A stretch of 64,000 bases of DNA, taken from positions 3,629,001 through 3,693,000 of the forward strand of contig NZ_CP041637.1 of NCBI RefSeq assembly GCF_007197735.1, given 5' to 3'. The position numbers were made by a program, and so were the translations under genes. Below the pieces are notes generated by a model, which was not told the origin of the DNA, made no database searches, and saw only the letters and a program-made list of their open reading frames with translations. Shown here in pieces: positions 1-64,000 of this stretch; the first letter of the stretch is position 1, and every line of letters begins with the position of its first letter. This DNA comes from Formosa sediminum (GTDB lineage Bacteria > Bacteroidota > Bacteroidia > Flavobacteriales > Flavobacteriaceae).

Positions 1-131
1 ATAATATTTGTGCCTTGAAAATAAGCACTACCTAATACAACAGCCTCTATTATAAAAAGCGCTGCTAAAGCATAATATGTTTTACTTTGTTTAAAAAGCT
101 TATAAAATTCTATAGAAATTAGTGCTAACAT
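1..131 (-). CDS. ABC-2 type transporter permease, N-terminal fragment (partial)
   Basis: The minus strand from 131 is open to the window edge: 43 codons beginning MLALISIEFYKLFKQSKTYY and then a hydrophobic stretch that looks like a first membrane helix. The gene begins 8 nt after the stop codon of the ABC ATPase at 139-984, so it is most likely the membrane subunit of that transporter. A cytoplasmic amphipathic start followed by one helix is how ABC-2 permeases of the bacitracin or lantibiotic type usually begin. The rest lies outside the window, so the family is inferred from context and the short N-terminus. Confidence 0.6.
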   Translation of the reverse strand, partial: MLALISIEFYKLFKQSKTYYALAALFIIEAVVLGSAYFQGTNI

Positions 132-138
132 CTTGAGA

Positions 139-984
139 TTATTGAAACAGTTTTTCCATATCTAATTCAGGTATACAAGATGTAATGTAAATGTGTTCTT
201 CAGATAATTCTTGGATAAGTTTGGGCACTTGATTAGTAGTTATGGTAACATATGCTATTTCTCCTTTAAATATAACATTATATTGATTTAGCGATTTAGA
301 CGATTTAATATTAGGTGCACTAAAACTGAAACTCGTTGTATTTTCAAGAATAATATCTTGTGCTAAACCCGATTTTATAATTTCACCTTGTTTCATCACA
401 TACATACTGTTACAAATTTTACTAAGTTCTTCAATAATATGAGAAGAAATTAAAATTGCTAGCTGTTCCTTTTCAGCAAGATCAATAATTAATTTACGTA
501 ATGCAGAAATTCCTAAAGGATCTAACCCGGAAAAAGGTTCATCTAAAACTAAGCATTTTGGATTGTTTAGTAATGCTATAGCTATACCCAAACGCTGTTT
601 CATACCCATTGAATAATTTCTTACAGGATCTCTTCGATCTGTATTTAAACCAACTTGTTGTAACTTATCACAGAGTTCTGCATAAGAGAGCTTAAGCCCT
701 TGCATTTTTGAAAATATTTTTAAATTCTGAACCGCATTTAAATATTCATATAACGCTGGTTTTTCAATTATACCTCCTATAGGTTTTATGTGGTTTACAT
801 CCAGAGATACTAAGCCGGAGTCTGGTTTAACTAAACCTAAAATAATTTTAAACAAGGTTGTTTTTCCTGCACCATTCGCACCTAACACTCCACAAATATC
901 TCCGGCATTACACTGAATATTTACTGCGCTTAACACCTGTAAGCCTCCATACGTTTTAGACACATTTGTAGCAGATATAATCAT
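139..984 (-). CDS. ABC transporter ATP-binding protein (BcrA/antibiotic export type)
   Basis: This 281-residue protein is the nucleotide-binding subunit of an ABC exporter and acts on the inner face of the cytoplasmic membrane. Walker A is GANGAGKT at residues 35-42, the signature is YSMGMKQRLG at 124-133, and Walker B is CLVLDEP at 144-150. The C-terminal 70 residues are variable, as in the bacitracin/lantibiotic ATPase group. Its start overlaps the stop of the upstream gene by 4 nt (ATGA at 981-984), and the permease begins 8 nt downstream, so the three genes form one transcription unit. The transported compound cannot be told from sequence; resistance, lipid or peptide export are all possible. 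Confidence 0.9.
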   Translation of the reverse strand: MIISATNVSKTYGGLQVLSAVNIQCNAGDICGVLGANGAGKTTLFKIILGLVKPDSGLVSLDVNHIKPIGGIIEKPALYEYLNAVQNLKIFSKMQGLKLSYAELCDKLQQVGLNTDRRDPVRNYSMGMKQRLGIAIALLNNPKCLVLDEPFSGLDPLGISALRKLIIDLAEKEQLAILISSHIIEELSKICNSMYVMKQGEIIKSGLAQDIILENTTSFSFSAPNIKSSKSLNQYNVIFKGEIAYVTITTNQVPKLIQELSEEHIYITSCIPELDMEKLFQ

Positions 985-1523
985 GAATTTAATTTAAATT
1001 GAAGTGCTTTATAATTAAACTTAGAGACATAATTACCTTCTAAAAATGTGCGAGACCAAAATGCTTTTTTAAACAAAAAATAAGGATCTTTTATCATAAA
1101 ATAAGGCACATAGTGAAACCATTTTACACCACATTGTTTATAGTATGCCATAACTTTGTCTTCTATACCCAATTCCCTGGCAGCAACAATTGCAGCTTCT
1201 CGCTGACATTTAGAGGTGATGTAATTAGCAGCAATACGTTTACGAAAACCATACTCGAAAAACTGATCTTTAGCACGTTTGTAGTTTTGATATCGTGACC
1301 AACCATCCATTAACACTAAAAAAATGTGTACAAAAGAAAACATGAAGCACCATAACCAAAACGCTTGCACCCACAAGTTAGATTGTAAAAAAGCCGATTT
1401 TAATTGCAGCCAATATACCCAAGATTCTAAAATAAATAGGGACAAGGCATAGTACAATAATCTCCCAACTCGTAAATACGATATAAGTGTATTTGGCTGT
1501 TTGGGTAAACTATGTACTTCCAT
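981..1523 (-). CDS. Hypothetical membrane protein upstream of ABC transporter genes
   Basis: I do not recognise this 180-residue protein. It has two clear hydrophobic helices, around residues 22-42 (LLYYALSLFILESWVYWLQL) and 50-72 (ending SFVHIFLVLM). A basic, aromatic-rich C-terminal half follows and is probably cytoplasmic. It overlaps the ABC ATPase gene by 4 nt and is the first gene of that unit, so it may be an accessory or regulatory membrane subunit of the exporter; that is inference from position only. The ATG at 1523 is the first start in the frame. Confidence 0.65.
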   Translation of the reverse strand: MEVHSLPKQPNTLISYLRVGRLLYYALSLFILESWVYWLQLKSAFLQSNLWVQAFWLWCFMFSFVHIFLVLMDGWSRYQNYKRAKDQFFEYGFRKRIAANYITSKCQREAAIVAARELGIEDKVMAYYKQCGVKWFHYVPYFMIKDPYFLFKKAFWSRTFLEGNYVSKFNYKALQFKLNS

Positions 1524-1584
1524 TTTACCAAATTAATTAAATCTTTATACAGAGTCAAACTTTTTTAGTTGCAATTAAATAAAA

Positions 1585-1608
1585 AAGCCTGTAAATAATT
1601 ACAGGCTT
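1585..1608 (-). terminator. Rho-independent terminator after ndk
   Basis: A perfect 10-bp stem (1585-1594 with 1599-1608, AAGCCTGTAA and its complement) encloses a 4-nt loop. On the minus strand it is followed by a T-rich run (1581-1586). It lies just downstream of the ndk stop codon. Confidence 0.8.
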
Positions 1609-1632
1609 AAGTTATATGGTAAAAAATAAGAT

Positions 1633-2052
1633 TTAAAACATCTCTCTTCCTGCAAAATGGAATGCACCTTCTATAGCTGCATTTTCATCGCTATCACTAC
1701 CATGTACAGCATTTTCTCCTATAGAAGCAGCATACAATTTACGTATAGTTCCTTCTGCAGCTTCTGCAGGGTTAGTTGCACCAATAAGTGTTCTAAAATC
1801 TTCAACTGCATTTTCTTTTTCTAAAATTGCTGCAACGATTGGACCACGAGTCATAAATTCAACTAAATCGTTAAAAAAAGGTCTTTCTTTATGTATTGCA
1901 TAAAATGCTTGAGCATCAGCAGTGGTCATCTGCGTTAATTTTAAAGCAACGATTCTAAATCCTGAAGCGTTTATTTTTTCTAAAATTGCGCCAATGTGTC
2001 CGTTCTCAACCGCATCTGGCTTAAGCATTGTAAATGTTCTATTTGTTGCCAT
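1633..2052 (-). CDS. ndk: Nucleoside diphosphate kinase
   Basis: NDK transfers the gamma phosphate of ATP to nucleoside diphosphates through a phosphohistidine, balancing NTP and dNTP pools in the cytoplasm. The 139-residue product begins [15 protein letters not shown], the usual NDK start, and carries the active-site signature [12 protein letters not shown] with the catalytic His at 117. The open frame extends 39 codons further upstream, but that part is unrelated to the family, so ATG at 2052 is chosen. A -7-like element lies at 2073-2080. The gene is divergent from the DHH phosphoesterase gene. Confidence 0.96.
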
Positions 2053-2072
2053 TTGTTTTTTTAAATTTGATG

Positions 2073-2080
2073 CAAAAGTA
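2073..2080 (-). promoter_or_regulatory. Candidate -7 element of the ndk promoter
   Basis: The minus strand reads TACTTTTG, an exact match to the Bacteroidota -7 consensus TAnnTTTG, 20 nt before the ndk start. I did not see a convincing -33 TTG at the usual distance. Confidence 0.5.
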
Positions 2081-2125
2081 ATGCATTTCTTAGTAAATAC
2101 CATATAATCGCACATTAAAAAATTG

Positions 2126-2133
2126 TATCTTCG
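2126..2133 (+). promoter_or_regulatory. Candidate -7 element abutting the DHH phosphoesterase start
   Basis: TATCTTCG differs from TAnnTTTG at one position and ends only 6 nt before the ATG at 2140. If used, the mRNA would have almost no leader. Confidence 0.4.
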
Positions 2134-2139
2134 TGGCTT

Positions 2140-3156
2140 ATGACAACAGCTGAAATTAAACAAATACAAGCGCTTTTAAGCATACCTAAACAAATTATTA
2201 TTGTACCTCATAAAAATCCTGATGGCGATGCTATGGGTTCTACCCTAGCGTTATATCATTATTTAAAAGCCAATAATCACAATGTTTATGTAATGGCTCC
2301 AAACGATTATCCCCATTTTTTAAAATGGTTACCAGGGGATGATACTGTATTAAAGCACGATACTGAAACTGAACACTGTAATACACTTTTACATGAAGCA
2401 GATCTAATTTTTACACTAGATTTTAATGCTTTACATCGTGTAGGCCAAATGGGAGATGTAATTGCAGAAAGCCAAGCGATTAAGGTTATGATAGACCACC
2501 ACCAACAACCAGAGAACTATGCAGCATATATGTTTTCAGATGTTACAATGAGTTCTACATGCGAAATGGTGTATCGCTTTATAGAAATGTTGGGAGACCA
2601 AGACAATATAACTACAGACATTGCAACGTGTTTATATACAGGGATTATGACCGATACGGGATCTTTTAGATTTCCTTCAACCACAAGTGAAACCCATTAT
2701 ATTATTGGAAAACTAATTAATGCAGGAGCCAATAATGCACAAATACATAATAATATATATGATACTAATAGCTACGAAAAACTTCAGCTCTTAGGTTGTG
2801 CATTAAGTAATTTAAAAGTTATTCCAGAATTACGCACAGCATACATTACGTTATCTCAAGACGAATTAAACAGATTCGATTTCAAAAAAGGAGATACCGA
2901 AGGTTTTGTAAATTATGGACTTTCTTTAAACAACATTATATTTGCAGCCATTTTTATTGAACATAAGCAAGAAAATATAATTAAAATATCGTTGCGATCT
3001 AAAGGCGATTTTTCCGTAAATGAATTTTCTAGACAATATTTTGATGGTGGCGGACACACGAATGCCGCTGGCGGAAAAAGTGATTTAAGTTTAAGTGAAA
3101 CCATTGAAAAATTTATTAGTATATTACCAAACTATAAAAATGAACTAACTTTATGA
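2140..3156 (+). CDS. DHH/DHHA1 family phosphoesterase (NrnA-like oligoribonuclease / pAp phosphatase)
   Basis: The 338-residue cytoplasmic protein has the DHH motifs that bind two Mn ions: [11 protein letters not shown] (residues 24-34), LDFNALHR (93-100) and the defining DHH at 119-121. The C-terminal DHHA1 nucleic-acid-binding motif is [12 protein letters not shown]. Proteins of this size and layout in Bacteroidota are NrnA-like enzymes that degrade nanoRNA and 3'-phosphoadenosine 5'-phosphate; I infer that role and cannot tell the two substrates apart. Its stop overlaps the gldI start by 4 nt (3153-3156), so the two genes are translationally coupled, an arrangement I would expect to be conserved in gliding flavobacteria. 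Confidence 0.88.
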
Positions 3157-3692
3157 AAAAACTAGGTTTATGTTGTTTGGTTATTTTCAGTATAATTAGC
3201 TGTAAGTCCCCAGAAGCCAGACGTCCAATATCTGTAAAAAGTGGTTCGTATATAGATGAGTCTGTAGCACGAAACAAAAAGCTTTACGAAAACGAAAAAT
3301 CTCGTTTTAAAGAAATTATGGATGCAAACCCAGATCAAAAATATTTAACATCTCAAAACGGATTTTGGTATACGTATAATACAAAAATAGAATCGGATTC
3401 TTTACCTAAACCCATATTTGGAGATGTAGTAAACTTCGATTATAATGTTAAGACCATTAACGGAGAAATTGTATATACCAATGCAGAAACAAAACCCGAT
3501 ACGTATATAATGGATAAACAAGAATTGTTTACCGGTTTACGAGAAGGTCTTAAATTAATGAAAGCAGGAGAAACAGCAACGTTCTTATTTCCCTCTGCTT
3601 TAGCTTATGGCTATTACGGCGATCAAAATAAAATTACTACAAATACACCTTTAATTTGTAAAGTAACAATTCATTCAATAATCGAAAATTAA
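3153..3692 (+). CDS. gldI: Gliding motility-associated peptidyl-prolyl isomerase lipoprotein GldI
   Basis: This 179-residue protein has a lipoprotein signal ending in SIISC (Cys17 lipidated) and one FKBP-type isomerase domain in the C-terminal 110 residues (GDVVNFDYNVKTING, LREGLKLMKAGETATFLFPSALAYG). The N-terminal linker with NGFWYTYN is typical of GldI. GldI is required for gliding in Flavobacterium johnsoniae, where it is thought to fold periplasmic or outer-membrane components of the gliding and type IX secretion machinery. It overlaps the DHH gene by 4 nt and is followed 10 nt later by a second isomerase gene, so the three probably form one operon. Confidence 0.92.
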   Translation: MKKLGLCCLVIFSIISCKSPEARRPISVKSGSYIDESVARNKKLYENEKSRFKEIMDANPDQKYLTSQNGFWYTYNTKIESDSLPKPIFGDVVNFDYNVKTINGEIVYTNAETKPDTYIMDKQELFTGLREGLKLMKAGETATFLFPSALAYGYYGDQNKITTNTPLICKVTIHSIIEN

Positions 3693-3702
3693 TTTCACAC
3701 AA

Positions 3703-4833
3703 ATGACATTATTAAAACAATCCTTTAAATTTATTGTCCTTGCCCTTGTGGTAAGTTTTACAGCTTGTAACGAAAAATATCCTGATTTAGAAGACGGGAT
3801 GTACGCTGAAATAATTACAAATAAAGGAACTATGGTTGCCAACCTTGAGTTCGAAAAAACCCCAGTAACCGTTGCCAACTTTGTTTCGTTAGCAGAAGGC
3901 ACAAATACAATGGTAGACAGTGTTTATAGAGGAAAAAAATTCTATGACGGTATACTATTTCACCGTGTTATTGATGGTTTTATGATACAGGGAGGAGACC
4001 CAACAGGGACAGGATCTGGCGGACCAGGATACAGATTTGCTGATGAGTTTAACGATTCTTTAAAACACGATAAGCCAGGTATTTTATCTATGGCAAATGC
4101 AGGTCCTGGATCTAATGGAAGTCAGTTTTTTATTACTGAAGTGCCAACACCTAATTTAGATAACAGACATACAGTTTTTGGAGAATTGGTTTTAGGCTTA
4201 GATGTACAAGACTCTATTTCTAACGTAAAAAAAGATGGTAGAGACAAACCCGTTGATGACGTTGTAATTGAAACTATAAATATTATTAGAAAAGGATCTG
4301 AAGCTAAAAAATTTGATGCAAATGCGGTATTTCTAGATAGCTTTGCTGAAATTGAACGTAAAAGAGAAGAAGCTGAAAAAAAATTAAACGAAGCTAAAGC
4401 AGCGTTTTTAGAAAACGATAAAGCCATCAAAGCTAATATGAAAACATTGCCTACAGGTTTAGGAATTTCTGTTATTTCTGAAGGCAATGGTGTTAAGCCA
4501 GAATCTACAGATAATGTACTTATTAACTACGCAGGATATTTAGAAGATGGTTCTTTATTCGATTCTAATATTGTAGATATTGCAAAAGCATATGGCATGT
4601 ATAATGAAGTTCGTGATCAACAAAGAGGTTACCAACCGTTTCCTATGATATATAATGAAACTGCTGGATTAATTCCTGGGTTTAGAGAAGCCATGTTAAA
4701 TATGAATGTAGGCGATAAAGTAAGAGCTTATATTCCTGCAGCACTTGCCTATGGCGAACGTGGCGCTGGGAATGTAATTAAACCAAACTCTAACTTAATT
4801 TTTGATTTAGAAATTGTAGGTATTGCAGAATAA
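3703..4833 (+). CDS. Two-domain peptidyl-prolyl isomerase lipoprotein (cyclophilin plus FKBP)
   Basis: A lipoprotein signal (SFTAC, Cys22) leads into a cyclophilin domain at about residues 33-195, with FHRVIDGFMIQGGDPTGTG and MANAGPGSNGSQFFI forming the active site. A charged alpha-helical, probably coiled-coil linker at about 205-250 follows. The C-terminal FKBP domain covers about 262-375 (VLINYAGYLEDGSLFDSN, VGDKVRAYIPAALAYGERG). It should act as a periplasmic prolyl isomerase with two independent catalytic folds. It sits directly behind gldI, suggesting a shared role in folding exported proteins. The fusion looks genuine, since the frame is continuous and both domains retain their motifs. 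Confidence 0.9.
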   Translation: MTLLKQSFKFIVLALVVSFTACNEKYPDLEDGMYAEIITNKGTMVANLEFEKTPVTVANFVSLAEGTNTMVDSVYRGKKFYDGILFHRVIDGFMIQGGDPTGTGSGGPGYRFADEFNDSLKHDKPGILSMANAGPGSNGSQFFITEVPTPNLDNRHTVFGELVLGLDVQDSISNVKKDGRDKPVDDVVIETINIIRKGSEAKKFDANAVFLDSFAEIERKREEAEKKLNEAKAAFLENDKAIKANMKTLPTGLGISVISEGNGVKPESTDNVLINYAGYLEDGSLFDSNIVDIAKAYGMYNEVRDQQRGYQPFPMIYNETAGLIPGFREAMLNMNVGDKVRAYIPAALAYGERGAGNVIKPNSNLIFDLEIVGIAE

Positions 4834-4858
4834 ACGCTTAGTTTTAAGTTAATAAAAA

Positions 4859-4890
4859 AGACCTGATAATGATACTACTTTATCAGGTCT
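4859..4890. terminator. Bidirectional terminator between the PPIase operon and pepD
   Basis: A 10-bp stem (4859-4868 with 4881-4890, AGACCTGATA and its complement) is flanked by an A-run and a T-run, so it can stop transcription from both convergent genes. Confidence 0.85.
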
Positions 4891-4917
4891 TTTTTTATGT
4901 ATACTAACAATTTTAAT

Positions 4918-6378
4918 TTATTGTTTTGGAATCTCTTTTAAAATCTCAAGAACAAAATCCCAATATTTCTGTACTGAAGAAACACTAGCACGTTCGTCTG
5001 GAGAATGCGCTCCTTTTATAGTTGGTCCAAAACTAATCATTTCCATCTCTGGATAATTAGACCCGATAATACCACATTCAAGTCCGGCGTGACAGGCAGC
5101 TACGTGTGCTTTTTCGCCATGTAATCTTTCATAAGTTGTATCTAAAACTTTTAATATAGACGAGTCCATATTTGGCGCCCATCCTGGATAATCACCAGTA
5201 CATGCTACTTCACACCCTGTTAACTCAAAGGTAGCACGTAACGTATTGGCTAAATCCCATTTAGAACTTTCTACAGAAGATCGTGTTAAACACCCTACTT
5301 TTATATGACCACCTTTTACAATAACACGAGCAATATTATTAGACGTTTCTACCAACTCAGGAATATCTGCACTCATACGAAACACACCGTTATGTGCCGC
5401 ATATAAGGCACGCGTAAAACCTTCTTGCACACCTAAATCCATTATGTTTTCTGGTAATGTAGTGGCTTCAACAGTAATATTTAAATCCGGTTCCATGGTT
5501 TTTAATTCCTGCTGAATGGTTTCTGCTTGAAGTTTTATCTCTAATTTAAAAGCCTCCTCATGTATTGCATCAATAGCAACTATAGCTTTACTTTCTCTAG
5601 GAATGGCATTACGTAAACTTCCGCCGTCAATTTCAGAGATTCGCAATCCGAAGTTTTCAAACCCATCAAATAACAAACGGTTTATAATTTTATTAGCGTT
5701 ACCTAATCCTTCATGAATTTGCATCCCAGAATGTCCACCTTGTAAACCGTTAACTGTAATTTTATACCCTAATTTAAATTCAGGAGTTTCTTCTTCTTCA
5801 TAGGTTCTGGTTGCTGTAACATCTATTCCTCCAGCGCAACCCACACCAATTTCATCATCTTCTTCAGTATCTAAATTCAAAAGAATTTTACCTTCTAAAA
5901 CACCACCTTTTAATCCTTGAGCTCCTGTCATTCCAGTTTCTTCATCTATTGTAAACAACGCTTCAAGTGCAGGATGTGCAATAGTATCGCTTTCCAGAAT
6001 AGCCATTATTGTAGCTACACCTAAACCATTGTCGGCACCAAGCGTTGTACCTTTTGCACGTACCCAATCGCCATCTACATACATGTCGATGCCTTGAGTA
6101 GCAAAATCGAACACCGTATCGTTATTTTTTTGGTGAACCATATCTAAATGCGATTGCATTACAATGGGTGCTCTATCTTCCATACCGGCAGTGGCAGGCT
6201 TTTTTATAATTACATTTCCAACTTCATCTTCAATAGTTTCTAATCCTAAAGATGCGCCAAAATCTTTCATAAAGGCAATCACTTGTGCTTCTTTTTTCGA
6301 GGCTCTTGGCACCGCATTTAAATCTGCAAATTTGTTCCAAAGGGCTTTGGGTTCTAGTGCTCTTATTTCTGAATTCAT
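4918..6378 (-). CDS. pepD: Aminoacyl-histidine dipeptidase (M20C)
   Basis: PepD is a cytoplasmic zinc dipeptidase of the M20 family that cleaves Xaa-His and other dipeptides. The 486-residue length fits. Metal ligands and catalytic residues are visible: SHLDM (His77, Asp79), LGADNG (Asp116) and IDEETG (Glu146/147). A C-terminal metal-site motif, GAHSPDERA, is also present. The central dimerisation domain contains GLQGGHSGMQIH. The gene stands alone with its own promoter, convergent with the PPIase operon. Confidence 0.94.
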   Translation of the reverse strand: MNSEIRALEPKALWNKFADLNAVPRASKKEAQVIAFMKDFGASLGLETIEDEVGNVIIKKPATAGMEDRAPIVMQSHLDMVHQKNNDTVFDFATQGIDMYVDGDWVRAKGTTLGADNGLGVATIMAILESDTIAHPALEALFTIDEETGMTGAQGLKGGVLEGKILLNLDTEEDDEIGVGCAGGIDVTATRTYEEEETPEFKLGYKITVNGLQGGHSGMQIHEGLGNANKIINRLLFDGFENFGLRISEIDGGSLRNAIPRESKAIVAIDAIHEEAFKLEIKLQAETIQQELKTMEPDLNITVEATTLPENIMDLGVQEGFTRALYAAHNGVFRMSADIPELVETSNNIARVIVKGGHIKVGCLTRSSVESSKWDLANTLRATFELTGCEVACTGDYPGWAPNMDSSILKVLDTTYERLHGEKAHVAACHAGLECGIIGSNYPEMEMISFGPTIKGAHSPDERASVSSVQKYWDFVLEILKEIPKQ

Positions 6379-6400
6379 AATTTCGTTTTATAATGTTACA

Positions 6401-6433
6401 CAAAGGTACGTATTAGCATCAACCTATTACAAA
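6401..6433 (-). promoter_or_regulatory. Candidate pepD promoter
   Basis: On the minus strand a TTTG (6430-6433) is followed after 21 nt by TACCTTTG (6401-6408), matching the -33/-7 layout known for Bacteroidota. The ATG of pepD is 22 nt downstream. Confidence 0.6.
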
Positions 6434-6441
6434 CATTTACT

Positions 6442-6449
6442 TATTTTTG
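6442..6449 (+). promoter_or_regulatory. Candidate -7 element abutting the DUF3810 gene start
   Basis: TATTTTTG matches TAnnTTTG exactly and ends 4 nt before the ATG at 6454. No other start lies nearby in frame, so transcription from here would give a leaderless mRNA. Confidence 0.4.
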
Positions 6450-6453
6450 AGGC

Positions 6454-7521
6454 ATGCTTAAAAACCCAAAAACATATCTAGCATTTTCGTTGCTTCCAGT
6501 ATATTTTCTAGTAAAATTCTTATCGAATTATCCTGAAATTATAGAGTATTATTATAGTAATGGGATATACCCTATACTCTCTAAAGCGCTACGCTATGGC
6601 TTAGGTTGGATTCCGTTTTCCTTTGGCGATTTGGTGTATGCTTTCGGCGTAATTTATATGGTTAGGTGGATTATTAAAAACCGGAAACGTTTTTTTACAG
6701 ATACACAATTGTGGCTTATCGATATGTTATCGGCTGTAACCTTAATTTACTTTGCTTTTCATTTATTTTGGGGCATGAATTATTACAGATTACCGCTTCA
6801 TAAAAACCTAAATTTAGAAGCCGATTACTCTACAGCTCAACTTGTTTCTGTAACCGAAAAACTAATAAATAAAACAAACAGTTTACAGTTAGAAATCACA
6901 AAAAATGATACTGTAAAAGTAGAAATGCCTTACAGTAAAACAGACATTATGAAGCGTTCGGGTGATAGTTATAAAAATCTAGAAGCACAATATCCGCATC
7001 TCGCTTATCAGCCCCGAAGCATAAAAAAATCTTTATTTAGTGTTCCCTTAACTTATATGGGGTTTAGTGGCTATTTAAATCCGTTAACTAATGAAGCTCA
7101 AGTCGATTATTTAATTCCGTCTTATAAATTCGCCACAACTTCTGCACACGAAATGGCTCACCAGTTAGGATATGCCGCCGAAAACGAAGCTAATTTTATA
7201 GGGTGTTTAGCAACGATAAATAATGACGATATTTATATGAAATACTCTGGTTATGCGTTTGGACTACGCCATTGCTTAAATGAAATTTACCGCCGCGACC
7301 CTGAACAATACGAACGCATCATAGAACATGTTAATATTGGAATTTTAAAAAATTACGAAGAAACACGCCTATTTTGGGACAGTTACCAGAATCCGTTAGA
7401 ACCGCTATTTAAAGAGAGTTACAACTCGTACCTACAAGCCAACAATCAACAAGGTGGTATGGATAGTTATAGTTATGTTGTGGCCCTTTTAGTAAATTAT
7501 TTTCAAAAGCACCCACTTTAA
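6454..7521 (+). CDS. DUF3810 family membrane protein with zinc-metalloprotease motif
   Basis: This 355-residue protein matches what I know as the DUF3810 family of Bacteroidota. The N-terminus holds about three membrane helices (residues 8-25, 55-75 and 88-108). A soluble domain follows with SAHEMAHQLGYAAENEANF at 230-248: HEMAH (232-236) is a classic HExxH zinc motif and the downstream Glu243 or Glu245 could be the third ligand. It is therefore likely a membrane-anchored metalloprotease, but substrate and role are unknown. It is divergent from pepD. Confidence 0.78.
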   Translation: MLKNPKTYLAFSLLPVYFLVKFLSNYPEIIEYYYSNGIYPILSKALRYGLGWIPFSFGDLVYAFGVIYMVRWIIKNRKRFFTDTQLWLIDMLSAVTLIYFAFHLFWGMNYYRLPLHKNLNLEADYSTAQLVSVTEKLINKTNSLQLEITKNDTVKVEMPYSKTDIMKRSGDSYKNLEAQYPHLAYQPRSIKKSLFSVPLTYMGFSGYLNPLTNEAQVDYLIPSYKFATTSAHEMAHQLGYAAENEANFIGCLATINNDDIYMKYSGYAFGLRHCLNEIYRRDPEQYERIIEHVNIGILKNYEETRLFWDSYQNPLEPLFKESYNSYLQANNQQGGMDSYSYVVALLVNYFQKHPL

Positions 7522-7591
7522 ACAAAACATGTTAACAAGGTAGCATACACCACGTTGTTAACATATTTGACATATAGAGAAAATCTCTAGA

Positions 7592-8395
7592 TTATTCTAT
7601 AATTTCGGCACCTTCAGGAGCTTCATAAAATGAAGGCTTTTGTTGTGCTTTAGAGAGTTTTACATCAGAAAACACAACTTCTTTTTTCACATCTACAGGT
7701 GTTCCATCTACCACATTATACCATTGAATAGATTTTGGTAATTTTACTCCATTTACAGTTTCCCAATTTCCATATTTAATATAATTGAATGTTTTACTTT
7801 TCTCTTTAGCAAAAAACGTCATAGTATAAGCTAACCAAGTCATCTCATTGGTTTTAGCATCATAATAAATAATGTATTCATCATCTGGCGACTCTCCTAT
7901 TCCTGCTCCATAGGAAATCTGAATTCCAGGATATTCTACGCCGTTAAAAAGTAAAGGTTCTGCATCACTATAAGTAATACCATCATCTGCCAAAACAAAA
8001 GGCATGGCATAGAAATAGAACATTAAATTATAATAAAATTTAGGTTTTCCATCGTAAGCTGTAGTATCCTTAGATTCTAACCACACATCTTTCCCATTAA
8101 AACCTAACACGTGGTTTGGCATATCTATATGCGCTTTTCTACGTTTTAAATCGGTAGTCGTAATCTCTGTTCCTTCAGGTTTTTGCATGGTAAACTCTAA
8201 AGTTTGCATAGTGTTCCAAGTATCTAAACCGCCATGCGCTTCAAATACTTTTGCAATATGCTCTGGGTAACTTTTCGTTGTACTGTTTTGAATCACGGCT
8301 TCTTCCGTCGGTGTCTCAGCAGTCGTTTTCTGTTCTGTAGCTTGTTTACAAGATGTAAAGGCGATAATAAATAAAAGTAGTAAGGTGTTTTTCAT
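7592..8395 (-). CDS. Lipoprotein of unknown function (DUF6503-like)
   Basis: The 267-residue protein starts MKNTLLLLFIIAFTSC, a lipoprotein signal with Cys16 as the lipidation site; the open frame extends 15 codons upstream but that part does not fit a signal peptide. After a low-complexity Thr/Glu linker the mature domain carries HGGLDTWNTMQTLEFTM, and the C-terminus is rich in beta strands (AGIGESPDDEYIIYYD). It resembles the DUF6503 group of Bacteroidota, possibly a LolA-like fold that binds hydrophobic ligands. That assignment is from memory and no catalytic residue can be proposed. Confidence 0.68.
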   Translation of the reverse strand: MKNTLLLLFIIAFTSCKQATEQKTTAETPTEEAVIQNSTTKSYPEHIAKVFEAHGGLDTWNTMQTLEFTMQKPEGTEITTTDLKRRKAHIDMPNHVLGFNGKDVWLESKDTTAYDGKPKFYYNLMFYFYAMPFVLADDGITYSDAEPLLFNGVEYPGIQISYGAGIGESPDDEYIIYYDAKTNEMTWLAYTMTFFAKEKSKTFNYIKYGNWETVNGVKLPKSIQWYNVVDGTPVDVKKEVVFSDVKLSKAQQKPSFYEAPEGAEIIE

Positions 8396-8459
8396 AGTGT
8401 TTAATAATGATTTATGGTCTTTGACGAAATCAAAAGGCATTAATTACATTTAAAACATT

Positions 8460-8467
8460 TACTTTTG
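8460..8467 (+). promoter_or_regulatory. Candidate -7 element of the TrmH-family gene
   Basis: TACTTTTG matches TAnnTTTG exactly, 13 nt upstream of the ATG at 8481. Confidence 0.5.
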
Positions 8468-8480
8468 TGTTTTTTAAATT

Positions 8481-9275
8481 ATGAAAGAAATTAGCAGTAC
8501 CCAAAATAGTTATATTAAACAGTTGGTTCAGTTAAAAGATAAGTCTCGAGACCGCAAAAAATCGGGAAAATTTTTAATTGAAGGCCAACGTGAAATTTCG
8601 CTTGCTTTAAAAGGACAGTATACCATAGATACACTTTTATACTGTAACGATTTTACTGATAGTACACACATTGAAACATTAACATCGGCTAACACAGAAA
8701 TTATTCAAGTCTCTAAAGACGTGTACCAAAAATTAGCCTATCGCGATACTACTGAAGGCGTTATTGGCATTGCGCAATCTAAAACATTAGACTTATCGGA
8801 CTTAACCTTCGATAAACCTAATCCTTTAATATTAATTGCTGAAGCTCCAGAAAAACCCGGAAATATAGGTGCATTATTAAGAACTGCCGATGCAGCGAAT
8901 GTAGATGCTTTTATTATAGCAAATCCTAAAACCGATTTATACAATCCGAACATTATCCGTTCTAGTGTAGGATGCGTCTTTACCAATCAGGTTGCTTCCG
9001 GAAGTACTCAAGACATTATTACCTTCTTAAAATCAAAAAACATTAATATTTTTTGTGCCGCGTTACAGGCTTCAAAGCCATACCATACGCAAGATTTTAC
9101 TACAGCTACAGCCTTAATTGTTGGTACCGAAGCTACAGGATTAAGTGAAGATTGGCGTAATCAGGCCACACAAAATATTATAATCCCTATGCAAGGCGAA
9201 ATCGATTCTATGAACGTTTCTGTAGCTGCAGGTATTTTAGTTTTCGAAGCTAAACGTCAGCGTCAATTCGCTTAA
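8481..9275 (+). CDS. TrmH/SpoU family RNA 2'-O-methyltransferase
   Basis: The 264-residue protein has an N-terminal substrate-binding domain (about 1-95, with KKSGKFLIEGQREI) and a C-terminal SPOUT knot domain. All three SPOUT motifs are seen: motif 1 EKPGNIGALLRTADA (about 130-144), motif 2 IVGTEATGLSEDW and motif 3 IPMQGEIDSMNVSVAAGILVFEA. It should methylate a ribose 2'-OH in rRNA or tRNA using SAM as a knotted dimer. The target nucleotide cannot be read from sequence. It is followed 24 nt later by the M48 protease gene on the same strand. Confidence 0.9.
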   Translation: MKEISSTQNSYIKQLVQLKDKSRDRKKSGKFLIEGQREISLALKGQYTIDTLLYCNDFTDSTHIETLTSANTEIIQVSKDVYQKLAYRDTTEGVIGIAQSKTLDLSDLTFDKPNPLILIAEAPEKPGNIGALLRTADAANVDAFIIANPKTDLYNPNIIRSSVGCVFTNQVASGSTQDIITFLKSKNINIFCAALQASKPYHTQDFTTATALIVGTEATGLSEDWRNQATQNIIIPMQGEIDSMNVSVAAGILVFEAKRQRQFA

Positions 9276-9299
9276 CACTTTTAAAATCTATTCATTTTT

Positions 9300-10535
9300 A
9301 TGACAGCAACTACGCTTTTCTATATTATAATTGCTTTAATCCTAATCGATTTTATTGTTGATAAAATTCTCGATGCTTTAAATGCTAAACATTTTAACGA
9401 TACATTACCTAAAGAATTACAAGATGTTTATGATGATGAAGCCTATAAAAAATCGCAACAATATAAGGCTACCAATTACAAATTTGGACTTATAACTTCT
9501 GGATTTTCGTTGGTATTAACCTTAACTTTTTTAGCTTTAGATGGGTTTGAATTTGTAGATCATATTGCAAGAGGTTTTAGTGATAATTCAATTATTATAG
9601 CCATTATTTTCTTTGGAATTATTATGATGGGTAGCGATATTTTAACCACCCCATTTGCTTATTACCAAACTTTTGTAATAGAAGAACGGTTTGGATTTAA
9701 CAAAACCACAAAAGCAACGTTTATATTAGACAAAGTAAAAGGTTGGTTAATGCTAGCTTGTATTGGAGGTGGCATACTTGCCCTTATAATTTGGTTTTAT
9801 GACATTTCTGGAGATTATTTTTGGATGTATGCCTGGGCATTAATGGCTGTTTTTAGTTTATTCTTAAATATGTTTTACGCCAAATTAATTGTGCCTTTAT
9901 TTAACAAACAAACACCTTTAGAAGACGGGAGTTTAAGAGAAAAAATTTCTAATTATGCCAACACAGTAGGATTTAAACTAGATAATATTTTTGTTATTGA
10001 TGGTTCTAAGCGCAGCACCAAAGCCAATGCGTATTTCTCTGGATTTGGAAGTGAAAAACGAGTTACTTTATTCGATACTTTAATTAACGATTTAACTGAA
10101 GAAGAAATCGTAGCTGTACTTGCTCATGAAGTTGGCCATTATAAAAAGAAACATATTGTCTTCAATTTAATGGCATCCATACTGCTTACGGGTCTAACGC
10201 TTTATATCTTATCTTTATTTATATCTAATCCGTTACTATCTCAAGCCATTGGTGTTGAAACGCCAAGTTTTCATGTGGGACTCATTGCTTTTGGATTACT
10301 GTATAGCCCAATAAGTGAAGTCACCAGTCTAATTATGAACATTTTCTCTAGAAAATTTGAATATCAAGCAGACGACTATGCAAAACACACATACAATGCA
10401 AAGGACTTAATTACATCTTTAAAAAAACTGTCTCAAAGCAGTTTAAGCAATTTAACTCCACATCCGGCCTATGTATTTATGCATTACTCACACCCTACTT
10501 TATTAAGTAGAATTAAAAACTTAAAAAAAGAATAA
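9300..10535 (+). CDS. M48 family metallopeptidase (Ste24/CAAX protease type)
   Basis: This 411-residue integral membrane protease has the Ste24 layout. An N-terminal multi-helix region (about 1-195) contains FVIEERFGFNKTT, the zinc motif HEVGH is at 276-280, and the third ligand is Glu354 in FEYQADDYA. Two further helices lie between them. Family members cleave CAAX-type or membrane proteins; in bacteria they are thought to act in membrane protein quality control. It is probably co-transcribed with the upstream methyltransferase gene. Confidence 0.92.
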   Translation: MTATTLFYIIIALILIDFIVDKILDALNAKHFNDTLPKELQDVYDDEAYKKSQQYKATNYKFGLITSGFSLVLTLTFLALDGFEFVDHIARGFSDNSIIIAIIFFGIIMMGSDILTTPFAYYQTFVIEERFGFNKTTKATFILDKVKGWLMLACIGGGILALIIWFYDISGDYFWMYAWALMAVFSLFLNMFYAKLIVPLFNKQTPLEDGSLREKISNYANTVGFKLDNIFVIDGSKRSTKANAYFSGFGSEKRVTLFDTLINDLTEEEIVAVLAHEVGHYKKKHIVFNLMASILLTGLTLYILSLFISNPLLSQAIGVETPSFHVGLIAFGLLYSPISEVTSLIMNIFSRKFEYQADDYAKHTYNAKDLITSLKKLSQSSLSNLTPHPAYVFMHYSHPTLLSRIKNLKKE

Positions 10536-10555
10536 ATTGGTTATTGGTTGGAAAA

Positions 10556-12013
10556 TTAAAGTAAAGGTGATAATAACCGAGCTAATTTTTCAAATAACTC
10601 ATGATACCAAGAGCGGTCTTGCCAACGTTTTAAATCTATTTGGTCTGTACTTTCTAAATCGTCGTAAAAGGCTGCTCTAAGTTGTTCGTTTATTTGTTTA
10701 TCATATACAACTGCATTGACTTCAAAATTTAAATCAAAACTACGCATATCCATATTTGCAGAACCCACTATAGAAATTTCATGATCTATTGTAACTGTTT
10801 TAGCATGTACAAATCCTTTAGTGTATCTATAAATCTCGACTCCTGCTTTTAATAACTCTTCGTAATAAGAGCTTGCTGCAGCGTTAACAATTCTAGAATC
10901 TGAAGTGTGTGGTACAATTAGTTTAACGTTAACACCACTCATAGAAGCAATACAAAGTGCATCCATAATACTTTCGTTTGGCACAAAATAAGGTGTTGTA
11001 ATAAGTATTTCGTCTTCAGCCAGACTTATGGCTTGTAAAAGCGCATACATAATAGTTGGCGTTTCAGAATCTGGTCCACTAGCAGCAATTTGTACAGCCA
11101 CATTTTGTGTGGTTTTAAAAGATTCTAAATCAGGAAAAAAGTGAGGATCGGGTTCTAACTCGCAATTGGCACAAAAATTCCAGTCGCATAAAAATAAATA
11201 TTGTAAATACCATACAGCAGGACCATGTATTTTTAAATGGGTATCTCGCCAATACGGAAATGGTTTGGTTTGTATTGTATTAGTATAGGTATCACTAACA
11301 TTTATTCCACCTACAAATCCAACACGTCCATCTATAACAATAATTTTTCGATGGTTACGATAATTCATTCTATTAGCTAGATAAATTAATTTAATTTTAT
11401 AGAACGGATACGCTTCAATACCTGCTTCTCGTAAACGATATACCATACTTTTACGAATAGAGCTGCTTCCGTAATCGTCGTACATAAACTTTATTGTAAC
11501 CCCTTCTTTAGCTTTTCTAACCAAAATTTCTTCAATTTTCCTACCGGTTTCGCCTTCTGTAAACACGTAATATTCAATATGAATATGATGTTTGGCAGCT
11601 TCTAAAGCTTTAAAAACTTCAGGGAATTTTGATTCACCATTAATTAATAAATCAACTTCATTTTTATTAGTTAAAGGGCTAGATATATCTTTAAATAGTA
11701 AACGAATGAGTTTTTTATTAGACTCTAATAATTCACCTTTATTCTTAATAATTTGTTTAGCGTAATTTTGTAATTGAATTTCTAATTTTTTTTCAAATTG
11801 AATATTACTAAAGAGTTTTTTACTATAAATTTTATTATTTCTGTAATTTACTCCAAATGAAAAGTAAAATATAATTCCAAAAAAAGGCACAAAAATTACC
11901 AGTAGTAAATAGGATAATGTTTTGGTTATATTATTTGTATCGTAAATAATACGCAAACAAACTATAAGCACTACAATTATATAAATAATCTCAAAAACTG
12001 ATAATGATGCCAT
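10556..12013 (-). CDS. cls: Cardiolipin synthase (phospholipase D superfamily)
   Basis: The enzyme condenses two phosphatidylglycerols, or an equivalent donor pair, to cardiolipin at the cytoplasmic membrane. The 485-residue protein has two N-terminal membrane helices (residues 5-25 and 32-55), then a pair of HKD catalytic motifs: HRKIIVIDGRVGFVGGIN (from His221) and HAKTVTIDHEISIVGSAN (His403, Lys405, Asp410). Length and layout match bacterial ClsA-type enzymes. It is the last gene of a tight unit with the glycosyltransferase (5 nt apart) and the haem-binding gene. Confidence 0.93.
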   Translation of the reverse strand: MASLSVFEIIYIIVVLIVCLRIIYDTNNITKTLSYLLLVIFVPFFGIIFYFSFGVNYRNNKIYSKKLFSNIQFEKKLEIQLQNYAKQIIKNKGELLESNKKLIRLLFKDISSPLTNKNEVDLLINGESKFPEVFKALEAAKHHIHIEYYVFTEGETGRKIEEILVRKAKEGVTIKFMYDDYGSSSIRKSMVYRLREAGIEAYPFYKIKLIYLANRMNYRNHRKIIVIDGRVGFVGGINVSDTYTNTIQTKPFPYWRDTHLKIHGPAVWYLQYLFLCDWNFCANCELEPDPHFFPDLESFKTTQNVAVQIAASGPDSETPTIMYALLQAISLAEDEILITTPYFVPNESIMDALCIASMSGVNVKLIVPHTSDSRIVNAAASSYYEELLKAGVEIYRYTKGFVHAKTVTIDHEISIVGSANMDMRSFDLNFEVNAVVYDKQINEQLRAAFYDDLESTDQIDLKRWQDRSWYHELFEKLARLLSPLL

Positions 12014-12018
12014 AAGTA

Positions 12019-13260
12019 TTAGAAATTTGTATGCTTATTTTTTTCTTCAATCCATCTCGACATAAACTTAGTACTTTGCATATTGTGATGTTGCAACATA
12101 CGTCCTGTAAAATTTTGTAAGCGGGCTGCTTTTAAATTTTTATTTAGAGAGTTGATATGAGATATTAAGGCGTGTTGGTGTTTTATTTTATTAAAACGCG
12201 TATTAATATTTACAAAACCTTGATGTTGTTTTATATTCCAAAGCGCTTCATTTGTATATAATTCTGAAGCTTTTTCTGCAAAAATTTTAGCATCATCTTC
12301 TACAAAACCATTAGGCTCCAACTCAGCAAACATTCCTTCTGCTGCAACTTTAGACATCGCACAAGGTGTACCGTTAGACATCGCATCTATCAATTTTCCT
12401 TTTAAACCAGCACCAAAAACCAAAGGCGCAATACATATTTTTGCTTGTTGCATAACAATGTTAGCATCTTCTGCATAGCCTTTAATATAAAAACCATCTT
12501 TAGGTTGATGTAACTGATTTACTTTCTGAGACGCATATGCACCATAAATATGTAATTCTGCTTTGGGTAATTTTGCTTTTATTAATGGCCAAAGGGTTTG
12601 TTTTAAATATAACACCGTTTGGTAGTTTGGCTCGTGTAAAAAATTACCAATAGTAACAAAATGTTCCCTATCATTAAATGTAGGCAAAAGGTCTTGTGTA
12701 TGCGCTGGAACCGCATCTAACATAAAAGGAAGATAAAGCAATAAATCTTCCGGAACTTTAAATTTCTGTGTAAGTATCTCTATTTCAACTTCAGAAATCA
12801 TTAAGGTTAAATCGCACCTATATATACTAGCAATTTCCCGAATAGCGACCTCGTTAAATAAATACGTATCATTAAATTCTACTTGGTTTTTATACGCGTG
12901 TTGGCGCCCTTTACGTAAACAATGTAAATCTTCGGTATCTAAAATTTTTAAAGCATCTGGACAATGTTCTGTAACACGCCATCCAAATTGCTCTTCCATC
13001 ATAAAACGATCGAAAATTACTATTTCTGGTTGTAAGGATGATATAAATGTATCGAAACTTGCATTATTTAATTCTATAGCTACTTGGTCTATTCCTAAAC
13101 CTTTTAAGTCTGAAGCTTGATTAGATTGACTACTCGGACTAGAAAATGTAATGTGATAGTCTTGCAATTGAAACGCTTCAATAAGTTGCAGCATTCTACT
13201 CCCTGCTGCAGAGGATTTTGGCTCTGGCCAAACAAAACCAATAATTAATACGTTTCTCAT
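12019..13260 (-). CDS. Glycosyltransferase (GT4-like, GT-B fold)
   Basis: The 413-residue protein starts MRNVLIIGFVWPEPKSSAAG, a typical first strand and glycine-rich loop of a GT-B N-terminal domain. The C-terminal domain has TIGNFLHEPNYQTV and LVFGAGLKGKLIDAMSNGTPC, the nucleotide-sugar binding loop seen in retaining GT4/GT1-type enzymes. No membrane helix is present, so it is cytoplasmic or peripheral. The acceptor is unknown. It lies between the haem-binding gene (3 nt gap) and cls (5 nt gap), a grouping that suggests an envelope role. Confidence 0.82.
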   Translation of the reverse strand: MRNVLIIGFVWPEPKSSAAGSRMLQLIEAFQLQDYHITFSSPSSQSNQASDLKGLGIDQVAIELNNASFDTFISSLQPEIVIFDRFMMEEQFGWRVTEHCPDALKILDTEDLHCLRKGRQHAYKNQVEFNDTYLFNEVAIREIASIYRCDLTLMISEVEIEILTQKFKVPEDLLLYLPFMLDAVPAHTQDLLPTFNDREHFVTIGNFLHEPNYQTVLYLKQTLWPLIKAKLPKAELHIYGAYASQKVNQLHQPKDGFYIKGYAEDANIVMQQAKICIAPLVFGAGLKGKLIDAMSNGTPCAMSKVAAEGMFAELEPNGFVEDDAKIFAEKASELYTNEALWNIKQHQGFVNINTRFNKIKHQHALISHINSLNKNLKAARLQNFTGRMLQHHNMQSTKFMSRWIEEKNKHTNF

Positions 13261-13263
13261 AAA

Positions 13264-13737
13264 TTATTCTGGCTGTGGCATTAATGTAAATTTTATACGT
13301 ACAAATTCTGCCCACTCTTTTACAGATGCGATATCGGCATCAGATAATTTTGCATTAGTATGTATTAATGTGTAGGACTCTAAAGGCATTTCTTTAGTTT
13401 CTACCATCTCTATAAGCTCTTCAAATTTATGATCTTTTTTCTTTAAAGAATAACTATTCCACTCACTAAAATCTAAATGTTTCTTACCGTCGTCTACATG
13501 TTCTGCCATCCAGTAATTAACAGGTGTTATCTGACTGTACCACGGATAACGTGTAAAACTACTATGACAATCGTAACAACTTTCTTCTAAAATTGCCGAA
13601 ACACGTTCTGGCGGATTGGTCTCCTCTAAAAAGGCATTCACAGACACTACTTCGCCTGTATTTTGTTCTGGGCCAAAAAATTGAGCAATAATAAATACCA
13701 CTAATAATGCTACAACTATTTTTTTTAGACTTTTCAT
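13264..13737 (-). CDS. Haem-binding domain protein (CxxCH)
   Basis: A single N-terminal membrane helix (residues 5-21) anchors a 157-residue periplasmic protein. The motif CYDCH at 54-58 followed by RYPWYSQITPVNYWM and a KEMPLESYTLIH segment matches the haem-binding domain family of Bacteroidota. It should carry one covalently attached c-type haem in an electron-transfer or oxygen-sensing role, but no partner is evident nearby. It is the first gene of a three-gene minus-strand unit with the glycosyltransferase and cls. Confidence 0.85.
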   Translation of the reverse strand: MKSLKKIVVALLVVFIIAQFFGPEQNTGEVVSVNAFLEETNPPERVSAILEESCYDCHSSFTRYPWYSQITPVNYWMAEHVDDGKKHLDFSEWNSYSLKKKDHKFEELIEMVETKEMPLESYTLIHTNAKLSDADIASVKEWAEFVRIKFTLMPQPE

Positions 13738-13774
13738 ATCTTTAAATTTATAACATTAAAAATATAACATTTAA

Positions 13775-14341
13775 GTGACTACAACACAACTTTACAAAGA
13801 ATTAAATGCCGTAAATCACGCCAGAGCACAACGGTTGTATTATGCTAATTTATTGTTAGATGCTCCGGAGTTAATACCTAGTGTTTTAGATATACTTTTT
13901 AAAACAGACGATCCTTTATCTTGTAAAGCAGCATGGATTTTAGAATTTATGTGCGGTAAAAACTTAAACGCTTTACTACCGCATTTAGATGCCTTTACTT
14001 TACAAATGCATACGGTACACTTAGATTCTGCCGTACGTCCAGTAGCTAAGATTTGTGAATATTTAGCCAAAGCAAACAATAACACTGCCAATACAACAGT
14101 AAGAACGGCATTAACAACCCAACATAAAGAACGCATTGTAACTGTATGTTTTGATTATATGATTAACAATGAAAAAGTAGCTGCAAAAGCATATAGCATG
14201 ACAACCTTATACCTTTTAGGCAAAGAATTTGATTGGATACATGCCGAATTAGAACAAATTTTAAAACGTGATTTCTTAACACAAAGTGCTGCATATAAAG
14301 CACGTGCTAAACACATATTAAAACAAATTAAGAAGCGGTAA
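13775..14341 (+). CDS. Alpha-helical repeat protein upstream of purB (GTG start)
   Basis: I do not recognise a named family. The 188-residue product is all-helical and reads like HEAT/adaptin repeats (LLLDAPELIPSVLDILFK, SCKAAWILEFMCGKN, LDSAVRPVAKICEYLAK), suggesting a protein-binding scaffold. The start is GTG at 13775; the first ATG in frame would remove several repeats. It precedes purB by about 100 nt on the same strand. No signal peptide or catalytic motif is seen, so it is probably cytoplasmic. Confidence 0.7.
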   Translation: MTTTQLYKELNAVNHARAQRLYYANLLLDAPELIPSVLDILFKTDDPLSCKAAWILEFMCGKNLNALLPHLDAFTLQMHTVHLDSAVRPVAKICEYLAKANNNTANTTVRTALTTQHKERIVTVCFDYMINNEKVAAKAYSMTTLYLLGKEFDWIHAELEQILKRDFLTQSAAYKARAKHILKQIKKR

Positions 14342-14444
14342 AAACAAAAATATTCTGTTTAAATATTTAATTAAATCCTTTCAAAATATCCCATAAATAG
14401 GCTACAAAATGCTTATATTAGCGCCTTTAAAAAAAACACAACAC

Positions 14445-15788
14445 ATGTCAATATCAACACTTAATGCAATCTCACCAATTGATGGTCGTTATAGATCTAA
14501 AACGAGTGATTTAGCCCCTTATTTTTCTGAAGAGGCTTTAATTAAATATCGAGTACAAGTAGAAATCGAATATTTCATTGCTCTTTGTGAAATCCCGTTA
14601 CCTCAGCTTAAAGATTTCAATACAAATCTTTATGACGATTTAAGAGCAATTTACAAATCATTTTCTACCGAAGATGCATTAGCAATTAAAAATATTGAAA
14701 GTGTTACAAATCACGATGTTAAAGCTGTTGAGTATTTTATTAAAGAAAAATTTGATGCTTTAAACATTGCACAATTTAAAGAGTTTATCCATTTTGGATT
14801 AACCTCACAGGATATTAATAATACTGCTATTCCGTTAAGTATTAAAGAAGCGATAGATAATGTATACATTCCTAAGTTTTTAGCATTAAAAGATAAATTA
14901 GATCATTTGGCTAAAGAATGGAGCGATGTACCAATGCTTGCTAGAACACACGGACAGCCTGCATCTCCTACGCGCTTAGGTAAAGAAATTGACGTTTTTG
15001 TAGTGAGATTACAAGAGCAATTTAAATTGTTAAAAACGGTACCTCATGCTGCTAAATTTGGAGGAGCAACAGGAAATTACAACGCTCATAATGTCGCTTA
15101 TAAAGATATAGATTGGAAACACTTTGGAAACCATTTTGTACAAGATGTTTTAGGTTTACACCATTCGTTTCCTACAACTCAAATAGAACATTACGACCAT
15201 ATGGCTGCGTTATTTGATACTGTTAAACGTATCAATAACATCATTATAGATTTAGATCGTGACATTTGGACTTACGTGTCTATGGATTACTTTAAACAAC
15301 GCATAAAAGCTGGAGAAGTAGGAAGTTCTGCAATGCCACATAAAGTTAATCCTATAGATTTTGAGAACAGTGAAGGAAATTTAGGAATGGCAAATGCCGT
15401 TTTTGAATATCTTGCTGGTAAACTACCAATCTCCAGATTACAACGTGATTTAACAGATAGTACAGTGTTAAGAAATGTTGGTGTACCGTTTGGACATACG
15501 CTTATTGGTTTTGAGTCTACGTTAAAAGGATTAAACAAACTACTTCTAAATCAAGATAAATTTGCTTTAGATTTAGAAAACAATTGGCCTGTAGTTGCAG
15601 AAGCTATTCAAACCATTTTACGTCGTGAAGGATATCCAAATCCATATGAAGCCTTAAAAGGACTTACGCGTACTAATGAAAAAATTAATCAAGTATCAAT
15701 CTCTAACTTTATAGATACTTTAGAAGTTAGTGAGGCTATTAAATTAGAGTTAAAAGACATTACGCCAAGTAATTATACCGGAATATAA
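14445..15788 (+). CDS. purB: Adenylosuccinate lyase
   Basis: PurB catalyses two beta-eliminations that release fumarate: SAICAR to AICAR, and adenylosuccinate to AMP. The 447-residue protein begins MSISTLNAISPIDGRYRSK, the usual start of the family, so ATG at 14445 is preferred over the in-frame ATG at 14409. The fumarase/aspartase signature SSAMPHKVNPIDFENSEGN carries the catalytic serine loop, and TSQDINNTA and ARTHGQPASPT supply further active-site residues. Length matches the Escherichia coli-type enzyme. Confidence 0.96.
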   Translation: MSISTLNAISPIDGRYRSKTSDLAPYFSEEALIKYRVQVEIEYFIALCEIPLPQLKDFNTNLYDDLRAIYKSFSTEDALAIKNIESVTNHDVKAVEYFIKEKFDALNIAQFKEFIHFGLTSQDINNTAIPLSIKEAIDNVYIPKFLALKDKLDHLAKEWSDVPMLARTHGQPASPTRLGKEIDVFVVRLQEQFKLLKTVPHAAKFGGATGNYNAHNVAYKDIDWKHFGNHFVQDVLGLHHSFPTTQIEHYDHMAALFDTVKRINNIIIDLDRDIWTYVSMDYFKQRIKAGEVGSSAMPHKVNPIDFENSEGNLGMANAVFEYLAGKLPISRLQRDLTDSTVLRNVGVPFGHTLIGFESTLKGLNKLLLNQDKFALDLENNWPVVAEAIQTILRREGYPNPYEALKGLTRTNEKINQVSISNFIDTLEVSEAIKLELKDITPSNYTGI

Positions 15789-15810
15789 ATATATATTTTC
15801 ACCAACTATT

Positions 15811-16026
15811 ATGCTTTCAGATAAAACCTCCTTTATACTTACTGTAATAGTCGCATTCGGTTTTGCCTTTATGGGCATTTTAGATTTGCTAGACAACTTT
15901 GTTGTGGTAACCCTATTATTGCTAGGCTTTTTATTAGTTGTGGTAAACTTATTTACACATGATAAAGTTCAAATTGACGACTATGAAAGACCTGAAAACA
16001 ATGAAGAAGATTTTGATATATATTAA
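15811..16026 (+). CDS. Small two-helix membrane protein
   Basis: A 71-residue product with two hydrophobic segments (about 8-26 and 30-48) and an acidic tail ending EDFDIY. It starts 22 nt after the purB stop codon and ends before a strong terminator, so it is probably co-transcribed with purB. I do not recognise a function; the clean frame and hydrophobicity pattern support a real gene. Confidence 0.62.
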   Translation: MLSDKTSFILTVIVAFGFAFMGILDLLDNFVVVTLLLLGFLLVVVNLFTHDKVQIDDYERPENNEEDFDIY

Positions 16027-16045
16027 AAACTGATACATATTATAC

Positions 16046-16078
16046 AAAAAGCAGCATTTTTTTTACATGCTGCTTTTT
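16046..16078. terminator. Bidirectional terminator between the purB operon and rmuC
   Basis: A 12-bp stem (16046-16057 with 16067-16078), with GCAGCAT as its GC-containing core, is flanked by A and T tracts. It abuts the stop codon of rmuC (16079) on the opposite strand. Confidence 0.85.
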
Positions 16079-17470
16079 TTATTCATTTTCTTCTAACGCT
16101 CTATTTATTATAGGTTCTGGTAAAGATTTTTTAGCCTTTGCTCCCATTTTTTTTAATTTCTCTACACTAGTAACCAAATTACCGCGACCATCTATTAATT
16201 TATTCATGGCTGCTGCATAGTCTTTTTTAGCATCGTCTATTTTTTTACCAACGCCCGTTAAATCTTTAATTAATCCTTCAAACTTATCGTATAACGAACC
16301 TGCAAGTTTAGCTATTTCTAGTGCATTCCGTTGTTGTTTTTCATTATTCCACATACTATCTATAGTACGTAACGTTGCTAATAAGGTTGTAGGTGTAACA
16401 ATAACGATGTTTTTTTCAAAAGCTTTATTATACAATGCATTATCTTCATTTAAAGCAATGGCAAATGCAGTTTCTATAGGTATAAACATCAAGACAAAAT
16501 CTGGAGATTCTATATCGTAAAGATCCTGGTAATTCTTAGCCGAAAGTTGTTCTACATGTCGGCGAATAGAATTTACATGTGCTTTTAAAAAAGTAGCTTG
16601 ATCCAAATCGTCTTGAGCATTCACATAACGTTCGTAATCGGTTAATGAAACTTTAGAATCGATAATCATCTTTTTACTATCTGGAAGATGTAAAACCACG
16701 TCTGGTAAAACTCGAGAACCATCGGCTCGTGTAAAATGTTGTTGCAAAAAGTATTCGCGATTTTTTTCTAACCCCGATTTTTCAAGTACACGTTCTAAAA
16801 CCAATTCGCCCCAATTCCCTTGCATTTTACTATCCCCTTTTAAGGCACGCGTTAAGTTTGTTGTTTCCTTGGTCATTTGCAGGTTTAAATCTTTTAAACC
16901 TAGAAGCTGCTCTTTTAAAGCCGAATGCATACTAATACTTTCCTTTTGAGAATCGTCTACTTTTTTCTCAAAACCCTGAATTTTTTCATGTAACGGATGT
17001 AAAATGCTTTTGATATTCTCTTTATTTTGAAGCGTAAATTTTTCAGATTTTTCTTCTAAAATTTTATTAGCCAGTAATTCAAAATCTTTACGAAGCTGTT
17101 CTTGTTGTTTGACAACATCTTTTTCACGCTGTAAATTTTGTTGTCGAAGGTTTTCATATTCTGAATTTCTGCGTGTCAATTCGGTATTTAAAAATTCTTT
17201 TTCTCTACGGATATCTTCACGCTCACTTTCAAGTTTCAAAATGTTTTTCTGAAGAGCTTCTAACTGAAATTTAAAGGCCTCATCTTGTTTTGAACTCTGA
17301 GTAGCAGCAGCTTCTTTATAATCTGTAAATTGCTGAAGTAATTGCGAATAGCGTTCTTCTATTCGGCTATATTCACCTTTATTTTTTAGTTTTGAGATGG
17401 TAAAACCAATAAAACCTCCTATAAATGCTGAAATTGCTATAGATAGTAATAATATAATGCTGTCGTTCAT
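16079..17470 (-). CDS. rmuC: DNA recombination protein RmuC family
   Basis: The 463-residue protein has one N-terminal membrane helix (about 5-23), a long coiled coil (about 33-215, rich in E/K/Q/L) and the RmuC nuclease-like domain (about 216-420). The domain carries GNWGELVLERVLEKSGL, LPDVVLHLPDSKKMIIDSKV and FVLMFIPIETAFAIAL. The D...D-x-K arrangement resembles a restriction-type nuclease core. RmuC limits inversions at short repeats in E. coli, though its biochemical activity is uncertain. The gene is alone between the purB terminator and the cobalamin transport operon. Confidence 0.92.
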   Translation of the reverse strand: MNDSIILLLSIAISAFIGGFIGFTISKLKNKGEYSRIEERYSQLLQQFTDYKEAAATQSSKQDEAFKFQLEALQKNILKLESEREDIRREKEFLNTELTRRNSEYENLRQQNLQREKDVVKQQEQLRKDFELLANKILEEKSEKFTLQNKENIKSILHPLHEKIQGFEKKVDDSQKESISMHSALKEQLLGLKDLNLQMTKETTNLTRALKGDSKMQGNWGELVLERVLEKSGLEKNREYFLQQHFTRADGSRVLPDVVLHLPDSKKMIIDSKVSLTDYERYVNAQDDLDQATFLKAHVNSIRRHVEQLSAKNYQDLYDIESPDFVLMFIPIETAFAIALNEDNALYNKAFEKNIVIVTPTTLLATLRTIDSMWNNEKQQRNALEIAKLAGSLYDKFEGLIKDLTGVGKKIDDAKKDYAAAMNKLIDGRGNLVTSVEKLKKMGAKAKKSLPEPIINRALEENE

Positions 17471-17544
17471 GAATATAATTTGATTTCCTTCAAATATAAT
17501 TGTTTTTATATGAAGGAAAAACGAGTACCTTTAAGAGTTATTTA

Positions 17545-18339
17545 TCATTTATTCACCCGAAAACTTCCTGTAGACGCATCAAACTGAATTAAATCATCCG
17601 GAAATAACGTACTAAATACACCTTGTATAATTAAATTACATGGCGCATCTGAAACCACTTGATCTGGAGTCATCACAATCATATAATCACATAGTTGAAT
17701 AGCCAAATCTATTTCGTGAGACGAGAACAATATGGTTTTCCCCGTTTCCTGAGCTAGTTTTTTAAGCAACTTTAAAGTATACGCTTTATGATACATATCA
17801 AGATGCGTTGTGGGCTCGTCTAAAATGATCAAGTCGGTATCTTGAGCTAGCGCACGTGCAATCATTACTTTTTGAAGCTGTCCATCACTTAATTCAAAAC
17901 ATTTTTTGTCTTTTAAGGTTTTAATATTAGTGAGTTCTAAAGCATGGTTTACTTTTTCTAAATCTATATCAGATAATGTACCTATCCAATTGGTATACGG
18001 CTGTCGTCCTAATGCAACCAGCTCAAATACCGATACATTTTTAGAGGTTAATTTTTCAGTAAAAACAATACTTAATACTTGTGCCAACTCTAAAGTATCA
18101 TAAGTTGTTACTGCTTTATCATTTATAAAAACTTGTCCGCTTAAAGCGGGTTGCGTATTTGTAAGCGTACGTAACATGGTAGATTTCCCGATACCGTTAC
18201 CTCCCACTAATCCGATTAATTCTCCTTTACCAAGAGAGATATTAATATGCTTAGAAAGGATATGCTCGCTTTGTTTAGACCGGTAACCAATCGTTAAATC
18301 TTCGGTTTTTAAAATGATTTGTGTGTCTTGTCCTTTCAT
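17545..18339 (-). CDS. btuD: ABC transporter ATP-binding protein, cobalamin/iron-complex type (BtuD-like)
   Basis: This 264-residue ATPase energises import across the inner membrane. Walker A is GGNGIGKST (about 46-54), the signature is ELSDGQLQKVMIARAL, and Walker B is LIILDEPTTHLDM with the switch histidine in FSSHEIDLA. It belongs to the FecE/BtuD group that pairs with FecCD-type permeases. It follows the permease gene by 1 nt and ends a three-gene unit with the binding protein. Cobalamin is preferred over siderophore as substrate because the divergent neighbours are riboswitch-controlled btuB and a BtuG-like gene. Confidence 0.85.
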   Translation of the reverse strand: MKGQDTQIILKTEDLTIGYRSKQSEHILSKHINISLGKGELIGLVGGNGIGKSTMLRTLTNTQPALSGQVFINDKAVTTYDTLELAQVLSIVFTEKLTSKNVSVFELVALGRQPYTNWIGTLSDIDLEKVNHALELTNIKTLKDKKCFELSDGQLQKVMIARALAQDTDLIILDEPTTHLDMYHKAYTLKLLKKLAQETGKTILFSSHEIDLAIQLCDYMIVMTPDQVVSDAPCNLIIQGVFSTLFPDDLIQFDASTGSFRVNK

Positions 18340-18340
18340 T

Positions 18341-19369
18341 TTAAAACATTAAATTTCGTTTTCTAACCAATAACCAAATTACAATGGGAGCACCAACTAA
18401 AGAGGTAATCGCATTAATAGGTAACGTATAATCACTATTAGGAATTTGTGCAATAGTATCGCAAATAAGCATAATAACACTTCCAAACAGAATAACAGCT
18501 GGAAGTAAAATTTTATGGTTAGAGGTATTAAAAACTAAGCGTGTAAGATGCGGTATTGCTAAGCCTATAAACGCAATTGGACCTGCAAATGCCGTTATAG
18601 TTCCGGCTAACAAACTTGTTGCTACAATGATAAATAACCGGCTACGTTTTAAATTTAAACCTAAACTCTTTGCATAATTATCGCCTAATAACAAGGTGTT
18701 TAATGCCTTTACAGATGCTATACTCAAAATTAACCCGAGAGTATAAATACCAGAAAATACCAAAATTTCTTGCCAAGATAAATTACCTAAACTTCCAAAC
18801 CCCCAAAATACGTAGCGCTGTAATTGTGCTGCCGAACTAAAATACGATAACACCCCAACAATTGCGCCTGTAATACTAGCAAACATGAGTCCGATAATTA
18901 AAATAGCCATTGTATCGCGTACTCGAGACGAGACTATTAATACCGATAATAATACTAAAAAACTACCTAAACTAGCCGCAATAACAACACTCCATTTTGA
19001 AGTTAGTAATACCGCAAAAGCACCACCAAAAAGTCCTGAACCTAAAATAACTAAAGCCACACCTAAACTTGCTCCAGAGCTTATACCTAAAACAAATGGA
19101 CCAGCTAAAGGATTTCTAAACAAGGTTTGCATTAGTAAACCAGAAACACCTAACCCGGATCCCACTAATACCGCCGTAATTGCTTTTGGTAATCTATAAT
19201 TCTGGATAATATAGCGCCAGGATTCGTTAGTAGAAGTTCCGAAAAAACTATTAAAAACGCCCTCTAAAGGAATAGATACAGAGCCTAAACTAATGTTAAT
19301 TATAAAACAACACAGCAAGACTATAAAAAGTAATATAAAAGCCGTTTTATATGTATACTGATTGGTCAA
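18341..19369 (-). CDS. btuC: FecCD-family ABC permease (BtuC-like)
   Basis: The 342-residue protein has about ten hydrophobic segments and the family hallmarks YRLPKAITAVLVGSGLGVSGLLMQTLFRNPLAGPF and GPIAFIGLAIPHLTRLV, quoted here as separate short motifs around residues 60-95 and 265-281. It forms the membrane channel of a BtuCD-F-type importer. The start is TTG at 19369, immediately after the stop of the binding-protein gene; no ATG precedes the first helix. Translational coupling to btuF is likely. Confidence 0.86.
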   Translation of the reverse strand: MTNQYTYKTAFILLFIVLLCCFIINISLGSVSIPLEGVFNSFFGTSTNESWRYIIQNYRLPKAITAVLVGSGLGVSGLLMQTLFRNPLAGPFVLGISSGASLGVALVILGSGLFGGAFAVLLTSKWSVVIAASLGSFLVLLSVLIVSSRVRDTMAILIIGLMFASITGAIVGVLSYFSSAAQLQRYVFWGFGSLGNLSWQEILVFSGIYTLGLILSIASVKALNTLLLGDNYAKSLGLNLKRSRLFIIVATSLLAGTITAFAGPIAFIGLAIPHLTRLVFNTSNHKILLPAVILFGSVIMLICDTIAQIPNSDYTLPINAITSLVGAPIVIWLLVRKRNLMF

Positions 19370-20524
19370 TTAATTTAATTTTTTAAAAAAGAACAAGTCG
19401 TAATCTTGTAGTAATTCTGGATGACAAATTTTAATAAGGTCTTTAAGTACTAAATCTGGTCGTGCTTGTCCCAATTCATAATATAATACGCCTCCAGTGG
19501 CGCCTTTAGTATTAGACATACTATAAATATTTTTATGTTTAAATGCATCAAACTTAGTATAATGTGCATTGGCAGATTCTAATTCTTTATAACTCCTATA
19601 AATAGACGGATTAATCCAAATTTTTGCTGCTTTAGCGGTATTGAAAACCGTTTCAAAATTTAGCGCTAAGCTTCCTGCGCCTTTAGTGTTTTTCCAAAGA
19701 TAATTAGCGTTTGCATCTTTTAAAAGTTGCGCTTCAGAACTTGTACCGTTTGGCATATACCACACATCTTTATACATAGCACCGCTAAAAACACTTGGTT
19801 TTTCTTCAACTTGTTCGGCTAAAGTTTTAGCCTTTAAATATTCAGTTTCAATGGAATTATATACAGTCTCAGCTTGAGTTTCTTTATTAAAAAGTACACC
19901 AAAGAATTTTATCCATTCAGCTTTGGCTAATGGAGAATCTTCTACCCAATCTCCATTATAAATTACAGGGATATTTGCGTTTTTAATGGTTTCCATGGTG
20001 CTATTATTTCCATCGATTCCAAAAGCTATAACCACATCTGGACGTAACTCTAATACAACTTCGGTATTTACACCTTCATTCTTACCTAATTCTCGTACTT
20101 CATTATTATCTATTCGGGTTCTAATGTTTTCTGAAGATACATATTGTGTCCCTGGAAAGCCTACTAATTTTTGGTCTTCTTCTAATAATTCTAAACCTGG
20201 CAAATGAGTTGTAGATGTTACAACAATACGTTGAATTGGAATAGGAATAACGGCATCAAATTCGTCTGAGTTTAATGTAATATCTTCAAGTTTAGTTCTA
20301 TCTACTAAAGCATATGTATAAGACTGATCTGCGTTTGGCCACGGACTAAATATTTCTAAAACCTTATAATTCTTAAATGTTTTAACAGCAAAGCCCTTAG
20401 CATGCTTTAAATTTAGCGCAACACCTTTTTCTTTTATTTCTTTAGTAGTTTTAGTCTCTTGTTTACAACTAAATGTACAAATAAATAGGACTAACAATAA
20501 AGACTTTAACTGAATAATTTTCAT
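19370..20524 (-). CDS. btuF: ABC transporter substrate-binding lipoprotein (BtuF-like)
   Basis: A lipoprotein signal with Cys20 (CTFSC) is followed by a TroA/FepB-type binding domain; LELRPDVVIAFGIDG and IPVIYNGDWVEDSPLAKAEWIKFFG are typical of class III binding proteins. At 384 residues it is longer than E. coli BtuF because of an N-terminal extension (KGFAVKTFKNYKVLEIFSPW) common in Bacteroidota homologues. It would bind the ligand in the periplasm and deliver it to BtuCD. The cobalamin assignment rests on the divergent riboswitch-btuB-btuG genes; a siderophore cannot be excluded from the protein alone. Confidence 0.82.
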   Translation of the reverse strand: MKIIQLKSLLLVLFICTFSCKQETKTTKEIKEKGVALNLKHAKGFAVKTFKNYKVLEIFSPWPNADQSYTYALVDRTKLEDITLNSDEFDAVIPIPIQRIVVTSTTHLPGLELLEEDQKLVGFPGTQYVSSENIRTRIDNNEVRELGKNEGVNTEVVLELRPDVVIAFGIDGNNSTMETIKNANIPVIYNGDWVEDSPLAKAEWIKFFGVLFNKETQAETVYNSIETEYLKAKTLAEQVEEKPSVFSGAMYKDVWYMPNGTSSEAQLLKDANANYLWKNTKGAGSLALNFETVFNTAKAAKIWINPSIYRSYKELESANAHYTKFDAFKHKNIYSMSNTKGATGGVLYYELGQARPDLVLKDLIKICHPELLQDYDLFFFKKLN

Positions 20525-20849
20525 TTTACAGGCATTTAAAAAAGTAAAAATTAAGGATAAAAAACATTTATAAAAATCTGAAATTTAACCCCAAAAACAG
20601 TTCAAATGTAAGCATATAAAATACAGACAAAATGAAATAAATCATTTTTTTAATCAAATTAATTTTGCTTGATTAACCGAGTATCTAGTATATCATCATC
20701 GATATTATCGACAACAAAACTAATTTTCTTTAAAATAATTCCGGTATTTCACAAAAAATGTAGGCTTTAAAATCGAAAATAAGGATGGTGTAAATAAACT
20801 AGACTAAGCTTACTAAATATTAATAATATATCTTACTTTTGAATCGATT
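20525..20849. other. Spacer between btuF and the cobalamin riboswitch
   Basis: This 325-nt AT-rich stretch should hold the divergent promoters of btuFCD and of the btuB mRNA. An inverted repeat, TTAATCAA (20650-20657) and TTGATTAA (20669-20676), 11 nt apart, could be an operator. I found no second cobalamin-riboswitch core on the minus strand and no convincing gene. Confidence 0.5.
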
Positions 20850-21032
20850 TTTGGTTCATATCATGTTATGTGATGGATTAAATGGGAATTGAGTGCAAAT
20901 CTCAAACTGTTCCCGCAACTGTAATCTTAGTTTTGCTTTGCAAAATGCTTGTCATTATACTTCAATATACCACTGATTTTAGTTAAAAATTGGGAAGGTA
21001 AATAACAAGACGAAAGTCAGGAGACCTGCCAA
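20850..21032 (+). ncRNA. Cobalamin riboswitch
   Basis: The conserved core is readable in order: a GGGAA arm at 20884, a small hairpin GAG...CTC, the TTCCCGCAACTGTAA segment (20910-20924), CCACTG at 20971, GGGAAGG at 20992, and the B12 box AGTCAGGAGACCTGCC at 21015-21030. Binding of cobalamin to this leader normally represses the downstream uptake gene. A hairpin at 21050-21068 (GACTCT/AGAGTC) lies just before the btuB start and is a plausible expression platform acting on ribosome access; no T-tract follows, so translational control is inferred. Confidence 0.95.
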
Positions 21033-21049
21033 ATTCTGCTTATTAAATC

Positions 21050-21068
21050 GACTCTCGGGCAAAGAGTC
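21050..21068 (+). promoter_or_regulatory. Hairpin before the btuB start, likely riboswitch expression platform
   Basis: A perfect 6-bp stem (GACTCT 21050-21055, AGAGTC 21063-21068) with a 7-nt loop CGGGCAA ends 9 nt before the btuB ATG. Its place after the B12 box suits a P13-type hairpin that occludes translation initiation. Confidence 0.6.
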
Positions 21069-21077
21069 TTAAGATGT

Positions 21078-22910
21078 ATGAAAAAAAAACTAACTGTTTA
21101 TATTTTATTTGTGTCATGTTTCCCAGGATTTCTGATTGGGCAAAACGACACTATTCAAAAACTAGACGAAATTTTTATTAGTGCAGATACACAGCTACAT
21201 AAATTTTCGAATACGCAAACGGTACTGGTTTTAACCGATAGTGTCATCACAATAAATCAGCCCTCACTTACAGCTTTATTAAATTACAACACGCCTATTT
21301 ATTTTAAAGAAAATGGTTTAGGTATGGTTTCATCGCCTTCATTTCGGGGCACCACAGCACAACAAACAGCAGTGGTTTGGAATGGTATAAATATTAACTC
21401 TCAGTTAAATGGACAAACAGATTTTAATACGATAAATACCTCTAATTTTAATGATGTAAGTGTACGTAGTGGTGGCGGAAGCGTTATTTATGGAAGCGGT
21501 GCTATTGGCGGAAGTATTCATTTAAATAATACTTTTAATTATACCGAAGGTTTTAAAAACACCATAAAAAGTAGTTATGGAAGTTTTAATACTTTTCAAC
21601 TTAATTATAACGGAAACATAGCTGTTAAAAATTTAAGTGCAAATATTGGAATTAGCAGAAATAGCTCTGATAACGATTACGATTATGTAGATTCTGATAA
21701 TTACAACCAAAACGGCGCCTTTTACAATACCAGCTTAAATGCCAATTTAAGTTACAGACTAAATACCAATAATGTATTAAAATTATATAGTTATGCTTTT
21801 GATGCTGAACGCCATTTGTCTTTAATACTTCCAAATGAAACGCCTACAAAATATCAGGATTTCAACACTCGGAATTTATTAGAATGGGATGGTTTTTATA
21901 ACAAAATAACATCAAAATTAAAGGTAGCATACCTGACTGAAAAATATAAATACTTCTCAAACATAAATTCTGACACTTACAGTAACGGAAGTGTAAAATC
22001 TATAATAGCTAAATACGATTTTAGCTACACACCTACAGAAAACAGTACGATAAATGCTATTGTAGATGCGACACAAAATAAAGGTAAAGGCTCAAGTATT
22101 GACGAAGAAAAACGCAAGATTGCAAGTTTTAATCTGCTATATAAACAACAACTAAACCCTTGGTTTTTGTATGAATTAGGAATTCGTCAAGAAATTACTA
22201 CTAATTATAATAGTCCGTTTTTATATAATTTAGGACTCCAATTTCAGGTGGCTAATCCCTACTCGATTACCATAAACGGGTCTAAAAACTTCAGAATTCC
22301 AACCTTTAACGATTTATATTGGGAAAACAGTGGTAATCCCGATTTAAAACCGGAAAGCTCATACCAGGCAGAATTAGGTAATCATCTCACATTAAAACAT
22401 ACTACACTTTCGGTTACAGCATATTATAACTCCATTACAGATATGATACGTTGGTTACCAAATGGTACGTATTGGCAGCCTGTTAACACAGACCATGTTG
22501 TGACGTATGGTTTAGAAGGGGTTTTACAGTATTCTAGAACCATAAATTTACATACGTTTAGTTTTAATAGTACCTATGCGTATACGATTTCAGAAAATCA
22601 AGATACCAAAAAACAACTTACATATGTGCCTTACCATAAAGCTACAGCAAGTTTAGGATATCATTTTAAAAATATATCGGCATTTTATCAATGGCTATTT
22701 GTTGGAAATGTGTTTACAACAACCGACAATGTTTCGCAATACGAATTAGACCATTATAACCTGTCAAATATTGGTTTAGATTACACATTAAATGACACTT
22801 TTACCTTAGGAGGAAAACTCAATAATATTTGGAATGTAAATTACCAAAACGTGTCTAGCCGATACATGCCAGGCAGAAATTACTCATTTTTTTTAAACAT
22901 TAATATATAA
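21078..22910 (+). CDS. btuB: TonB-dependent cobalamin receptor BtuB
   Basis: The 610-residue protein has a signal peptide (residues 1-21), then a TonB-box-like segment DEIFISA near residue 31. A plug domain follows (about 45-160, with GLGMVSSPSFRGTTAQQTAVVWNG split by strands, and VRSGGGSVIYGSGAIGGSI). The rest is a beta barrel ending in the aromatic RNYSFFLNINI. Length and plug motifs match BtuB. The cobalamin riboswitch directly upstream makes vitamin B12 or another corrinoid the ligand. It forms an operon with the lipoprotein gene 10 nt downstream. An ATG lies 4 nt upstream in another frame; ATG at 21078 is in frame. Confidence 0.94.
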   Translation: MKKKLTVYILFVSCFPGFLIGQNDTIQKLDEIFISADTQLHKFSNTQTVLVLTDSVITINQPSLTALLNYNTPIYFKENGLGMVSSPSFRGTTAQQTAVVWNGININSQLNGQTDFNTINTSNFNDVSVRSGGGSVIYGSGAIGGSIHLNNTFNYTEGFKNTIKSSYGSFNTFQLNYNGNIAVKNLSANIGISRNSSDNDYDYVDSDNYNQNGAFYNTSLNANLSYRLNTNNVLKLYSYAFDAERHLSLILPNETPTKYQDFNTRNLLEWDGFYNKITSKLKVAYLTEKYKYFSNINSDTYSNGSVKSIIAKYDFSYTPTENSTINAIVDATQNKGKGSSIDEEKRKIASFNLLYKQQLNPWFLYELGIRQEITTNYNSPFLYNLGLQFQVANPYSITINGSKNFRIPTFNDLYWENSGNPDLKPESSYQAELGNHLTLKHTTLSVTAYYNSITDMIRWLPNGTYWQPVNTDHVVTYGLEGVLQYSRTINLHTFSFNSTYAYTISENQDTKKQLTYVPYHKATASLGYHFKNISAFYQWLFVGNVFTTTDNVSQYELDHYNLSNIGLDYTLNDTFTLGGKLNNIWNVNYQNVSSRYMPGRNYSFFLNINI

Positions 22911-22920
22911 TTATTACACC

Positions 22921-23982
22921 ATGAAACAGATAAACAAATTTTTTGCCATTGCTTTTGCAAGTGCTGCGCTTTTTAGTTCTTGTAGCAGCGATAATGATGA
23001 TGATGCTATTAACATACCAGAAGGAAGCTATACCGAAGGGTATTTTGTATTAAACGAAGGTCAATTTGGTAATATAGGTACTTCAGGAGTTACATTTATT
23101 GGAGAAGACGGCACACTAACAAACGATATTTACACTACAGTAAACCCAACATCGCCAGAAATTGGAGATGCTTTACAACATGTGTTTTTTGATGACAATA
23201 ATGCTTATATTATTTCTGGAGGAACAAATCAAATTACAGTTGTAGACCGTTATACTTTTGAATATATTACAACTATTGAAACAGATCTTACTGCACCTAG
23301 ATATGGAGCTATAGCTAATGGTAAAGCCTATGTTACAAATTCTAATGGTTGGGACGATGGATCTGACGATTTTGTTACCGTTATAGATTTAGCAGATTAT
23401 TCTACTTCAACTTTTTCTATGAAAGTTGCTGAACACGTTATTGAAGAAGATGGTATTCTTTATTTTGCTAACGGCTATTATGGAAGTGGACAAACTATTA
23501 CTGTTTTAAACCCAAGCACAGGAGACACTGTTGAAATTGATTTAGGAGATGGAAATTCTCCAAATTCAATAGTTGAAGAAGACGATGCTATTTATGTATT
23601 AACGACCAATTTTGATGGCACGTCACATATTTTTGAAATTAGTGAATCTTCAAATACTATTACAGATTCTATAGAATTAAGTGCTTATGTTTCTAGCCCT
23701 AAGCAATTAAATATTGAAGACGACACCTTCTATTTTACTGATGCGACTACAGTATATGCGCTTGACTTAAACGGTACCACTCCAACCGAAGTATTAACGT
23801 ATACATCCACTTCAGATTATGGTGCTATGTATGGTTTTGCAGTAGAAGACGATACTATTTATATTGCAGACGCTGGAGATTTTGCTTCTACAGGAACAAC
23901 TTACGAATATACACTAACCGGTACGCTACTTAATACTTACAGTGTTGGTATAGCTCCTAACGGATTTTATTTTAATGATTAA
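22921..23982 (+). CDS. BtuG-like surface lipoprotein (YncE/DUF5074-type beta-propeller)
   Basis: A 353-residue lipoprotein: signal ending FSSC (Cys21), then SSDNDDDD-like acidic residues that resemble the lipoprotein surface-export signal of Bacteroidota. The mature part is made of repeated propeller blades (ITVVDRYTFEYITTI, VTVIDLADYSTSTF, ITVLNPSTGDTVEIDL, IYVLTTNFDGTSHIFEI). In Bacteroides thetaiotaomicron, BtuG is a seven-bladed propeller encoded beside BtuB that captures cobalamin with very high affinity. Position directly after riboswitch-controlled btuB supports the same role here; the homology call is by fold and context, not by alignment. Confidence 0.82.
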   Translation: MKQINKFFAIAFASAALFSSCSSDNDDDAINIPEGSYTEGYFVLNEGQFGNIGTSGVTFIGEDGTLTNDIYTTVNPTSPEIGDALQHVFFDDNNAYIISGGTNQITVVDRYTFEYITTIETDLTAPRYGAIANGKAYVTNSNGWDDGSDDFVTVIDLADYSTSTFSMKVAEHVIEEDGILYFANGYYGSGQTITVLNPSTGDTVEIDLGDGNSPNSIVEEDDAIYVLTTNFDGTSHIFEISESSNTITDSIELSAYVSSPKQLNIEDDTFYFTDATTVYALDLNGTTPTEVLTYTSTSDYGAMYGFAVEDDTIYIADAGDFASTGTTYEYTLTGTLLNTYSVGIAPNGFYFND

Positions 23983-24004
23983 TTCCCAAATGTATCATTA
24001 ACTA

Positions 24005-24030
24005 AAAAGGCTGCCAATTGGCAGCCTTTT
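24005..24030. terminator. Bidirectional terminator between btuG-like gene and glyA
   Basis: A perfect 11-bp stem (24005-24015 with 24020-24030, AAAAGGCTGCC and its complement) with an AATT loop and flanking A and T runs. Confidence 0.9.
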
Positions 24031-24054
24031 ATATTATATATTATTATGTATATA

Positions 24055-25329
24055 TTAAGATACAAATAATGGTCTATCGGCCATAAGTGCATTTACTTTA
24101 GTGGCTACAGCAGCTAAAACAGTTTCGTCTTCTAGGTTTAAAATAACCTCATCAACTAAATCTACAATAGTTTGCATATCGCTTTCTTTTAAACCTCTAG
24201 TTGTAATTGCCGCAGCTCCAATACGAATTCCCGACGTTACAAATGGCGATTTATCATCAAAAGGCACCATATTTTTGTTTACAGTAATTTCTGCTTTAAC
24301 TAAAGCTTCTTCAGCTTGTTTTCCAGATACATTTTTATTTCTTAAATCAATAAGCATCATATGGTTATCTGTTCCTCCAGAAATAATATTGTAATCCTTT
24401 GCTACAAACGCCTCAGCTAAAGCCGCAGCATTTTTCTTAACCTGTAACATATAAGTTAAGTAGTCGTCTGTAAGTGCTTCACCAAAAGCAATAGCTTTAG
24501 CAGCAATAATATGCTCTAAAGGTCCACCTTGGTTTCCTGGAAACACAGCCGAATCAAATAAAGAAGACATTTTTCTTTTGCTTCCGTTTTTAAGCGTAAT
24601 TCCGAATGGGTTTTCAAAATCTTCGCCCATCATAATCATTCCACCTCTTGGTCCTCTTAATGTTTTATGTGTAGTAGTTGTAACTACATGACAATGCGGA
24701 ATAGGATCGTTTAAAATACCTTTTGCAATTAAACCTGCAGGGTGAGAAATATCTGCCATTAAAATAGCACCAACACTATCTGCAATAACACGAAAACGCT
24801 TAAAATCAATATCACGAGAATATGCAGAAGCACCAGCAATAATTAATTTAGGTTGTTCTTTAGTAGCGATTTCTTGAATTTTATCATAGTTTAAAATCCC
24901 TGTCTCTTGGTCTACACCATAAAATGTTGGATTGTATAATTTTCCAGAAAAATTTACAGGAGACCCATGTGTTAGGTGCCCTCCATGTGATAAATCGAAA
25001 CCTAAAATCTTATCACCAGGATTTAAACATGCTGCAAATACAGCAGTATTAGCCTGACTTCCTGAATGCGGCTGTACATTTACGTAAGCAGCACCAAAAA
25101 GGGCTTTTGCACGATCAATCGCGATTTGTTCCACTTCATCAACAACCTCACAACCACCATAGTAGCGTTTTCCTGGGTAACCTTCGGCATATTTATTAGT
25201 TAAAACAGAACCTGCAGCTTCCATTACTTGGTCGCTTACAAAGTTTTCTGAAGCAATTAACTCTAAACCATGTAATTGGCGTTGTTTCTCTGCTTCTATT
25301 AATTCAAAAATTTGTTCGTCGCGTTGCAT
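24055..25329 (-). CDS. glyA: Serine hydroxymethyltransferase
   Basis: GlyA is a PLP enzyme that interconverts serine plus tetrahydrofolate with glycine plus methylene-tetrahydrofolate, feeding one-carbon metabolism. The 424-residue protein starts [18 protein letters not shown] and contains [26 protein letters not shown] and [16 protein letters not shown] with the PLP-binding lysine. The open frame extends 39 codons upstream but overlaps the promoter region and has no homology, so ATG at 25329 (or the adjacent one at 25332) is the start. Confidence 0.96.
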
Positions 25330-25355
25330 CATTATATTTATCGTTAAAAATTCAT

Positions 25356-25363
25356 CAAAAATA
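25356..25363 (-). promoter_or_regulatory. Candidate glyA -7 element
   Basis: The minus strand reads TATTTTTG, an exact TAnnTTTG match, 26 nt before the glyA start. A TTTG (25387-25390, minus strand) lies 23 nt further upstream as a possible -33 element. Confidence 0.5.
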
Positions 25364-25395
25364 ACAAATAGATTAGTTAAATACATCAAAAAACA

Positions 25396-25403
25396 TATAT
25401 TTG
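25396..25403 (+). promoter_or_regulatory. Candidate fahA -7 element
   Basis: TATATTTG matches TAnnTTTG exactly, 37 nt upstream of the fahA ATG at 25441. It lies back to back with the glyA promoter in the same short spacer. Confidence 0.5.
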
Positions 25404-25440
25404 AATAGAATTTATTAAACAAACAATTAACAATTATACT

Positions 25441-26730
25441 ATGCAAATATCAGCCAACAATCCAGATCGTAAGACATGGCTGCATGTCGACAAAAATTCG
25501 GATTTCCCTATTCAGAATATTCCTTTCGGTGTTTTTCTTACCCGAGACGATATTATTACGATAGGAACTCGAATTGGAGATACCGCGATCGACCTTGGGG
25601 CTTTACACCAATTGGGTTATTTTAATGACATTCCTTTAACCGATGATATTTTTCTTCAAGACACACTAAATGACTTTATTGCTGACGGAAGAAAAACTTG
25701 GCGTGCTGTTCGAAACAAAATTGCTGATATTTTTGATGCTGAAAACGACACTCTTAAAAATAATAAACAACATAAAGAAATTGTATTATTTCGTTTAGAT
25801 GAAATAGAAATGCAATTGCCTGTTCAAATTGGCGATTTCACTGATTTTTATTCGAGTAAACAACATGCGACTAACCTTGGGACAATGTTTAGAGATGAAG
25901 ATCATGCACTTTTACCTAATTGGTTACATATTCCAGTGGGATATCACGGTAGAAGTTCATCTATCATTCCTTCTGGCATCCCAATTCACAGACCACAAGG
26001 ACAAACGTTACCAATAGATGCCAAAGAGCCTACATTTGGCCCTTCAAAATTTGTAGATTTTGAATTAGAAATGGGATTTATTACCACAGATGCTAATGAT
26101 TTAGGTGAACCTATTCCAGTAAATGAAGCTGAAGAATACATTTTTGGACTAGTGCTATTTAACGACTGGAGTGCCCGAGATATACAGAGTTGGGAATATG
26201 CACCTTTAGGTCCGTTTTTATCTAAAAACTTTGCGTCTTCTATGTCGCCTTGGATTGTAACTTTAGATGCTTTAGAGCCTTATAGAGTACAAGGACCAAA
26301 ACCTGTTAAAGAGCAAATGCCATACTTACAAACTAAAGGAAAAAAGAGTTTTGATATTAATTTAGAAGTTGCTATACAACCCAAAAAGGCTCAAGAAACA
26401 GTAGTTTGTCGTACCAATTTTAAGTATATGTATTGGAACATGTCTCAGCAATTAGCGCACCATACCATTAACGGTTGTCCTGTTAATTCTGGCGATTTAA
26501 TGGGAAGTGGTACCATTTCTGGACCAACTCCAGATTCTTTAGGATCTATGCTAGAAATTACTTGGAAAGGTACTAAACCTATCACTTTAAAAGATGGTAC
26601 AGAACGCCAATTTATTAATGATTACGATACTGTGGTGATGCGAGGTCACTGTGAAAACGATGGTATTAGAATTGGATTTGGAGAAGTTAAAACCGAATTA
26701 CTTCCCGTATTTATTCCGAAGAAAAAATAA
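25441..26730 (+). CDS. fahA: Fumarylacetoacetase
   Basis: This enzyme hydrolyses fumarylacetoacetate to fumarate and acetoacetate, the last step of tyrosine/homogentisate catabolism. The 429-residue length fits the two-domain family. The N-terminal SH3-like domain covers about 1-115. The catalytic domain carries the metal-binding [37 protein letters not shown] and [14 protein letters not shown] motifs, and MGSGTISGP near the C-terminus. No other homogentisate-pathway gene is in the window. Confidence 0.95.
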
Positions 26731-26750
26731 TTCTTAAATAAAATAGGAAT

Positions 26751-26783
26751 AAAAAAATCCCGATGAAGTATCGGGATTTTTTT
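26751..26783. terminator. Bidirectional terminator between fahA and acs
   Basis: An 8-bp core ATCCCGAT (26757-26764) pairs with 26770-26777 around a 5-nt loop, extended by A and T runs on both sides. Confidence 0.88.
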
Positions 26784-26802
26784 ATGAATATCTATTTCGT
26801 TT

Positions 26803-28710
26803 TTATAAACTTTCATCTATAATAACTTGTACACATTCTGGATTTAATAATGTACTTGTATCTCCTAAATTACTTAAGTCTTTACTAGCAATTTTTCTTA
26901 AGATACGACGCATAATTTTACCCGATCGGGTTTTTGGTAAGCCTTCCGTAAATTGTATTTTATCTAATTTAGCAATTGCTCCTACACGATCTTTAATTAA
27001 TTGGTTAATTTCATTTCTTAAATTATTCTGATCTCTAGATTCTCCAGTCTCTTTTAACATTACATAACCATAAAGCGCATTGCCTTTTACATCATGTGGG
27101 AAACCTACAATTGCAGATTCTGCAACTGCTGGATGTTCATTAATTGCATCTTCAATTGGTGCAGTTCCTAAATTATGTCCAGATACAATAATTACATCAT
27201 CTACACGACCTGTAATTCTGTAATATCCAACCTCATCTCTTAATGCCCCATCTCCTGTAAAATACATTCCATTAAATGCCGAAAAATACGTATCCTTATA
27301 CCGTTGATGATCTCCCCATATGGTTCGTGCTATTGATGGCCAAGGAAATTTTATACACAAACGCCCATCTACCTGATTGCCTTTTAACTCTTGGCCCTCC
27401 TCATCTAACAAGGCAGGTTGTATCCCCGGGAATGGTAAAGTTGCGTATGTAGGCTTTGTTGGTGTAACATAAGGTATTGGAGTAATCATGATCCCTCCTG
27501 TTTCTGTTTGCCACCACGTGTCTACTATAGGGCTTTTATGTTTACCTATATTATCGTTATACCAGTGCCAAGCTTCTTCGTTGATGGGCTCACCTACAGA
27601 TCCTAAAACTTTTAACGAAGATAAATCACAATTTTCTACAAAAGAAATATTTTGTTTTCCTAAAGCTCTAATTGCTGTTGGTGCTGTGTAAAACTGATTC
27701 ACTTTATGCTTTTCTACAATCTGCCAAAAACGTCCGAAATCAGGATATTGCGGCACGCCTTCAAACATCACTGTTGTTGCCCCATTCGCTAATGGGCCAT
27801 AAACAATATAACTATGCCCAGTAATCCATCCTATATCGGCTGTACACCAATATACATCCCCATCTTTGTACTGAAATACATTCTTAAAAGTATAGGCGGT
27901 ATAAACCATGTATCCGCCAGTAGTATGAACCATACCTTTAGGTTTTCCGGTAGATCCTGAAGTATATAAGATAAATAACGGATCTTCTGCATTCATAATT
28001 TCTGGTTCACATATGGTAGAAGCCTTATCAAGTAAAGGTTGCAACCACACATCGCGACCTGATTTCATGGTTATTTCAGAATCTATTCTATTTACTACTA
28101 ATACATGTTCTACAGTGGTACATAATTCTAAACTTTCATCTACTATCCCTTTTAAATCTATAGTTTTTGAACCTCTGTAAGATCCATCTGAAGTAATTAC
28201 CATTTTACATGAACTGTCATTAATTCGGGATGCTAAAGCTTTAGACGAAAAACCTGCAAATACGACAGAATGAATTGCACCTATTCTAGCACATGCTAAT
28301 AATGCTATGGCCAATTCGGGAATCATGGGTAAATAAATACACACGCGATCTCCTTTTTTAATTCCTTTATCTTTTAATACGTTTGCCATTTGGCACACAC
28401 GATCATGTAATTGCTGATAGGTTATATGTTCGGCTTCATCTTCAGGGCTGTTAGGCTCAAATATTATAGCGGTTTGGTTCCCTTTAGTTCTTAAATGTCT
28501 ATCTATACAATTTTCAGTAATATTTAATTGTGCACCCTCAAACCATTTTATTTCAGGTTTTTCAAAATCCCAATTTAAAACCGTATTCCATCGTTTTCTC
28601 CACATAAAATGTTCTTCGGCAACTTCTGCCCAAAAATTTTCTGGTTCTCTAACAGATTTCCGATAAACTTGATAATATTCTTCTAAATGTTTTATGTGAT
28701 AATTACTCAT
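26803..28710 (-). CDS. acs: Acetate--CoA ligase (acetyl-CoA synthetase)
   Basis: Acs activates acetate to acetyl-CoA through acetyl-AMP. The 635-residue protein has the ACAS N-terminal domain (HLEEYYQVYRKSVREPENFW), the adenylation P-loop YTSGSTGKPKGMVHTTGGYM (about 255-274), WWQTETGGIM and the hinge YYRITGRVDDVI. The C-terminal KTRSGKIMRRILR holds the catalytic lysine that is reversibly acetylated in this family. Length is normal. It is divergent from the small heat-shock gene across a 397-nt spacer with notable repeats. Confidence 0.95.
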   Translation of the reverse strand: MSNYHIKHLEEYYQVYRKSVREPENFWAEVAEEHFMWRKRWNTVLNWDFEKPEIKWFEGAQLNITENCIDRHLRTKGNQTAIIFEPNSPEDEAEHITYQQLHDRVCQMANVLKDKGIKKGDRVCIYLPMIPELAIALLACARIGAIHSVVFAGFSSKALASRINDSSCKMVITSDGSYRGSKTIDLKGIVDESLELCTTVEHVLVVNRIDSEITMKSGRDVWLQPLLDKASTICEPEIMNAEDPLFILYTSGSTGKPKGMVHTTGGYMVYTAYTFKNVFQYKDGDVYWCTADIGWITGHSYIVYGPLANGATTVMFEGVPQYPDFGRFWQIVEKHKVNQFYTAPTAIRALGKQNISFVENCDLSSLKVLGSVGEPINEEAWHWYNDNIGKHKSPIVDTWWQTETGGIMITPIPYVTPTKPTYATLPFPGIQPALLDEEGQELKGNQVDGRLCIKFPWPSIARTIWGDHQRYKDTYFSAFNGMYFTGDGALRDEVGYYRITGRVDDVIIVSGHNLGTAPIEDAINEHPAVAESAIVGFPHDVKGNALYGYVMLKETGESRDQNNLRNEINQLIKDRVGAIAKLDKIQFTEGLPKTRSGKIMRRILRKIASKDLSNLGDTSTLLNPECVQVIIDESL

Positions 28711-29107
28711 TGTGCATTTTGGTTTATAAGTTAATTTGATGTTTTCAATATGTTCTTCTAAATTATAAAAATTTAACTCAAAATGTAAGTTTTTTCTACC
28801 GATAACATAAATTTAACTACATATTATTAAAATATCCACACAAACACAATTACAATAGTATAACAATCGCATTTTAAGCGCGCATTTTCCCAATGGATTT
28901 AAGCTTTTTTCACATGGATTTGAAGTGTAAAATTGTCATTTTAAAAAGGGTAATAAAAGACAATTTTTCATAAAAATGACAATTTTACATCTCCTAATTA
29001 TCTTATAATAGATTGCTTTAATTTTGGTATCTAATTTGCTAATAAACTATTAGAAGTCTGAGTAGATTTCAAGATTTGAAATAATGTTTAATTTAAAATT
29101 TTGTATT
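28711..29107. promoter_or_regulatory. acs-hsp20 divergent control region with repeats
   Basis: This 397-nt AT-rich spacer holds no gene. It contains ATGGATTT twice exactly 21 nt apart (28893 and 28914), a 17-bp perfect inverted repeat (28926-28942 with 28973-28989), and an additional GACAATTTT copy at 28959 inside the spacer of that repeat. A TAATTTTG at 29019-29026 matches the -7 consensus toward hsp20. Confidence 0.5.
28926..28989. repeat. 17-bp perfect inverted repeat upstream of hsp20
   Basis: TGTAAAATTGTCATTTT at 28926-28942 is the exact reverse complement of 28973-28989, with 30 nt between. The half-site motif GACAATTTT occurs three times in the area (minus strand from 28937, plus strand at 28959 and 28978). 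It may be an operator for stress control of hsp20 or a strong mRNA/cruciform structure. Confidence 0.65.
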
Positions 29108-29584
29108 ATGAGCAATTTAGTTAGTGTTCCTAAAAACGGAAGTTTAACAAGAAACAATTCAAATGAAAACTTCCCTACATTATCGACTTGGTTAGACGAT
29201 ATATTTAACAGAGATCTTCCATCTGTATTTACTTCTAATTTTAATACAGGAATGACTTTACCAAAAGTAAATATTAAAGAAACTGCAGATGCGTTTATTG
29301 TTGAAATGGCTGTTCCAGGTCTTAAAAAATCTGATTTTAATATAGATCTAGACAATCAAATGTTATCTATATCGACTAAAACCGAGGAAAACAAAGAGCA
29401 TAAAGAAGAAAATTATACACGTAGAGAATTTGGTTACGCTTCTTTTAAAAGATCCTTTAGTTTACCAGAAAGTGTTGATGCCGATAAGATTAAAGCAAAA
29501 TATACCGATGGTATTTTAAATATACTTTTACCTAAACGTGAAGAGGCTAAACAAAAGCCTGCAAGAACAATAGAAATCTCTTAA
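29108..29584 (+). CDS. Small heat-shock protein, Hsp20/alpha-crystallin family
   Basis: The 158-residue ATP-independent holdase chaperone has an N-terminal arm (1-45), an alpha-crystallin domain (about 46-145: LPKVNIKETADAFIVEMAVPG, FGYASFKRSFSLPESVDADKIKAKYTDGILNI as adjoining strands) and a C-terminal extension. Start ATG at 29108 (MSNLVSVPKNG) is preferred over the in-frame upstream ATG at 29084, which adds an unrelated MFNLKFCI. The gene stands alone with its own terminator and has an unusual repeat-rich upstream region. Confidence 0.93.
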   Translation: MSNLVSVPKNGSLTRNNSNENFPTLSTWLDDIFNRDLPSVFTSNFNTGMTLPKVNIKETADAFIVEMAVPGLKKSDFNIDLDNQMLSISTKTEENKEHKEENYTRREFGYASFKRSFSLPESVDADKIKAKYTDGILNILLPKREEAKQKPARTIEIS

Positions 29585-29612
29585 TGCTATTATTTTAATA
29601 CGTTATTAATGT

Positions 29613-29637
29613 TGAGGCTGAAAAAATTTCAGCCTCA
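29613..29637 (+). terminator. Terminator after hsp20
   Basis: An 11-bp stem (29613-29623 with 29627-29637, TGAGGCTGAAA and its complement), a 3-nt loop, then a short T-rich tail. Confidence 0.85.
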
Positions 29638-29658
29638 TTTTATTAAATCTATAGAATT

Positions 29659-30123
29659 ATGAAAAAACATTTTTTAATCGCATGGATTGCTTTATTAAGC
29701 ATAAGTTGTAATGCCCAAGATCAGACTCCAAAGGCCACAACTGAAAATTCGCCTAAAGGCACTTGGAAAGTAGATAAGGAATTTGATGAACAAGGTAATC
29801 TTATAAAATATGACAGTATTTATTCTTGGTCGTCACATAACAGTCATACAAATTTAACCGCGAAAGATGCAGATAGTATTATGCAAGCTTTTAAATCTAA
29901 ATTCTTTGCTAACCACTCCGGTATTAGTCCCGAATATTTAGACAATATGTTTGCACAAGATTCCATATTCAATTTTTCATTTTTTAAAGACGATTTATTT
30001 GCTGATCCGTTTAAAGATGACTTCGTAAATATGGAAGAACTTCGAAAACAAATGATTGCTAGACACCAAAGTTTTTTACAACAACAACAGCCTGCACTTA
30101 TTAAACCTGAAGCAGATGAATAG
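29659..30123 (+). CDS. Hypothetical lipoprotein
   Basis: A lipoprotein signal (LLSISC, Cys17) precedes a 137-residue mature protein that I do not recognise. It is Asp/Phe-rich with two repeated-looking aromatic-acidic segments (DSIFNFSFFKDDLFADPFKDDF). The C-terminus is Gln-rich (HQSFLQQQQP). No catalytic motif is visible. It follows the hsp20 terminator and has no obvious partner. Confidence 0.7.
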   Translation: MKKHFLIAWIALLSISCNAQDQTPKATTENSPKGTWKVDKEFDEQGNLIKYDSIYSWSSHNSHTNLTAKDADSIMQAFKSKFFANHSGISPEYLDNMFAQDSIFNFSFFKDDLFADPFKDDFVNMEELRKQMIARHQSFLQQQQPALIKPEADE

Positions 30124-30188
30124 TTGCAAAATTAAGCTTCCATTAAAATCATTATATTTAGGAGTAACATCACTTGAACATATTGAGA

Positions 30189-31556
30189 TTATTTAAGTGT
30201 AGCAACATAAAGTTTTACGCGTTTTAAAACACGAGGTGCTAAAAGTAATGTTGCCAACATCGTTGGAATAGCCATTAATGCAAAAAAGCCATCTATAAGG
30301 TTAATCATCATATTTAAAGACGTTGTTGCTCCTAAAATTATACTTGCAATGTATGCATAGTTATAATAATGTTTTTTATCTGCTCCAAACAAAAAAGACA
30401 TGCATTTAGAACCGTAATACGAATATGAAAATAGAGATGAAATACTAAATACAAAAATACAAAGAAGTAACAAATAGTTTCCAATACCAGGAATGGCATG
30501 GTTAAACGCTGAAGCTGTTAAACTCACTCCATTAGCATCTGAGGTTTGCCAAACTCCTGTAACTAATATAGCCAATGCGGTTAGAGTACAAACCAACAAA
30601 GTATCTATTGCAGGTCCTAGCATAGCGACTAAACCCTCACGAATAGGTTCTGCCGTTTTAGCTGCCCCATGAGCCATTGGTGCAGTTCCAATACCTGCCT
30701 CGTTTGAAAATGCAGCGCGTCTAATTCCTAATAAAATCAATCCGCCTAAAGCTCCACCTAAGAAATTATCGCCTTTAAAATTCTGAGCTGTAAAAGCATT
30801 AGAGAAAATTAATCCAATATATTTTGGCACATCTTGAATATGAATAACTAATATAATTAACACCAAAACAAAATACAATCCTACCATTGCAGGAACTAAT
30901 TTAGATGCAGTTTTACTTATGCGATCTATACCTCCTAGAATAACAACACTTGTTATAGAGACTAATATTAATCCGATTATTAAACTGGAAGTAAAACCAA
31001 CTTCTATTTGATTTGGAGCTAGCAAAATATCGTTTATGGCCTGAGTTAATTGATTAACATTAAAAATAGGTAATGCCCCAACTAAACCACATACACTAAA
31101 CATAACCGCTAATGGTTTCCATTTTTTTCCTAGACCTTCCATAATAAAATACATAGGTCCACCTTGTATTTGGCCGGCACTATCTTTACCACGATACATT
31201 ACAGCCAAAGAAGATGTAAAAAACTTAGTTGCCATACCTATAATAGCACTAATCCACATCCAGAATACGGCTCCTGGTCCTCCTATTGCAATCGCTACAG
31301 CCACGCCTGCTATATTCCCCATACCAACAGTAGCAGATAATGCTGTAGTAAGCGCTTGAAAATGCGAAATTTCACCAGGATCATTAGGGTCGTCGTATTT
31401 ACCTCTCAAGACTTGTATGGCATGATCAATAAAACGGAAAGGCAAAAATTTTGAAAATGCAAGCAGATATAATCCGCCACCTGTAAGTAATATTAATAAG
31501 GGTAAGCCCCAAACAAAAGAAGCAAATTCTGAGAATAATTTATCTAAAAAGACCAT
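30189..31556 (-). CDS. Sodium:alanine symporter family protein (AGCS)
   Basis: The 455-residue inner-membrane transporter has about ten to eleven helices and the AGCS family motifs GMGNIAGVAVAIAIGGPGAVFWMW (about residues 78-101), IQGGPMYFIMEGLG and SNEAGIGTAPMAHGAAKT. Members couple uptake of alanine, glycine or similar amino acids to sodium, which suits a marine organism. It stands alone, and no regulator is adjacent. Substrate choice cannot be read from sequence. Confidence 0.93.
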   Translation of the reverse strand: MVFLDKLFSEFASFVWGLPLLILLTGGGLYLLAFSKFLPFRFIDHAIQVLRGKYDDPNDPGEISHFQALTTALSATVGMGNIAGVAVAIAIGGPGAVFWMWISAIIGMATKFFTSSLAVMYRGKDSAGQIQGGPMYFIMEGLGKKWKPLAVMFSVCGLVGALPIFNVNQLTQAINDILLAPNQIEVGFTSSLIIGLILVSITSVVILGGIDRISKTASKLVPAMVGLYFVLVLIILVIHIQDVPKYIGLIFSNAFTAQNFKGDNFLGGALGGLILLGIRRAAFSNEAGIGTAPMAHGAAKTAEPIREGLVAMLGPAIDTLLVCTLTALAILVTGVWQTSDANGVSLTASAFNHAIPGIGNYLLLLCIFVFSISSLFSYSYYGSKCMSFLFGADKKHYYNYAYIASIILGATTSLNMMINLIDGFFALMAIPTMLATLLLAPRVLKRVKLYVATLK

Positions 31557-31753
31557 GAAACAATAAGAATATTTCGCTAAATATAATTCATTTTAACATT
31601 AAAACTTTAACATTATTTTTAAAAAAGCGTACATTATAGGGTGATTTTGAAATAATTTGACATCAATTTTTAAATTTTAAAGAATATAAAATTTAGATAA
31701 TTTTAAGAATTAAATTTATTGTACTTTTACACCCATTTTTATTATAAGTTACA

Positions 31754-32875
31754 TTGAAAGACAACCGGTTATATTTTCTAGACGCTGTAAGGGCTTTTGC
31801 TATATTAATGATGCTACAAGGGCATTTTATTGATGGACTATTAGCGGCTGAGTACAAATCGTCTTCGCACACGATTTTTAACATTTGGGCCGACTTAAGA
31901 GGTAATACGGCTCCAACATTTTTTACAATCACCGGATTGGTTGTTATGTTTTTACTAAAAAAGGCAGAAACTAAGCATACAGAACGTTTCAGGGTTAAGA
32001 AAAATATGAAGCGTGGCATTTCCTTAATAGCTATAGGATATGCTTTAAGAATCCCCATTTTTCATTGGTTATCTGGACATTTTAATAGTTATTTTTTAGT
32101 AATAGATGTCTTACAAATCATAGGTCTATCTTTATTGTTATTAAATGGCTTATACCTTTTATTAAAAACAAAACCTAAAGTATTACCTTTAGTTTTAATT
32201 GCTATAGGTACACTTATATTTGTTACAGAACCCTTATATCGCAATCTTACATTACCACATGTTCCAGATATTTTTGTTAATTACTTAACTAAAGAAAATG
32301 GTTCTGTATTTAACATTTTTCCTTGGTTTGGCTATGTAGCTTTTGGAGGTGCCGTTGGAATCTTTTTTGAAAAATTTCAAATCAAAGAAAACTTTAAAAC
32401 CGTTACCATTTATAGTTTATTAGTTGGCGGACTTTTTTTATGTTATTTAAGTTCAATGACGCTAGAGCTGCTCTACATACTAACAGATATTAATTTGTTT
32501 TACGATGCAGCAAACTATAATTATTTATTTTCCAGATTAGGGTCTGTTGCCATTACATTTGGTATTTTTTACGCTTGTGAAGCGTATTTAAAACATCCTT
32601 TAATTTCTAAACTAGGTAATAATACATTATCTATTTATGTGGTACACTTTATAATTCTTTATGGCAGTTTTACAGGCATAGGTCTTTATAATTATTTACA
32701 CCAAACATTAGACCCCTTTTCAGCGTTTTTTGGAGCTTTGATCTTTATGGTTATTATATGCAGTATGGTATTACAAGAAGACAAAATAAAAGCCTTTTTA
32801 AGTACTAAGACTAAAAAGGCTCTGGGCTTTATTAAATTAAATACAGTAACTCGAATAAGATTACATAGACGCTAA
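31754..32875 (+). CDS. Heparan-alpha-glucosaminide N-acetyltransferase-like membrane protein (TTG start)
   Basis: A 373-residue polytopic membrane protein with about ten helices. The N-terminus [21 protein letters not shown] and [17 protein letters not shown] match the acyltransferase/DUF1624 family related to lysosomal HGSNAT, which moves acetyl groups across membranes onto sugars. The conserved DAVRA helix begins before any ATG, so the TTG at 31754 is taken as start. Its last 15 nt overlap the 3' end of purC on the other strand. Acceptor unknown; an envelope glycan is plausible. Confidence 0.82.
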
Positions 32876-33808
32876 ATAATTTTCTACGTTTGTTTTAATG
32901 CGTTCCTGTATATTTGTTACATCTGCTTTTACAAATGGCTCACCCATAATATTTTCGTATAATTCAATATAACGTTCGCTAACCGTTTCTATATACTCAT
33001 CGCTCATGTGTGGTAAAGTTTGTCCTTCTAATCCTTGAAAACCATTAGTAATTAACCATTGACGCACAAATTCTTTAGATAATTGCTTTTGAGGCTCTCC
33101 TTTTTCCTGACGTGTTTCATAACCATCTGCATAAAAATAACGTGAAGAATCGGGGGTGTGTATTTCATCTATTAAAACAATTTTTCCCTCTTTAGTTTTA
33201 CCAAATTCATATTTTGTATCTACTAAAATTAAACCACGTTCTGCTGCGATTTCTGTACCTCGTTTAAACAGTTTACGTGTATAATCTTCTAACACTAAAT
33301 AATCTGCTTCAGAGACAATCCCTTTTTTTATAATATCTTCTCTAGAAATATCTTCGTCATGATCGCCCATTTCTGCTTTGGTTGCAGGTGTAATAATAGG
33401 TTCTGGAAATTTATCATTCTCGTTCATCCCTTCTGGCATAGCCACACCACATAACATACGTTTTCCAGCTTTATATTCGCGAGCAGCATGTCCAGACATA
33501 TAACCACGAATTACCATTTCTACTTTAAAAGGCTCGCATAAATGTCCTACAGCTACATTAGGATCTGGTGTTGCAATCAACCAATTTGGAACCAAATCTT
33601 CGGTTTGAGCCATAAATTTTGTTGCAATCTGATTTAGAATCTGACCTTTATAAGGAATTCCTTTAGGCATCACCACATCAAAAGCACTTAATCTATCGGT
33701 AGCTATCATAACCAATAAATCGTTGTTAATATTATAAACTGCTCTTACTTTTCCTTTATACAAACTCTTCTGTCCTGGAAAATTGAAATTAGTATCTGTA
33801 ATTGTCAT
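32861..33808 (-). CDS. purC: Phosphoribosylaminoimidazole-succinocarboxamide synthase
   Basis: PurC joins CAIR and aspartate with ATP to form SAICAR in purine synthesis. The 315-residue protein carries [31 protein letters not shown] as adjoining strands (residues 18-48), the [20 protein letters not shown] region and [16 protein letters not shown] with [13 protein letters not shown]. It is longer than E. coli PurC, resembling the eukaryote/plant-like length common in Bacteroidota. It overlaps the acetyltransferase gene tail to tail. Confidence 0.95.
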
Positions 33809-33945
33809 GGGTTAAAAATGGCATCTATACTTCCTTTAAGAAGCTTTAATTATTAATAAAATTGAAAACTTTTAAAGTCGTAAAAGTAAACATTATTATA
33901 TAAATTAGTTTGACCATAGACTTTAAATTTAAGTGGTATTTATCT

Positions 33946-33981
33946 ATTTATAACTGATATGTTATTTATAACTGATATGTT
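33946..33981. repeat. Tandem 18-bp duplication at the 3' end of the cytochrome pseudogene
   Basis: Two identical copies of ATTTATAACTGATATGTT (33946-33963 and 33964-33981) lie head to tail and are followed by a partial third copy (ATTTATG). The second copy covers the first two bases of the stop codon (33980-33982) of the broken cytochrome gene, consistent with slippage in a decaying region. Confidence 0.9.
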
Positions 33982-34491
33982 ATTTATGTACAGCACCATC
34001 TTTTTGTTTTACTTGTTGCATATCATTTTTACGCATAAATTCTAAAATAGCACGTGCTTCTGCTAGTGTAAGATCTTGACTTGGCATGCGTGTTAAACAA
34101 TCTTCTAATTGCAGGATTGCTTCTTCGTCATGTGCTAGCATTTCATCTGTATTAATAATCATATTTAAGATCCACTCTGGTCGTCTATTATTTGTTATGC
34201 CAGCCCAACCAGGACCAACAAGCCGTTGATCTGTTAATTTATGACAATTTATACAATTTGATGTAAAAATAAGTTTTCCTTGATTTGCAAGATTTGGAGA
34301 AATAGAATCTGTTAGATCTACATTTTTACATGTCCCACTCCTTTAGATTCTGTGTATTTACCTCGTTCTAAATACAAATCTGGATGAATAAATTCTACAG
34401 CTGTTTTCTTTTTAAATCCATCTAAACAACTTGTAAATAAAAGCAAGGCTATTACTCCTGAGATTAGGGACGAAACACATTTGGCCTTCAT
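33980..34491 (-). pseudogene. c-type cytochrome lipoprotein, frameshifted
   Basis: The minus strand encodes a lipoprotein signal from ATG 34491 (ending LLLFTSC, Cys22), then HPDLYLERGKYTESKGVGHVK, and hits TAG at 34318. Adding one A to the A5 run (34323-34327) restores a single frame. That frame continues through NVDLTDSISPNLANQGKL, the haem motif CINCH (34241-34255), VGPGWAGITNNRRPEWILNM and a C-terminal helix to the stop at 33980. This layout matches monohaem cytochromes found beside nitrous-oxide reductase genes in Bacteroidota; no nos gene remains here. It is either a real pseudogene or a homopolymer sequencing error. Confidence 0.82.
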
Positions 34492-34686
34492 AGAATCAAT
34501 TTTACAGTACTAGAGAAGATATATTTTTCTTAATTAGTCATGACTGTAAAGATAGACTTTTAAAATTTCACATCTTAAATCCAATATCGTAAACCTAGAA
34601 ATATAGCACGTAGACTTAGAGTCTTTTTAATTGATACTTAAGGCACCTAACATATGGTGTACAACTAAAAAAAGGGAGACTTACGC
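34492..34686. other. Spacer between the cytochrome pseudogene and phoH
   Basis: An AT-rich stretch of 195 nt. It contains a 10-bp palindrome AGTCATGACT at about 34536-34545 but no recognisable gene. Confidence 0.4.
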
Positions 34687-35640
34687 CTACCCTCTATTTT
34701 CAATACTTTTATATGCTTCAATTACTTTTTTAACTAATTGATGGCGAATTACATCTTTTTCATCGAGATAAACCATACCAACTCCTTCTACATTTTTAAG
34801 CACTAACAACGCTTCTTTTAACCCCGAAGTGGTTCGTCTTGGCAAATCTACTTGTCCAGGATCACCAGTAAGCAAAAATTTAGCATTTTTTCCCATTCGT
34901 GTTAAAAACATCTTCATTTGTGCATGTGTTGTATTTTGCCCTTCATCTAAAATAACAAATGCATTATCTAATGTACGTCCGCGCATAAAGGCTAACGGTG
35001 CAATTTGTATGGTACCGTTTTCAATATACATGTTTAATTTTTCTGGAGCAATCATATCGCGTAATGCATCGTAAAGAGGTTGCATATAGGGATCTAACTT
35101 TTCTTTTAAATCTCCCGGAAGAAAGCCTAAATTTTCTCCTGCTTCTACTGCTGGACGTGTTAAAATTATACGCTTTACTTCTTTGTTTTTTAAAGCTTGT
35201 ACCGCTAAGGCTACACCTGTATACGTTTTTCCTGTTCCTGCAGGACCAATGGCAAATACCATATCGTTTTTACGCATACTTTCTACCAACCTGCGTTGAT
35301 TTGCTGTTTGAGCCTTAATTAACTTACCGCTGGCACCATGTACTATAACTTCTCCACTTTGTTTAGACGTTTTATAATCGTCGCTACTCTGACTTGTAAG
35401 AACGCGCTCAATAGTATTTTCATCTAACTTATTGTATTTTGCAAAATGATTGAGCAACATAGTTAACCTGCGATCAAATTCCTCTAAAAGTTCTTCGTCT
35501 CCAAAAGCTTTGATTTTATTCCCACGGGCAACAATTTTCAACTTAGGAAAATATTTTTTTAAGAGTTCTATATTTACGTTTTGTGCTCCAAAAAATTCTT
35601 TTGGAGTGATCTCTTCTAGTTCAATAATTATTTCGTTCAA
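34687..35640 (-). CDS. PhoH family protein (TTG start)
   Basis: The 317-residue cytoplasmic ATPase has an N-terminal KH-like region (about 20-70) and a PhoH P-loop domain: Walker A GPAGTGKT at 132-139, RPAVEAGENLGFLPGDL, and the Walker B region FVILDEGQNT. Bacterial PhoH/YbeZ proteins associate with ribosome and RNA quality control. The start is TTG at 35640: an in-frame TAG lies two codons upstream, no ATG is available, and MNEIIIELEEITPKEFFG is the expected N-terminus. It is divergent from the SAM hydrolase gene. Confidence 0.9.
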   Translation of the reverse strand: MNEIIIELEEITPKEFFGAQNVNIELLKKYFPKLKIVARGNKIKAFGDEELLEEFDRRLTMLLNHFAKYNKLDENTIERVLTSQSSDDYKTSKQSGEVIVHGASGKLIKAQTANQRRLVESMRKNDMVFAIGPAGTGKTYTGVALAVQALKNKEVKRIILTRPAVEAGENLGFLPGDLKEKLDPYMQPLYDALRDMIAPEKLNMYIENGTIQIAPLAFMRGRTLDNAFVILDEGQNTTHAQMKMFLTRMGKNAKFLLTGDPGQVDLPRRTTSGLKEALLVLKNVEGVGMVYLDEKDVIRHQLVKKVIEAYKSIENRG

Positions 35641-35680
35641 AAGCTAGGCGATTTAATTAAATTTATCAGTTAAGTTTTAT

Positions 35681-35688
35681 TAGTTTTG
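35681..35688 (+). promoter_or_regulatory. Candidate -7 element of the SAM hydrolase-gldFG unit
   Basis: TAGTTTTG matches TAnnTTTG, 63 nt upstream of the ATG at 35752. No clear -33 element was seen. Confidence 0.4.
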
Positions 35689-35751
35689 TGCTTCTAACAA
35701 ACTTAAACAATTTTACTTCAGATATGTGAAAAACATATCAACAATTCACGT

Positions 35752-36588
35752 ATGGCAATAATAACTTTAACTACTGATTTTGGGGAAAAAGATCACTTTG
35801 CTGGGGCGATTAAAGGGGCTATCTATAGTGAATTATCTGATGTGAGAATTGTTGATATCTCGCATTCTATATCCCCATTTAGCATCTCTGAAGCGGCATA
35901 TATCATCCAAAATGCATATACAAGTTTCCCAAAAGGGAGTATTCACATTATAGGAATTGATGCTGAATTAAATCCTGAAAACAAACATATAGCAGTGCTT
36001 TTAGATGGGCATTATTTTATCTGTGCCAACAATGGTATTATGAGTATGATTTGTACAGAAATTAATCCTGAACGTATTGTACAAATTAACATACACGAAA
36101 ATATTGTAAGTAGTTTTCCTGTTTTAGATGTATTTGTAAAAGTGGCCTGCCATATTGCTCGCGGCGGAACTTTGGATGTGGTTGGAAAACGCATAGAAGA
36201 TATTAAACCTATTCAGAATTTAAGACCTTATGTAAATGACGACCAAACACAAATTATTGGTAGCATTATTTATGTAGATAATTATGGGAATGTTATTACT
36301 AATATAAAACGTAAGTTTTTTGAAAACACTCAAAAAGGTCGTGCCTATAAAATTCATGCTAGAAATCATAGATTTACTACTATTTACAATAAATACAGTG
36401 AGGTAGTAGATTTTACTAAACCTCCAGCAGAACGTCAGTCTGAGGGTAAAGGTTTAGTCGTTTTTAATTCTTCTAATTATTTAGAAATTGCCATGTATAA
36501 AAGTAATACCTCTACCGTTGGTGGAGCCTCTACTTTAATGGGATTAAAATTAATGGATACAATAACTGTAGATTTTTTAAAAGATTAA
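35752..36588 (+). CDS. SAM hydroxide adenosyltransferase (DUF62 family)
   Basis: The 278-residue protein matches the S-adenosylmethionine hydroxide adenosyltransferase family, which splits SAM to adenosine and methionine using water and is related to fluorinase and chlorinase. Visible motifs are LTTDFGEKDHFAGAIKGA (Asp8, conserved in SAM binding), DISHSI and YVDNYGNVITN. The residues that would make a halogenase are not evident, so the hydrolase is preferred. It starts a run of same-strand genes ending with gldG; the next gene is 4 nt away. Confidence 0.88.
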   Translation: MAIITLTTDFGEKDHFAGAIKGAIYSELSDVRIVDISHSISPFSISEAAYIIQNAYTSFPKGSIHIIGIDAELNPENKHIAVLLDGHYFICANNGIMSMICTEINPERIVQINIHENIVSSFPVLDVFVKVACHIARGGTLDVVGKRIEDIKPIQNLRPYVNDDQTQIIGSIIYVDNYGNVITNIKRKFFENTQKGRAYKIHARNHRFTTIYNKYSEVVDFTKPPAERQSEGKGLVVFNSSNYLEIAMYKSNTSTVGGASTLMGLKLMDTITVDFLKD

Positions 36589-36592
36589 ATTC

Positions 36593-36889
36593 ATGTTTGT
36601 ACGCATTGTTAAGCTAAGCTTTAAACCCACGAAAGTAGATGATTTTATAACTATTTTTGAGACAAACAAAACGTATATTCGTAATTTTGAAGGTTGTATG
36701 TTTTTAGAATTATATCGCGATAAAACGCACTCAAATATTTTCTTTACTTACAGTTATTGGAGCGATGAAGCTGCTTTAAACACATATCGCCATTCAAATT
36801 TATTTACATCGGTATGGACTGAGACAAAACAATTATTTAACAATAAACCTGAAGCGTGGAGCGTTGACAAATTGGTTAGTTTACCTTAA
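36593..36889 (+). CDS. Antibiotic biosynthesis monooxygenase (ABM) family protein
   Basis: A 98-residue protein with the dimeric alpha-beta barrel pattern of the ABM family: MFVRIVKLSFKPTKVDDFI, then NFEGCMFLELYRDKTH and FFTYSYWSDEAALNTYRHS. Such proteins are cofactor-free oxygenases or haem-related enzymes; many remain uncharacterised. It starts 4 nt after the SAM hydrolase and precedes gldF by 34 nt. No link to gliding is known. Confidence 0.82.
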   Translation: MFVRIVKLSFKPTKVDDFITIFETNKTYIRNFEGCMFLELYRDKTHSNIFFTYSYWSDEAALNTYRHSNLFTSVWTETKQLFNNKPEAWSVDKLVSLP

Positions 36890-36923
36890 TACATTAACGC
36901 AAAACCTATAATCACATACAAAT

Positions 36924-37637
36924 ATGTTTGCCATATTAAAAAAAGAGATAAATTCATTTTTCGCATCGCCTATTGGTTACCTGGTAATTTCATTATTTCT
37001 ATTACTAAACGGATTATTTTTATGGTTTTTTAAAGGCGACTTTAATATTATAGATAATGGCTTTGCCGACTTATCAAGTTTTTTTCTATTAGCACCCTGG
37101 ATATTAATTTTTCTTATTCCGGCAGTTACTATGCGTAGTTTTGCAGACGAAAAAAAACAAGGTACATTAGAGTTACTACTCACTAAACCAATCTCTAAAT
37201 TACAAATTGTTTTAGGGAAATATTTTGGCGCTTTTATACTTATACTTATTGCATTGTTACCAACATTATTATATGTATTTACAGTGTATAAATTAGGTGC
37301 TCCGGAAGGTAATTTAGATATGGGCAGTACGGTAGGCTCGTATTTTGGATTGCTATTTTTGGTAGCCTCTTATACTGCAATTGGCATTTTTGGATCGTCT
37401 TTATCAGACAATCAAATAGTTACTTTTATTATTTCGGTTTTTTTATGTTTCTTTTTTTACATTGGTTTTGAAGGTATAGCAGACGCATTATCGAATAATT
37501 TTATTGATAGATTAGGTATGAGTTTTCATTTTAAAAGCATGAGTCGCGGTGTATTAGATACTAGAGACATTATTTACTTTTTAAGCACAGCAGCTTTATT
37601 TATAGCTTTAACTCGTTTTAATATAACTAAAAAATAG
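36924..37637 (+). CDS. gldF: Gliding motility ABC transporter permease GldF
   Basis: The 237-residue integral membrane protein has six helices and the GldF N-terminus MFAILKKEINSFFASPIGYLV. It also carries AVTMRSFADEKKQGTLELLLT, typical of ABC-2 permeases. GldF with GldG and the ATPase GldA is required for gliding in Flavobacterium johnsoniae, although the transported substrate is unknown and some gliders lack the complex. gldA is not in the window. Unusually, another gene separates it from gldG. Confidence 0.93.
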   Translation: MFAILKKEINSFFASPIGYLVISLFLLLNGLFLWFFKGDFNIIDNGFADLSSFFLLAPWILIFLIPAVTMRSFADEKKQGTLELLLTKPISKLQIVLGKYFGAFILILIALLPTLLYVFTVYKLGAPEGNLDMGSTVGSYFGLLFLVASYTAIGIFGSSLSDNQIVTFIISVFLCFFFYIGFEGIADALSNNFIDRLGMSFHFKSMSRGVLDTRDIIYFLSTAALFIALTRFNITKK

Positions 37638-37638
37638 T

Positions 37639-38127
37639 ATGATTTTTACAGTTCCATTTGCACTAATACTACTCGTGCTGTTTATAGTGCTTTTTATATT
37701 TTCAAGAACTATAGATAAACGCATATGGGTCGCGTTACTTATTAGTATAGTCTTAACTCCTATAATATACTTTTATGTTTTATACCCATTAATTAATATT
37801 TTTAGCGATTATCACCATGAAAAATATTTTGAAGCTAGTGCGTGGAAAAAGTCGCCTGCATTTCGTTATGAAATGGCAAATAACTTAGAGAACACAAACC
37901 TTTTAATAGGAAAAAATAAAACAGAAGTTGCAACACTTTTAGGAGATCCAGAATGGTTTAGTTGGAACGATGCTATTAAGGCAAACGATTCTAATTTCTG
38001 GAATTATAATTTAGGAATTAAGCCAGGCGCATTTAATAAAACTCAAGAATGCATAAAAATTACTTTTGTTAATAATATTGCAGAGAGTTTAGAACACTAC
38101 CAATTAGAACTAGAATTTGATGAGTAA
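37639..38127 (+). CDS. Unknown membrane protein with BamE-like domain, inserted between gldF and gldG
   Basis: I do not recognise a named family for this 162-residue protein. Two helices at the N-terminus (about 1-20 and 28-52) are followed by a globular domain. The segment LIGKNKTEVATLLGDPEWFSW and the later ECIKITFVNNIAESLEHYQL recall the SmpA/OmlA/BamE fold (G-x-x-x-x-E-V-x-x-L-L-G-x-P). It starts 2 nt after gldF and overlaps the gldG start by 8 nt, so it is translated with them. Its role, if any, in the gliding transporter is unknown. Confidence 0.75.
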   Translation: MIFTVPFALILLVLFIVLFIFSRTIDKRIWVALLISIVLTPIIYFYVLYPLINIFSDYHHEKYFEASAWKKSPAFRYEMANNLENTNLLIGKNKTEVATLLGDPEWFSWNDAIKANDSNFWNYNLGIKPGAFNKTQECIKITFVNNIAESLEHYQLELEFDE

Positions 38128-39787
38128 AAATCTTAAACATATAATATTAATAATCGGTGGTATTTTAGCTTTAAATTTAGCAGGAAACACCGTATATAAG
38201 CGCTTTGATTTAACACAAGACCAACGTTACACGTTAAGCTCGGCCACACAACAGATTGTAGCCGATGTAAATTCGCCAGTAATTATAGATGTCTTTTTAG
38301 AAGGCGAAGGTTTTCCTTCAGAATTTAGACGTCTTCAAACCGAAACCAAACAACTTTTAGAAGAATTTTACGCTCAAAACAGCAATATAAAATTCAATTT
38401 TATTAATCCGTTAGAACAAGAAGCTAATCGAGATCAAGTTATACAACAGTTAAATAATCGCGGCCTGACACCTATGCAACTTACCGTCCAGGAAAATGGC
38501 AAAAGTAGTCAAGAGATTATTTTTCCCTGGGCCTTAGCAAGTTATAATGATGTTACAGTTAAAATTCCTCTAGTTAAAAATAAATTGGGTGCATCTCAGC
38601 AAGAATTAGTAACAAATTCTGTTCAACATTTAGAATATGCATTTGCAGATGGTCTTGGTAAATTGGTACATGGAAAAAGCAAAAAAATTGCCATACTAAA
38701 AGGAAACGGAGAGTTAGAAGATCAATATTTAGCCGATTTTTTAACCACAATAAAAGACTACTATTTTCTAGCACCTTTTACTTTAGATAGTGTAGCTAGC
38801 CAACCAGAAAATACTTTAAAAAAATTACAAGCTTACGATTTAATTATTGCCGCTAAACCAACTGAAGCTTTTTCAGAAAAAGAAAAATTAGTTTTAGACC
38901 AATACACCATGAATGGCGGAAAAAGCTTATGGCTTATAGATGCTGTAGCTATGGAAAAAGATAGTTTGTATAATGAGGAGGGACGGTCTATTGCTTTAGC
39001 AAGAGACCTTAATTTAACCGATATGTTTTTTAAATACGGCGTACGTATAAATCCGTATTTGGTTGCCACACCTTATTCTGCTCCTATTACGTTAGCTATA
39101 GGCGAAGGAAGTGATTCTCAATTTCAAAATGTACGTTGGCCCTATTCACCATTAGTAAACACAACCAATACACACCCGATTGTTAACAATGTTAATATAT
39201 TAAAATTCGATTTTGCCAATCCTATAGACACCCTTAAAAATAGTCTAGAAAAAACAATTTTATTAGAAAGTGCAAAGCTTACAAAATTAGAAGGCACACC
39301 TAGAGAAATTAGTTTAGACATTGTAACTCAAGAACCTAATCCAAAAGAATTTAATAAAGGCAGTCAGCCTTTGGCGGTGTTGCTTGAAGGTGAATTTACA
39401 TCGGCTTATAAAAACAGGATTAAACCATTTAAATTAGCATCTAATAAAGATTTAAGTGCCACAACTAAAATGATTGTGATTGCAGACGGAGACCTTATAA
39501 AAAACGATGTGATAAAAAATGTACCGCAAGAATTAGGGTTTGATCGTTGGACAGGGCAATTATTTGGAAATAAGGAATTCTTATTAAATTCGGTTAATTA
39601 TCTCTTAGACGATAATGGACTTATAAACATTCGATCTAAAGAAATTAAAGTGGCTTTTTTAAATCATGAAAAAATTGCAGCATCTAAACTAAGCTGGCAA
39701 CTACTTAACACCCTAGTTCCTATACTCTTATTAACTCTTTTTGGTTTAACATTTAATTATTTAAGAAAAAATAAATATACATCTTAA
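38120..39787 (+). CDS. gldG: Gliding motility ABC transporter auxiliary protein GldG
   Basis: A 555-residue protein with an N-terminal helix (IILIIGGILALNLAGNTVY), a large periplasmic ABC-transporter-auxiliary domain (KRFDLTQDQRYTLSS, SPVIIDVFLEGEGFP, FINPLEQEANRDQVIQQL) and a C-terminal helix. This is the GldG layout. The ATG at 38120 is chosen over the TTG 3 nt upstream. It overlaps the preceding gene by 8 nt. It should work with GldF and GldA in gliding. Confidence 0.93.
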   Translation: MSKNLKHIILIIGGILALNLAGNTVYKRFDLTQDQRYTLSSATQQIVADVNSPVIIDVFLEGEGFPSEFRRLQTETKQLLEEFYAQNSNIKFNFINPLEQEANRDQVIQQLNNRGLTPMQLTVQENGKSSQEIIFPWALASYNDVTVKIPLVKNKLGASQQELVTNSVQHLEYAFADGLGKLVHGKSKKIAILKGNGELEDQYLADFLTTIKDYYFLAPFTLDSVASQPENTLKKLQAYDLIIAAKPTEAFSEKEKLVLDQYTMNGGKSLWLIDAVAMEKDSLYNEEGRSIALARDLNLTDMFFKYGVRINPYLVATPYSAPITLAIGEGSDSQFQNVRWPYSPLVNTTNTHPIVNNVNILKFDFANPIDTLKNSLEKTILLESAKLTKLEGTPREISLDIVTQEPNPKEFNKGSQPLAVLLEGEFTSAYKNRIKPFKLASNKDLSATTKMIVIADGDLIKNDVIKNVPQELGFDRWTGQLFGNKEFLLNSVNYLLDDNGLINIRSKEIKVAFLNHEKIAASKLSWQLLNTLVPILLLTLFGLTFNYLRKNKYTS

Positions 39788-39826
39788 ATGTTAATAAGTT
39801 TGTTTCTTATTTATCTCTATTAAAGA

Positions 39827-39834
39827 TATATTTG
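39827..39834 (+). promoter_or_regulatory. Candidate dnaN promoter -7 element
   Basis: TATATTTG matches TAnnTTTG, 30 nt before the dnaN ATG. A TTTG at 39799-39802 lies 24 nt further upstream, slightly beyond the usual spacing. Confidence 0.5.
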
Positions 39835-39864
39835 TAATTATTAAAATAATCTTATTAGATACAG

Positions 39865-40983
39865 ATGAAATTTATAGTATCAAGTACCTATTTATTAAAG
39901 CAATTACAAGTTTTAGGAGGCGTAATTAATAGTTCTAACACGCTACCTATTTTAGATAATTTTCTTTTTGAATTAAGCAGCTCTAAACTTACTGTGTCTG
40001 CTAGCGATTTAGAAACAACAATGTCTGCTACTTTAGAAGTAGAAAGTGATAGTGAAGGTAGTGTTGCCATTCCTGCACGTTTACTTTTAGATACTTTAAA
40101 AACATTCCCAGAACAGCCGTTAACATTTATAATTGAAGACAATAATACGATTGAAATCAGTTCTAATCACGGTAAATATGCACTTGCATATGCTAACGGA
40201 AATGAATTTCCTAAAGCTGTAACTTTAGATAAACCAAGTACTACTACTATTATTGGAGATATTTTAGCAACTGCAATTAGTAAAACTATTTTTGCTGCAG
40301 GAAACGACGATTTACGCCCTGTTATGAGTGGAGTATTTTTTCAGTTCTCTACAGAAAGTTTAACATTTGTAGCTACAGACGCACACAAACTTGTAAAATA
40401 CACAAGAGAAGATGTTGCGGCTTCTGAAGTCGCTGAGTTTATTATGCCAAAAAAACCTTTAAATTTATTAAAAGGAATTTTAGCGGGTAGTGAAGATGAA
40501 GTAATTGTTGATTACAACGATTCAAATGCCAAATTTACATTTGATAATGTAGAATTAATTTGCCGTTTAATTGATGGAAAATATCCAAACTACGATGCGG
40601 TAATCCCAAAAGAAAACCCTAATAAATTAACTATTGCTAGAAATCAGTTTTTAAGCTCTGTAAAACGTGTTAGTATTTTCTCTAACAAAACAACACACCA
40701 AATAAGATTAAAAATTGCTGGAGCAGAATTAAACATTTCTGCAGAAGATATAGATTACAGCAATAAAGCAGAAGAACGTTTAACATGCGATTACCAAGGC
40801 GACGATATGCAAATTGGTTTTAACTCACGCTTCTTAACAGAAATGCTAAACAATTTAAATTCAGACGATGTACAACTTGAAATGAGTTTACCTAATCGTG
40901 CTGGTATTTTAACTCCAATAGATGGCTTAGACGAAGGCGAGCAAGTAACTATGCTTGTAATGCCGGTAATGCTTAACAGCTAA
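39865..40983 (+). CDS. dnaN: DNA polymerase III subunit beta (sliding clamp)
   Basis: The 372-residue protein is the ring-shaped replication clamp, a dimer of three similar domains. MKFIVSSTYLLKQLQVLGGVI, DNFLFELSSSKLTVSASDLE, PVMSGVFFQFS and ATDAHKLVKY are typical clamp motifs, and the C-terminus VTMLVMPVMLNS matches the family's ML(V/P)MP(V/M) ending. It has its own promoter and is not adjacent to dnaA; recF lies about 6 kb away. Confidence 0.96.
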   Translation: MKFIVSSTYLLKQLQVLGGVINSSNTLPILDNFLFELSSSKLTVSASDLETTMSATLEVESDSEGSVAIPARLLLDTLKTFPEQPLTFIIEDNNTIEISSNHGKYALAYANGNEFPKAVTLDKPSTTTIIGDILATAISKTIFAAGNDDLRPVMSGVFFQFSTESLTFVATDAHKLVKYTREDVAASEVAEFIMPKKPLNLLKGILAGSEDEVIVDYNDSNAKFTFDNVELICRLIDGKYPNYDAVIPKENPNKLTIARNQFLSSVKRVSIFSNKTTHQIRLKIAGAELNISAEDIDYSNKAEERLTCDYQGDDMQIGFNSRFLTEMLNNLNSDDVQLEMSLPNRAGILTPIDGLDEGEQVTMLVMPVMLNS

Positions 40984-41026
40984 ACATTACAAAACATATA
41001 ACAGTTAAATAAAGTCATGTAAAAAT

Positions 41027-41488
41027 TTACATGACTTTATTTTTTCCATCCTTTATGTTCTTTATAACAAAAGAACTCTGTATGTGAGACACAATTGTCA
41101 TTTTAGAAAATCGTTTTAAAATAAATTCCTGATACTCATTCATATCATTTAATAAAATTTTCAGCAACACATCGTAAGTTCCTGCAATATAATTGGCTTC
41201 AATAACATCCTCTAACGTATTTACATAAGCTTCAAACTTACGGAAAGGTTCATCTTGGTGCGTTGTTAAAGTTACTTGGCAATAAACAATTAATGTTTTG
41301 CCCAATTTACTATAATCTATAATCGCTGTATAACCGTGTATGACACCAGACGATTCTAGCTTTTTAATACGTTCATGAACGGGCGTTATAGATAAATTTA
41401 CTCCTTCTGCAAGTTGTTTTATAGACTGTTTACTGTCTTTTTGCAAAGCTTCAATCAGCTTAAAATCTATGGCATCTAGCTTTATCAT
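41027..41488 (-). CDS. Lrp/AsnC family transcriptional regulator
   Basis: A 153-residue DNA-binding regulator: winged helix-turn-helix at about 5-60 (IKQLAEGVNLSITPVHERIKKLE) and a RAM effector-binding domain (about 70-140, IEANYIAGTYDVLLKILLNDM). Family members sense amino acids and often control the adjacent divergent gene. Here that gene is a histidine decarboxylase, so histidine or histamine is a reasonable effector, by inference from position. Confidence 0.92.
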   Translation of the reverse strand: MIKLDAIDFKLIEALQKDSKQSIKQLAEGVNLSITPVHERIKKLESSGVIHGYTAIIDYSKLGKTLIVYCQVTLTTHQDEPFRKFEAYVNTLEDVIEANYIAGTYDVLLKILLNDMNEYQEFILKRFSKMTIVSHIQSSFVIKNIKDGKNKVM

Positions 41489-41585
41489 GGTAATAATTTC
41501 TAAAAGTGAATTGTTTTACGAAGCAAAAAGTAATAATTTCTACACAAATAAAATATTTAAGTATAATTTTTCAAAAAAACTTTAA

Positions 41586-41618
41586 TTGATAAAATATTTT
41601 AATAATAACTTATCTTTG
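41586..41618 (+). promoter_or_regulatory. Candidate histidine decarboxylase promoter
   Basis: TTG (41586-41588) and TATCTTTG (41611-41618, exact TAnnTTTG) are separated by 22 nt. The ATG at 41638 is 19 nt downstream. The region is shared with the divergent Lrp-type gene. Confidence 0.6.
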
Positions 41619-41637
41619 TATAAGAAATAATTTGAAC

Positions 41638-42771
41638 ATGAACACACCAGAAATACAAGCCGTTTACGATAGAATTAAAGCACATTCTGAATCTTTTTTA
41701 GGATATCCCGTTGCTAAAGATTTCTCGTATCATGAATACGCACCGTTCCTAGATATTTGTATTAATAATGTTGGTGATCCAGAAAATCCTTCAACCTTTG
41801 CAATAGACACCAAAGACATTGAACAAAAATGTATTGCCTTCTTTGCAGATATGCTATCTAGCAATACCAAAGATGTATGGGGTTATATTACTAATGGTGG
41901 TACAGAAGGTAATTTGTATGGTTTATATGTTGCCAGAGAAAGCTTTCCTAATGCTATGGTATATTACAGTGAAAGCACACACTATAGCGTAAAGAAGAAT
42001 TTACATTTACTAAATATTCCTAATATCGTTATTCGTTCTCAAAAAAATGGAGAAATGGATTACGAAGATTTAGATCAAACAATTTCATACCGCCGCGACA
42101 AACCCGCTATTTTCTTTTTAAATATTGGGACTACAATGACTGAAGCAATAGACAAAATAGATGAAATAAAACGTATTATAAAAAAATACGCGATTAAAGA
42201 TTATTACATTCATTGCGATGCAGCATTTTTAGGTACAATTGCACCATATATCGATCCGAAACCAAAATTTGATTTTGCTGAAGGTATTGACAGTATTTCA
42301 ATATCAGGACATAAATTTATAGGAAGTCCTATTCCTTGCGGAGCTGTTTTAGTGAAACGCAAGCACAGAGATCGAATTGCAAATTCTGTGTCTTATGTTG
42401 GTACTATGGATACAACTATTACTGGTTCTAGAAACGGATTAACCCCTTTATTTATTTGGGACTTTATACAGAAACATGACCACCAAGGTTTAAAAGCTCG
42501 TGTTACAGCCTCTCAAGAAGTAGCAGCCTATACAGAGCATAAATTAAATTTATTAGGGATGAATGCTTGGAGAAACAACGACGGTTTAACAGTTGTTTTC
42601 CAAAAGCCAAGTGATGCCTTATGTAAAAAATATCAAATGGCTTCGGAAGAAACCATTGCACACATTATATGTGTTCCTGGAGTGACATTTAGCAAAGTAG
42701 ATGCTTTTCTTGAAGATTTAAAAATTGAATTAGTCCAAAAATCTTCAAGTGTAGAAGCCCTACATGTGTAA
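41638..42771 (+). CDS. hdc: Pyridoxal-phosphate-dependent histidine decarboxylase
   Basis: This 377-residue enzyme matches the PLP-type bacterial histidine decarboxylases (about 378 residues in Morganella and other Gram-negatives), which make histamine. Key residues are NGGTEGN (87-92), His115 in SESTHYSVKK for cofactor stacking, Asp194 in HCDAAF, and the PLP-binding Lys226 in SISGHKFIGSPIPCG. ATG at 41638 is chosen; the TTG two codons upstream is not needed. It has no adjacent histidine/histamine antiporter gene. Substrate is by similarity; related decarboxylases for other amino acids cannot be fully excluded. Confidence 0.9.
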   Translation: MNTPEIQAVYDRIKAHSESFLGYPVAKDFSYHEYAPFLDICINNVGDPENPSTFAIDTKDIEQKCIAFFADMLSSNTKDVWGYITNGGTEGNLYGLYVARESFPNAMVYYSESTHYSVKKNLHLLNIPNIVIRSQKNGEMDYEDLDQTISYRRDKPAIFFLNIGTTMTEAIDKIDEIKRIIKKYAIKDYYIHCDAAFLGTIAPYIDPKPKFDFAEGIDSISISGHKFIGSPIPCGAVLVKRKHRDRIANSVSYVGTMDTTITGSRNGLTPLFIWDFIQKHDHQGLKARVTASQEVAAYTEHKLNLLGMNAWRNNDGLTVVFQKPSDALCKKYQMASEETIAHIICVPGVTFSKVDAFLEDLKIELVQKSSSVEALHV

Positions 42772-42794
42772 CCTAAACACACTTCAAAACATAA

Positions 42795-42825
42795 AAAAAG
42801 CGCCCATGAAAATGGACGCTTTTTG
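42795..42825. terminator. Bidirectional terminator after hdc
   Basis: AAAAAGCG-C-CCAT pairs with ATGG-A-CGCTTTTT around a GAAA loop, with one mismatch, then T-rich sequence in both directions. Confidence 0.8.
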
Positions 42826-42843
42826 TTTTTATCTCTAAAATTT

Positions 42844-43182
42844 TTAACTAATAAAATTGAAAGATAAAGGATATGTTGGAGATTCTCCGTTACTTACTTT
42901 AATTGCATTTAGTATTGGAAATACTATACTTACTATACCTAATATTATAAAGCCTAAAAGCCCTAATCCAAAAAGTAAAATTAGTGGCACACAGATAATA
43001 CAGTAGATCACTAAACTTATCTGAAAATTTAAAATTTTCTTACCTTCATTGTCCATCCCAATAACTTTTTCTTTTTGTGTAATCCAAAGTACTAAAGGAA
43101 TTAATAAACTTCCAAAACCTAAAGCTAATGTGGCTAACTGGCTTAAATGTGTAAGAACTAAAAGTTGTTTATCTTCTCTCAT
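42844..43182 (-). CDS. DUF4870 family small membrane protein
   Basis: The 112-residue protein has three hydrophobic segments and the DUF4870 pattern: LTHLSQLATLALGFGSLLIP, then WITQKEKVIGMDNEGKKILNFQ and a Gly/Ile-rich last helix. Function is unknown in all members I know of. It is a single gene. Confidence 0.85.
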   Translation of the reverse strand: MREDKQLLVLTHLSQLATLALGFGSLLIPLVLWITQKEKVIGMDNEGKKILNFQISLVIYCIICVPLILLFGLGLLGFIILGIVSIVFPILNAIKVSNGESPTYPLSFNFIS

Positions 43183-43252
43183 GATTGTATTAATTTTGAT
43201 TTGATTGATACCTATAAGACGATAAAACCTTAATTTTGTTACACTTTACATA

Positions 43253-43669
43253 TTAATGTGGCAACTTATCTTTTAAAAGGCCGTATACAAATGTACCTAA
43301 TACAGCAGATAATAATAAAATAAGTATAGGCACAAACCCAGCACCAACCAATACAAAAATAGGTCCAGGACAAGCACCGGCTAAGGCCCAACCTAACCCA
43401 AAAATTATTCCGCCAATAAGATATCTTGGCACCGATTTTTCTTTATCTTCTATTACAATAGGTTGCCCGTCGATATCTTTAATTTTAAATTTTTTAATAA
43501 TTTGCACAAACAAAATCCCAAACGCTAATGCTGTTCCTATAATTCCATACATATGGAACGATTCAAATCGAAACATTTCGTAAATACGAAACCATGAGGC
43601 GGCTTCAGATTTATACATAATCACTCCAAAAACTAATCCTAATAATATATAAATTATTTTTTTCATCAT
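43253..43669 (-). CDS. YeeE/YedE family half-transporter (DUF6691-like)
   Basis: A 138-residue membrane protein with four hydrophobic segments. The Cys/Gly motif GLGWALAGACPGPIFVLVGAG marks the YeeE/YedE thiosulfate-transporter family. The frame extends upstream into the neighbour, so the start is the ATG at 43669 or 43666. Together with the next gene it makes up the two halves of a full-length YeeE/YedE protein. Confidence 0.85.
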   Translation of the reverse strand: MMKKIIYILLGLVFGVIMYKSEAASWFRIYEMFRFESFHMYGIIGTALAFGILFVQIIKKFKIKDIDGQPIVIEDKEKSVPRYLIGGIIFGLGWALAGACPGPIFVLVGAGFVPILILLLSAVLGTFVYGLLKDKLPH

Positions 43670-43670
43670 T

Positions 43671-44225
43671 TTAAAATATAAAAGGGAATAATACATGAAC
43701 CATAAACAACCCACCAATAAAGAAACCTACTACAGCAATTAAAGACGGTAATTGTAAATTACTTAACCCAGAGATGGCATGTCCAGACGTACAACCTCCG
43801 GCATATCTTGCACCAAACCCAATAAAAAAACCTCCAACAATTAAAATCGCCCATGTTTTTGCATTAGATAATGCTGCCATAGAAAATAGTTCATAGGGTA
43901 AATAGCCGTTTTTAGAAGATATATTTAAATCCTGCAAAGCCAATTTAGTAGATTCGCTAAGATCCGGCATGGTGTTAACAGACAAATAATGAGATGCTAT
44001 AAAACCTCCTAATATAGCACCTATAACTACAAATAAATTCCAACTCTCTTTTTTCCAATTATAGTTAAAAAAGGAATTAACTTTTCCGCCACCACACATG
44101 CTACAAAATGTGCGTAAGTTAGAAGACATCCCAAAACGTTTTCCTAAAAGCAAAAGCCCAAACATAAGTAGTGCAATCAAAAAGCCTGATATAAACCAAG
44201 GCCAAGGTTGAAATATAAAATCCAT
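43671..44225 (-). CDS. YeeE/YedE thiosulfate-transporter family protein
   Basis: The 184-residue inner-membrane protein has about five helices and the conserved [22 protein letters not shown] motif, whose cysteine takes part in thiosulfate movement in the E. coli TsuA-type family. Its stop is one base before the start of the second half gene, so both are co-translated. Import of thiosulfate or other sulfur species is inferred; no rhodanese or persulfide dioxygenase gene is next to it here. Confidence 0.87.
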
Positions 44226-44409
44226 ATACTAACTTTAATTTTATATCGGATAATACTATCCGATTTCAACTTACAAATATACTTTATAGTCTAAATTTAA
44301 ATGTAACCTAAGTTACACCTTTTTTTAAACGTTTAGTTTGAGTTGGCTTTGTAAAAAAATTAGAAGTATTACTAAAATGAAATTATTAACTTGTATTCAA
44401 ATTTTTTAT

Positions 44410-45753
44410 ATGAAAAAGATTCTCAAAGGTATTGGTTTACTTTTCCTAATAGGCATAGTTGTAACTATATATTTAAACTACCCAAAGCTAAACTTTATAA
44501 CCGGATTTGCTTCTAAAAGCGTATGTTCTTGTACTTTTGTGGCCAATAGAAGTTTAGCGTCTATAGAACGAGGAGACAACGATTTCTCTCCTATTAATTT
44601 AGCCACTAATACCATCGATTTTAAAAACCAATCTGTAACATCAACCGTTTTTGGTTTAAAGGCACGAACAGCTATTTATAAAGCAGGATTAGGCTGTATT
44701 TTAATTCCTGAAGACTCTGACCATACCTTACTTAATGTTAAACCAAAACGAGATAAATCATCTAAAAACCTACCTTTTCCCTATGGTGATTTACCCCAAA
44801 AAGATACTGTATTTACAAATGTAGATTATAGTGTACTTAATCAAGCAGTACAACATGCCTTCGATCTTAATCACGAAAAATTAAAACGTACACGAGCTGT
44901 TTTAGTAGTATATAAAGACCATATTATAGCAGAACAATATGCAGATGGTTTTAATAAGGATACAAAAATTTTAGGTTGGTCTATGACCAAAAGTATTACA
45001 AGTGCAATTGTTGGTATTTTAGAAAAACAAGGTCGCGTATCCCGAAATCAATCGCATTTATTTAAAGCTTGGGAAAATGATAAACGTGCAACTATCACTT
45101 TAAATAATCTTTTACAAATGAATAGTGGTTTAGCTTGGGAAGAAGATTATAATAACATTTCTGATGTCACTAAAATGCTTTTTTTAAGAGAAGATATGCC
45201 TAAAATCCCTTTAGAAAAACCACTGGAAGGTACTCCAAATAAAAATTGGAGCTATTCTTCTGGTACCACTAATTTAATTTCTGGTTTTATTAGAAATCAG
45301 TTTAAAACCAATCAAGACTATTTAGATTTTTGGTATGCTGCATTAATTGATAAAATAGGTATGCATTCAATGACTTTAGAAACCGATTTAAAAGGTCACT
45401 TTGTAGGATCTTCTTACGGATGGGCAACAGCCAGAGATTGGAGTAAATTTGGACTGTTATATTTACACAATGGCCTTTGGAATGGAGAGCAAATATTAAC
45501 TAAGGATTGGGTAGAATATACTAAAACACCTACCCCTACTTCTAACGGCATTTATGGTGCTCAATTTTGGTTAAATGCCGGTGGGCGCTATCCACATGTA
45601 CCTAAAGATTTATTTTCGTGCAACGGCTATCAAGGGCAGCAAATAAGTATAATCCCTTCTAAAGATATTGTTATTGTACGTTTTGGATTGGTAGAAGACC
45701 CTAAATTTAGTTTTAATACATTTCTATCCGAAATTCTTTCTGCAATAAACTAA
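44410..45753 (+). CDS. Serine hydrolase of the beta-lactamase/DD-peptidase family
   Basis: A 447-residue protein with one N-terminal helix (8-22) and an extracytoplasmic class C beta-lactamase-like domain. The catalytic SxxK is SMTK (Ser191, Lys194); WSYSSGTTNLIS occupies the place of the second motif. Members include esterases, DD-peptidases and, more rarely, beta-lactamases, so resistance should not be assumed. ATG at 44410 (MKKILKGIG) is preferred because upstream codons are unrelated. Two Cys near residue 39-41 (VCSCTF) could form a disulfide or haem-independent site. Confidence 0.86.
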   Translation: MKKILKGIGLLFLIGIVVTIYLNYPKLNFITGFASKSVCSCTFVANRSLASIERGDNDFSPINLATNTIDFKNQSVTSTVFGLKARTAIYKAGLGCILIPEDSDHTLLNVKPKRDKSSKNLPFPYGDLPQKDTVFTNVDYSVLNQAVQHAFDLNHEKLKRTRAVLVVYKDHIIAEQYADGFNKDTKILGWSMTKSITSAIVGILEKQGRVSRNQSHLFKAWENDKRATITLNNLLQMNSGLAWEEDYNNISDVTKMLFLREDMPKIPLEKPLEGTPNKNWSYSSGTTNLISGFIRNQFKTNQDYLDFWYAALIDKIGMHSMTLETDLKGHFVGSSYGWATARDWSKFGLLYLHNGLWNGEQILTKDWVEYTKTPTPTSNGIYGAQFWLNAGGRYPHVPKDLFSCNGYQGQQISIIPSKDIVIVRFGLVEDPKFSFNTFLSEILSAIN

Positions 45754-45754
45754 A

Positions 45755-45780
45755 AAACTCTCAACGAAAGTTGAGAGTTT
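45755..45780. terminator. Terminator between serine hydrolase and ribH
   Basis: An 11-bp stem (45755-45765 with 45770-45780, AAACTCTCAAC and its complement) with a GAAA loop closed by C-G, and flanking A/T runs. Confidence 0.88.
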
Positions 45781-45804
45781 TAAATATTTTAAAGTTTTAT
45801 AACA

Positions 45805-46290
45805 CTAAGCATTACTACGTAATTCTGCCATTTTTATAGCTGCTATAGCTGCTTCTGTACCTTTATTCCCATGAATACCTCCAGAACGATCTATAGACTG
45901 TTGTATATTATTATCTGTTAATACACAGAAAATAACAGGGACATCGTGTATCACATTTAAGTCTTTAATCCCTTGTGTTACGCCTTCACAAACAAAATCG
46001 AAATGTTTAGTCTCACCCTGAATTACACTACCTATTGCAATTACAGCATCTACCATTTGTTCTTGCATTTTTTTACAACCGTAAATCAATTCAAAACTTC
46101 CTGGCACATTCCAATGTTTAATATTTTCAGGATCTACTCCGTTTTCAATTAAGGTATGATATGCCCCTTTAAAAAGGCCGTCTGTAATGGTATCATTCCA
46201 TTCAGAAACAACAATCCCAAACCGATAGTTACTCGCGTCTGGGATTGTTGTTTTATCGTAATCTGATAAATTTTTATTAGCTGTTGCCAT
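45805..46290 (-). CDS. ribH: 6,7-dimethyl-8-ribityllumazine synthase
   Basis: RibH makes the lumazine precursor of riboflavin from an aminouracil and a butanone phosphate, and assembles as an icosahedral or pentameric shell. The 161-residue protein has RFGIVVSEWNDTITDGLFKGA, HWNVPGSFELIYG and VIAIGSVIQGETKHFDFVCEGVTQG, with the catalytic His in ETKHFD. It follows the TPR protein gene by 1 nt; the other rib genes are not in the window. Confidence 0.96.
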   Translation of the reverse strand: MATANKNLSDYDKTTIPDASNYRFGIVVSEWNDTITDGLFKGAYHTLIENGVDPENIKHWNVPGSFELIYGCKKMQEQMVDAVIAIGSVIQGETKHFDFVCEGVTQGIKDLNVIHDVPVIFCVLTDNNIQQSIDRSGGIHGNKGTEAAIAAIKMAELRSNA

Positions 46291-46291
46291 C

Positions 46292-47083
46292 TTATTTATT
46301 TGCTAACACTTGCGCCTTACCAATAAATACATCTACTGTTGATGCTTCTGTAGAACTTGGATAGTCATTTTTAATAGTTTCAAAATAACCTAAAGCTTCA
46401 TCTGCCTTACCTAATTCTAAAGCAATCAAACCAGATTTATTTAAATACATAGGCGTAGTAAATTCATTTGTTTTTAAATTCGCCGCTTGCTTATAATAAT
46501 CTAAAGCATCTTCTAATTGATTTAACTGTACAAAAGCATCTCCAATTGCACCTTTTGCTAAAGGTCCTAATGCTTCATCATCTGCAGAGAAATCACTTAA
46601 ATATTCTATTGCGTTTTTATAATCTTTTAAATTTAAGTAAGCCATACCTGCATAATACTCTGCTAAATTAGCAGCAGGTGTTCCGCTGTGGTTTTCAATG
46701 ATATCTAACATACCATATTTACCTTCACCACCATTTAATGCTAAAGTATAAAGTGAATCTTTTTCTGTTCCGTTAACTGCCTGGTTAAAATAAATTTTAG
46801 CTTGAGACATATCATTCATTGCTTCACTTTCTTTAGGTTGTGCAACAAATTCGTTGTACCCTAAATAGCCTAACACAACAGCAGCAACTACACCAATTAT
46901 AATAAAGATGTATTTTTGATTTTCAGCTACCCAGTCTTCTGTTTTAGAAGCTGTTTCGTCTAACGTATTAAAAACTTCAGCAGTCGTTGAATGCTCTTCA
47001 ACATTGTCAAAATTTTCTATATCGTTTTCTACCTCTTCTGGTTTAGTAGAAGGTTTGTAACCTCTCTTTTTATAAGTTGCCAT
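46292..47083 (-). CDS. TPR-repeat membrane protein (YfgM-like)
   Basis: The 263-residue protein has an acidic N-terminus, one membrane helix at about 55-75 (KYIFIIIGVVAAVVLGYLGY) and a periplasmic region of tetratricopeptide repeats (about 100-260, such as AEYYAGMAYLNLKDYKNAIEYL and AIGDAFVQLNQLEDALDYYKQA). It resembles YfgM/BamD-type helpers that bind other envelope proteins. It is co-transcribed with ribH and divergent from recF. Confidence 0.85.
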   Translation of the reverse strand: MATYKKRGYKPSTKPEEVENDIENFDNVEEHSTTAEVFNTLDETASKTEDWVAENQKYIFIIIGVVAAVVLGYLGYNEFVAQPKESEAMNDMSQAKIYFNQAVNGTEKDSLYTLALNGGEGKYGMLDIIENHSGTPAANLAEYYAGMAYLNLKDYKNAIEYLSDFSADDEALGPLAKGAIGDAFVQLNQLEDALDYYKQAANLKTNEFTTPMYLNKSGLIALELGKADEALGYFETIKNDYPSSTEASTVDVFIGKAQVLANK

Positions 47084-47103
47084 AAATTCTATATTAATCG
47101 GCG

Positions 47104-47111
47104 CAAAAATA
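47104..47111 (-). promoter_or_regulatory. Candidate -7 element of the TPR-ribH unit
   Basis: The minus strand reads TATTTTTG, an exact TAnnTTTG match, 20 nt before the TPR gene start. Confidence 0.45.
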
Positions 47112-47212
47112 AAATATTTCTGCAGAAATAAAAGGTTATTTATTTGTTATTTTTCAATAATTTGCAAGACTTTATAATCAAAGCTTTAAATTACGCGCAC
47201 ACATTTTTTTTT

Positions 47213-48298
47213 ATGATCTTAAAATCCTTATCTCTAATAAATTACAAAAATTTTGAAAGTGAATCTTTTGAATTCGACAACAAAATTAATTGTTTTGTAG
47301 GACAAAATGGAGTTGGGAAAACAAACATATTAGACGCAATTTATCATTTATCTTTCGGAAAAAGCTATTTCAACCCTATTGCATCACAAAATATTAAACA
47401 TGATGAAGACTTTTTTGTAGTGCAAGGCGATTTTGAAAAGAACGAACAACCCGAAAAAATTGTAGTCAGTTTAAAAAACGGACAAAAAAAAGTTATTAAA
47501 CGTAATGCTAAAGCTTACGATAAATTTAGTGATCATATTGGTTTTATCCCTTTAGTAATGATTTCTCCAGCAGATCGTGATTTAATTATTGAAGGTAGTG
47601 AAACTCGACGCAAATTTATGGATAGCGTAATCTCACAAAGCGACAAAAATTATTTAAACGACTTAATTAATTACAATAAAACGGTATCCCAACGCAACGC
47701 TTTATTAAAATATTTTGCACTTAATAACACCTTTAATGCAACAACTTTGGATGTCTATAATTCTCAATTAAATGATTTAGGCACTTCTATTTTTGAAAAA
47801 CGTAAAGCATTTTTAGATGTTTTTATTCCCATATTTAAATCGCGACATAAGGTTATAAGTAACAACCAAGAGCCCGTAGATTTAAATTACAAAAGCGATT
47901 TATTTAAAGGAGATTTAAAAACGCTTTTAGAACAGAATTTAAATAAAGATCGAGCGGTACAGTATACTTCTACTGGTATACATAAAGACGATTTATTGTT
48001 TGAAATAGATGGGCATCCTATAAAAAAATTTGGAAGTCAAGGACAACAAAAATCATTTTTAATTGCATTAAAGTTAGCTCAATTCGATTTTATCAAAGGT
48101 TTAAGTGGCGTAAATCCTATTTTGTTATTAGATGATATTTTTGACAAGTTAGACGAACAACGTGTAGGGCAAATTATTAAATTAGTAAACGACTCTAATT
48201 TCGGACAGTTATTTATAAGCGATACCCATGCAGACCGTACAGAACATGCTATAAAACAAGTACATCAATCATATCAAATTTTCAATATCGGCGCATAA
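47213..48298 (+). CDS. recF: DNA replication and repair protein RecF
   Basis: RecF is an SMC-like ATPase that binds gapped DNA and helps load RecA. The 361-residue protein starts [16 protein letters not shown]. Walker A is GQNGVGKTN (30-38), the signature region is [20 protein letters not shown] and Walker B is [16 protein letters not shown]. The open frame extends 23 codons upstream, but ATG at 47213 fits the family. It leads a unit with a small lipoprotein and a DciA-like gene. Confidence 0.95.
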
Positions 48299-48310
48299 AA
48301 CATTTATTAT

Positions 48311-48724
48311 ATGAAACATTATTTTGCCCTCTTTTGCTTAATTATTTTAAGCAGTTGCTCGAACACCACTAATATTGATGTCTCTAATTTAAATGGATAT
48401 TGGGAAATTGAGGAAGTCATACAATCAGACGGGACATCTCATGTCTACAAAATCAATGAGACTATAGATTATATTGAAATTAATGATAGTTTAACGGGTT
48501 ATAGGCAAAAAATGAAAACCGATGCAGATAACAATTACACTCCGGTTACTAATAAAGAACAAATAAAGATTATTACAGAAAATGATAGCTTAAAAATACA
48601 ATATCACACCCCGTTTTCTGAGTGGAAAGAAACCATTTTAGAATTGAATAACGATAAGTTAAAAGTCGTAAACACACTAAAAAACGTATATATTTACAAA
48701 CGATATATTCCTTTAAATTTATAA
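48311..48724 (+). CDS. Small lipocalin-like lipoprotein
   Basis: A lipoprotein signal (IILSSC, Cys16) precedes a 120-residue beta-rich domain (LNGYWEIEEVIQSDGT, YIEINDSLTGYRQKM, TPFSEWKETILELNNDKLKV) that looks like a short lipocalin-type barrel. The role is unknown. It lies between recF and the DciA-like gene with spacings of 12 and 2 nt, so it is co-transcribed with DNA-replication genes despite an envelope location. Confidence 0.75.
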   Translation: MKHYFALFCLIILSSCSNTTNIDVSNLNGYWEIEEVIQSDGTSHVYKINETIDYIEINDSLTGYRQKMKTDADNNYTPVTNKEQIKIITENDSLKIQYHTPFSEWKETILELNNDKLKVVNTLKNVYIYKRYIPLNL

Positions 48725-48726
48725 CT

Positions 48727-49023
48727 ATGGCTAAACGCAACAACGAAAACCTAAGCATATCAGACGTTTTAAAAGAATTTGTAGAAACTAATAAATTAGA
48801 TCGCGGTTTAGACAAGGTTAATGTACGTGATGCTTGGACAAAACTTATGGGAAACGGTGTAAACAATTACACTACAGCCATAAGTTTAGAACGCGATACG
48901 CTATATGTACAATTAAGTTCTAGTGTATTACGAGAAGAATTAAGTTACGGAAAATCTAAAATTGTAACTATGCTTAATGAAGAATTAGGTAAAGAGTTAG
49001 TGCATAAAATTGTATTAAGATAA
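48727..49023 (+). CDS. DUF721 / DciA-like protein
   Basis: The 98-residue protein matches the DUF721 family: SISDVLKEFVETNKLDRGLDK, then VRDAWTKLMGNGVNNYT and LYVQLSSSVLREELSYGKSKIV. In many bacteria DciA loads the DnaB replicative helicase. The recF-linked position supports a replication role. It is translated right after the lipoprotein gene. Confidence 0.88.
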   Translation: MAKRNNENLSISDVLKEFVETNKLDRGLDKVNVRDAWTKLMGNGVNNYTTAISLERDTLYVQLSSSVLREELSYGKSKIVTMLNEELGKELVHKIVLR

Positions 49024-49045
49024 ATAGCAGCTTAACAATACAACA

Positions 49046-49087
49046 CAAAGAAGGGACATTTCAAATTATAGAAATGTCCCTTCTTTG
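49046..49087. terminator. Long hairpin after the recF-dciA unit
   Basis: A perfect 17-bp stem (49046-49062 with 49071-49087) with an 8-nt loop lies between convergent genes. It lacks a strong T-tract, but its stability and position suit a bidirectional terminator or 3' end stabiliser. Confidence 0.75.
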
Positions 49088-49128
49088 CGTGATAAAACAC
49101 ACTAAAACCTAATATCTTATTTTAGTAT

Positions 49129-49866
49129 TTACTTATTAATTGGTTTTAGGTTTTTTGATGCAAGTTCGTCTGTAAGAAATGGTAAACTCACATGTAAAGC
49201 AACATAATTGCTTTTATTATCTCCAGAAGCAAAATCATTTTTTAATACATCTGTAAATCCTTGATAGTATCTTAAATTTAAGATAATCCCTCTGCCTTTA
49301 TGTGCAGATTTAAGATAATATCCAACGTTAGCAATAACACCATAATCTGTTTTATTTACAAATTTACTTGTGTTTTGTACCAGCTCACCTTCAGGTCCAG
49401 AATATGTAGATTCTGACTTTCCAAAAAATGAAACTTGCGGACTTAATCCAAATCTGAAATTAGAATCGCTTAGTTGATACGAAAACAACACGTGAATATC
49501 TGTATAATTTAATCGCATTTTAGCAGAAGTATCGCTGTATAAACTATTTAAGTAAGCATCATCAGAAATTAAATTAGTATGCTTTAATATTACCGTTCTT
49601 TTAGAAAGAAAATAAACCGTAGGGCTTACATACCAATTTTCTGATAGTTTAAGGTTTCCTGCAATTCCAAAATTTATACCATTTTGTATTTTTAAATCGT
49701 CTACATTTGAGAAACTGTTAAAAGGCACTCCCACCTCCATACTTAGATTAAATTTTTCTGAGGCTACTTTATCCCCGAAAATCATTGCCAGAATAGCAGC
49801 TTGCGCAGTTGTTAACTGAGGTATCGCAAAAAGTAAATAAAAAATAAAAGCTGAATACTTTTTCAT
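49129..49866 (-). CDS. Outer-membrane beta-barrel protein (PorT-like)
   Basis: A signal peptide (residues 1-21, ending TTAQA) precedes a 220-residue protein of alternating strands (FNLSMEVGVPFNSFS, NWYVSPTVYFLSKRT, TDIHVLFSYQLSD, YGVIANVGYYLKSA, SNYVALHVSLPFL), the pattern of the small outer-membrane barrel family that includes PorT. No ligand or partner is clear. The last residues do not end in an aromatic, which is unusual for a BAM substrate. Confidence 0.8.
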   Translation of the reverse strand: MKKYSAFIFYLLFAIPQLTTAQAAILAMIFGDKVASEKFNLSMEVGVPFNSFSNVDDLKIQNGINFGIAGNLKLSENWYVSPTVYFLSKRTVILKHTNLISDDAYLNSLYSDTSAKMRLNYTDIHVLFSYQLSDSNFRFGLSPQVSFFGKSESTYSGPEGELVQNTSKFVNKTDYGVIANVGYYLKSAHKGRGIILNLRYYQGFTDVLKNDFASGDNKSNYVALHVSLPFLTDELASKNLKPINK

Positions 49867-49926
49867 TTGATTGGTTAATTTATTGATTACATATTTTAGG
49901 CTAGCAAGGTAATAAAATAAAAGATT

Positions 49927-49947
49927 GTCTTAACAAAATGTTAAGAC
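49927..49947. repeat. 9-bp perfect inverted repeat in the OMP-SDR spacer
   Basis: GTCTTAACA and TGTTAAGAC flank a 3-nt AAA spacer, between a barrel gene (minus) and an SDR gene (plus). A dyad this compact may be a repressor operator; there is no T-tract to make it a terminator. Confidence 0.5.
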
Positions 49948-50069
49948 TCTACAACAATTTTAAATATGTATATTACAACTTGTATTTTATACATGTTTTT
50001 AATAGTTTATGTCTATTATAAAATGTAAACACAGTCAGTTAAAAGAAATAATCAAAAAAATAATATTCA

Positions 50070-50864
50070 ATGAGTTTAGATTTATTTAATGTAGAAAACA
50101 AAATTGCTTTAATTACTGGTAGCACACATGGTCTAGGTTTAGCGATGGCCAAAGGTTTAGGTCTGGCAGGGGCAACGATTATTATAAATGGTAATTCGTC
50201 TCAAGACAAAATTGATAAAGCAGTAGCCGAATGTAAAGCCGAAGGCATTAATGCAATAGGCTACAAATTTAATGTTGCAGATGAAACCGAAGTTATTGAT
50301 GCTATTTCTAAAATAGAAACCGAAGTTGGTGCAATAGATATTTTAATTAACAACGCTGGAATTATAAAACGTACTCCTCTTATAGATATGGAAGTTAGCG
50401 ATTTTAAGGCTGTAGTAAATATAGATTTAGTTAGTCCGTTTATAGTTTCTAAACATGCGGTTAAAAATATGATTTCTCGCAACCAAGGGAAAATTATCAA
50501 CATCTGTTCTATGATGAGCGAATTAGGACGCAATAACGTAGGTGCATATGCAGCAGCTAAAGGTGGATTAAAAATGTTAACTCAGAATATGGCTACGGAA
50601 TGGGCAAAACATAATATTCAAGTTAATGGTATTGGTCCGGGGTATTTTGCAACCTCGCAAACAGCTCCTATTCGTGTAGACGGCCATCCATTTAACGACT
50701 TTATTATTAGCAGAACACCAGCTGCTCGTTGGGGAAATCCAGAAGATTTACAAGGAGCAACTATTTTTTTAAGTTCTAAAGCTAGTGATTTTGTTAATGG
50801 ACATGTACTGTATGTAGATGGTGGTATATTAGCAACGATTGGTAAACCTGCCAATGAAGGTTAA
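50070..50864 (+). CDS. Gluconate 5-dehydrogenase-like short-chain dehydrogenase
   Basis: The 264-residue SDR has the NAD(P) motif TGSTHGLG (16-23), NNAG (91-94) and the catalytic Ser144, Tyr157, Lys161 (ICSMMSELGRNNVGAYAAAK). Overall sequence (FNVENKIALITGSTHGLGLAMA, ATEWAKHNIQVNGIGPGYFATSQTAPI) matches gluconate 5-dehydrogenase/KduD enzymes, which reduce 5-keto-gluconate or 2,5-diketo-3-deoxygluconate-type keto sugars, the latter from uronate polymers. No kdu or kdg genes are adjacent. Confidence 0.86.
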   Translation: MSLDLFNVENKIALITGSTHGLGLAMAKGLGLAGATIIINGNSSQDKIDKAVAECKAEGINAIGYKFNVADETEVIDAISKIETEVGAIDILINNAGIIKRTPLIDMEVSDFKAVVNIDLVSPFIVSKHAVKNMISRNQGKIINICSMMSELGRNNVGAYAAAKGGLKMLTQNMATEWAKHNIQVNGIGPGYFATSQTAPIRVDGHPFNDFIISRTPAARWGNPEDLQGATIFLSSKASDFVNGHVLYVDGGILATIGKPANEG

Positions 50865-50891
50865 TCTATTAAACACAAAATAATATACCAT

Positions 50892-50938
50892 AAAAAAGTC
50901 TGAATTAAGATTATAACAATCCCTATTCAGACTTTTTT
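50892..50938. terminator. Bidirectional terminator between SDR and endonuclease I genes
   Basis: A 14-bp stem (50892-50905 with 50925-50938, AAAAAAGTCTGAAT and its complement) encloses a 19-nt loop. Confidence 0.8.
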
Positions 50939-50959
50939 ACGCTTTAATAATTCAGCCAA

Positions 50960-52021
50960 TTACTTCTTCACAATTTTATAATTATAATTGTTGGCATTAA
51001 CATTAATTTTTAAAATATAAATACCTTTAGTTCTTTCAGTTAAATCAATTTTATCTGTTGTTGTTGCAGACATTACGCGTTGTCCCAATATATTATAAAG
51101 CTGATAGTGTATTTTGGATTGCGTGGTATTTTGAATATATACATATCCTGTTGTAATTGTAGGATATATTTTAAAATCTGAAACTTCAACCTGATTTACA
51201 CTCAACGTATTCCAAGTATCAGTAGCTTCAGGACCATTCCAAATTAAAGTTGCCAAATAGGGATTATCTACAAACGGATTTCTATTACCTTGAATACTTT
51301 CAAATTCCGTATTTCTATTACGTTCTACTTCAGAAACGGGATCTTCTGCATTCCATTTTAAAAACACGTCTGGCATATCTCCATAGTCTGAATACACAGC
51401 GTTCCCGGATCCAACATTTACAGGTAAACATCGGGTTGGATACCGCAAGTACATATACATAATTATTCTTGCCACATCACCTTTCCATTCATCGCCAGGA
51501 TAAAAAAGGCCGTCAGCAGTTACTGAAGCATTCCCCGTACCATCTGCAAACTTACGATTACTTCTTAAAGAATTCATCTCTGTATCTGCAGGACGTAAAT
51601 TATAAACATCTGTTCCTGCTCCTGGGTATGAAGTATCTAAATTGGGGTTTGCTAAAGACTTTGGAAACACATGTTCTCTATTCCATTTCCCTGTACATTC
51701 AGTAACATGACAGGTTAAATCTTTATCTCGAGTTCTATTAAACATGGTTACAGTACTTGTTTGATTATAACCATAAAACAAAAGTACATCCTCTAAATTA
51801 TCAGGATCTAAATCACTCGTTTTTAACGCATCCCAAGTATCTAAGGTACTAGATGTGTATGGTATATATGTAGTATGTGTTGTAGAAATTAATTCGGCTA
51901 ACTCGGTCTTTAACTCCTCTCCTGTTTTAGTAAAATCGATAGAGTTATAATATTCTGGTGTTTGAGCAAAACTTAATGTTGATATTAATAAAAGAAATAA
52001 AAATTGTAATTGTTTAACCAT
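50960..52021 (-). CDS. Secreted endonuclease I with type IX secretion sorting domain
   Basis: A 353-residue secreted nuclease: signal peptide (1-19), an endonuclease I domain (about 40-265, with KWNREHVFPKSLANPN, DVYNLRPADTEMN and the NREHVFP metal-binding histidine region), and a C-terminal Por secretion/T9SS domain (from about 275: DFKIYPTITTGYVYIQNT ... GIYILKINVNANNYNYKIVKK). It should be exported to the surface or medium to degrade DNA, perhaps for phosphate or nutrient uptake. The T9SS tail ties it to the gliding/secretion apparatus. Confidence 0.92.
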   Translation of the reverse strand: MVKQLQFLFLLLISTLSFAQTPEYYNSIDFTKTGEELKTELAELISTTHTTYIPYTSSTLDTWDALKTSDLDPDNLEDVLLFYGYNQTSTVTMFNRTRDKDLTCHVTECTGKWNREHVFPKSLANPNLDTSYPGAGTDVYNLRPADTEMNSLRSNRKFADGTGNASVTADGLFYPGDEWKGDVARIIMYMYLRYPTRCLPVNVGSGNAVYSDYGDMPDVFLKWNAEDPVSEVERNRNTEFESIQGNRNPFVDNPYLATLIWNGPEATDTWNTLSVNQVEVSDFKIYPTITTGYVYIQNTTQSKIHYQLYNILGQRVMSATTTDKIDLTERTKGIYILKINVNANNYNYKIVKK

Positions 52022-52221
52022 ATGATTTAAGAGAGATTATTCTATATAAAAGCGTTACACTAATAGCTATCGTAAAGTTTACTACAACTATTTTTAGGTT
52101 TTCAAAAATAGAATTTTAAAATGAAAATAAAAGAAATACATCATGCTTATTAGTATGAATTTAAATACTTACTCTTTAGTATTTTTGGTATTCCTATTAA
52201 AATAAAAAAAGCTTTCTACCT

Positions 52222-52323
52222 CTAACTTTCCATGCCAAATTTGGCATGGTAATCGTATAAAAAACCTATAAATCGTAATGCTTCATCGTCCGATACTGCA
52301 ATGTTTCCTAAGGTTTGATACCC
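52222..52323 (-). pseudogene. Possible gene remnant, 33 codons
   Basis: The minus strand reads GYQTLGNIAVSDDEALRFIG then FLYDYHAKFGMES and a TAG stop, with an upstream TGA and no start codon. Amino-acid composition and codon use look coding, like the C-terminal end of a lost protein. I do not recognise the family, and chance is possible. Confidence 0.3.
52230..52249. repeat. 20-bp perfect palindrome
   Basis: CCATGCCAAA is followed directly by its reverse complement. It lies between a T9SS nuclease gene and the SDR-AraC cassette, so it could be an operator. It also falls inside the possible remnant (HAKFGM), which may simply explain its sequence. Confidence 0.6.
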
Positions 52324-52452
52324 TCATCTCAAACCCAAACACTAATCTATGATACTAAAATATATACAACATCTGAAAATTTGTATAAGCTAATCAGTCA
52401 ACATAATTCACACCTTTGCTTAAAATTTTTCATTCTAAAACAGCAGATAAAA

Positions 52453-53403
52453 ATGAAGGCAAATCAATTTGGCAAAGACGGTTGGACACCCAACAGAATT
52501 AAAAACCTTAAAGGCAAAACATTTGTGATAACAGGTACGACTAGCGGAACAGGTTATGAAGCAGCAAAAATATTACTATCTAAAAATGCAACAGTAGTAA
52601 TGCTTAACAGAAAGCCTAAAAAAGCAGAAGACTCAATTAAAATATTACAGCAAGAACTAGGAAACCATATAGACGTTATTGCTATAAAAATGGATTTAGA
52701 AGTACAAGCTTCTGTTAAAAAAGCTGCTGAAGAAGTTTTAAAAACAGTCTCTCAAATAGACGCGCTTATTTGCAACGCAGCAATTGCTCAAGTACCTAAT
52801 CAAACACTTACGGTAGATGGTTGGGAAAGTCAAATGGGAACGAATTACTACGGAAACTGGACATTACAAGCTTTATTGTTTCCTCTTATTGAAAAATCTA
52901 AAGGACGAATTGTAACTGTAGGCAGTTTGGGATATGATATGGGAATTAAAACCATCAAATTTGACGATTTGAATTGGGATAAAGATTACACACCTAATAA
53001 CGCATATAGTCAAAGCAAATTAGCTCAAATTATGTCTATTTATGAATTACAAGACAGATTAAAATTAGTAGAAAAAACAGAAGTTAAAGCATACGCTTGT
53101 CACCCAGGGTCTTCCCGAACCAACTTAATAAATACAAGCGGTAGTTTTATGATGAAATTCATTTTTAACCTCATGAAATTATCGCCATTAACGCAATCTG
53201 CAGAAAAAGGTGCATATCCGCAATTAATGTGTGCTACAAAACCAAATTTAGACCAAAAAGAATTTTATGGTCCAACTGGTAGAAACTTCTGGACTGGCCC
53301 TGTTGGTGCGCACAAACTAGAACCACACGCTAAAGATAAAATAGTGGCTAAAAAACTATGGGAACTTTCAGAAAAAGAAACAGGTATAAAATGGAATATA
53401 TAA
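52453..53403 (+). CDS. Short-chain dehydrogenase (protochlorophyllide reductase/retinol-dehydrogenase-like)
   Basis: The 316-residue SDR has TGTTSGTG at 28-35, NAA at 108-110 and catalytic Tyr185-Lys189 (YSQSK). The long spacer and ACHPGSSRTNLINTSG near the end resemble the light-dependent protochlorophyllide reductase/retinol dehydrogenase group, a common annotation for bacterial homologues that act on unknown ketones. ATG at 52453 is chosen because the frame upstream is not coding. It is followed 9 nt later by an AraC regulator. Confidence 0.85.
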   Translation: MKANQFGKDGWTPNRIKNLKGKTFVITGTTSGTGYEAAKILLSKNATVVMLNRKPKKAEDSIKILQQELGNHIDVIAIKMDLEVQASVKKAAEEVLKTVSQIDALICNAAIAQVPNQTLTVDGWESQMGTNYYGNWTLQALLFPLIEKSKGRIVTVGSLGYDMGIKTIKFDDLNWDKDYTPNNAYSQSKLAQIMSIYELQDRLKLVEKTEVKAYACHPGSSRTNLINTSGSFMMKFIFNLMKLSPLTQSAEKGAYPQLMCATKPNLDQKEFYGPTGRNFWTGPVGAHKLEPHAKDKIVAKKLWELSEKETGIKWNI

Positions 53404-53412
53404 ATTTGTATT

Positions 53413-54324
53413 ATGCAACATTTTAAAACATTATCGGCTTACTTAGAGTATTTAGAGTTACCTCGACCAGAGCATCCTATGTTTAGTGTATTCAACTCTA
53501 AAGGCGATGGCTATTTACCTTGCCCAAGAGAAAGTTCGCCACCAATTACCAATGATTGCTACTCTATTAGTTTTAAAAAATATGTAGAAGGAAACTTAAA
53601 CTACGGACGTACAAAATACGATTTTACCAACGGTGCATTAATTTTTATAGCCCCAAGACAAGTACTTCAATGGGATAGTAGTGTCGTTTTTGAACAAAAA
53701 GGCTTTTCTATAAATTTTCATGAAGATTTCTTAAAAGGAACCGAGTTAGCCCATCAAATTAAAAAATACGGTTTCTTTTCTTATACCGTAAATGAAGCAT
53801 TACATCTTTCACCAAAAGAAGAAAAACAAATTGAATCAATCGTTGAGAATATTGAAATTGAATATCAAAACAATCAAGATGAATTTAGCAAAGAGATTAT
53901 TATTTCCCAACTAAATACCTTATTAAAATACGCCAATCGATTTTATGAAAGACAGTTTTTGAATAGAAAAGAAATATCTAACAATTTGCTAGACCAATTT
54001 AATCAATATCTAACTCAATATTTTGAATCTGGACAATTGCAAGAAAAAGGTATACCAAGTATAGAGCAAATAGCAACTCAAATGCAAGTCTCCCAGCGTT
54101 ACCTAAGTGACACCTTAAAAAAAGAAACTGGCAAAACGACTACTGAACATTTGCAATTACACTTAATAGATGAAGCAAAAAATATATTATTACAACCTAA
54201 TAAAAGTATATCTGAAATAGCTTACGAGTTAGGATTTGAATATCCGCCCTATTTCTCAAGGTTATTTAAAAAGAAAGAAGGTATAAGTCCAACCGAATAT
54301 AGAGAAAAATATAAATTGAATTAA
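53413..54324 (+). CDS. AraC family transcriptional regulator
   Basis: A 303-residue regulator with an N-terminal sensing domain (about 1-170, cupin-like) and a C-terminal AraC double HTH (about 205-300: SIEQIATQMQVSQRYLSDTL and SISEIAYELGFEYPPYFSRLFKK). It is encoded with the upstream SDR and downstream membrane protein and probably controls them in response to a small molecule. The effector is unknown. Confidence 0.92.
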   Translation: MQHFKTLSAYLEYLELPRPEHPMFSVFNSKGDGYLPCPRESSPPITNDCYSISFKKYVEGNLNYGRTKYDFTNGALIFIAPRQVLQWDSSVVFEQKGFSINFHEDFLKGTELAHQIKKYGFFSYTVNEALHLSPKEEKQIESIVENIEIEYQNNQDEFSKEIIISQLNTLLKYANRFYERQFLNRKEISNNLLDQFNQYLTQYFESGQLQEKGIPSIEQIATQMQVSQRYLSDTLKKETGKTTTEHLQLHLIDEAKNILLQPNKSISEIAYELGFEYPPYFSRLFKKKEGISPTEYREKYKLN

Positions 54325-54326
54325 TT

Positions 54327-54830
54327 ATGGATATATTAAAAACAGCAACAGATTGGGCAGAAGACGAACTATTCTCAACTCCGTTTTTTATACTATTCGG
54401 AATCGTATTTGCAGTTGCAAGCCTTGGATTTTGGCAATTCGGAAAAACAGACATTGCAAAAGCATACATAATTCCAACTTTGGTAGCAGGCGTTCTACTA
54501 GTAACTATTGGTCTTGGTTTATTTTTCACTAATAAATCAAGAGTTAAAGAGTTTGAAACTGCTTACCACGCTAATAAAGCAGAATTTATTACTACAGAAC
54601 TTGCACGCGCAGAGAGTATATTAAAAGAATATCAAACCATTGTCTTTAAAGCCATCCCAATAATCATTATTACAGCAGCATTATTAATTATATTTATAAA
54701 CACTCCTACTTGGCGTGCCATAAGCATTACAACTATTGCTATGATGATTGTTATTTTATTAATAGATGGAACTGCACACGCCAGAATTGAAGCTTATAAA
54801 GCACAATTAGAACTAGCAAATAAATCGTAA
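54327..54830 (+). CDS. Unknown four-helix membrane protein
   Basis: I do not recognise this 167-residue protein. Hydrophobic helices are seen at about 17-38, 46-66, 107-125 and 129-147, with a cytoplasmic or periplasmic loop rich in Glu/Lys between the second and third. It starts 2 nt after the AraC stop codon, so it is part of the same unit. No transport or enzyme motif is visible. Confidence 0.75.
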   Translation: MDILKTATDWAEDELFSTPFFILFGIVFAVASLGFWQFGKTDIAKAYIIPTLVAGVLLVTIGLGLFFTNKSRVKEFETAYHANKAEFITTELARAESILKEYQTIVFKAIPIIIITAALLIIFINTPTWRAISITTIAMMIVILLIDGTAHARIEAYKAQLELANKS

Positions 54831-55087
54831 TTATTAAAAAGGATATTCGTTGGTTGATTAAACAACACTTACACAACGATGCTAAAATACTAATTTAAAA
54901 CACATTATATTAAGACATATAAACATAAACGCACACCTAAAATAAATAAACATCAAATTATTTTTCAAAAAACTTACTCTTAAATTTTATTAGAACAAAA
55001 GATAATATATTTATATAATTCAAAAAAGACCACCTTTTAAGATGGTCTTTTTACTAATAAACTACTTTCTATTTATATTAAAATGCA
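54831..55087. other. Spacer after the AraC cassette
   Basis: A 257-nt AT-rich stretch between convergent genes with a terminator at its right end. I see no gene or RNA in it. Confidence 0.5.
55023..55052 (-). terminator. Terminator of the polysaccharide utilization operon
   Basis: A 10-bp stem (55023-55032 with 55043-55052, AAAAAGACCA and its complement) is flanked by A and T runs, just past the GH39 stop codon. Confidence 0.8.
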
Positions 55088-56725
55088 TTAATTAATCTGC
55101 TCAATCAAGACTAAGCTCCAAGGACTCAATACGCGATCTAGAGTTAACTTTCCATTTTTACCTACTGTAACCAATTCCGTTTTAAGACCTTCGGCAGCTT
55201 GTTTCATCACTTTAATTTGCTCACGTGTTGGTGGCTCTGGTTTTCCCATTTGCTCCCAATAATTATAAATATTGCCATGATCCTTATCTAAAGTTTCCAA
55301 TTTAAATTGCGTACCCGGTTTTAAATCGGTGAGCTCCATTTTTAATTGACGTGATTTACCATTATCATATTTATCTATTTTTTTGATGCTTGAAGGCACC
55401 GCATTGTAATGGTCTTCTGGATAATTATACGCTAAAGCTACAATTTTTGCATCACCAGATTTACGACTTACAAATAGATAATCATTTTTAAATAATTTTT
55501 CATTACCTAAATGATGTAACATTCTATACGCATGATACGAAGGCTTCACTAAACCTTGATAATTTATCATACCGAACCCCCCATGAAAGATACTTTCTCC
55601 GCCGCCTTTTTCTTCAAAAATATCTGTAAAGGTCCAAAACGCTAACGAATTTGTTAACCCAATACAATCTAAGTTCACTTTAGCAATATACGCTGCTGGT
55701 GGTAAAAAATCGTGCATGGCATCTCTACTATTCGGACTCGTATTCCATTCGGTTAAATGGATTTCGGCATTTGGGTAAGCACTTTTTTTAATGGTTCTGT
55801 TTAACCATTCGATATCGTCTTTTGTAGAATTTACATATCTAGAAAAATCTTTTCCTTTTCCTGTAGTTGGATTAAATGGATAATCTGTAGGATATGGATG
55901 CGTCGACACAAAATCTACCGGAAGCTTTTCCTTCTCGCAATATGCTAAAAAGTCTTCTATCCAAGAGCCTTTCCATTCCAGATTGTTAATATTATCTGCG
56001 GTAAACGTAATTAAATCTCCATCTCTGCTTTCTACTTCGCCATCGTAACGCCCATCGGCTACAAAATTACTGCTTGATGGTCCGCCTACTTTTAAGCGAT
56101 TATCTACAGATCTTACTGCCAAAACAGATTGTTTATACAACTCGAAATATTGGGATTTGGTACCATCAAAAAATCCATAATATAAATTTGGTTCGTTCCA
56201 CACTTCAAAATACCAAGTTAACACCTCATCAATGCCATAACGGTCTACGCAGTGTTGCGTAAAGGCTTTTACTAAATTATGCCATTCGCCATACTTGGAT
56301 TCATCTGGAGTAATATTGGCTTTCCACCAAAATTGCGTTTTACTATTTTCGGCTGCCAATGGTGTTGGAAAAAATGCCAACTCTACAAACGGACGCACAT
56401 TTAAATCTAACATTCTATCAAACAAATCGTCTATATATTGCCAATTGTAAGTATACTTTCCATCTTTTTCAAATACAGGAAACATATCGTCGTGAAAAAT
56501 CCCATGAAATCTCACAAACTCGAATCCGCATTCTTCTTGTACCTTTTCTAACTGCGCTAACCAACCGGCACGTAAACCTTCGTTTGCACGACCTGCTCCT
56601 ACACTTTTGCTCCAAAAATGTTCAAATTTTTCGCCATTAGCCGTAGCATCTACCCGGACTTGCTTCTGGGCAAAGCCCAATTGAGCCATAAGTGCCACCA
56701 GCCCTGTAATAAATAGTTTTTTCAT
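55088..56725 (-). CDS. GH39 family glycoside hydrolase (beta-xylosidase-like), secreted
   Basis: A signal peptide (residues 1-19, ending GFAQ) precedes a TIM-barrel GH39 domain. The acid/base Glu178 lies in WYFEVWNEPNLYYGF and the nucleophile Glu326 in EIHLTEWNTS, both at their expected places. A C-terminal beta domain follows to 545 residues. GH39 enzymes release beta-linked xylose or iduronic/other residues with retention; which one applies here is open. It is the last gene of the minus-strand locus (14 nt after the GH43). Confidence 0.92.
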   Translation of the reverse strand: MKKLFITGLVALMAQLGFAQKQVRVDATANGEKFEHFWSKSVGAGRANEGLRAGWLAQLEKVQEECGFEFVRFHGIFHDDMFPVFEKDGKYTYNWQYIDDLFDRMLDLNVRPFVELAFFPTPLAAENSKTQFWWKANITPDESKYGEWHNLVKAFTQHCVDRYGIDEVLTWYFEVWNEPNLYYGFFDGTKSQYFELYKQSVLAVRSVDNRLKVGGPSSSNFVADGRYDGEVESRDGDLITFTADNINNLEWKGSWIEDFLAYCEKEKLPVDFVSTHPYPTDYPFNPTTGKGKDFSRYVNSTKDDIEWLNRTIKKSAYPNAEIHLTEWNTSPNSRDAMHDFLPPAAYIAKVNLDCIGLTNSLAFWTFTDIFEEKGGGESIFHGGFGMINYQGLVKPSYHAYRMLHHLGNEKLFKNDYLFVSRKSGDAKIVALAYNYPEDHYNAVPSSIKKIDKYDNGKSRQLKMELTDLKPGTQFKLETLDKDHGNIYNYWEQMGKPEPPTREQIKVMKQAAEGLKTELVTVGKNGKLTLDRVLSPWSLVLIEQIN

Positions 56726-56740
56726 TTTTATATTATTTAA

Positions 56741-58105
56741 TTATAGTTGTTTTTCATCTTCAAATACCTGTTCCAACTTCACATAATCTACAGCCAATTG
56801 CCCTGAAGAAGGTTTCCAATCTTTTTTAAAAATACGGATCAGATTATCGCCTGCTTTAAGTTCTATAATACCAAAATCGATTTCTGTAAAGGTTTTAGAT
56901 TGTGGGAATTTAAACTCGCGACACAAATGACTATTGATTAATATATTGTGATTAGACTCGCCTTCTGGTGATGCATATCTCACTTTAAATCTAAATTTAG
57001 ATGGTTTAGCAACTTGCGCTAACATAGACACATGGTCGTACGGATTATCGAAATTGGTTACATAGCCTTTTCCGCTATAGTCTTTTAAATACGTATCTAC
57101 AAACACATTGTACAAGTTGCCTCCTGAAGCAAAACCGCTTTCGGCTTCCAATTTCATTATCACTCTAGTTCGTTCAGCTTTTCCTAAACCTTTTTTTGAA
57201 GGGATAATTGGGATGATATTACCGGCTTTATCATATTCTAAATAATCTGCCATTGCAGATCGTGTTTCACTCAAACCACCAGACAACCAAGCGCTGTGAT
57301 AAAACATAATATCTTTCCCTTTATAATTTACCACACCACCGTGATTGGTCCCGCTTTGTCCTTCAAAATCATCTATAAATACACCTTTAAACGTGTATGG
57401 TCCTAAAGGTTTATCGGCTACGGCATAAAACATTTTTTCTGGCCAGCGTCTCGGCGTTAAGCCCGGATAAGTTAAATAATAGGTGCCATTACGTTTGTGT
57501 ACCCAAGGCCCTTCAAATACATGGGTTAACTGCTTGGTTAAATCAACATAGGTATCCGGTTTTATAGACATAAGGTCCTCATTCAATTCTGCGGCATAAC
57601 ACTGTCTATCGTGCCCCCAATACAGATAAGGTGTGCCATCGTCGTCAATAAAAATAGCTGGGTCCTGACCAAACTCTACGCCTTTTACATAACCTAAATC
57701 GGTAAAAGGACCTTGTGGGACATCGCTACGTGCAATTCCGGTTCTAAACAATCCAACACCCGCTTCTTTCATACAATACACCAAATAATATTGCCCACGA
57801 TAAAACGTGGCGTCCATGGCCCATGCATGACTCTCTGCCCACTCTACATTTTCTAAATGAAGAATACGGCCGTGATCTATCCAATTCACCATATCTGTTG
57901 TAGAAAAAGCGTGATAACCTGACATGCCGTAATGGTTATTAGACCCTGGCTCGTCGTGTGAGGTGTACACCCATAGTGTATTGGGATCGTCTGGCCAAAC
58001 ATGAGGTGATGGATCTGCTGTAAATACATTTGTGAAAATGGGATTTTGAGAGCCCCCAATTGTCACACTTAAAAGCGCTGTTAACAGTAATAATTTGGTT
58101 TTCAT
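56741..58105 (-). CDS. GH43 family glycoside hydrolase with C-terminal CBM-like domain
   Basis: The 454-residue secreted protein has a signal peptide (1-19) and a five-bladed GH43 propeller with its catalytic triad in place: Asp31 (TADPSP), Asp147 (GQDPAIF) and Glu197 (FEGPW). The region from about 315 (MKLEAESGFASGG ... QLAVDYVKLEQVF) has the CBM6/CBM35-like beta-sandwich pattern. GH43 enzymes invert alpha-L-arabinofuranosidic or beta-xylosidic links. It lies between GH39 and the beta-helix genes. Confidence 0.92.
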   Translation of the reverse strand: MKTKLLLLTALLSVTIGGSQNPIFTNVFTADPSPHVWPDDPNTLWVYTSHDEPGSNNHYGMSGYHAFSTTDMVNWIDHGRILHLENVEWAESHAWAMDATFYRGQYYLVYCMKEAGVGLFRTGIARSDVPQGPFTDLGYVKGVEFGQDPAIFIDDDGTPYLYWGHDRQCYAAELNEDLMSIKPDTYVDLTKQLTHVFEGPWVHKRNGTYYLTYPGLTPRRWPEKMFYAVADKPLGPYTFKGVFIDDFEGQSGTNHGGVVNYKGKDIMFYHSAWLSGGLSETRSAMADYLEYDKAGNIIPIIPSKKGLGKAERTRVIMKLEAESGFASGGNLYNVFVDTYLKDYSGKGYVTNFDNPYDHVSMLAQVAKPSKFRFKVRYASPEGESNHNILINSHLCREFKFPQSKTFTEIDFGIIELKAGDNLIRIFKKDWKPSSGQLAVDYVKLEQVFEDEKQL

Positions 58106-58148
58106 TTTAAATTAGTTTTGTTTGTCTGTCAATCTTTTTAAAAGGCTG

Positions 58149-59501
58149 TTATCTTTTGTTGACTTTTATAAGCGTTCCTTTGTTTTCTATAATCTCACCA
58201 TTGGTGGTAATAATACTATTACTAGCCTGAACACCTATTTTAATAGGCATTTTGGTTTCGTTTCTTAAATTCAAATTGGTGGTTTGTGCCTCACCGTAAG
58301 GAGACATCGCTTCTCCATGCTCTGGATGTGTATACCCCACCAGAATAGGTAAATGTGTTTGACGCGTTTTTCCGTTTTCCGATTTTAGTACTATGGTATT
58401 ATCAGCCCCTTGAATGGTTGCTAAAGCGTGCACCAGACGGTCTGATTCTGCATCATCTACAATTAAATCGACTTTTACGCCACTACCTTCAACAAATAAT
58501 AATGGTCCGTAATTGGCATCGCCTTTACAATTTTTAACCACGGAATTATCTCCTATCCAATACCCGCGTTCTGTCCCTATAGTTGTACAATTTTCTACAT
58601 GCGCTGTGTTAAAACGCAATTCGAATCCGGCTCGTGTGTTTTTAGCGGTACAGTTTTTAAAGCTGATATTTTCGCATGTACCATAGGTTCTAAAACCGTC
58701 TTCGCAAAGGGATTTCATATAGCCTGGCGTTACCACATATTCCCCTTCCCGATTTTGTGTCCAGGTTTTAAAATTCACATCGAATGCTGGCCCCGAAGTT
58801 TCAGCCAGAATCTCGTCGGTTGAGCGGACTTCGCCTTCGGCATAACAATCTTCAAAATAGACATTCTTAGGATGTTGTTGAATAAAAAAACAATGCCCAA
58901 AAGACCGGTTATATACCTTACAACCATACAGTTTTGTCTCATTACCTGTAACCAAAAGACCACTGTGTTTACGGTGTTTTATCGTAGTTTCTTTTTGTTT
59001 TCCTTTTCCGAATAAATCACCATAGCCATACGGATAAGACCCTTTAACATATAATGTAATGCCTTTTAGAACATTAGATTCTCCAGCCACTTGAAGCACT
59101 GTACCGCCACGTGAGGTACCTTGTCCGATACATCTAATCGTAAGTCCAACAATTGTGTTATGAGTACCTGTAATTAAAAATTCGTCGGTGTGAATAGGCG
59201 GATTTAATACGGTTCTAATTTCGGTATCCAATTCTATTTCTACGCCTTCTAAGTTAAACACATTATTGCTCCCACTAAACGTAATGTATTGATAGTCTTG
59301 ATTATCTTTACGTGTTTTAAGCATGTCAGGAGTTAAATAATCGTTGAGTTTATATACTCCGGGCGCCATAGTAATGGTATTGCCACTTGCTGCTGCGTAT
59401 TTGGCAAGCTCTTTTAAGGAGCTGATTTTAATATCTTTGGCTTCTACAAACTGACTAACACATAGCAATCCAAAAAAGCATATTTTAAATATCATTTTCA
59501 T
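58149..59501 (-). CDS. Secreted right-handed beta-helix protein, paralogue 1
   Basis: The 450-residue protein has a signal peptide (1-21, ending VEAK) and a parallel beta-helix of short repeats (NTIVGLTIRCIGQG, NVLKGITLYVKGSY, ENCTTIGTERGYWIG). It shares with its two neighbours a block SYPYGYGDLFGKG (155-167), RSFGHCFFIQ (His203), RSTDEILAETSG (Asp229, Glu234) and a C-terminal jelly-roll-like tail. These conserved polar residues could form an active site of a glycan lyase, hydrolase or epimerase; I know no described family with this set. Substrate not deducible. Confidence 0.82.
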   Translation of the reverse strand: MKMIFKICFFGLLCVSQFVEAKDIKISSLKELAKYAAASGNTITMAPGVYKLNDYLTPDMLKTRKDNQDYQYITFSGSNNVFNLEGVEIELDTEIRTVLNPPIHTDEFLITGTHNTIVGLTIRCIGQGTSRGGTVLQVAGESNVLKGITLYVKGSYPYGYGDLFGKGKQKETTIKHRKHSGLLVTGNETKLYGCKVYNRSFGHCFFIQQHPKNVYFEDCYAEGEVRSTDEILAETSGPAFDVNFKTWTQNREGEYVVTPGYMKSLCEDGFRTYGTCENISFKNCTAKNTRAGFELRFNTAHVENCTTIGTERGYWIGDNSVVKNCKGDANYGPLLFVEGSGVKVDLIVDDAESDRLVHALATIQGADNTIVLKSENGKTRQTHLPILVGYTHPEHGEAMSPYGEAQTTNLNLRNETKMPIKIGVQASNSIITTNGEIIENKGTLIKVNKR

Positions 59502-59507
59502 TTATAA

Positions 59508-60914
59508 TTAGCGTTTTGTTCGGTTGGCATTATTTACCACATGTTCTGCCTCGGTGGCGTCTCGTACAGGTCCTACACTCTTTATTTTTGCATTTTTAGT
59601 ACCTTTAAATTTAATGACCTCAACCTCAGTTTGGTTGTCTAATTTAATATCTGTAGCATGCATCTTCGCATTTTCATTAAAATTGCCATAGCCCTCCCAA
59701 ACCGATAATTTAATAGCCATAGTTTCAGGGATAAATTTGGGGTCTGCTGTTTTAATAACAACATTGTGACCTGTACCATTTATTTTTGCTAATAAGGTAT
59801 TCGCTAATCCATTCCGGCTATCTAAAATCGTCATCTCTACTTTCGCATTTTTTGCATTGGTATACGGAATACAAAAGGCCTCGCCATATTTAGCATCGGC
59901 ACTACTATTTATTACCGTATCTCCATTCCCAATATTATATCCTGTAGCCACACAATCGCGTACCACACAATCCATTATAATATCTCCCGACGTGCTCAAA
60001 CCAGTACAAATCCCTCTTCGCATTTGGTTTACCGTACAATTTTTAATGGTCGTGTTTTTGGTTTTATGTCCGTTATATTCTGGATACATACGGATGCCGT
60101 CTTCACTAAGCGAAATGATTTCTCCTGGTAATATTTTACCATCTGCTGCCACGATGGTACCTTCAATATAATTGCCTTTAGCCGCGTAGAACTTCTTATC
60201 GAAACCATAGCCAGAAGTTTCTGCCAACATAGCATCAGTTGTTCGTAACAATCCATCGACTTGGCAGTTTTCAATTAAGGTGTTTTCTGCACCTTGTAAA
60301 AAGATAGCGTGCCCCATAGCGCGCATATGCACTTGGCAACCCAATAATTTTACATTTTTAGCAGGATACCCCACACGAATACCGTTCATTTTACGAACAT
60401 CGCCGCCACCTAAACCATACAAATAGCCGTAGCCCCACGGATTTGACCCTGAGGTTCGGACTTCTACATCCTTTAAAGTTACATGTTCACCAACGATGTT
60501 AAACATCTTGTTTTTACTTTGAAGTCCCGGTGTATCACCATAAGTCTCGATATACAAGCCTTCTAGCGTCACGTGATTTCCAGAAATTTCAATGGCACAA
60601 TACATACTATTGCCATCGTCACTTTTTATTAAATCGGGGCGACTAAATAACTTGGTGTCTACCATAAACCGAGCGCCTCTTAAATCGTAATACGAATTGT
60701 TACTGGTGATTTCTATGAATCTTATCTTTTCAGCATCATCAATTTGATAATTTCCTGGACTGAGTTTTACGTGAACATTATCCTGACTGACATAAGTTTT
60801 AAAATCCTTAAGTGTGTGTACCTCTATTGCCTGCTTCTCTCCTATATTAGTTTGTGTGTGCACAGTAAAAGTGACACTTAAAAGAAGTACTAAGGTTACA
60901 AATTGTTTTATCAT
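59508..60914 (-). CDS. Secreted right-handed beta-helix protein, paralogue 2
   Basis: A 468-residue paralogue with signal peptide (1-21, VHTQ) and the N-terminal segment SQDNVHVKLSPGNYQIDD shared in form with paralogue 3. The conserved block is SNPWGYGYLYGLGGG (from 157), MRAMGHAIFLQ (His202), LRTTDAMLAETSG (Asp227, Glu232). It differs from the other two in that KHS is replaced by NGIRVG and PAFDV by YGFDK, so its substrate or activity may differ. It lies 6 nt after paralogue 1's upstream boundary, so the two are co-transcribed. Confidence 0.82.
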   Translation of the reverse strand: MIKQFVTLVLLLSVTFTVHTQTNIGEKQAIEVHTLKDFKTYVSQDNVHVKLSPGNYQIDDAEKIRFIEITSNNSYYDLRGARFMVDTKLFSRPDLIKSDDGNSMYCAIEISGNHVTLEGLYIETYGDTPGLQSKNKMFNIVGEHVTLKDVEVRTSGSNPWGYGYLYGLGGGDVRKMNGIRVGYPAKNVKLLGCQVHMRAMGHAIFLQGAENTLIENCQVDGLLRTTDAMLAETSGYGFDKKFYAAKGNYIEGTIVAADGKILPGEIISLSEDGIRMYPEYNGHKTKNTTIKNCTVNQMRRGICTGLSTSGDIIMDCVVRDCVATGYNIGNGDTVINSSADAKYGEAFCIPYTNAKNAKVEMTILDSRNGLANTLLAKINGTGHNVVIKTADPKFIPETMAIKLSVWEGYGNFNENAKMHATDIKLDNQTEVEVIKFKGTKNAKIKSVGPVRDATEAEHVVNNANRTKR

Positions 60915-60964
60915 TTGATTTTGTTTAGTCTGTTTTAAGTAAAATATTATGATGTAGGATTTAC

Positions 60965-62419
60965 TTATTTCCCGGTATATTTTAGAGAATTATTCGTCCC
61001 TAAATCTGTAATTTCACCTTTAGATTCTCCTGAAACTCCAGAGCTTTTATCTGATAAATACACCGGATAGTTTGTAAGATTATGAAGCTCAAAATCGAAA
61101 CCTTTAAAGTTATTTTGGTTAGGCAGATTCCCATGTAATAACCTGATATTCTTTTTATCGCCACCAACCTGAATTTTTAATCCTTGGGCTGCACCTTGAC
61201 TAGAACCACGGAATGTAATTTTGTGTTCACTACCTCCAATATAGGCGATATTCCCTGAGCCATTATAATACGGTTCTTTAGAATCTAATAGTGTGATATC
61301 TGCATTATACGATTTATCGCGTTCGTAAGTCGATGCATATGCCGGCCCATAAGTAACATCTGCTTTACAATTTACCAATTCGCCCGACCCTAACGAAAAG
61401 CCGTTTTCGCAGCCAATAGCCACACAGCCTTCCACGCGTTTTTTTCCTGTAGCATGAGCAATAGTGACCCCTGTTCTCATATATTTTACTGTACAATTTA
61501 ACACGGTAACATTAGACGTTCCTCGTCTGTAGTTTTTTCCATCAATTACGGTTTCTCCGCCATCGTAAGCACGAATCCCGGCCTCTCCTGTACTAAGCAT
61601 ATAGTCTTTTGGAAGCTTATATCCCCAAACGGTCATAAAGTCTACATCGAATGCTGGCCCTGAAGTTTCTGCCAACATATCGTCGGTTTTACGCATTTCG
61701 CCTTCTACAACGCAGCCTTCAATTATCGGGTTATTTGCTGCTTGCATAAAAATGCAATGTCCATAACTTCTATGTGTAAATTTTGAATCTTTTAAATGAT
61801 TTGATTCTCCACGGACCAAACAAGCACTATGTTTTTTATGTGGAATAACCGATTTTCCGCCTTTCCCAAAAGCATCGCCATAACCATAAGGAAAAGACCC
61901 TTTTGTAGTAACATTAAATCCCTCTACACGATTATGTGAACCATCTATTACAATGTTGTTTGCACGATGTGCAGGATGGTCGTGTACAGAACCTACATCG
62001 ACTAAGGTTAAGTTTTTTAATACATTTTTGTTTCCTATAATTTGAATCTCATAAACCTGAAATTTCCCAAAAGCTTGCAACACTTTTGTATCTACATTTA
62101 TGGTTACTCCAGTAAAATCGTAAGTGCTATTATTCCCTTCAAAAAGCAATAATACCTTGCTGGTATTTTTAATTATGGTTTCTTTAGTGTATAATCCGTT
62201 TTTTACATCGTCGGCCGTAATAGTATACACACCCGGCTTCATCTTTACATGTACATTATCGTCGTCTAGAAACGGTTTTAGCTCTTCTAACGAATTTACC
62301 ATCGTTTGTGCATTTACCCCTAAACTTGTAAAGGCAAAGATTCCTAGTAGGCAGATGACATAGCATTTTAGTGTGGAATGAAAATTTGTTTTTTTAAGAT
62401 TGAAAAGAAATGTTGTCAT
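60965..62419 (-). CDS. Secreted right-handed beta-helix protein, paralogue 3
   Basis: A 484-residue paralogue with a longer N-terminus; the hydrophobic core CYVICLLGIFAFTSLGVNAQ (19-38) is a signal peptide, preceded by about 18 polar residues, so a later start is possible but no better ATG exists. The conserved block is SFPYGYGDAFGKGGK (from 175), RSYGHCIFMQ (His221), RKTDDMLAETSG (Asp246, Glu251) and PAFDVDF. It is closer to paralogue 1 than to 2. It is the first of the three genes, and transcription probably starts in the 189-nt spacer upstream. Confidence 0.82.
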   Translation of the reverse strand: MTTFLFNLKKTNFHSTLKCYVICLLGIFAFTSLGVNAQTMVNSLEELKPFLDDDNVHVKMKPGVYTITADDVKNGLYTKETIIKNTSKVLLLFEGNNSTYDFTGVTINVDTKVLQAFGKFQVYEIQIIGNKNVLKNLTLVDVGSVHDHPAHRANNIVIDGSHNRVEGFNVTTKGSFPYGYGDAFGKGGKSVIPHKKHSACLVRGESNHLKDSKFTHRSYGHCIFMQAANNPIIEGCVVEGEMRKTDDMLAETSGPAFDVDFMTVWGYKLPKDYMLSTGEAGIRAYDGGETVIDGKNYRRGTSNVTVLNCTVKYMRTGVTIAHATGKKRVEGCVAIGCENGFSLGSGELVNCKADVTYGPAYASTYERDKSYNADITLLDSKEPYYNGSGNIAYIGGSEHKITFRGSSQGAAQGLKIQVGGDKKNIRLLHGNLPNQNNFKGFDFELHNLTNYPVYLSDKSSGVSGESKGEITDLGTNNSLKYTGK

Positions 62420-62608
62420 ATAAATTTGGCTTGTATTTGTATAATGAAATTATGATTTATAAAAATAGATAACACCTCAGCAATTGAATATAAACTATGG
62501 TGCAATCCTTATAAATTATATGCCTAAACAGAACAGGAGACGAAAAAGATTTATAAAACCTTTAATTCATCTCCTGTAGTATAGTAAAAAAGAGACTAAT
62601 CTCAATTC
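62420..62608 (-). promoter_or_regulatory. Spacer between GH31 and the beta-helix genes, likely promoter/processing region
   Basis: A 189-nt spacer with the inverted repeat ACAGGAGA (62533-62540) and TCTCCTGT (62570-62577) about 31 nt downstream of the GH31 stop. It may be a weak terminator or a processing hairpin that separates GH31 from the genes below. No exact TAnnTTTG toward the beta-helix gene was found. Confidence 0.4.
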
Positions 62609-64000
62609 TTACAATTTCACTGGTGTTTCATCTCCATTAAAGCTAATGGTTTGAACTTGCCCACCAATCATTTCAACTTTAAAGGCCATAGGATTTTCAG
62701 AAAAATCTATAAAAGATCCTTTCCCTTTTGTTATTAGAAGCGTTTTATCGGCTTCTGAATAGTTTAAGTTAACCTCAGAGTAAGCGCCGTTTTCATAATC
62801 ATAAGTTTCACTATCATCAAAATACAAAGTAAATTCCGCATCGGCTCCAGGGTACACCTTAAGAATGATAGGTTCATTCGTTTTCTGTGTAGCATACTGC
62901 ACTTTTGGTCCGAATGGTATAATAGAGCCTGCTTTAACAAAAAGAGGTGTTTCATCTAAATCGGCTTTTACAGTAATCTCCTGTCCGCCTTCAAGTTTTT
63001 CATTCGTCCAGTAGTTGTACCATGTTCCTTTTGGAAAATACATAGTTTTTTCGCGTTGCTCGTATTGGGTAACTATACCAACCATAAAAGATTCTCCAAA
63101 TAAAAACTGATCACTAATTCCCCAGACCTTTTTATCATTTGGATATTGATATGCTAACGGACTCATGAGTTGTTTACTGTTGGTTGTAATTTGCCAAGCT
63201 TGTGAATAAATATATGGCATAAGTTGGTAGCGTAAATCAATAAATTTGCGCGCAGTACTTTCAAATGCTTCATTATAACGCCAAATCTCGGTTTCCGAAA
63301 CATAACCGTGAATTCTAAATATTGGACTGAAGGTTCCAAACTGAAACCAACGGGTTAATAATTCAATAAATTCTGGATTGGTATATTGGTTATCGAATTC
63401 TGGATTAATGGATCTTGAATCTCTAAAAAATCCGCCAATATCATGCGTCCAATATGGAATTCCTGCCATGGTAAAATTAAGACCAGCAGCAATTTGCTCT
63501 TCCAATTGTTCCCAAGACGCTTCTACATCTCCAGACCACGAGGTTGCACCATAACGTTGTTGTCCGGCATAAGCTGAACGCGTTAAATTAAACACACGCT
63601 CTTTTGGAAATTCCTTACGACGGCCATCGTACATGGCTTTAGTTACAAGAAGTGAATACGGGTTTTGAACTTCTTCAAAACGACCAACAGCAGTTAACTG
63701 AGTAGCATCATTAACACCTTCCGGCTCTGTACCATCTAACCAAATAGAACTGACTCCTTTGTGAAACATAGAGTCGCTTAACATACGATAAAACCGTTCG
63801 CTTACCCCATTGTCGTAAATATCAATGTAGTTACTACTCTTAATTTTTTTAAGGTTGTATTTTTCCTCTAGCGCTTCATTTTTAACCTCTGGCCAAACAG
63901 ATACCATTAGTTTTAAATGTAATGATTTTAGGTCTGATAACATTCCATCTGGATCTGGATATTTTGCAGGATCCCATTCCGGACCTTTTGTGCCTTTTGG
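62609..64000 (-). CDS. GH31 family glycoside hydrolase, C-terminal part (partial at window edge)
   Basis: The frame is open to base 64000 and continues outside; 463 codons are visible. The catalytic nucleophile is the Asp in SIWLDGTEPEG (visible residue 89) and the acid/base is the Asp in SWSGDVEASW (about 158). The proximal beta domain follows, with VWGISDQFLFGESFMVGIV and FPKGTWYNYWTNEKLEGGQ. GH31 enzymes cleave alpha-glucosidic or alpha-xylosidic bonds with retention; the WLDGTEPE type includes alpha-xylosidases, but specificity is not certain. It is the most upstream gene of the locus inside the window. Confidence 0.92.
   Translation of the reverse strand, partial: PKGTKGPEWDPAKYPDPDGMLSDLKSLHLKLMVSVWPEVKNEALEEKYNLKKIKSSNYIDIYDNGVSERFYRMLSDSMFHKGVSSIWLDGTEPEGVNDATQLTAVGRFEEVQNPYSLLVTKAMYDGRRKEFPKERVFNLTRSAYAGQQRYGATSWSGDVEASWEQLEEQIAAGLNFTMAGIPYWTHDIGGFFRDSRSINPEFDNQYTNPEFIELLTRWFQFGTFSPIFRIHGYVSETEIWRYNEAFESTARKFIDLRYQLMPYIYSQAWQITTNSKQLMSPLAYQYPNDKKVWGISDQFLFGESFMVGIVTQYEQREKTMYFPKGTWYNYWTNEKLEGGQEITVKADLDETPLFVKAGSIIPFGPKVQYATQKTNEPIILKVYPGADAEFTLYFDDSETYDYENGAYSEVNLNYSEADKTLLITKGKGSFIDFSENPMAFKVEMIGGQVQTISFNGDETPVKL

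Follow-up and report, generated by a model that had tools for sequence, protein, structure and literature searches.

Three adjacent genes of Formosa sediminum, here called P1, P2 and P3, probably encode lyases of the FdlA family that belong to a locus for brown-algal sulfated fucoglucuronomannan, and P2 is most likely a lyase that works without Lys141, the proposed catalytic base of FdlA (PMC9410043). This reading builds on homology, fold, residue map, clade structure and gene neighborhood, from which the substrate, the reaction of all three proteins and the identity of the base are proposed. FdlA and FdlB are endo-fucoglucuronomannan lyases from Flavobacterium sp. SA-0082 (PDB 7xz7-7xzf); FdlA is a beta-helix lyase of sulfated fucoglucuronomannan for which structures and mutants have been published, and its reaction is a metal-independent beta-elimination that gives unsaturated trisaccharides (PMC9410043).

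Gene Organization

The window, that is, the whole stretch of 64,000 nucleotides that was analyzed, carries P1 (58149..59501, 450 aa), P2 (59508..60914, 468 aa) and P3 (60965..62419, 484 aa) as uninterrupted open reading frames on the minus strand, arranged head to tail with intergenic gaps of 6 and 50 bases. On the same strand lie a GH31 gene (62609..64000, extending beyond the window to a full length of 879 aa; Pfam PF01055, E 3.5e-72), a GH43 gene with a CBM35 domain (56741..58105; PF04616, E 4.9e-38) and a GH39 gene (55088..56725; PF01229, E 7.5e-101). Open reading frames and Pfam thus agree with the original prediction, made from the sequence alone, that the three genes sit between GH31 and GH43/GH39 genes in one orientation. 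The best solved matches of the GH43 protein are a xylosidase/arabinofuranosidase and beta-xylosidases (PDB phmmer, E 1.5e-53), and those of the GH39 protein are beta-xylosidases (PDB phmmer, E 3.9e-90). In pairwise BLASTP, P1, P2 and P3 are 27-34% identical (E 1.5e-36 to 2.3e-55), with P3 33-34% identical to each of the other two, and are therefore paralogues well beyond chance.

Family Identity, Fold, and Localization

All three proteins match FdlA. The match of P3 to entry 7xzf has an E-value of 1.5e-158 over residues 38-480, that of P1 an E-value of 1.9e-50 over residues 25-433 (both phmmer against the PDB), and that of P2 an E-value of 1.3e-37 (PDB sequence search). Judged by these matches, P1, P2 and P3 are members of the FdlA family, and the idea of an undescribed family has to be given up, since this one already has solved structures and mutants (PMC9410043). 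P1 and P3 share homology with the FdlA-type lyases over the catalytic beta-helix domain, and P2 shares homology and fold. Beyond FdlA, no PDB sequence scored below E 0.04 with P3 as the query, and none appeared up to E 10 with P1 or P2. In Pfam and NCBIfam the three proteins had either no match or matches of a generic beta-helix kind. With regard to the beta-helix polysaccharide lyase families PL1, PL3, PL6, PL9 and PL31, a fold comparison placed PL6 entries and one rhamnogalacturonan lyase far below FdlA; the closest known systems also include the mannuronan C5-epimerases AlgE4/AlgE6 (2pyg, 2pyh, 5lw3). Searches of papers found no CAZy family number for FdlA.

The right-handed beta-helix that had been proposed for all three is supported by models of P2 (pLDDT 91.4) and P3 (AlphaFold, pLDDT 93.9), both of which are predicted beta-helices, and for P1, P2 and P3 alike by homology to the solved FdlA. 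Likewise, the homology to FdlA, which extends over most of the beta-helix in all three, bears out the view that these beta-helix proteins act on carbohydrates and belong to a glycan locus. Unlike FdlA, P1-P3 lack F5/8-type and sorting-tail C-terminal domains; a paralogue at 3737622 in the same genome has a sorting tail and CBM6 repeats. Hydrophobic N-terminal stretches, judged by eye, suggest that the three proteins are secreted; because no CBM or sorting-tail domain was found in them (Pfam, E up to 1), the periplasm is as likely a location as the outside.

Active-Site Residues

In FdlA, mutation abolishes activity at seven residues, namely D137, K141, H176, F179, E236, R240 and Y242; K141A is inactive, Lys141 being the proposed base, and His176 is essential, whereas R272A is nearly fully active, the effect of this mutation being negligible (PMC9410043). 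All seven residues are present in P1 (D162, K166, H203, F206, E267, R271 and Y273) and in P3 (D182, K186, H221, F224, E279, R283 and Y285), whereas P2 retains five (H202, F205, E271, R275 and Y277) and has Y164 where FdlA has D137, and L168 where it has K141. Consequently, the likeness to FdlA at His176, Phe179, Glu236, Arg240 and Tyr242 extends to all three proteins, that at Asp137 and Lys141 to P1 and P3, and P2, with five of seven, is filed as a family homologue rather than as an FdlA-type enzyme of proven mechanism.

The translations place the equivalents of D137 and K141, all on the minus strand, in residues 162-166 of P1 (DLFGK, 59004..59018) and 182-186 of P3 (DAFGK, 61862..61876), and the corresponding site of P2 in residues 164-168 (YLYGL, 60411..60425). 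Also on the minus strand, residue map and translation together locate P2 H202, equivalent to FdlA His176, at 60309..60311, and the segment E271-Y277 (EDGIRMY), which holds the equivalents of Glu236, Arg240 and Tyr242, at 60084..60104. P2 K175 (60390..60392, minus strand), from alignment and translation, corresponds to FdlA Lys151, a number that was counted from the P3-FdlA alignment; Lys151 is not among the FdlA mutants in the relevant passages of the FdlA paper (PMC9410043). Going by that paper and by the secondary structure, the conserved residues of P1-P3 would cluster in one groove.

Conservation Across the Family

The family sample comprises 76 loci from a genome collection (the best 80 of 89 candidates), fetched with two peptide patterns of which one contains H176 and F179, together with six matches in the Formosa sediminum genome. 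Open reading frames of at least 200 aa with a match at E <=1e-5 were taken as members, which gave 154, or 144 after removal of repeats. Among these 144 sampled members (best 80 of 89 candidate loci), 96 carry Lys at position 141, 26 carry Leu and 22 Ile, so that Lys141 is absent in 48, and position 137 is Asp in 80, Ser in 29, Tyr in 17, Glu in 13, Asn in 3 and His in 2. H176, E236 and Lys151 are conserved in 144/144 of the same sample (again the best 80 of 89 candidate loci), R240, Y242 and R272 in 143/144, the exception being a truncated open reading frame of 285 aa; at position 179, 137 members have Phe and 7 have Tyr. H176 is also conserved in 69/69 members that lie outside the H176/F179 search pattern. 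Conservation alone does not name the base, because R272 is equally conserved and yet R272A is nearly fully active.

These results bear on the shared motifs from which an active site had been predicted. The motif positions are exact: the His is residue 203, 202 and 221 in P1, P2 and P3, and in TDxxLAETSG the Asp is residue 229, 227 and 246 and the Glu residue 234, 232 and 251; the PYGYG motif of P1 and P3 reads PWGYG in P2. The His proved a good candidate, being the equivalent of the essential FdlA His176 (PMC9410043). The Asp and Glu of TDxxLAETSG find less support: they belong neither to the FdlA mutants nor to the residues that the mutant passages of the FdlA paper show to matter (PMC9410043), and they are variable in the family, with Asp in 115/144 and Glu in 136/144 sampled members (best 80 of 89 candidate loci). 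In the P3 model, the block forms short helices (245-249 and 255-258) within a long loop, which seems to correspond, by position, to a loop of FdlA that is described as a side wall of the groove (PMC9410043). Because of this variability and this apparent groove-wall position, the Asp and Glu were set aside as the main catalytic candidates. As for P2, the suggestion that its deviation reflects specialization can stand, but the key changes (Asp137 to Tyr164 and Lys141 to Leu168) sit just after PWGYG.

Clades and Distribution

In trees built without the motif columns, the 144 sampled members (best 80 of 89 candidate loci) fall into a P3 clade of 54, a P1 clade of 17, a sister clade of P1 of 12, a P2 clade of 34 and a clade IV of 14, with 13 others unplaced. 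Each of the five clades is one side of a branch with an SH-aLRT of at least 95 (63-row subset, two very long-branched rows dropped). FdlA itself is absent from the trees, and its search scores against P1, P2 and P3 would group it with P3. Every member of the P2 clade and of clade IV, the latter including two copies elsewhere in the Formosa sediminum genome, lacks Lys141; the trees require two changes of the state at this position, and a single clade of Lys141-less members is not rejected (p-AU 0.407).

The original prediction also described the genes as triplicated. However, they sit in separate deep clades common to other genera, and the nearest relatives in other organisms are 84% (P2), 80% (P3) and 78% (P1) identical; a recent tandem triplication is thereby ruled out. 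At least two members occur in 38/76 loci and at least two of the five named clades in 24/76 (best 80 of 89 candidates; fetched stretch of each locus), both counts being approximate because some loci overlap on one contig and repeats were dropped. The P1, P2 and P3 clades occur together in 4/76 loci (best 80 of 89 candidates), namely L007 from Jejuia, L049 and L057 from Mariniflexile and L077 from Flavobacterium, and three or four of the five clades occur in each of L014, L015, L051, L053 and L078. The trio is therefore an old set that is partly kept together in other genomes. Overall, the distribution is patchy: of 298 genomes sampled from the host's family, 12 have a match at E 0.001, counting the host's own genome, with three of the 12 matches being weak (E >1e-5), and within the host's genus the family is present in 5/6 genomes, again including its own.

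Genomic Context of Members Without Lys141

Whole-genome searches covered 16 genomes, drawn from a set of 17 loci: 16 of the 17 loci whose fetched stretch carries Lys141-less members alone (L082 left out), and L079, which also has a Lys141 member. A single family member, Lys141-less each time, was found in 6/16 genomes (G005, G008, G011, G013, G014 and G016); two of these six, G005 and G014, were assembled from metagenomes and may lack parts. The remaining 10 have 2 to 14 family matches. Four of the six single-member genomes (G008, G011, G014 and G016) have a PF07470 gene, of the GH88 (unsaturated-glucuronyl hydrolase) family, no more than 10 kb away on the contig of the family member, while such a gene is about 38 kb away in G013 and on another contig in G005. 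Three of these four neighbors resemble the GH88 protein of the Formosa sediminum genome (L070, L073 and L081), and the match in G014 is partial and weak (39.5 bits) and was missed by the similarity search with that protein. Under random gene placement, with gene counts tallied by hand, the chance of at least four of six is 1.6e-7, a value that makes the association look too strong, since genes for sugar breakdown tend to lie together. The fetched flanks show no clear contrast between lineages in GH88-like genes, with 3/17 loci that have only Lys141-less members, 3/37 with only Lys141 members and 2/22 mixed loci (best 80 of 89 candidates); the single-member genomes give the stronger signal.

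Within the genome of Formosa sediminum, a sulfatase gene comes after the clade IV copy at 2265962, and next a GH88 gene whose product matches the solved unsaturated glucuronyl hydrolase 1vd5 (E 3.5e-75); the stretch L088:9452-19900 (2.265-2.276 Mb) contains the clade IV FdlA homologue with CBM6, the sulfatase, GH88 and then a long open reading frame taken for SusC by eye. The copy at 2713536 adjoins an alpha-L-fucosidase gene (PF01120). No GH88 gene was found in the window's own cluster, the two PF07470 genes of the genome being at 2.27 and 3.42 Mb. The GH88 neighborhood of Lys141-less members is circumstantial evidence that would fit unsaturated uronyl products.

Wider Locus and Substrate

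Beyond the window, the cluster continues with the rest of GH31, a 458-aa protein, a PF00884 sulfatase, a 686-aa beta-helix protein, two GH95 proteins, a second sulfatase and a two-component sensor of 1391 aa, of which the first 934 were scanned. About 7-17 kb past the sensor gene are genes for L-fucose isomerase, FucP, an aldehyde dehydrogenase, a rhamnulose-phosphate aldolase-type protein, a lactaldehyde reductase-type protein (below the family cut-off) and an FGGY kinase (no family cut-off reached). The open reading frames from GH39 to the sensor gene showed no SusC/D pair.

Several further features of this region were noted. In the 686-aa protein (3698003-3700063), the beta-helix part is weakly like mannuronan C5-epimerases (E 6.5e-6), and its C-terminal end resembles, by eye, that of the 458-aa protein (3694468-3695844); the N-terminus of the latter is CarbopepD_reg-like, and nothing in the PDB matches it below E 0.25. 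About 46 kb past P3, at 3737553-3742283, lies an FdlA homologue of 1576 aa that carries a sorting tail besides six CBM6 matches and CBM35-type matches, and in which all seven FdlA mutation-sensitive residues are present. In addition, two blocks of three open reading frames about 17 kb apart (3744350-3749635 and 3761101-3766386) look like copies by the ends of these frames, those of 657/656 aa and 564 aa being nearly identical and those of 458/459 aa similar.

Fucose and xylose have been described on the glucuronomannan backbones of brown algae, and the xylosidase likeness of GH39 and GH43 would be in keeping with such xylose-bearing fucosylated glucuronomannans (PMC3497013). Predicted loci of North Sea Flavobacteriia for fucose-containing sulfated polysaccharides likewise have GH95, GH43 and GH39; the passages on those loci name no FdlA-type lyases (PMC6298971).

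Proposed Mechanism and Alternatives

In the substrate, 4-linked beta-GlcA and 2-linked alpha-Man would form the backbone, and the branches would consist of sulfated fucose and, in some algae, of xylose. Like FdlA, P3 would cleave the bond between Man and GlcA in a metal-independent beta-elimination that leaves an end with 4,5-unsaturated GlcA, and P1 may make the same cut, with lower confidence. P2 would most likely act as a lyase through its conserved His202, Lys175, Glu271, Arg275 and Tyr277, with Tyr277 as the best candidate for the acid and perhaps for the base too, and its changed loop may tune which decoration or uronate is accepted. The two GH95 enzymes, the sulfatases and the xylosidase-type GH39 and GH43 would strip side groups, and the nearby fucose catabolism genes would serve to use the released fucose. 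A plausible division of labor would have the large enzyme with the sorting tail cut outside the cell and P1-P3 complete the breakdown in the periplasm. The earlier idea that P1, P2 and P3 act on different positions of one glycan remains plausible, and P1 and P2, at 33-34% identity to P3, could also act on other glycans.

In general, lyases that act on D-GlcA proceed by syn elimination, and often a single Tyr serves them as both base and acid. If P2 is a lyase, its base must be a residue that it has, and the candidates conserved family-wide are K151, H176, R240 and Y242. A further-reaching version of the proposal, which we offer tentatively and consider somewhat doubtful, takes Lys141 as a clade-specific loop residue rather than the family base. 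Proton abstraction would then fall to Tyr242, alternating between the roles of base and acid, or to Lys151; one third of the sampled members, P2 included, would be lyases without Lys141 acting on a differently decorated or configured uronate, and P1, P2 and P3 would be non-redundant lyases for one branched glucuronomannan. Another residue might instead have taken over from Lys141 in P2, namely Tyr166 (FdlA Phe139) or Glu123. Position 139 is Tyr in 44/48 Lys141-less members against 1/96 others, and the position of Glu123 is Glu in 44/48 against 10/96 (best 80 of 89 candidate loci). However, four Lys141-less members have Phe at 139 (L052, L063, L072 and L074), and the Glu is missing from four (L062, L064, L068 and L074), L074 being without both, so that neither residue is an obligatory base of all Lys141-less members; such a swap is disfavored and, in our view, unlikely.

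The loss of Lys141 in P2 could also mean another activity or none, because K141A is inactive in FdlA (PMC9410043). That P2 is a binding protein or a dead enzyme, a partner of P1 and P3, would accord with changes at two of the seven positions where mutation abolishes FdlA activity, but we consider it improbable: the other five and further family-invariant residues are present, the nearest relative of P2 is 84% identical as against 80% for P3 and 78% for P1, and Lys141-less members stand alone in six genomes. Very unlikely, too, is the suggestion that the P2 lineage consists of GlcA C5-epimerases, which would abstract the C5 proton without elimination and so prepare the chain for a second lyase. 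The lyase label itself might be wrong or incomplete, P1-P3 being hydrolases of fucose linkages (endo-fucoidanases). Even the reference activity of FdlA is disputed, since FdlA and FdlB were found to act on fucoidans of the galactofucan type, which have no known Man/GlcA backbone, without a product signal at 232 nm (PMC6267234). On the other hand, FdlA-NTD was measured at 232 nm and an unsaturated trisaccharide was identified by MS, and docking puts Tyr242, rather than an acid pair, at the scissile bond (PMC9410043), and we hold a hydrolase mechanism to be highly improbable. Elimination by FdlA-family lyases, with P2 acting without Lys141, is the reading that we prefer.

Concluding Remarks

Fucoidans are slowly degraded and have been linked to carbon sequestration (PMC12786026), and lyases that act on their glucuronomannan parts are rare (PMC9410043). 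The family of P1, P2 and P3 is known, and P2 appears, from sequence comparison, to represent a sizeable lineage that lacks Lys141 and so falls outside the published mechanism. The window thus offers a natural set of three distinct FdlA-family lineages in one locus, in which P2, as a natural Lys141 variant, makes the published base assignment of FdlA testable by a simple assay. Furthermore, enzymes of the P1 and P2 types may give product specificities that are not available from FdlA.
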